From: a virus
IMG/VR virus record: IMGVR_UViG_3300042387_000190
Coordinates: 1 to 20,802 of that record
Reading direction: 5' to 3' (one strand)
Length of the DNA stretch: 20,802 nt
Shown here: positions 1 to 20,802 of the stretch, piece by piece
Layout of the letters: the number at the start of each line of letters is the position of its first letter
Numbering within the stretch: the stretch's first letter is position 1
Notes under the pieces: model-generated
Seen by the model: only the letters and a program-made list of their open reading frames with translations
Databases searched by the model: none
Told to the model about the DNA's origin: nothing
Position numbers and translations under genes: made by a program

Positions 1-57
1 ATCGTCTAATTCAGAAAGAGAGTAGTTATAGAACTGCGCCATAGTAAAATTACTCAT
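1..57 (-). CDS. Unidentified protein, N-terminal fragment cut by window edge
   Basis: An open frame reads leftward off the window from an ATG at 57-55 and begins MSNFTMAQFYNYSLSELDD (19 codons visible). An in-frame ATG at 69-67 would add MNYY; neither start has a clear Shine-Dalgarno sequence, so the start is uncertain. The gene follows gp26 on the same strand about 30 bases after its stop, so it probably belongs to the same late cluster. In T4, gene 51 (baseplate hub assembly) is near gene 26, but the visible residues are too few to support that name. The frame is open to base 1. The fragment could also be a small unrelated protein. Confidence 0.5.
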   Translation of the reverse strand, partial: MSNFTMAQFYNYSLSELDD

Positions 58-89
58 ATAGTAATTCATCAAATTATCATTATTAATAG

Positions 90-809
90 CTATACGAAAA
101 AATCCGATAATCCTGATAATACAATAATTTCGGAGTATTTACACTTCTTACAAATAAAGGTGATCTCTTTAGTTAGTTTTGGTGAATTAACATAAAATTC
201 TAAAATATTTTTGAATACAGATAGATCTAAAGAATTGACGAATTCTGTTAATTCTTCTTCTGTGTAATCTTCATAAATTTTATCTGAATCCATTACAGAT
301 TCTATATCTTGAATAATTGCAGTGACAAGATAATTAACTTCTTTCGTTTTATTGTACATCTCTAGATATTTTGCTGAGTTAACATTAGGGTATCTCAATT
401 TAATAAAAATATCTTTTGAAATCTGTATTTCGTTCTTTATGGAGTTGTTGAAAGTTACTTCAACATCTTCTAAACTAATCTCAAATTCATTCATTGTCGC
501 ACAAACTACTTCGTCGACGATATTGTTACATTTAAACGAAACATTAGTTGTTTCACCAACAGATTTAGAACGAATCTTCAAGAATAGATATTCGATATCG
601 AAATAAGTCAGAGTCTTTGTCGATATTTGTGATAACGAGCAAGACTCGATTAAATCTGTAATACATCTAGTAAGATCTTCTACAGATTCTGATTCTTGCA
701 TCATCAGAAGAATCTTTTGTTCTCTTACAGTATATGGTCTGAATTTATATGTTTTTTTGTTAGAAGGTATTTTCACTTCATAAGTTGGATGTGATAATTT
801 GGGTAACAT
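90..809 (-). CDS. 26: Baseplate hub protein, T4 gp26-like
   Basis: This 239-residue protein matches the T4 gp26 family of baseplate hub proteins (T4 gp26 is 208 residues). Seen in the sequence: an N-terminal LPKLSHPTYEVKIPS segment, the YKFRPYTVREQKILLM stretch (residues 21-36), and the block DIEYLFLKIRSKSVGE (71-86), which are hallmarks of gp26 homologues in T4-like phages. Four cysteines stand in two pairs (C94/C103 and C220/C223), which may bind a metal. The C-terminal third is acidic and helical. The start ATG at 809 is set by an AAGGAT ribosome site that overlaps the stop codon of the upstream tail-tube gene, so the two are translationally linked. In T4 the protein is needed for assembly of the central hub. 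The assignment rests on motif recognition, without an alignment. Confidence 0.8.
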   Translation of the reverse strand: MLPKLSHPTYEVKIPSNKKTYKFRPYTVREQKILLMMQESESVEDLTRCITDLIESCSLSQISTKTLTYFDIEYLFLKIRSKSVGETTNVSFKCNNIVDEVVCATMNEFEISLEDVEVTFNNSIKNEIQISKDIFIKLRYPNVNSAKYLEMYNKTKEVNYLVTAIIQDIESVMDSDKIYEDYTEEELTEFVNSLDLSVFKNILEFYVNSPKLTKEITFICKKCKYSEIIVLSGLSDFFV

Positions 810-814
810 AATTT

Positions 815-820
815 ATCCTT
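815..820 (-). promoter_or_regulatory. Ribosome binding site of gp26 gene
   Basis: AAGGAT on the minus strand lies five bases before the gp26 ATG and overlaps the TAA stop (821-819) of the upstream gp54-like gene. It fixes the gp26 start and suggests translational coupling. Confidence 0.7.
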
Positions 821-1469
821 ATTTTTGTACTTTGTCTAAATGACTAAAAGAAATATTGCTCTTATTGGAAGAACCTACAATCTCTAAAGATTCGTATGAG
901 AAATTAACTGAGTATTTGAGCAGCTGGTCTACATCAGCCCAAGAAACTTGAATCATTTCTATTCTATTTGGAATGGCATTGACTAATTTAGCAGTGTATA
1001 TTTGGACGAGTTCGACAGTTTGTTCTGTTTTAGGAAGCGGTTTTGGTGTACCTGGTTCTACATCTCCCGCCAATCCCGAATCTACTTGTGATTTTGTAAT
1101 AGCTACTTCATTATACACATTTATCAAAATATCTTTAGCAACATCCTTGTAATATGCAACATTGTTTGTTTCGAAATCAGAAATTTTATGTAACCATTCT
1201 TCGAAAAAATACTTATCTCGCATATCTCCTGAGGCCAGGAAAGTCATCTGCACTTCATCGTTAGATCTTGCATTTGGAATCTTAACGATTGGTTGGCCAC
1301 CAAATAATTTGAAATCTGTTGTTAGAATCTGTATGCCAGGAATATTTACCGATTCGCATCTTAGAGCTAGATCTTTGAAATAAGGTCCTGGGATCTCAAC
1401 ATCAAATCTGTTTTGGTGAACTGTTCCGAGTTTTTCTATGTTGCTTTTGAATTCGTTTAATGATTTCAT
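819..1469 (-). CDS. Tail-tube-fold protein, probable gp54-like tube initiator
   Basis: This 216-residue protein has the pattern of T4-type tail-tube-fold proteins: NRFDVEIPG (20-28), LRCESVNIPG (36-45), a turn leading to the strand VQMTFLASGDM (73-83), FFEEWLHKI (88-96), and a C-terminal VSWADVDQLLKYSVNFSYES region (175-194) matching the final tube strands. It is longer than T4 gp19 (163) and shorter than T4 gp54 (320). A Pro/Gly/Lys-rich loop at about 127-150 is extra relative to a plain tube subunit. Its position beside gp26 and near gp48 argues for the gp54 role, which is to seed the tail tube on the baseplate. The main tube protein gp19 normally sits elsewhere in the genome with the sheath gene, but a gp19-like role cannot be excluded. 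A GATAAATA late-promoter motif lies seven bases upstream of the ATG. Confidence 0.75.
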   Translation of the reverse strand: MKSLNEFKSNIEKLGTVHQNRFDVEIPGPYFKDLALRCESVNIPGIQILTTDFKLFGGQPIVKIPNARSNDEVQMTFLASGDMRDKYFFEEWLHKISDFETNNVAYYKDVAKDILINVYNEVAITKSQVDSGLAGDVEPGTPKPLPKTEQTVELVQIYTAKLVNAIPNRIEMIQVSWADVDQLLKYSVNFSYESLEIVGSSNKSNISFSHLDKVQK

Positions 1470-1476
1470 TTATTAT

Positions 1477-1484
1477 TATTTATC
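1477..1484 (-). promoter_or_regulatory. Late promoter motif (GATAAATA) for leftward cluster
   Basis: GATAAATA on the minus strand matches the T4-type late -10 element (consensus TATAAATA, NATAAATA in relatives). Its last base is seven bases before the gp54-like ATG at 1469, so transcription starting about six bases downstream would give an almost leaderless mRNA. It shares base 1484 with the opposite motif at 1484-1491. Confidence 0.65.
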
Positions 1485-1491
1485 ATAAATA
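1484..1491 (+). promoter_or_regulatory. Late promoter motif (CATAAATA) for rightward cluster
   Basis: CATAAATA matches the T4-type late -10 element and ends five bases before the gp4 ATG at 1497. The expected transcription start, about six bases downstream, falls at or next to the start codon. There is no room for a Shine-Dalgarno sequence in such a transcript. Confidence 0.65.
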
Positions 1492-1496
1492 GAATT

Positions 1497-1934
1497 ATGG
1501 CATATTCGGGAAGATTCACACCTAAATCTCCAAACAAATACAAAGGAGATGTTACAAATATTATTTGGAGATCTACTTGGGAATTGAGATTCCTCAAATA
1601 TTTGGATACTAATCCAGCAATATTAGAATATGGATCTGAGGAAGTTGTTGTTCCTTTTATTTCTCCTCTAGATGGAAAGAGACACAGATATTTCGTAGAT
1701 TTCTACTTCAAAGTTAAAACTAAAGAAGGATTAACAAAGAAATATCTTGTGGAAGTTAAACCATATTCGCAAACAATAGAACCAAAAAGACCGAAAAGAA
1801 TTACAGAATCTTATATGTCAAGTGTTTACACTTATTTGGTTAATCAAGCAAAGTGGAAATCTGCTAAAGAATTCGCTAAGAATAGTGGGATGGAGTTTAT
1901 TGTATTGACAGAGAAGGAATTATTTAATAAATAA
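1497..1934 (+). CDS. 4: Head completion nuclease-fold protein, T4 gp4-like
   Basis: This 145-residue protein matches T4 gp4 (150 residues), the head completion protein that acts on filled heads before tail joining. Diagnostic segments are FTPKSPNKYKGD (7-18), IIWRSTWELRFLKYLD (22-37), YGSEEVVVPF (45-54), RYFVDFYFKVK (64-74), KYLVEVKP (82-89) and YTYLVNQAKWKSAKEF (111-126). The acidic and lysine residues E29, D68, E86 and K88 are arranged as in a PD-(D/E)XK-type nuclease core, with Q117 conserved further on. The length is normal and no key residue is missing. The gene opens the rightward cluster, directly after the divergent promoter, and lies between two tail-tube-junction genes (gp54-like and gp48). 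Nuclease activity is inferred from family knowledge. The start is the first ATG after the promoter motif. Confidence 0.9.
   Translation: MAYSGRFTPKSPNKYKGDVTNIIWRSTWELRFLKYLDTNPAILEYGSEEVVVPFISPLDGKRHRYFVDFYFKVKTKEGLTKKYLVEVKPYSQTIEPKRPKRITESYMSSVYTYLVNQAKWKSAKEFAKNSGMEFIVLTEKELFNK
1926..1933 (+). promoter_or_regulatory. Late promoter motif (AATAAATA) before gp48
   Basis: AATAAATA overlaps the last two codons and the stop of gp4 and ends seven bases before the gp48 ATG at 1941. The spacing resembles that at gp4 and gp25. It could be chance in AT-rich DNA, since the gp4 C-terminus Asn-Lys-stop spells part of it. Confidence 0.45.
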
Positions 1935-1940
1935 GAATAT

Positions 1941-2813
1941 ATGGCACAAACCTTAACCTTCCCTGAAGATCTAAGAAACGATTCCAACAGATATGGCAAT
2001 AATAGATTATGTATTAATATCTACAAAAATAATATGGTGGTTGATGACAATATAACTTCAACAGTATTTGATGCTGCAGGAAATGTAGTTAGTGATATTG
2101 CAGTTCCTAAACAGAGTTTAGCTGCTAATAGAAGTAATAAACTTTATTCTGATGTAGAATACACAATTTTTCTACCAACACCACTTTCATTAAATACAAA
2201 TTATGCTGTAAATTATACCGATGTTTCAGTGACAGATTTAGGTGCTTCTATTGTGTCGTCAGCAGCTTCTGGTGCTGCTAATATTGCTGGTGGGATCTTA
2301 GGAAAGAGGAATCCATTAGTAGGCGCAGCCGTAGCAGGATTACCGAAATTTTTATCTTCTCTACCAATTAAAGAAGCTGCTACATTTGGTGGTTTAGAAA
2401 CAGGATTGGCAATTAATCCTCACCAAGAATTGTTATTAAATGGTGTTAAGTTCAGAGAATTCAAATTCGTTTACAACCTTATTGCTAAGAGTAAACCTGA
2501 ATCTGATATTATTAAAGATATAATAAAAGCACTTAAAATTTCAATGCATCCAGAATTAGCAGTTAGTTCTCTCTTATTCAAATATCCTTCTGAATTCGAA
2601 TTATTGTTTTACACAACAGATAGTAAAGAAAATCCATATCTGTTTAAAACGAAAAGATGCATTCTTAAGAATCTAGATGTTTCATATGGTAAGAATTTTG
2701 TGACGTTCAAAGACACTAATGCACCAGTAGAAATCGAATTGTCGATGAATTTCCAAGAAACAGAAATTTTAACTAGAGAAACAATAGAAAGTCAAGAAGG
2801 AACAACATACTAA
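1941..2813 (+). CDS. 48: Baseplate tail-tube cap protein, T4 gp48-like
   Basis: This 290-residue protein matches T4 gp48 (364 residues), which sits on the gp27-gp5 hub and connects it to the tail tube through the gp54 layer. The best signature is in the C-terminal half: LAINPHQELLLNGVKFREF (156-174), followed by FVYNLIAKSKPESDIIK (176-192) and a MHPE segment (202-205), then LLFKYPSEFELLFY (211-224) and a strand-rich end that resembles a tube domain. The N-terminal 90 residues look beta-rich. Residues 100-150 are unusually rich in Ala, Gly and Ser and may form a flexible or helical insert. The start is six bases after the gp4 stop, with no Shine-Dalgarno sequence but an AATAAATA motif just upstream. 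The neighbouring gp53, gp27 and gp5 genes support the role. Confidence 0.82.
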   Translation: MAQTLTFPEDLRNDSNRYGNNRLCINIYKNNMVVDDNITSTVFDAAGNVVSDIAVPKQSLAANRSNKLYSDVEYTIFLPTPLSLNTNYAVNYTDVSVTDLGASIVSSAASGAANIAGGILGKRNPLVGAAVAGLPKFLSSLPIKEAATFGGLETGLAINPHQELLLNGVKFREFKFVYNLIAKSKPESDIIKDIIKALKISMHPELAVSSLLFKYPSEFELLFYTTDSKENPYLFKTKRCILKNLDVSYGKNFVTFKDTNAPVEIELSMNFQETEILTRETIESQEGTTY

Positions 2814-2814
2814 T

Positions 2815-3420
2815 ATGTCATATTTTTCGTCTTTTCCATATGTGTTGTATCCTAACTTCTTAGATGAATCTGGAAATATCAACATCATTTTAAAGAATAT
2901 CACAACAAGAATAGTTAGAAAAGAATCGCTTATCGACGATAAAAGTATTTTCTACAAATATTTCATTAGAGAAGGACAGACAATAGAATCTATATCTAAT
3001 GAATTATATGGAACACCAATCTATTATTGGACTATAATGTTGATTAACAATAGATTAGATAGATTCTACGATTTTCCGCTTGACTATGGAGTATTCGAAG
3101 ATTATATTGTAGACAAATATGGATCAATTTCAGGAGCCGAATTGGCTAAAAAATATTTCATAAGAGAATCTTTCGAAAGATTCTCAGAAGATCCCGTGAA
3201 AGATAAAGAATACTTCTTAGAAGTTCCTTTAGTAAATTTTCTTTATCTTAATGCAGATAATCAAACTCCAAGACCTTTTACTGAGAATGGAAGAACAATG
3301 AAATACGAAAAGAGTGCTTATGAAATGGAATTTGAAACGAACGAAGAGAAAAGAAATATCTTAGTTTGTGATAGCAGATATATTGGCCTTTTTGTAGAAA
3401 CATTTAACTCATTAATTTAA
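2815..3420 (+). CDS. 53: Baseplate wedge protein, T4 gp53-like
   Basis: This 201-residue protein matches T4 gp53 (196 residues), a wedge subunit that clamps neighbouring wedges to the hub. The start MSYFSSFPYVLYPN is typical. Residues 47-82 (YKYFIREGQTIESISNELYG, then a PIYYWTIMLINN stretch) form a LysM-like module as described in the gp53 family. The C-terminal part is charged and ends with a short beta-rich tail. The ATG follows the gp48 stop after a single base (TAATATG), so translation is probably coupled; no separate Shine-Dalgarno sequence is seen. Length and position between gp48 and gp27 agree with this assignment. Confidence 0.88.
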   Translation: MSYFSSFPYVLYPNFLDESGNINIILKNITTRIVRKESLIDDKSIFYKYFIREGQTIESISNELYGTPIYYWTIMLINNRLDRFYDFPLDYGVFEDYIVDKYGSISGAELAKKYFIRESFERFSEDPVKDKEYFLEVPLVNFLYLNADNQTPRPFTENGRTMKYEKSAYEMEFETNEEKRNILVCDSRYIGLFVETFNSLI

Positions 3421-3425
3421 CAGAT

Positions 3426-4787
3426 ATGACACAAGCAGGAAATTATACAATAGAAAAATTAATTCTTGTAGGACAGAGATCATCTGTAAATCTATCTGCT
3501 ATTTTTACTGAGATTAATATATTCGAATCTATATATTCACCAACATTAACTGGTTGGGTATCTGTTGATGATTCTTTAAACTTGATATCCGGACCTAATT
3601 CTCTACCGATTATGGGTAATGAATTTATTATTATCCAAGTTTCTGTGGCGGATCACGTTTCACAACAACCTTTAAGTGTTAATAAAGATCCAAACAGACA
3701 GAAAAATAAAAAGTTTATCTTTGCTGGAAGAGTTATTGATATTAAAAATAGAACAATGATTAACGAGAGATCTCAATCATATGAGATTCATTTCGCTTCA
3801 GAAGAATTTGTTCTAGATAGAAATATTAGAATATCCAAATCATACAAAAATCTAACAGCATCTTCAATTGTAGAAAAGATATTCTCTGAATTCGGAACAG
3901 AAACAACATATGAATTCGAGAAAACAGTTGGAATTACAAATGTAATTATACCTAACTGGTCTCCATTAAAAACAATTAATTGGTTAACTTCAAGAGCATT
4001 ATCCGAATCATACAATAACCCAACTTTCTTTTTCTTCCAAACTCTCTATAACGATGGTCCTACATCACCAGATAGAATTAATTACACATTATCTTCTTTC
4101 AATGATTCGTTTAGTAACAAATTTTGGTTTCTATCTTTAGATGATATGCTTGCATATGATGCAAGAAAGATAATCTATTTCAGACCAGGAAATATAAACA
4201 TACAATCAGAAAGTTCTAATTATGAATATGCAAATGCATATAATTATGAAGTTGTAAATTCTTTCAACACATTAACGAATAATGCCAACGGACTATACAA
4301 TAATACACTCATAACACACGATATTACTAATAAAACTTGGAAAAAGTCTGTATTCAATTACGATGATAAATTTCCTCAATTGAAACATCTTGAGGGAAAC
4401 AAAATGTTTCCTGGGTTACCAGATTCGAAAGGTAATCGTTTTAATTCGAAAGAATATAAAGAATCATTAATAATATACAATCCAACAGGAACTCCAGAGA
4501 ATCCTAATTTTACAGAAAGAATATCATCAATCAGAACTCACAGATTAGCTTCATTAGATCTATTCAGAATTAGAATAACCTTACCTGGCGATTGTACATT
4601 AGAATCTGGGGATATAGTTTATTTTGATCTTCCTTCTCCAGAACCAGGTGGTGAATCTAAATTCGATGAATATTATAGAGGAAATTTGTTAATCACACAT
4701 ATAAGACACACTATAACAAAGATTCAATATAATATCACAATAGAATGTTGTAAAGAAACTATTAAAAAGGAGATCACAAATGATTAG
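3426..4787 (+). CDS. 27: Baseplate central hub protein, T4 gp27-like
   Basis: This 453-residue protein is assigned to the gp27 hub family (T4 gp27 is 391 residues), whose trimer forms the ring above the gp5 spike and widens the tail tube onto it. Features seen: an N-terminal strand-rich part with FESIYSPTLTGWVSVDD (33-49), a helical section ASSIVEKIFSEFGTE (145-159), IIPNWSPLKTINWLTSRA (174-191) as in tube-like hub domains, and the block YEVVNSFNTLTNNANGLYNN (274-293) followed by a DITNKTWKKS region, typical of the family in T4-like phages. The C-terminal beta-domain ends at an eight-base overlap with the next gene (ATG at 4780, stop at 4785-4787). The tight coupling to gp5 matches their physical partnership. 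Assignment is by motif and context. Confidence 0.8.
   Translation: MTQAGNYTIEKLILVGQRSSVNLSAIFTEINIFESIYSPTLTGWVSVDDSLNLISGPNSLPIMGNEFIIIQVSVADHVSQQPLSVNKDPNRQKNKKFIFAGRVIDIKNRTMINERSQSYEIHFASEEFVLDRNIRISKSYKNLTASSIVEKIFSEFGTETTYEFEKTVGITNVIIPNWSPLKTINWLTSRALSESYNNPTFFFFQTLYNDGPTSPDRINYTLSSFNDSFSNKFWFLSLDDMLAYDARKIIYFRPGNINIQSESSNYEYANAYNYEVVNSFNTLTNNANGLYNNTLITHDITNKTWKKSVFNYDDKFPQLKHLEGNKMFPGLPDSKGNRFNSKEYKESLIIYNPTGTPENPNFTERISSIRTHRLASLDLFRIRITLPGDCTLESGDIVYFDLPSPEPGGESKFDEYYRGNLLITHIRHTITKIQYNITIECCKETIKKEITND
4767..4774 (+). promoter_or_regulatory. Strong ribosome binding site for gp5 gene
   Basis: AAGGAGAT lies inside the end of the gp27 gene, five bases before the gp5 ATG at 4780. 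It is the closest to a textbook Shine-Dalgarno sequence in the window; most other starts here have weak ones or none. It fits high or hub-matched output of the spike protein. Confidence 0.75.
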
Positions 4788-6159
4788 CAATGGATTTATT
4801 GGTTACGATCGCTTTGTTTGGTTTCAAGGTGTTGTTGAAGATAGAATGGATCCTCTTAAACTGGGAAGATTGCGTGTAAGAATACTTGGTTTACATACAG
4901 AAGATAAGACGAAAATTCCTACTGAAGAATTACCTTGGGCTTTCCCAATTATGCCAATATCATCTGCTTCAATGAACGGAATAGGAGAGGCTCCTGTTGG
5001 TCCAGTTGAAGGAACATGGGTAATTGGATTTTTCAGAGATGGAGAGAGTTGTCAAGAACCTGTTGTATTTGGAACTATCGGTGGTATTCCACAAGAAAGA
5101 ACTAGATCTAATATTGGTTTCTCAGATCCATTTAATATTTATCCAGAAGAATCTTATTTAAGAGAACCGGATACTAATAGATTAGCAAGAGCTGAGAAGA
5201 TAGAAGAAACAGTAATCGAAGAGAGAAAGAAGACACTTGCAAATAATGGTCAGGATATACAAGTTGCCCTAGAAAGAATATCTAATGATGGTGGTCCTAG
5301 ATCAGAAGGTGATGATACTGCTTGGTTAGAACCAAATCCACCATACAAAGCAAAATATCCATTCAATAAAGTATTCCAGACCGAAGGTGGAATCATTAAG
5401 GAATGGGATGATACTAAAGATCATAGAAGAATTCATGAATATCATCCATGTGGAACTTTCTATGAAGTATATGAAGAAGAAGGAAAGGCCCATAAGATTA
5501 CTAAGATTAATGGAACTAATTACACGATTGTTTTAGATGATGATAATATTTTTGTAGAAGGATCTGTTAATATCACTACAAGAGGAAGAGTTAATATCTA
5601 TGCCGGAAATGATATTAATGTAGAAGCAAATTCTAAATTAACTATCCACGCAAAGAAAGATACGTCGATATTCTGTACAGAAAATATCAGTCTAAATGCA
5701 ACTAAAGATATCAATATATCTTCTGGTGGAAATATGACATTTAATTGCGCTGGAAGTATGAATACTACAGTTGGTCAAAATTTAACTACGACTACAGAAT
5801 TAGGAAGCATAAGTTTAGTTTCTAATCAATCTATGGGATTATCTTCTATCTTAAATATGAACATATCTTCATTGACGAATTGCTATTTGTATGGATTAGT
5901 TGAATCTAATATTTCTTCTGGTGTTCAGACAACAATTGACAGTTCGATTAATACAACTGTGCAATCTGATATATCTACATCTGTTGGATCTAAGATTGCT
6001 ACTAAAATAACTTCAGGTGGTGGTCCTTTAAATATCCAATCACTTACGAATATGATTAATCTCAAATCTCCAAAATGGATAAATGCAGAAGCACCGAAAG
6101 TCACTAGAAAGATACCAAAGTTTGCACCAATAGGCAAACCAACATTTGATATAACTTAG
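4780..6159 (+). CDS. 5: Baseplate central spike protein, T4 gp5-like, no lysozyme domain
   Basis: This 459-residue protein is a gp5/VgrG-type spike. Residues 9-105 form the OB-fold: RFVWFQGVVEDRMDPLKLGR (11-30), LRVRILGLHT (31-40), LPWAFPIMPISS (51-62), GTWVIGFFRDG (78-88) and PVVFGTIGGIP (94-104). Residues 106-195 are a charged, Pro-rich linker. From about 200 the protein turns into a triple-stranded beta-helix of short alternating repeats (INGTNYTIVLDDDN, then repeated NI-x-V/I patterns to about 430), ending in a KFAPIGKPTF tail. T4 gp5 (575 residues) has a lysozyme domain between the OB-fold and the helix; here that space is too short and shows no lysozyme motif. The protein should still puncture the outer membrane as a trimer below gp27. 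The start is set by the AAGGAGAT ribosome site. Confidence 0.88.
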   Translation: MISNGFIGYDRFVWFQGVVEDRMDPLKLGRLRVRILGLHTEDKTKIPTEELPWAFPIMPISSASMNGIGEAPVGPVEGTWVIGFFRDGESCQEPVVFGTIGGIPQERTRSNIGFSDPFNIYPEESYLREPDTNRLARAEKIEETVIEERKKTLANNGQDIQVALERISNDGGPRSEGDDTAWLEPNPPYKAKYPFNKVFQTEGGIIKEWDDTKDHRRIHEYHPCGTFYEVYEEEGKAHKITKINGTNYTIVLDDDNIFVEGSVNITTRGRVNIYAGNDINVEANSKLTIHAKKDTSIFCTENISLNATKDINISSGGNMTFNCAGSMNTTVGQNLTTTTELGSISLVSNQSMGLSSILNMNISSLTNCYLYGLVESNISSGVQTTIDSSINTTVQSDISTSVGSKIATKITSGGGPLNIQSLTNMINLKSPKWINAEAPKVTRKIPKFAPIGKPTFDIT

Positions 6160-6167
6160 AGAAATAC

Positions 6168-7058
6168 ATGGGATTACCAAAATTACCAACATATTCGTTT
6201 CCAATTAATAACGCCAAATTATTGAGAATCCTGGATGCTGCTGCACAGGCTCAAGAAATTGCAGCTTTAATTGCACCATTCATCAATAGACCAGTTTCAT
6301 GGAGATCGATTAGTTCGGCTGCATTTGGATCAATAGCAATTTTAAATCGCAATGATTTAATCTCTAATGAATTGTCTTCGGCTTTAAGAGATTCTATAAC
6401 ACAAGTAACACGAATTCAGAATACTACTAATACTTTACAGTCGTTAACAACTAATCTTAATACATCTAATTTTCAACAATCTTTATTTTCTATAGATAGT
6501 ATCACAGCAACTCTCACATCTCAATCTGCTGCATTAACTAGAACTTCGGATTATTGGGTAGAAGTTGTTGATTCGAATATCAACAACAGATTAATATCTA
6601 ACACACCACAAGAAGTTCAAGATTCGATCGATGATCTGAATCAATACATTGTTGGAAATGCTTCTTCTATTTCGAGTGCTTTGTCTTCGATGAATTCTTT
6701 GGCTTCTACACTGAGTTTTCTAGGAGTTGATGCTACTGGTGCTGTGACTAATGTTAATTCTGTTGTATCTATAGCTAATGATGTTGCGGCAGCTTCAGCT
6801 AATGTTGCCAATATAGCAAATAACATGGAAGCATCAGTAAATAATGTCAAAGCTATTGCAAATAATTTCAAGAAAATAAATAAGTTGTTTGATGAGAAGA
6901 GAAAAGGTGATAAGAAAATACCAACTATTCCTGCTGCCATAGATCCAAGAAATTCGCAATATTATACGATTTATAAATCAATTAACTCATCAATTGATCT
7001 CCTAAATACTGCATCGACTTCTTTAACATCTATTCCTAAAATACCGTTTCTCTCTTAA
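6168..7058 (+). CDS. Unassigned coiled-coil virion protein between gp5 and gp25
   Basis: This 296-residue protein is not recognised. It is rich in Ser, Asn, Ala, Thr and Ile, with few aromatic residues and no Cys. It has an N-terminal Pro-containing segment (MGLPKLPTYSFP), a helical Ala-rich part (23-37), and a clear seven-residue periodicity at about 195-243 (for example IANDVAA, ASANVAN, IANNMEA, SVNNVKA, IANNFKK), followed by a basic patch (KRKGDKK) and a C-terminal SINSSIDLLNTAS helix. The Asn-rich heptads resemble trimeric coiled coils of phage fibres. No PAAR motif is present, so it is not the T4 gp5.4-type tip. It sits eight bases after gp5 and upstream of gp25, so it is probably a hub or wedge structural component. 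The start ATG at 6168 lacks a clear Shine-Dalgarno sequence (TAGAGAAATAC precedes it). Confidence 0.75.
   Translation: MGLPKLPTYSFPINNAKLLRILDAAAQAQEIAALIAPFINRPVSWRSISSAAFGSIAILNRNDLISNELSSALRDSITQVTRIQNTTNTLQSLTTNLNTSNFQQSLFSIDSITATLTSQSAALTRTSDYWVEVVDSNINNRLISNTPQEVQDSIDDLNQYIVGNASSISSALSSMNSLASTLSFLGVDATGAVTNVNSVVSIANDVAAASANVANIANNMEASVNNVKAIANNFKKINKLFDEKRKGDKKIPTIPAAIDPRNSQYYTIYKSINSSIDLLNTASTSLTSIPKIPFLS
6750..6896 (+). repeat. Degenerate heptad (21-base) repeat in coiled-coil protein
   Basis: Seven consecutive seven-residue units (codons about 195-243) carry Ile/Ala at one position and Val/Met/Phe four residues later, with Asn between. Codons differ between units, so the repeat is kept at protein level and is not a recent DNA duplication. 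Confidence 0.7.
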
Positions 7059-7064
7059 TAAATA
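7057..7064 (+). promoter_or_regulatory. Late promoter motif (AATAAATA) before gp25
   Basis: AATAAATA begins inside the stop codon of the coiled-coil gene and ends six bases before the gp25 ATG at 7071. Spacing and the following ATGGC match the motifs before gp4 and gp48. No Shine-Dalgarno sequence is present. Confidence 0.5.
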
Positions 7065-7070
7065 ATCTAT

Positions 7071-7466
7071 ATGGCCACAACATTACAAAATAGATATAGA
7101 GATATCGACCTATCTCTAAGAAAAAATCCAAAAACTTCTGATATCTATACATTAACAGATGTTGATGCAGTCAAGAGATCAGTGAAAACATTAGTAATGA
7201 CTAATTTTTCTGAGAGATTATTCCACCCTGAAATCGGTTCTGGGGTATACGGTTCGTTATTCGAAAATTTTAGCGTAGAAACAACGATTGTTTTAGAGAC
7301 TGCTATACAAACAGTAATAAATAATTTCGAACCAAGAGCAAGATTAATTAATGTTAACGTCAAAGAATCGACAGATCAGCATTCTCTAGATATTGAAATA
7401 TCGTTTTATATAGTAAATATCCAAGACCCAGTATCTGTTAGAGTTAATCTAGAGAGAGTCAGATAA
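7071..7466 (+). CDS. 25: Baseplate wedge protein, T4 gp25
   Basis: This 131-residue protein matches T4 gp25 (132 residues) in length and sequence pattern and belongs to the GPW/gp25 family. gp25 holds the gp6-gp53 wedge core together and starts the sheath. Visible landmarks are YRDIDLSLRKNPKTSDIYTL (9-28), VKRSVKTLVMTNFSERLFHP (34-53), EIGSGVYGSLFEN (54-66) and the conserved EPR motif at 87-89 (NNFEPRARL) with the following strands to IQDPVSVRVNLERVR. The stop and the next ATG overlap by one base (TAATG at 7464-7468), so gp6 is translationally coupled. An AATAAATA late-promoter motif lies just upstream. Confidence 0.93.
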   Translation: MATTLQNRYRDIDLSLRKNPKTSDIYTLTDVDAVKRSVKTLVMTNFSERLFHPEIGSGVYGSLFENFSVETTIVLETAIQTVINNFEPRARLINVNVKESTDQHSLDIEISFYIVNIQDPVSVRVNLERVR

Positions 7467-9286
7467 TGTCAAATAAAACGGTAAATTTAGTTTCAGAATT
7501 AGATTTCGAAACAATTCGTAATAATATTGCGGCATATATTGCGAATAATTCATCATTTACTGATTACAATTACGAAGGATCTGGATTGTCCACCATCATG
7601 GATATTCTTGCATATAATACTCATTATAATGCAGTTTATCTTAATATGGCTCTGAATGAGAATTTCATCGACACTGCGCAATTAAGATCATCAGTAGTTT
7701 CTATAGCAAGAAATCTTGGATATACACCTAGATCTAAAAAGTCATCAAAAACTAAAGTCTCATTCAGAATCCCGACAACAGATCCCAACAATACTTCTCT
7801 TACACTAGAAAAAACAACTAAATTCGTTGGTGATATTGACGGAAGCACTTATATCTTCCAACCAACTAGTGCTATCACAGCTCTTTCAGACGGATCTAGA
7901 TATACATTCAATAATGTAGAATTAAGAGAAGGAACCAGATTATCCATTCAATATGATGCAACAGATGCTGATGGAAATCTTGTGAATAGATTCTTCATCA
8001 ATAATTTCAATATTGATACGGAATCTATTGAGGTCTATAATCAAGAAGCTGGTGTTTCTGGTAATCTTCAGACTTATAATTTAGTCTCTGACATCACTAT
8101 CTTAGACGAAGAATCGCAGATTTATTATCTATTCGAATCTACGAATAGAAATTATGTAATTCAATTTGGTGATGGTGTTCTTGGAAAGAAACCTGAAGGC
8201 GGAACTATTATCATTTCTTTCCAAACTTCTTCAGGTGAAGCAGCAAATGGCATATCTAAATTAACTCTCTCCGATACGATAGGCGCAGGTAGAACAATAG
8301 GTTTAGAATCATTCGGTGCGTCAGATATCATTTTCGATAATATCGAAACGAGTTATGGTGGCGCTTCTGAAGAATCTATCGAATCTGTAAGAATAAACGC
8401 TCTTACAAATTTTTCGACTCAAGGAAGAGCCGTTACTGCTGAAGATTATCGTTTCTTTTTAGAGCGTGATTATCCTCAAGCGGAATCTATTTCTGTTTGG
8501 GGTGGACAAGATAATGTTCCTCCAATCTACGGTAAAGTGTTTATTTCCTTTAAACCAAGAAAAGGGTTTAGAATCACCAATGCAGTTAAACAAGAAATTC
8601 TTTCAAATATCTTAGAAACGAAGAACATATTAACTGTGATTCCTGAAATAGTAGATGCTGATTACACTTTCGTACAGATATCCACTTCTGTTCTATATAA
8701 CGCAAAAAGAACTATCTACACATCAGCAGAATTACAGTCTCTAATTTTAGATAAGATTATGTCTTATAATTCAGAAGAGCTAGTTAAATTCGGAACAAGA
8801 TTTTCATATTCCAAATTCGTAAATGAGATCGATAGAACAGAAAATTCTATTATCTCAAATTACACACTAATTAAATTAAGAAAGAATTTTCCTGTTAATA
8901 TTGATATTACTAACACCTACACGATAGATTTCCAAAATCCTCTGAGAGCAGGAACATTTCGTTCTGCTACAGGTTTCAGAGCATTAAATGATTCGACTTT
9001 AGGTGCAACTAATGATGAATTCTTTATTGAAGACGATTCTTCTGGGTTAATCCGAATCTATAAAATCGACTCTGGAAATAAAGTTATCCTAAAAACAAAT
9101 AGTGGAACAATAGATTATAATACGGGTTTAGTTAAAATAACCAATCTGAAACCTTCTTCAGTAGTTAATATAGATAAAACATTAGATGTGATTGCAGAAC
9201 CAGTTGAATACACTGTAACATCTAGAAGAAACAATATTCTTGTTATCGTAGATACCGATGTTAACATAAATATGAGAGTAGAATAA
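7466..9286 (+). CDS. 6: Baseplate wedge protein, T4 gp6 (baseplate J family)
   Basis: This 606-residue protein matches T4 gp6 (660 residues), which dimerises around the baseplate and forms the inner ring of the wedges. Landmarks: LVSELDFETIRNNIAAYI (8-25), YNYEGSGLSTIMDILAYNTH (35-54), LNENFIDTAQLRSSVVSIAR (63-82) with NLGYTPRS following, the central YVIQFGDGVLGKKPEGGTII (230-249), and RAVTAEDYRFFLERDYPQAE (321-340) followed by a GKVFISFKPRKG segment typical of baseplate J-like proteins. The C-terminal part holds an extra beta-rich domain (IYKIDSGNKVILKTNSG). The start overlaps the gp25 stop (TAATG); a weak GAGAGAG stretch at 7451-7457 could help. No sign of frameshift or truncation. Confidence 0.92.
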   Translation: MSNKTVNLVSELDFETIRNNIAAYIANNSSFTDYNYEGSGLSTIMDILAYNTHYNAVYLNMALNENFIDTAQLRSSVVSIARNLGYTPRSKKSSKTKVSFRIPTTDPNNTSLTLEKTTKFVGDIDGSTYIFQPTSAITALSDGSRYTFNNVELREGTRLSIQYDATDADGNLVNRFFINNFNIDTESIEVYNQEAGVSGNLQTYNLVSDITILDEESQIYYLFESTNRNYVIQFGDGVLGKKPEGGTIIISFQTSSGEAANGISKLTLSDTIGAGRTIGLESFGASDIIFDNIETSYGGASEESIESVRINALTNFSTQGRAVTAEDYRFFLERDYPQAESISVWGGQDNVPPIYGKVFISFKPRKGFRITNAVKQEILSNILETKNILTVIPEIVDADYTFVQISTSVLYNAKRTIYTSAELQSLILDKIMSYNSEELVKFGTRFSYSKFVNEIDRTENSIISNYTLIKLRKNFPVNIDITNTYTIDFQNPLRAGTFRSATGFRALNDSTLGATNDEFFIEDDSSGLIRIYKIDSGNKVILKTNSGTIDYNTGLVKITNLKPSSVVNIDKTLDVIAEPVEYTVTSRRNNILVIVDTDVNINMRVE

Positions 9287-9289
9287 TAC

Positions 9290-12200
9290 ATGCATATTCC
9301 TCATAAAAAGAAATTTTTCATTAAATCACAGATTCCTCAATATATCAGAGAAGAATATCCTCTATTTTTGGAATTAATGGAGCAATATTATTCTTTCCTT
9401 GATTCAGATGAAGGACAGATAGTTGCTGTTAAAGTTATTGATGGTGGATCTGGGTACAATCCTGTTTCAGAATGGACTGGAAACACTTCATATGTGAAGG
9501 GTCAAAGATTTAGTTTCAATAACAAGATATATTCTGTTGTTCAAGATTCAACTTCTTCTAATATCGTTAAATCATTCGCTCTAACTTCAGTTAATGATGC
9601 AACTGAAGTTATAACATTTGGGACTAATCATAATCTTTCAACTGGCGATGAAGTAATATATTCTTTTAATGGGGCGACAGGTCCTATCGGTTCTACTGGA
9701 GTTATTGGATTAACAGATAGCCAGAATTATTGGGTTGGTGTGACATCACCAACATCTGTTAAGATATACAGTGATAGATCTAGTGCATTGACCCTTGGTG
9801 CAACTGGTTTGGTAGGTCTTAATTCTACCATTATTAATCAGACACACACATTTACTGCTGGACCATGGCATTCAGGGGCAACTGGTATATTCACTTTTGC
9901 TAATGTCACATCTAAATTCGTTTCTTCGGGTGGACCAGAATCTGTTATAGTTTATTTTGCTACTAAAAATGATATTGGCGAATATGTAACTGATCCTAGA
10001 ACAGGTTCAGCTTCCGGTGCTACTGCAACACCAATCTTAGATTCTGGTGTTATTAAAAAAATCGTGGTTACAAATCCTGGTTCAGGATACACGAAAGAAG
10101 ACGAACCAAGAGCAATTGTAACTGGTGGTAATGGATCTGGAGCCGTTTTAGAAACTGTAACCACAACAGATTTTGGTGGATTAAATGCTTCGATAACTGC
10201 TTCACAATATTCTAGAGATATTGATGAAACAATCGAAAGATGTATTCAATCTTTGAGAAGAGAATTAATTCCAGATATTCCAGATAGATTATATCTTGAA
10301 TCAGACAATTTAGTGGAATCTAGAGAAGTTGATGTTAGAAAATTCATTAAGTTCATCAAACAATTCTATAATTCAAAGGGTGCAGAGAAATCAATTCAAT
10401 TCTTATTCAGAATTCTATTTGATTCTGATGTTCAGATTTATTATCCTAAGAAAGATATGTTGCGTGTATCTGATGGAAAATGGTCTGAAGATTTCGTTAT
10501 AAGAGTTACTCCAATAAATCCAGAAGAAACTGAAGAATCTTTCACAGAATCTTTCCTTGGTGAAAGAATTATTGGTTTAGATTCTGGTGCTACTGCAACG
10601 ATTCAATCTGTAGTAGATATCGCAATTGCTGGGTCAGGATTAACTCTAGAATTAAGATTAACAGAAATTAATGGAACATTTGATACCGATGAAGAAATTT
10701 CTGTATTCGATTACGATAGAACCAGGTCACCACAATCTATAGCAACAATCCGTCCTTGTATATCATCACTCAATATTATCGATGGTGGAATTAATTACAG
10801 AATAGATGATCAGATTATCTCTGATTCATCTTTCTTAGCAAGAGTGACAGAAATTGGAACTGTAATCACCGATCCGAAATATTTTGACATTTCTAGTCAA
10901 TTAGCAGAAGTCTCTAAAAATTTTGATATTGAAAATGATATAAATACAAATTCAAAGACGATAACATTTAAAACACCACATAATTATAGTGATGGTGATT
11001 CAGTAATTTATTCTTTAAATAACAGTGAAATAAGCAATGCTATTCTAGAATTTGATATAATTTCTAATGTAGACGCTCAAAACGATTGCATTATTCTAGA
11101 TAATCCACACAATTACTCTGATGGAGATAGAATAATTTATTCGTTTGCCGGAGCTACTGGTCCTGTGGGAGCTACTGGTCCAATTGGTTTAAATGATAAC
11201 AAAACTTATTGGGTAAGAACTTCATTTAACGATGATTCTAAGATTGTTGCAGAAGTGGAAATTACAGAACCAGGTTCTGGTTATACTTCTGCACCAGTCA
11301 TAACATTCTCAAATCCATTTACTGGAGCGACAGGCGCAACTGGTTTCTACAATGGAGCAACTGGTTTCTTCATTGGTGCGACTGGATCTAATATTGGATC
11401 GACAGGATTTGTTCAGGGAACAATAATCGGAGTCAATTTTGCGATTCCCGGTGCGACTGGTGTATCTACTAAATTCTACAGATCTTATGCATTAGTTCCC
11501 AATTCTACATCAACGCCGCTTCATAGTGTTGGTGCAACAGGTTATTGGGAATTTATAGGACGTAATGCATTAGCAACCGCAAATATTGGATTAATTAATG
11601 GTGCGACTGGCGCTACTGGTGTCACTTCTATCACAATTACAGATCATGGTTTTGGTTATGGAATTAATCCTACAATTACATTTTCAACTGGAAACGCAGA
11701 AGCAACTGCGAAAATGTATTCTGATATTCGTGGAAGATATGTAAGATTACACGATTCTTATTTTAATTCCACACTAGGATCAACAGGATTAGTAGGACTT
11801 TCTCAATCAGGAACTTCACAAACTCATAAATTATATCTATCACCAATTGGATTGAAAGAATCCGAAACTTATTACACAAGAATTACTGGAGCAACAGGAG
11901 TCCAATTATACACTTCTCAAGCTGCAGCAATTGCTGGATCTACTGGATCATTGGTTTCTGTTGAATCGAATAATTTATCAGAAACAACAGAATTCCATTC
12001 TCTATCTAAGTTATTAGAAACACCATATGTATATGTATCTTCTAAAACAATAACATTCAAGACGCCACATAATTTCAAAACAGGCAGAGGATTGTTATAT
12101 TCGTTCAATGGAACCACTGGACCCACAGGTGCAACTGGAGCATTAGGTTTAATAGATGGTACAACTTATTACGCAAGAATAACTGGATCAACTGGAGTTC

Positions 12201-15200
12201 AATTATATACAACTTATGAAGGCGCAATTGCAGGAACTACTGGTCTTCTTGTTTCTTTAGGATCAACTGGGTTACATCAAGTTCATTCTATATCTCAAGT
12301 TTCTCAAAATTCTATTAAAAATTACAAGATTCAGAATTTTGGATTTAATTATCAAACACAACCTGTTATCACTGCATCTAACACAGAAGGTGGGCAAGGA
12401 GCAGAATTTACAGCCAATCTTTCCGGATTATTGAAATATGATGGAGAGTATATTGGAACTGACGGACAGCCTTCTTCGGCAAAGAAGATTCAAGATTCGG
12501 AATATTATCAAGATTTCTCATATGAGATTATTTCAGATCAATCTGCTAGAATCTTTGGAACAATCTTAGAAAAAACAATACATCCTGCTGGTCTAAGATA
12601 TTTTTCTAGAATCCTATCTGTCAGAGACGAATCTCTATATGAAGAGAGAGATAACTATAATGTATTCTACGAACAATTCACATTTTTCGTAACTGATCCA
12701 GCTGGACAAACAGATTTCGATATTTCTTCTTTCTTAGATAACGGAATAGAATGGCAAGCAGGAGATATCGTTAATTCTGGTCAAAAGATATTCGTAAGAG
12801 TTGGTTCTGACGATTACATTTTCATTGTTTCAAGAGCAGGACAATTCGGTTCTACACCTCCGTCTATCACTAGTGGGGAGCAAACTAATGGAACTGCTGC
12901 TTTAGTATTCTCTGGTGTAGCGGAACAAGTTCTATCTGTATTCGTTAATGGTGTTCTACAAGAATATGGTGTAGATTTCACAATGAAAGATGCAAATACT
13001 ATAGAATTCTTCGTTCCTCTTCCATTAGGATCTATAGTTAGAATATACAAGAGAGAAGATATTCTTATAGAAACAGAATATCAAGATTATATTCAATCTT
13101 TTACTTCAGTAGTAACAAAGAGAAACAAATTTGTAAGAGATTCGTTTGATGCATATAGATGGTATCCAGGAACAGAATCCACTCCGAAATTGTGGCAACA
13201 AACTGGAGCGACGTCATTCCTACAGAATGACATTGTTATGTGGAATAACAATTATTATCTAGTTACACAAGCTGGTGAACCAGGCAGATATCCACCAACA
13301 CACGTCGAAAGATCCTATCCGAATGGAACAACAATCATGAAATATTATCCTCAATTCAGAGGATATAATGGTGATATCATATTCAACGGAAATAATTTCT
13401 ACAAAGTAACTGGAAATTCTATTGCTAGTTTTAGCGCAGAATTCGGATCAACAGGACCAACACATACCATTGGTGTGACAGATGCCATTATCTCTAATGG
13501 CGGTGTTTCTAATGTTATGTCTCCTGGTGGATATTCTCTTGTAATTACTGGAGCAACTGGATCTGGTGCTGCTGGAACAGCTAATCTATCTTGGGGATCA
13601 ACTGGCGTCTTTGTTTCTTCTATACAGATAACACATAGTGGTAGTGCATATGATATCGTTCCGTCTATCACTATATCTGGTGCTACTGGCTTCAATCCAA
13701 ATTATTCTATTACAGCTATAACAGGACCTGCTACTGCTGTGAATGGTAAAACTTCATTAACATATTATGATCCAGGATATTCTTTCTGGTCCGGATCAAC
13801 TGGAGTAGGAGTTAATGATATTGTTAAATATGAAGGTAATTGGTATAAAGTTATCGAATCGGGTACTACTTCTGGCGCTTCTGGACCTAACCATAATATG
13901 GGTTCTCAATTATCTGGTACTGCTAGATTAGAATACTATCCTATAGATCATGCGAAAACAACTACACTTCCTGTTGTTTCTCAATTAGATCCAGGTAAAG
14001 CAATGCTTGGGCCCACTGTAAATGATATTGTTAGAAATATTGGAACAGGTATTCCAGATTTCTTCCAAAATATTTTTGGTACCGTTAGTATCACACCATC
14101 GGTATATTTTTCGCAACTTGATTTAGGAGAAACTGGTCTATCCGATCAAGATGATGAATATATCGGTTATACAATCATTATAACTTTTCCAGACACCACT
14201 AGAGACATTAGAACTGTATTAGATTATGATGGAACTACTAAAATAGTTACACTAAACGGATCTACTGGTGTTAATCCAGGAACAAATGGATCTCTATCAT
14301 ACAGAATGATTCAGAATTATTTGATCCATAGTGTTTCTGCTGGATCTTTTTCTGTTCCTGATTCTGGAGCTACTGGTCTAAAAATCGGATTATCTGAATA
14401 TGATCTTGCTTATAATTTGAATCCTCTAACTGGCGCAACAGGAGTTCTTGGTGCTACAGGAATTACGAAATATACATTTGATAGTGCGACTGCAATAATT
14501 GGTGCAACAGGTCCTTCTGGTTCTGTTGGTGCCACTGGTTACATGATTAATATTCCTGCACACGAATTATCCAATACATTCAGATTATCTTATAACAACA
14601 ATGGAAATTCAAACTTAACTGGGTTAACTTCTGGTGATTCTTATTATGTTATTGTAGTAGATTCTAATAATATTCAGTTAGCAGATAGTTATTATAATGC
14701 TGTTGCAGGAGCAACAGGTGCTACTGGATTCGTAGCAATTACCCCAGGATCAGGAAATCATAAACTACATCCACAAAACGATCTATATAAAAGTTTCAAT
14801 CTGATTATATCTTCTGGAGATGGCACGAATAGTGTCTTGAATATTAAAGAATACGATGAGATAACAAATACAATACAATGTTATGGATATCCTACAGGAA
14901 CTATAACTCCAAATAATTCGACTTATTTCGTGTATCCTGATTTATATGCTTATCCAGGAGGAGCAACTGGCCCATCAGGATCAACTTATAATGACAACCA
15001 TTATGGTGGAAGCATTCTATCTTTGAGTATTTCTTCTGGTGGGGTTGGATACAGTACTGCAAACACTGTATCTTTCGTTGGTGGATACGGAATAGGAGCT
15101 GCAGCAACAATCACCAGTGTGGATGGTACAGGTAGAATTACTGGAATTGTTCCAACAAATATCGGTAGAGGATACATTTACGAACCAAGAATCACATTCT

Positions 15201-15832
15201 CACCTGGCGCAACCGGAATAGTAGGAACTGGTGCAATTATCAAACCAGTTCTCTCTCCTCTAAATTCAGCTGTAAGCGTTGAGACAATCTCAAGATACTC
15301 AATGTTTGGGCATTATCAATATTATGTCAATAATTCTTCTATCACTACTTCTTGTTCTAGTGTATTAGGTTTGGAAAGAATTATTCTAACAGACGATTCT
15401 TTCGATACGTCTAATCTGTATGTAGGACAATCTGTTTCTGGTTCCGGAATCGCAGCAAACTCTAGAATCAAAAATATATCAGATAGAATCGTAGAATTAG
15501 ATAAACCAGCTATAAGCACATCTTCGTTCACTGTAACATTTACAGGTAAACCACAACCGATGTTTGAGTATGGCGAAACTCTAGTACAACAATCAACATC
15601 TGATCCTCTCTCTTCCAATAAGATGAGAGTTATCAATTACGATCGCATAAATAAAATATTATATGTAGAAAAAGATGAAGAATCAGATGAATTGAATACT
15701 ACAAATTATCTATCTAGATCTAAAAATAATTCTACAATAGCCATCATAGGATCTACTGGTTCTGAAATGTATTCTGGATGGAAATCTATAAACCAACCAA
15801 TTGGTTGTATCATTAAAACATATCCATTATAA
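9290..15832 (+). CDS. 7: Giant baseplate wedge protein, gp7-like, repeat-rich
   Basis: This 2180-residue protein fills the gp7 slot between gp6 and gp8; T4 gp7 has 1032 residues. The N-terminus (QIPQYIREEYPLFLELMEQY, 14-33) and the block at 310-398, with FIKFIKQFYNSKGAEKSIQF, LFRILFDSDVQIYYPKKDML and RVSDGKW, are hallmarks of gp7-position proteins in marine T4-like phages. The rest is a mosaic of beta-rich modules: five copies of a PHN-x-SDGD-x-IYS module; about eight GSGY-type strands; five W-x-GDIV-x-NN-x-YYxV modules; a VGQSVSGSGIAANS segment near 2047; and 39 G-[AST]-T-G motifs. In T4, gp7 begins wedge assembly by binding gp10. Here the extra modules probably decorate the baseplate edge. 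The start is four bases after the gp6 stop with no Shine-Dalgarno sequence. The gp7 name rests on position and the N-terminal domain. Confidence 0.78.
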   Translation: MHIPHKKKFFIKSQIPQYIREEYPLFLELMEQYYSFLDSDEGQIVAVKVIDGGSGYNPVSEWTGNTSYVKGQRFSFNNKIYSVVQDSTSSNIVKSFALTSVNDATEVITFGTNHNLSTGDEVIYSFNGATGPIGSTGVIGLTDSQNYWVGVTSPTSVKIYSDRSSALTLGATGLVGLNSTIINQTHTFTAGPWHSGATGIFTFANVTSKFVSSGGPESVIVYFATKNDIGEYVTDPRTGSASGATATPILDSGVIKKIVVTNPGSGYTKEDEPRAIVTGGNGSGAVLETVTTTDFGGLNASITASQYSRDIDETIERCIQSLRRELIPDIPDRLYLESDNLVESREVDVRKFIKFIKQFYNSKGAEKSIQFLFRILFDSDVQIYYPKKDMLRVSDGKWSEDFVIRVTPINPEETEESFTESFLGERIIGLDSGATATIQSVVDIAIAGSGLTLELRLTEINGTFDTDEEISVFDYDRTRSPQSIATIRPCISSLNIIDGGINYRIDDQIISDSSFLARVTEIGTVITDPKYFDISSQLAEVSKNFDIENDINTNSKTITFKTPHNYSDGDSVIYSLNNSEISNAILEFDIISNVDAQNDCIILDNPHNYSDGDRIIYSFAGATGPVGATGPIGLNDNKTYWVRTSFNDDSKIVAEVEITEPGSGYTSAPVITFSNPFTGATGATGFYNGATGFFIGATGSNIGSTGFVQGTIIGVNFAIPGATGVSTKFYRSYALVPNSTSTPLHSVGATGYWEFIGRNALATANIGLINGATGATGVTSITITDHGFGYGINPTITFSTGNAEATAKMYSDIRGRYVRLHDSYFNSTLGSTGLVGLSQSGTSQTHKLYLSPIGLKESETYYTRITGATGVQLYTSQAAAIAGSTGSLVSVESNNLSETTEFHSLSKLLETPYVYVSSKTITFKTPHNFKTGRGLLYSFNGTTGPTGATGALGLIDGTTYYARITGSTGVQLYTTYEGAIAGTTGLLVSLGSTGLHQVHSISQVSQNSIKNYKIQNFGFNYQTQPVITASNTEGGQGAEFTANLSGLLKYDGEYIGTDGQPSSAKKIQDSEYYQDFSYEIISDQSARIFGTILEKTIHPAGLRYFSRILSVRDESLYEERDNYNVFYEQFTFFVTDPAGQTDFDISSFLDNGIEWQAGDIVNSGQKIFVRVGSDDYIFIVSRAGQFGSTPPSITSGEQTNGTAALVFSGVAEQVLSVFVNGVLQEYGVDFTMKDANTIEFFVPLPLGSIVRIYKREDILIETEYQDYIQSFTSVVTKRNKFVRDSFDAYRWYPGTESTPKLWQQTGATSFLQNDIVMWNNNYYLVTQAGEPGRYPPTHVERSYPNGTTIMKYYPQFRGYNGDIIFNGNNFYKVTGNSIASFSAEFGSTGPTHTIGVTDAIISNGGVSNVMSPGGYSLVITGATGSGAAGTANLSWGSTGVFVSSIQITHSGSAYDIVPSITISGATGFNPNYSITAITGPATAVNGKTSLTYYDPGYSFWSGSTGVGVNDIVKYEGNWYKVIESGTTSGASGPNHNMGSQLSGTARLEYYPIDHAKTTTLPVVSQLDPGKAMLGPTVNDIVRNIGTGIPDFFQNIFGTVSITPSVYFSQLDLGETGLSDQDDEYIGYTIIITFPDTTRDIRTVLDYDGTTKIVTLNGSTGVNPGTNGSLSYRMIQNYLIHSVSAGSFSVPDSGATGLKIGLSEYDLAYNLNPLTGATGVLGATGITKYTFDSATAIIGATGPSGSVGATGYMINIPAHELSNTFRLSYNNNGNSNLTGLTSGDSYYVIVVDSNNIQLADSYYNAVAGATGATGFVAITPGSGNHKLHPQNDLYKSFNLIISSGDGTNSVLNIKEYDEITNTIQCYGYPTGTITPNNSTYFVYPDLYAYPGGATGPSGSTYNDNHYGGSILSLSISSGGVGYSTANTVSFVGGYGIGAAATITSVDGTGRITGIVPTNIGRGYIYEPRITFSPGATGIVGTGAIIKPVLSPLNSAVSVETISRYSMFGHYQYYVNNSSITTSCSSVLGLERIILTDDSFDTSNLYVGQSVSGSGIAANSRIKNISDRIVELDKPAISTSSFTVTFTGKPQPMFEYGETLVQQSTSDPLSSNKMRVINYDRINKILYVEKDEESDELNTTNYLSRSKNNSTIAIIGSTGSEMYSGWKSINQPIGCIIKTYPL
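9473..13945 (+). repeat. Five W-x-GDIV / YY-x-V modules in gp7-like protein
   Basis: Copies start near W62 (9473), W1155 (12752), W1302 (13193), F1356 (about 13352) and W1500 (13787). The shared pattern is an aromatic residue, then GD/ND-I-V, an Asn-rich turn, YY/FY/WYxV, a Gly-rich turn and often PTH or PNH, then NGT-x-x-KYYP. Copies two, three and five are the fullest; the first lacks the PTH part. The pattern recalls small carbohydrate-binding modules (CBM5/12-like), but that is only a resemblance. Confidence 0.6.
9602..14767 (+). repeat. Five PHN-SDGD-IYS modules in gp7-like protein
   Basis: Copies lie at residues 105-188 (9602-9853), 555-582 (a short copy), 598-645, 918-1001 and 1726-1826, with a partial copy at 828-890. 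Shared elements are ITF-x-x-PHN, GD-x-x-IYSF, a Gly-rich insert, GL-x-D, a YY/YW strand, and LYxS followed by AIAG-x-TG. The copies at 555 and 918 both read SKTITFKTPHN but use different codons, so the duplications are old. Confidence 0.7.
9671..15768 (+). repeat. Dispersed G-[AST]-T-G motif, 39 copies
   Basis: Counting by eye gives 26 GATG, 11 GSTG and 2 GTTG in the gp7-like protein. They cluster at 9671-9893, 11150-12271, and 13446-15217, with a last one near 15757. The two regions 9894-11149 and 12272-13445, which include the conserved 310-398 block, have none. Third codon positions vary among copies. Confidence 0.85.
11324..11408 (+). repeat. Dense cluster of five G-[AS]-T-G motifs
   Basis: Within 85 bases the protein reads GATGATG, then GATG, GATG and GSTG separated by three residues each (FYN, FFI, SNI). 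Spacing of seven residues between the last motifs suggests turns of a repeated beta structure. Confidence 0.75.
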
Positions 15833-15835
15833 ATA
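15828..15835 (+). promoter_or_regulatory. Late promoter (TATAAATA) before gp8
   Basis: TATAAATA is an exact match to the T4 late promoter element and overlaps the stop codon of the gp7-like gene. The expected start near 15841 leaves a leader of about 17 bases, which includes a possible AAAGGGATT ribosome site (15840-15848) before the gp8 ATG at 15858. Confidence 0.65.
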
Positions 15836-15857
15836 GTTAAAAGGGATTAAGTAAAAC

Positions 15858-17714
15858 ATGCCAACAGTTCTAAGTTCTTCTTTGAGACACAAAAACCTCA
15901 ATAATTTCAGAAATACGATCCAAGACGAATCAGTATATTTTTTCGTTTCTAAACCAACTAGCTGGGCTGGTGGAGATCTTACTCCTCCATCTGTTTTCGA
16001 TACATTTACACTAGAACCAGAAGCACATGATGAGATGTTATATCTCAAGAGAGTTTCTGTTTCAAATTGCGTGAATGTTATTCGTTTGTATCGTTGGCAA
16101 GAAAATAGAAGATATCAAGCTTATTCCGATAAAGTAGATCTATCGGATCTACTGACAAAGAGAACTATTTCTACAAACGAATATTATCCTTTTTATGTAG
16201 TCAACGACGATTTTAGAGTATATAAGTGTATAGATAATGGCGCAACAACTTCTGATCCCAACGGTGTTTCGTCAACAGTAGAACCAACTACTGTTGCATT
16301 TACTGGATCTGATACATATACACCTCTGTCAGATGGTTATATCTGGAAATATATGTTCACCCTGAGACCAATCGATGCGTCAGAATTTCTCACAACAGAT
16401 TGGTTTCCTATTCGCACATTATCTGAAGACGATGGAACTGACAATTGGGATATTATTACTAATGCAGTTTCTGGTGGTGTGTATAATATTAAAGTAACTA
16501 ATGCTGGTTCTTCTTACACTAATATCTTACCAGCAACTGGCGACAATCTGAATACAACAAATTCACAAGGTTTCACTTATACCGGATCGGGAACATCGAT
16601 CATTATCGATACTGCACAAGGTGCTAGTGGTGAAAATGACGTTTACAATGGTTGTTATCTCTATACTAAGAATTCTTCAGGTTTAGTTCAAGAAGTAGTT
16701 ACTGTTACAGATTATGTTGGTGGATCAAGAACACTAACACTCAGTGGATCTGTCAGTGGAAGTTTAAGAGCTTATATTTCCCCAAAGGTGACTGCGACTG
16801 GTGATGGTTCTAATTTAGTTGCAATAGCTAGAATGTCTGATTCCAATTCAGTCAGAGAAATTCAAATCTTTACACCAGGATCAGGATATAGTGAATGCAC
16901 TATTTCATTTGCTGGCGGTGGAGGCTCCGGTGCAGCAGCTGAAGCAATTATATCTCCTTTCGGCGGACATGGTTCTGATCCTGTAGTAGAATTAGGTGCA
17001 TTCAATCTACTTACAAAAGCTAAATTCGAAGGTGATGAGGGTGGTGTGATCATTTCTTCTAACGAATATAGAAAGATTGGATTGATAACAAATCCTCTTG
17101 TTTATGGCTCGTTAAAAACAGCGCAGGCCAGAGTAGGTTTAACAACTTCTCAGATGACTCTTGCTTCAACTGATTCTTCTACAAATGACATCCACAATGG
17201 AAAAAAGATTTATATCTATTCTGGAAAGGGTAGAGGTCAATTAAGAACAGTTGAAGATTATGTTGGTTCTACGAAATTATTAACTGTTTCAGAACCATTT
17301 GATATTCTACCTGATAATACTTCATCATACGGTTTCTTATCGACGGATTCTGTAATCAATCAGTGTCTAGTTTTAAACTATTCTTCTATATCAGGTCCAA
17401 CTATTCAACCAGATACTACTATCTATCAAGGAACTCCTGGTTCAGAAACAGCAATTGGAACAGTTGTACAACATGACACAGTGAATAAAAAAGTTTATAT
17501 CACTAATCTATCTAAGTCTTCTGGTGCAGTGACATCTTATCCATATTTTGGAACCATTTCAACAACAGCAGGTACTTCTACATTTACAACAACTAGCGTG
17601 AATAACGTTGGTGTTCATCCAAACACAGGAACTGTATTGTATGTTGAAAATAGAACACCACTTTCAAGATTCGTAGAACAAATCGAAGATATTAGAGTTA
17701 TCATTCAATTCTAA
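15858..17714 (+). CDS. 8: Baseplate wedge protein, T4 gp8-like, extended
   Basis: This 618-residue protein matches the gp8 wedge family in its N-terminal 190 residues: ESVYFFVSKPTSW (24-36), LYLKRVSVSNCVNVIRLYRW (61-80), FYVVNDDFRVYKCIDNGA (112-129), LSDGYIWKYMFTLRP (157-171) and the DWFPIRTL segment (181-188). The C-terminus VLYVENRTPLSRFVEQIEDI, with VIIQF ending the protein, is also typical of the family. T4 gp8 has 334 residues; the extra length here is in the middle and holds two GSGY-type modules (NAGSSYTN and TPGSGYSE with a GGGGSGAAAEA turn) and beta-rich repeats similar to those of the preceding gp7-like protein. gp8 binds gp7 and gp10 in the wedge. A possible ribosome site AAGGGATT and a perfect late promoter precede it. 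Confidence 0.85.
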   Translation: MPTVLSSSLRHKNLNNFRNTIQDESVYFFVSKPTSWAGGDLTPPSVFDTFTLEPEAHDEMLYLKRVSVSNCVNVIRLYRWQENRRYQAYSDKVDLSDLLTKRTISTNEYYPFYVVNDDFRVYKCIDNGATTSDPNGVSSTVEPTTVAFTGSDTYTPLSDGYIWKYMFTLRPIDASEFLTTDWFPIRTLSEDDGTDNWDIITNAVSGGVYNIKVTNAGSSYTNILPATGDNLNTTNSQGFTYTGSGTSIIIDTAQGASGENDVYNGCYLYTKNSSGLVQEVVTVTDYVGGSRTLTLSGSVSGSLRAYISPKVTATGDGSNLVAIARMSDSNSVREIQIFTPGSGYSECTISFAGGGGSGAAAEAIISPFGGHGSDPVVELGAFNLLTKAKFEGDEGGVIISSNEYRKIGLITNPLVYGSLKTAQARVGLTTSQMTLASTDSSTNDIHNGKKIYIYSGKGRGQLRTVEDYVGSTKLLTVSEPFDILPDNTSSYGFLSTDSVINQCLVLNYSSISGPTIQPDTTIYQGTPGSETAIGTVVQHDTVNKKVYITNLSKSSGAVTSYPYFGTISTTAGTSTFTTTSVNNVGVHPNTGTVLYVENRTPLSRFVEQIEDIRVIIQF

Positions 17715-17720
17715 GAGGAT
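17714..17720 (+). promoter_or_regulatory. Ribosome binding site for DUF4815 gene
   Basis: AGAGGAT directly follows the gp8 stop and ends three bases before the ATG at 17724; the GAGG core is five bases from the ATG. It decides this start. Confidence 0.7.
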
Positions 17721-17723
17721 TAA

Positions 17724-20700
17724 ATGCCAGCAATTTCAGAATTAAATTCAGCGCCATATTGGGATGATTTTTCTCCAGAGACTAAAGATTTTTTAAGAAT
17801 TCTTTTTAGACCTGGATATGCAGTTCAAGCCAGAGAATTAAATCAATTACAATCTATCTTACAAACTCAAGTAGAAAGATTCGGTAATCATATTTTCAAA
17901 GAAGGATCAATTGTTGTTGGTGGTATGACAACAATTAACACTAAATCTAGAAAATATATTAAAATTCAAGATAATTATAATGGTGTTGAAGTCTCAGTGT
18001 CTTCTTTCTTGAATAAGAAAGTTACTGGTTCTATAACTGGCGCACAAGCTTTGGTTGTTGCTATTGCTGAAAAAGAAGGCTCCGATCCGAAGACTCTTAT
18101 TATCGAACCTCTAAATGGTTTCGATTTCGATGAATTTGGTGAAACTATTAATGCCGAAGGTGGTGGATCTTGTTTAGCTGCTGCTTCTGGAGTTATTAGT
18201 GGTCCATCTTCTACAGCTTCTATCGATAGTGGTATTTTCTACACAAAAGGCTTCTTTGTAATCTGTCCACAACAAACAACTTATCTAGAAAAATACACTA
18301 GATTAGCTAATGCGAAAGCAGGTCTCTTATCTGAGATTGCTATTATCGATGAGGGAGATGATGTAACTCTCCTAGATAACGCCACAGGATCATATAACTA
18401 TGCTGCACCTGGTGCACATAGATTAAAAGTTAATCTAACATTGACTTCAAAAGCTTTAGACTTCACTGAAGAAGCTGATATCTTTATCGATCTATTAGAA
18501 GTAAGAGAAGGGCAATTATATAAGCAAGTTACAAGACCAATCTATTCTGAAATCGAAAAGACTTTAGCAAGAAGAACCTTTGATGAATCTGGCGATTACA
18601 CTGTAAAACCATTTTTAGCCGATATTCAAAATCATCCATCAGATAATAACAAATTGCGTGCATATATTGAATCCGGAAAAGCTTATGTTAAAGGGTACGA
18701 ATTCGAAACTATTGCAAGACAATATGTTGATCTAGATAAACCAAGATCGAATTCGGACGATTCAACATTAAACGGTTTCGATATTGGAATGAATTATGGT
18801 AATTATGTTGTTGTTACTGTAGACGAAAGTTACCCAGATGTTTCTTCATTAGAAACTCTCTACCTATATAATGCTGCTGGTGGTGAATTAGGAGCATGTA
18901 GAGTTTCTTCTATTCAATATGATTCTACTATTGGCGGTGTTAAAAGATATCGTTTTTATCTCTTTTCTATATTCTTAGCTGCGGGTAATGGTTTCAGTGA
19001 CGTGAGATCTTTGAGATCTGCAAATGGTTCTTCAAAGAAATTCGATCTAGTTCCAGTAGATTCCGGTTCGACTGGATTGCTATTTGGAACAGATACAGCG
19101 AGCTACATTTTTGAAACAGGATTGCAAGCAGTAAGAACATTTAAGATCGAAGATTCTCTAAATCCTGGATCATTTACTGCTGCGACAGACACAGAATATC
19201 AATATAAAGGTGTATACACATCAGTTTCTTCTGGAACAAGTTTTGCTTGGACTGTAGGTTCTAATGAAACACTTCAGACTGGAACAGATACAACCACTAA
19301 AGAATCTCACTACTTAGTTATCAACAATTCTGATAATGAACAAATAACTAATTTTGATATAACAATCACAAATTCTTCAAGAACTGCAACAATCAGTAAT
19401 TTAAATGGATCTGGTGCAACTGCTTCTTCTGGTATTTCTGTTATTTACACAGTTAACGCAAATTCCACTACTCCAAGAATTAAAACTCTTGTAGAACCAA
19501 AAACTAATTCCGGCTTCGCTAGAATTGGTCCGAATTCACCAACTACAATTAAGTTATCTTCAACTGCAAACTCCTCTGTATCTAACTATTATCAAAATGG
19601 TCTGATCAAGATTTTGTATGGTACTGGAGCAATGACTGGTGCAACTGGATTTACAATTGCATCGTACGATGAAACTACTCAAATTGCGACAATTTCAGGA
19701 GCGACTGGATTCTTAGCTGTACCGGACGAATCTTCTTATTACGAAATCGCCCCACCAACTACATCTTTCGTTTATAATGCTGATTCACTTTCAAACGGAA
19801 TCAAATATTTCACAACAGCAATCACAAGTGATAATAATCTATCACTGACTGTTCCTGATGGGATTAGAATTGTTAAGATCTTGAATTCCACTTCTCAAGC
19901 AGATTGGTTTGATCCGACCAAAGATGTTACTAATAAATTTGGTTTCGATAATGGACAAAGAGATTTCACATACGAATATGCGCAATTATCTTTGGCTCCT
20001 GGACAAACAGTCACTGGTGCTATAAACGTATTCTTTGAATACTTCACTCATTCTGGATCTGGTTATTTTAATGTTGATTCTTATCCTTCGTACGATAAGA
20101 TTCCTTCTTTTTCTTCATCAAAAGGAAAAACATTTGATCTGAGAAATTGTGTAGACTTCAGACCTGTTAGAAATCAAGATCCTGCTACTCCAGGATCAGG
20201 TCCCTACTTCAGTACTGTGCTACCTATCTCTGGTTCTAATATGTCCGCTGATGTTACACATTGGTTATCTAGAATCGATAAGATAGTTGCGACAACCGAT
20301 AGATCATTTAAAGTTATCAAGGGAAATTCGAATATCTCTCCAAAAGAGCCGGATGACCTTGATAATGGTATGACTCTGTATACTGTCAGATATAATCCAT
20401 ACACTTTCAATAATAAAGATATTACTCTACAATATATCGATAACAAGAGATATACAATGAGAGATATTGGAAGAATCGAAAAGAGAATTGAAAATATCGA
20501 ATATTATTCTCTACTCAATATGTTAGAAAGAGAAACTGCAACATTAGATGTCACAGATGCTAATGGTAATGACAGATTCAAGAATGGATTCGTTGTAGAT
20601 ACATTTACTGGTCATGGTGTTGGTGATGTGAGCAGCATTGATTATCGTTGTTCTATCGACACACTAAAACAAGAAGCAAGACCAAGATTCTATGATAAGA

Positions 20701-20802
20701 ATTATGATCTATTCTTGAAACCTACAGAATCAACAGGCTATACACAAAGAGGATCTCTTCTTTCTAGATCATTTAATCCTACAAATTTTATCGTCCAACC
20801 GT
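17724..20802 (+). CDS. DUF4815-type virion structural protein, 3' end outside window
   Basis: The frame stays open from the ATG at 17724 to the last base (1026 codons visible, no stop). The N-terminal block APYWDDFSPETKDFLRILF (10-28), continuing RPGYAVQARELNQLQSILQT (29-48) and VERFGNHIFKEGSIVVGG, is the signature of DUF4815 proteins of large myoviruses. Further family landmarks are SGKAYVKGYEFE, a GKTFDLRNCVDFRP segment, RDIGRIEKRIENIEYYSLL (913-931) and FVVDTFTGHGVGDVSSIDYR (954-973). Three G-[AS]-T-G motifs like those in the gp7-like protein lie at about 19065-19076, 19638-19649 and 19698-19709. In marine T4-like phages such proteins follow gp8 and are thought to be baseplate or fibre-attachment components; whether this one replaces T4 gp10 is unknown. 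The gene starts nine bases after gp8 with a good ribosome site. Confidence 0.85.
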   Translation, partial: MPAISELNSAPYWDDFSPETKDFLRILFRPGYAVQARELNQLQSILQTQVERFGNHIFKEGSIVVGGMTTINTKSRKYIKIQDNYNGVEVSVSSFLNKKVTGSITGAQALVVAIAEKEGSDPKTLIIEPLNGFDFDEFGETINAEGGGSCLAAASGVISGPSSTASIDSGIFYTKGFFVICPQQTTYLEKYTRLANAKAGLLSEIAIIDEGDDVTLLDNATGSYNYAAPGAHRLKVNLTLTSKALDFTEEADIFIDLLEVREGQLYKQVTRPIYSEIEKTLARRTFDESGDYTVKPFLADIQNHPSDNNKLRAYIESGKAYVKGYEFETIARQYVDLDKPRSNSDDSTLNGFDIGMNYGNYVVVTVDESYPDVSSLETLYLYNAAGGELGACRVSSIQYDSTIGGVKRYRFYLFSIFLAAGNGFSDVRSLRSANGSSKKFDLVPVDSGSTGLLFGTDTASYIFETGLQAVRTFKIEDSLNPGSFTAATDTEYQYKGVYTSVSSGTSFAWTVGSNETLQTGTDTTTKESHYLVINNSDNEQITNFDITITNSSRTATISNLNGSGATASSGISVIYTVNANSTTPRIKTLVEPKTNSGFARIGPNSPTTIKLSSTANSSVSNYYQNGLIKILYGTGAMTGATGFTIASYDETTQIATISGATGFLAVPDESSYYEIAPPTTSFVYNADSLSNGIKYFTTAITSDNNLSLTVPDGIRIVKILNSTSQADWFDPTKDVTNKFGFDNGQRDFTYEYAQLSLAPGQTVTGAINVFFEYFTHSGSGYFNVDSYPSYDKIPSFSSSKGKTFDLRNCVDFRPVRNQDPATPGSGPYFSTVLPISGSNMSADVTHWLSRIDKIVATTDRSFKVIKGNSNISPKEPDDLDNGMTLYTVRYNPYTFNNKDITLQYIDNKRYTMRDIGRIEKRIENIEYYSLLNMLERETATLDVTDANGNDRFKNGFVVDTFTGHGVGDVSSIDYRCSIDTLKQEARPRFYDKNYDLFLKPTESTGYTQRGSLLSRSFNPTNFIVQP

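Follow-up and report, generated by a model that had tools for sequence, protein, structure and literature searches.

A recurrent Gly-[Ala/Ser]-Thr-Gly word in turns of modular tail proteins of uncultivated T4-like phages, a candidate recognition and glycosylation site

The stretch of DNA analyzed here (hereafter the window) is a 20.8-kb virus fragment carrying a T4-like phage tail-gene block, in which PHROG and Pfam identify homologs of gp53, gp5, gp25, gp6, gp7 and gp8 together with a DUF4815 protein. The ORF at 9290..15832 (+ strand) encodes a gp7-like baseplate wedge protein of 2,180 residues. It sits between the gp6 and gp8 homologs, and the order gp25-gp6-gp7-gp8 appears as phrog_261, phrog_219, the gp7-like ORF and phrog_438 at 7071-17714. 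Residues 343-390 match PF23786 (Baseplate_wedge; E = 7e-15, 55.7 bits versus a cut-off of 27), and the protein also matches phrog_17744 and phrog_2885, both of which are baseplate wedge families. The conserved wedge block covers residues 310-398 (10217..10483, + strand). CBM5/12-like repeats of the chitin-binding type occur at 9470-9556, 13148-13291 and 13751-13960; the best of them (E = 1.6e-5, 25.3 bits) falls just under the Pfam cut-off of 26.2, and the others are weak. A search of solved structures with the whole gp7 sequence returned no match.

The gp7-like protein is strongly enriched in the tetrapeptide Gly-[Ala/Ser/Thr]-Thr-Gly (G[AST]TG), which it contains 39 times if overlapping copies are counted and 36 times if they are not. 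These comprise 26 GATG, 11 GSTG and 2 GTTG, with Ala or Ser at position 2 in 37 of the 39. The initial annotation considered this recurrence to exceed chance, and shuffles of the same protein agree (mean of 0.77 and maximum of 4 across 300 shuffles), so we rejected chance or composition as the source of the count. The motifs span 9671-15760; the end point first given, 15768, lies beyond the last motif. The conserved block had been described as free of the word, and we found no copy in residues 200-620, which include it, or in residues 995-1385. On the window DNA, the back-translated pattern matches 42 times on the forward strand and never on the reverse strand, always in one frame of structural genes, with three matches in the DUF4815 ORF and none in the remaining complete genes.

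All copies in gp7 are on the + strand and are unevenly distributed. The first HGL-type module contains motifs 1-4 (9671..9886, residues 128-199), of which motifs 1 and 2 keep a Gly-X-Y register (GATGPIGSTGVIGLT). Motifs 5-15 (11150..11620, residues 621-777) include GATGPVGATGPIGLN and an array with seven-residue spacing, GATGFYNGATGFFIGATGSNIGSTG. Tandem HGL-type modules hold motifs 16-23 (11777..12271, residues 830-994), where the word occupies hairpin turns in the forms ITGATGVQL, ITGSTGVQL, AGSTG, AGTTG and LGSTG. Motifs 24-28 (13445..13804, residues 1386-1505) belong to a Gly-rich beta module and a CBM5/12-like repeat, motifs 29-36 (14258..14728, residues 1657-1813) include GATGVLGATG and GATGPSGSVGATG, and motifs 37-39 (14960..15760) start at residues 1891, 1973 and 2154.

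The word is sharply delimited. Against 37 copies of G[AS]TG, gp7 contains one G[AS]SG, one G[AS]VG and no G[AS]NG, all at background, and G[AS]AG, [^G][AS]TG and G[AS]T[^G] are likewise close to their expected numbers. The residue that follows is polar or charged after none of the 39 motifs, compared to 65 of 195 other Gly residues (Fisher p = 9e-7), and the same non-polar tendency is seen in relatives; we write the extended word as G[AS]TG-phi.

That selection acts on the peptide, as had been proposed from the variable third codon positions, is supported by both codon use and conservation. Third positions of the motif codons do vary, although ACG is never used, and the 26 GATG copies have 23 different DNA spellings, where 19.6 are expected from the codon use of the gene and 20.9 from permutation within the motif. 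Because this diversity is at least that expected by chance, an origin in DNA repeats or a mobile 12-mer is disfavored. Motif Thr residues are retained at 39 of 41 positions (95%) in relative L023, 34 of 41 (83%) in L025 and 25 of 41 (61%) in L014, whereas other Thr residues are retained at 141 (77%), 119 (65%) and 84 (46%) of 182, respectively; Gly conservation is roughly equal within and outside the motif. The word is also kept amid variable flanks, with motif versus flank conservation of 0.93 versus 0.80 (L023), 0.82 versus 0.57 (L025) and 0.63 versus 0.42 (L014).

Comparison of gp7-position proteins bears out the suggestion that the word is a lineage-specific trait. Complete gp7 proteins of relatives at 57-97% identity have 31-41 motifs, and those of the cyanophage and pelagiphage isolates examined have 0-3, a background level. 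In a tree of the wedge core, the motif-rich relatives group with moderate support (89/94) with L045 (1 motif), L018 (14), L049 (5, partial), L019 (9), L021 (2, partial) and L048 (0), and gp7-position proteins outside this group have 0-2. This distribution indicates that the trait belongs to the group, in which it arose or disappeared on more than one occasion. Among the loci fetched, a sample partly picked by the pattern GATGPxGATG, at least eight isolated (non-collagen) copies were found only in gp7 and DUF4815 proteins of the group. L045, about 60% identical to the window in the core and in gp6, lacks the modules that carry more than half of the window motifs, and at the remaining sites it keeps none, having gaps or shorter or different turns, with residues such as GQTA, DGSG or ANTG. 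L045 also carries (6600-11648) a repeated module of its own, GQSVSGTNIGAGAxVSSI, in about four copies, as if a different module had been amplified in each lineage.

The word had been assigned to one baseplate protein. The 39 copies in gp7 stand, but the word is also present in the DUF4815 protein, in fibers and in the collagen-like stalk of one relative. The DUF4815 ORF (17724..20801, + strand), the next gene but one after gp7, runs off the window and has three isolated motifs at 19065, 19638 and 19698 (residues 448, 639 and 659); its full-length homologs have 5-10. In 60-kb contigs of relatives, the word is nearly confined to virion tail and neck genes, and in one of these, G002, all 43 DNA matches fall in virion genes, namely gp7, gp15, a neck protein and a small collagen-like tail gene. 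A fiber on the L014 contig has 17 motifs, arranged as a tandem GSTGFx collagen-like stalk (PF01391, E = 1.4e-15), so that a single word serves two folds, this stalk and the beta turns described below. Elsewhere in the relatives (L246, L248 and L249), several similar ORFs of ~200-280 residues, which begin with IYCTYLTxYxGNKLPPFYIGSTS, resemble GIY-YIG homing endonucleases by eye.

The idea that the word is gained in turns and loops draws support from the L045 comparison, from internal module copies and from predicted structures. In two AlphaFold models of modest confidence with few sequences behind them, A2 (m4d4e464d8bfe, mean pLDDT of 70), from the region of motifs 16-23, and A3 (mc5cc863ea103, mean pLDDT of 64), from that of motifs 24-28, all eight motifs in the confident parts are predicted to lie in loops, with only 2 of their 32 residues in strands (circular-shift p = 0.001). 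In model A3, motifs are predicted to fill exactly four-residue gaps between strands 33-40 and 48-55 and between strands 48-55 and 60-69, and model A2 places a GSTG between strands 63-69 and 74-78. Foldseek found no match to model A2 in the PDB at E ≤ 0.001; the ubiquitin E1 enzymes at the top of its ranking had low TM-scores and were taken as noise. Across module copies within gp7, the same hairpin reads RVDDNNIKL, VVDSNNIQL or ARITGSTGVQL, and the same loop reads GGGGSGATG or GATGSGAAG.

A link to exchangeable modules had also been raised and is supported. The gp15 homolog (tail sheath stabilizer) of G002 (L247:7853-8875, - strand) has an HGL-type module inserted at residues 120-197; this is the module type found in gp7, and modules therefore appear to move between tail genes. 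The L010 gp7 (5939-12748) has an extra module of ~85-90 residues near residue 176 and is otherwise ~94% identical to the window protein, which marks a module recently gained or lost. A fiber on the L014 contig contains this module type too.

We favor, with a probability of roughly 40%, the reading that G[AS]TG, when a small or hydrophobic residue comes next, acts as a surface-loop word specific to the lineage, the Thr of which is recognized, most likely for a putative O-glycosylation. According to this proposal, the word would be selected as a peptide, and a single clade of uncultivated T4-like phages would have repeatedly placed it in turns of its beta-structured, modular tail proteins, namely gp7, the DUF4815 protein and the fibers. 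The exact word would be kept because it is recognized, most likely by a glycosyltransferase that O-glycosylates the Thr, and the outcome would be many small glycans on the outer baseplate and fibers that might provide shielding, protease resistance or adhesion. O-glycosylation of the motif Thr is possible by analogy with biochemistry shown directly on GATG peptides: Clostridioides difficile SgtA transfers beta-O-GlcNAc onto the Thr residues of substrates that include TGATGLIGPTGATGA and a DGATG peptide with a single site (PMC7157674). In mycobacteriophages, glycosyltransferases encoded by the phage are reported to glycosylate virion proteins (PMC12363180). A search of the literature for GATG in phage tail fibers returned nothing relevant.

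Candidate enzymes are encoded by relatives of the window phage. In G002, a cluster at L247:305-6751 contains PF00535, PF00534 and weak PF13704 glycosyltransferases, an FkbM methyltransferase and HAD/NTP-transferase genes, and it adjoins the small GATG collagen-like tail gene; G001 has a GT1 gene. Among the lineage records searched, all of which are fragments, PF00535 scored above its cut-off in only one. These glycosyltransferases may instead serve DNA hypermodification (Tet_JBP and TAGT genes) or act on host polysaccharide. G002 encodes a Tet_JBP dioxygenase (PF12851, E = 2e-22) and a TET-associated glycosyltransferase (PF20691) at L245:11768-14632, ~12-15 kb from gp7, which suggests DNA cytosine hypermodification in this phage lineage. 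Two further points count against glycosylation: SgtA also accepts Ser, whereas the gp7 word is nearly devoid of Ser at position 3, and the strict hydrophobic residue at +1 and the exact fit to four-residue hairpins would also suit a structural role. We consider doubtful the more specific proposal that G[AS]TG-phi is a virion O-glycosylation sequon, in which a lineage-specific transferase would decorate dozens of surface turns of the baseplate and fibers and sites would arise convergently in unrelated loops and be lost with the enzyme, perhaps in L045.

A purely structural explanation is nearly as likely as the O-glycosylation reading. It holds that G[AS]TG-phi is the favored four-residue beta-hairpin loop of the lineage, is unmodified and is kept for good folding, nitrogen and carbon economy and tolerance of module insertion and exchange, a combined claim that we regard as a serious but still tentative contender. 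The predicted inter-strand positions in both models are those expected of such a loop, the motif-free module copies have VDDNN, VDSNN or GGGG as homologous turns, and modules do move between genes, as the L010 insert, the fiber on the L014 contig and the HGL-type module in the G002 gp15 indicate. Turn preferences are normally degenerate, however, and a loose preference fits poorly with an all-or-none word whose near misses stay at background. In addition, the close relative L045 has other turns throughout, and the word is found in the collagen-like stalk without a hairpin. We prefer recognition by a small margin, since the word is sharply defined, is missing from close kin that have the same turns and occurs in two folds.

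The initial annotation had suggested collagen-like trimer contacts; read as degenerate Gly-X-Y repeats, the words could build short triple helices or make such contacts. Gly-X-Y character is present in gp7, which has five runs of 4-5 triplets and nine G..G..G..G patterns compared to 0.25 expected, and collagen-like GXT arrays are often seen in other environmental viruses and also in a fiber of the same clade. Nevertheless, the longest run is five triplets, well short of the long uninterrupted array that marks collagen-like proteins; 29 of the 39 motifs belong to no run of at least four triplets; and Pfam Collagen (PF01391) is not among the gp7 matches at E ≤ 0.01. In T4, gp7 is monomeric and present in six copies per tail, one per wedge (PMC3004832). 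These observations make trimer contacts unlikely, and the models, which place the motif in hairpins and loops, also point away from them; we judge this explanation improbable.

Simple shared ancestry, in which duplication of a single module would account for every copy and no repeated gain is needed, is slightly less probable still. HGL-type modules do recur three to four times in gp7 with some motif positions in common, and the window and L014 share ~21 of 39 motif sites. Yet the turn that bears the word differs between homologous module copies, and the word is also present in DUF4815 and neck proteins. Moreover, the sister group L018/L273 (42% core identity) has different modules and still has 14 motifs, mostly at other positions, with only 3-4 of the 14 near a window motif in the alignment, so the word is reused at non-homologous sites. 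A by-product of DNA copying (slippage, gene conversion or a mobile 12-mer) or a DNA mark is very improbable, since local tandem arrays, such as the seven-residue array in gp7 and an 18-bp array in the fiber of a relative, are outweighed by a spelling diversity that is if anything above chance and by the restriction of all matches to one strand and one frame of structural genes.

The recurrence of an exact tetrapeptide in non-homologous surface turns, and the lack of it in close kin that share the core, point to selection for a short recognition word rather than for a fold. Should the word be a glycosylation site, virion glycosylation would become readable from the sequences of uncultivated phages. 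Should it be only a turn, it would show clearly how a loop preference shared across a lineage eases the swapping of tail modules.

The window gp7 resembles T4 gp7 and other PF23786 proteins in its placement between gp6 and gp8 and in a wedge block that scores above the cut-off, but it is about twice the size of T4 gp7 and contains inserted HGL-type, Gly-rich and CBM5/12-like modules along with the 39 motifs. The gp7-position proteins of cyanophages Syn33 and S-SM1 are also very large modular tail proteins that share a homologous wedge core and a G.GY-type Gly-rich motif, whereas across the 4.8 kaa examined their G[AST]TG content is at background (3 and 1 copies). Collagen-like GXT repeats, such as those of C. 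difficile BclA3 and phage fiber collagens, use the same Gly-Ala/Ser-Thr-Gly word with Thr at Y. O-GlcNAc on Thr has been demonstrated for BclA3 peptides and the Thr residues in gp7 are candidate sites; most gp7 words are isolated in beta turns rather than in long arrays, and PF01391 is lacking. In mycobacteriophages, phage transferases are likewise reported to modify structural proteins, there the capsid and tail tube at their C termini (PMC12619734), whereas the candidate sites described here are scattered in baseplate loops.
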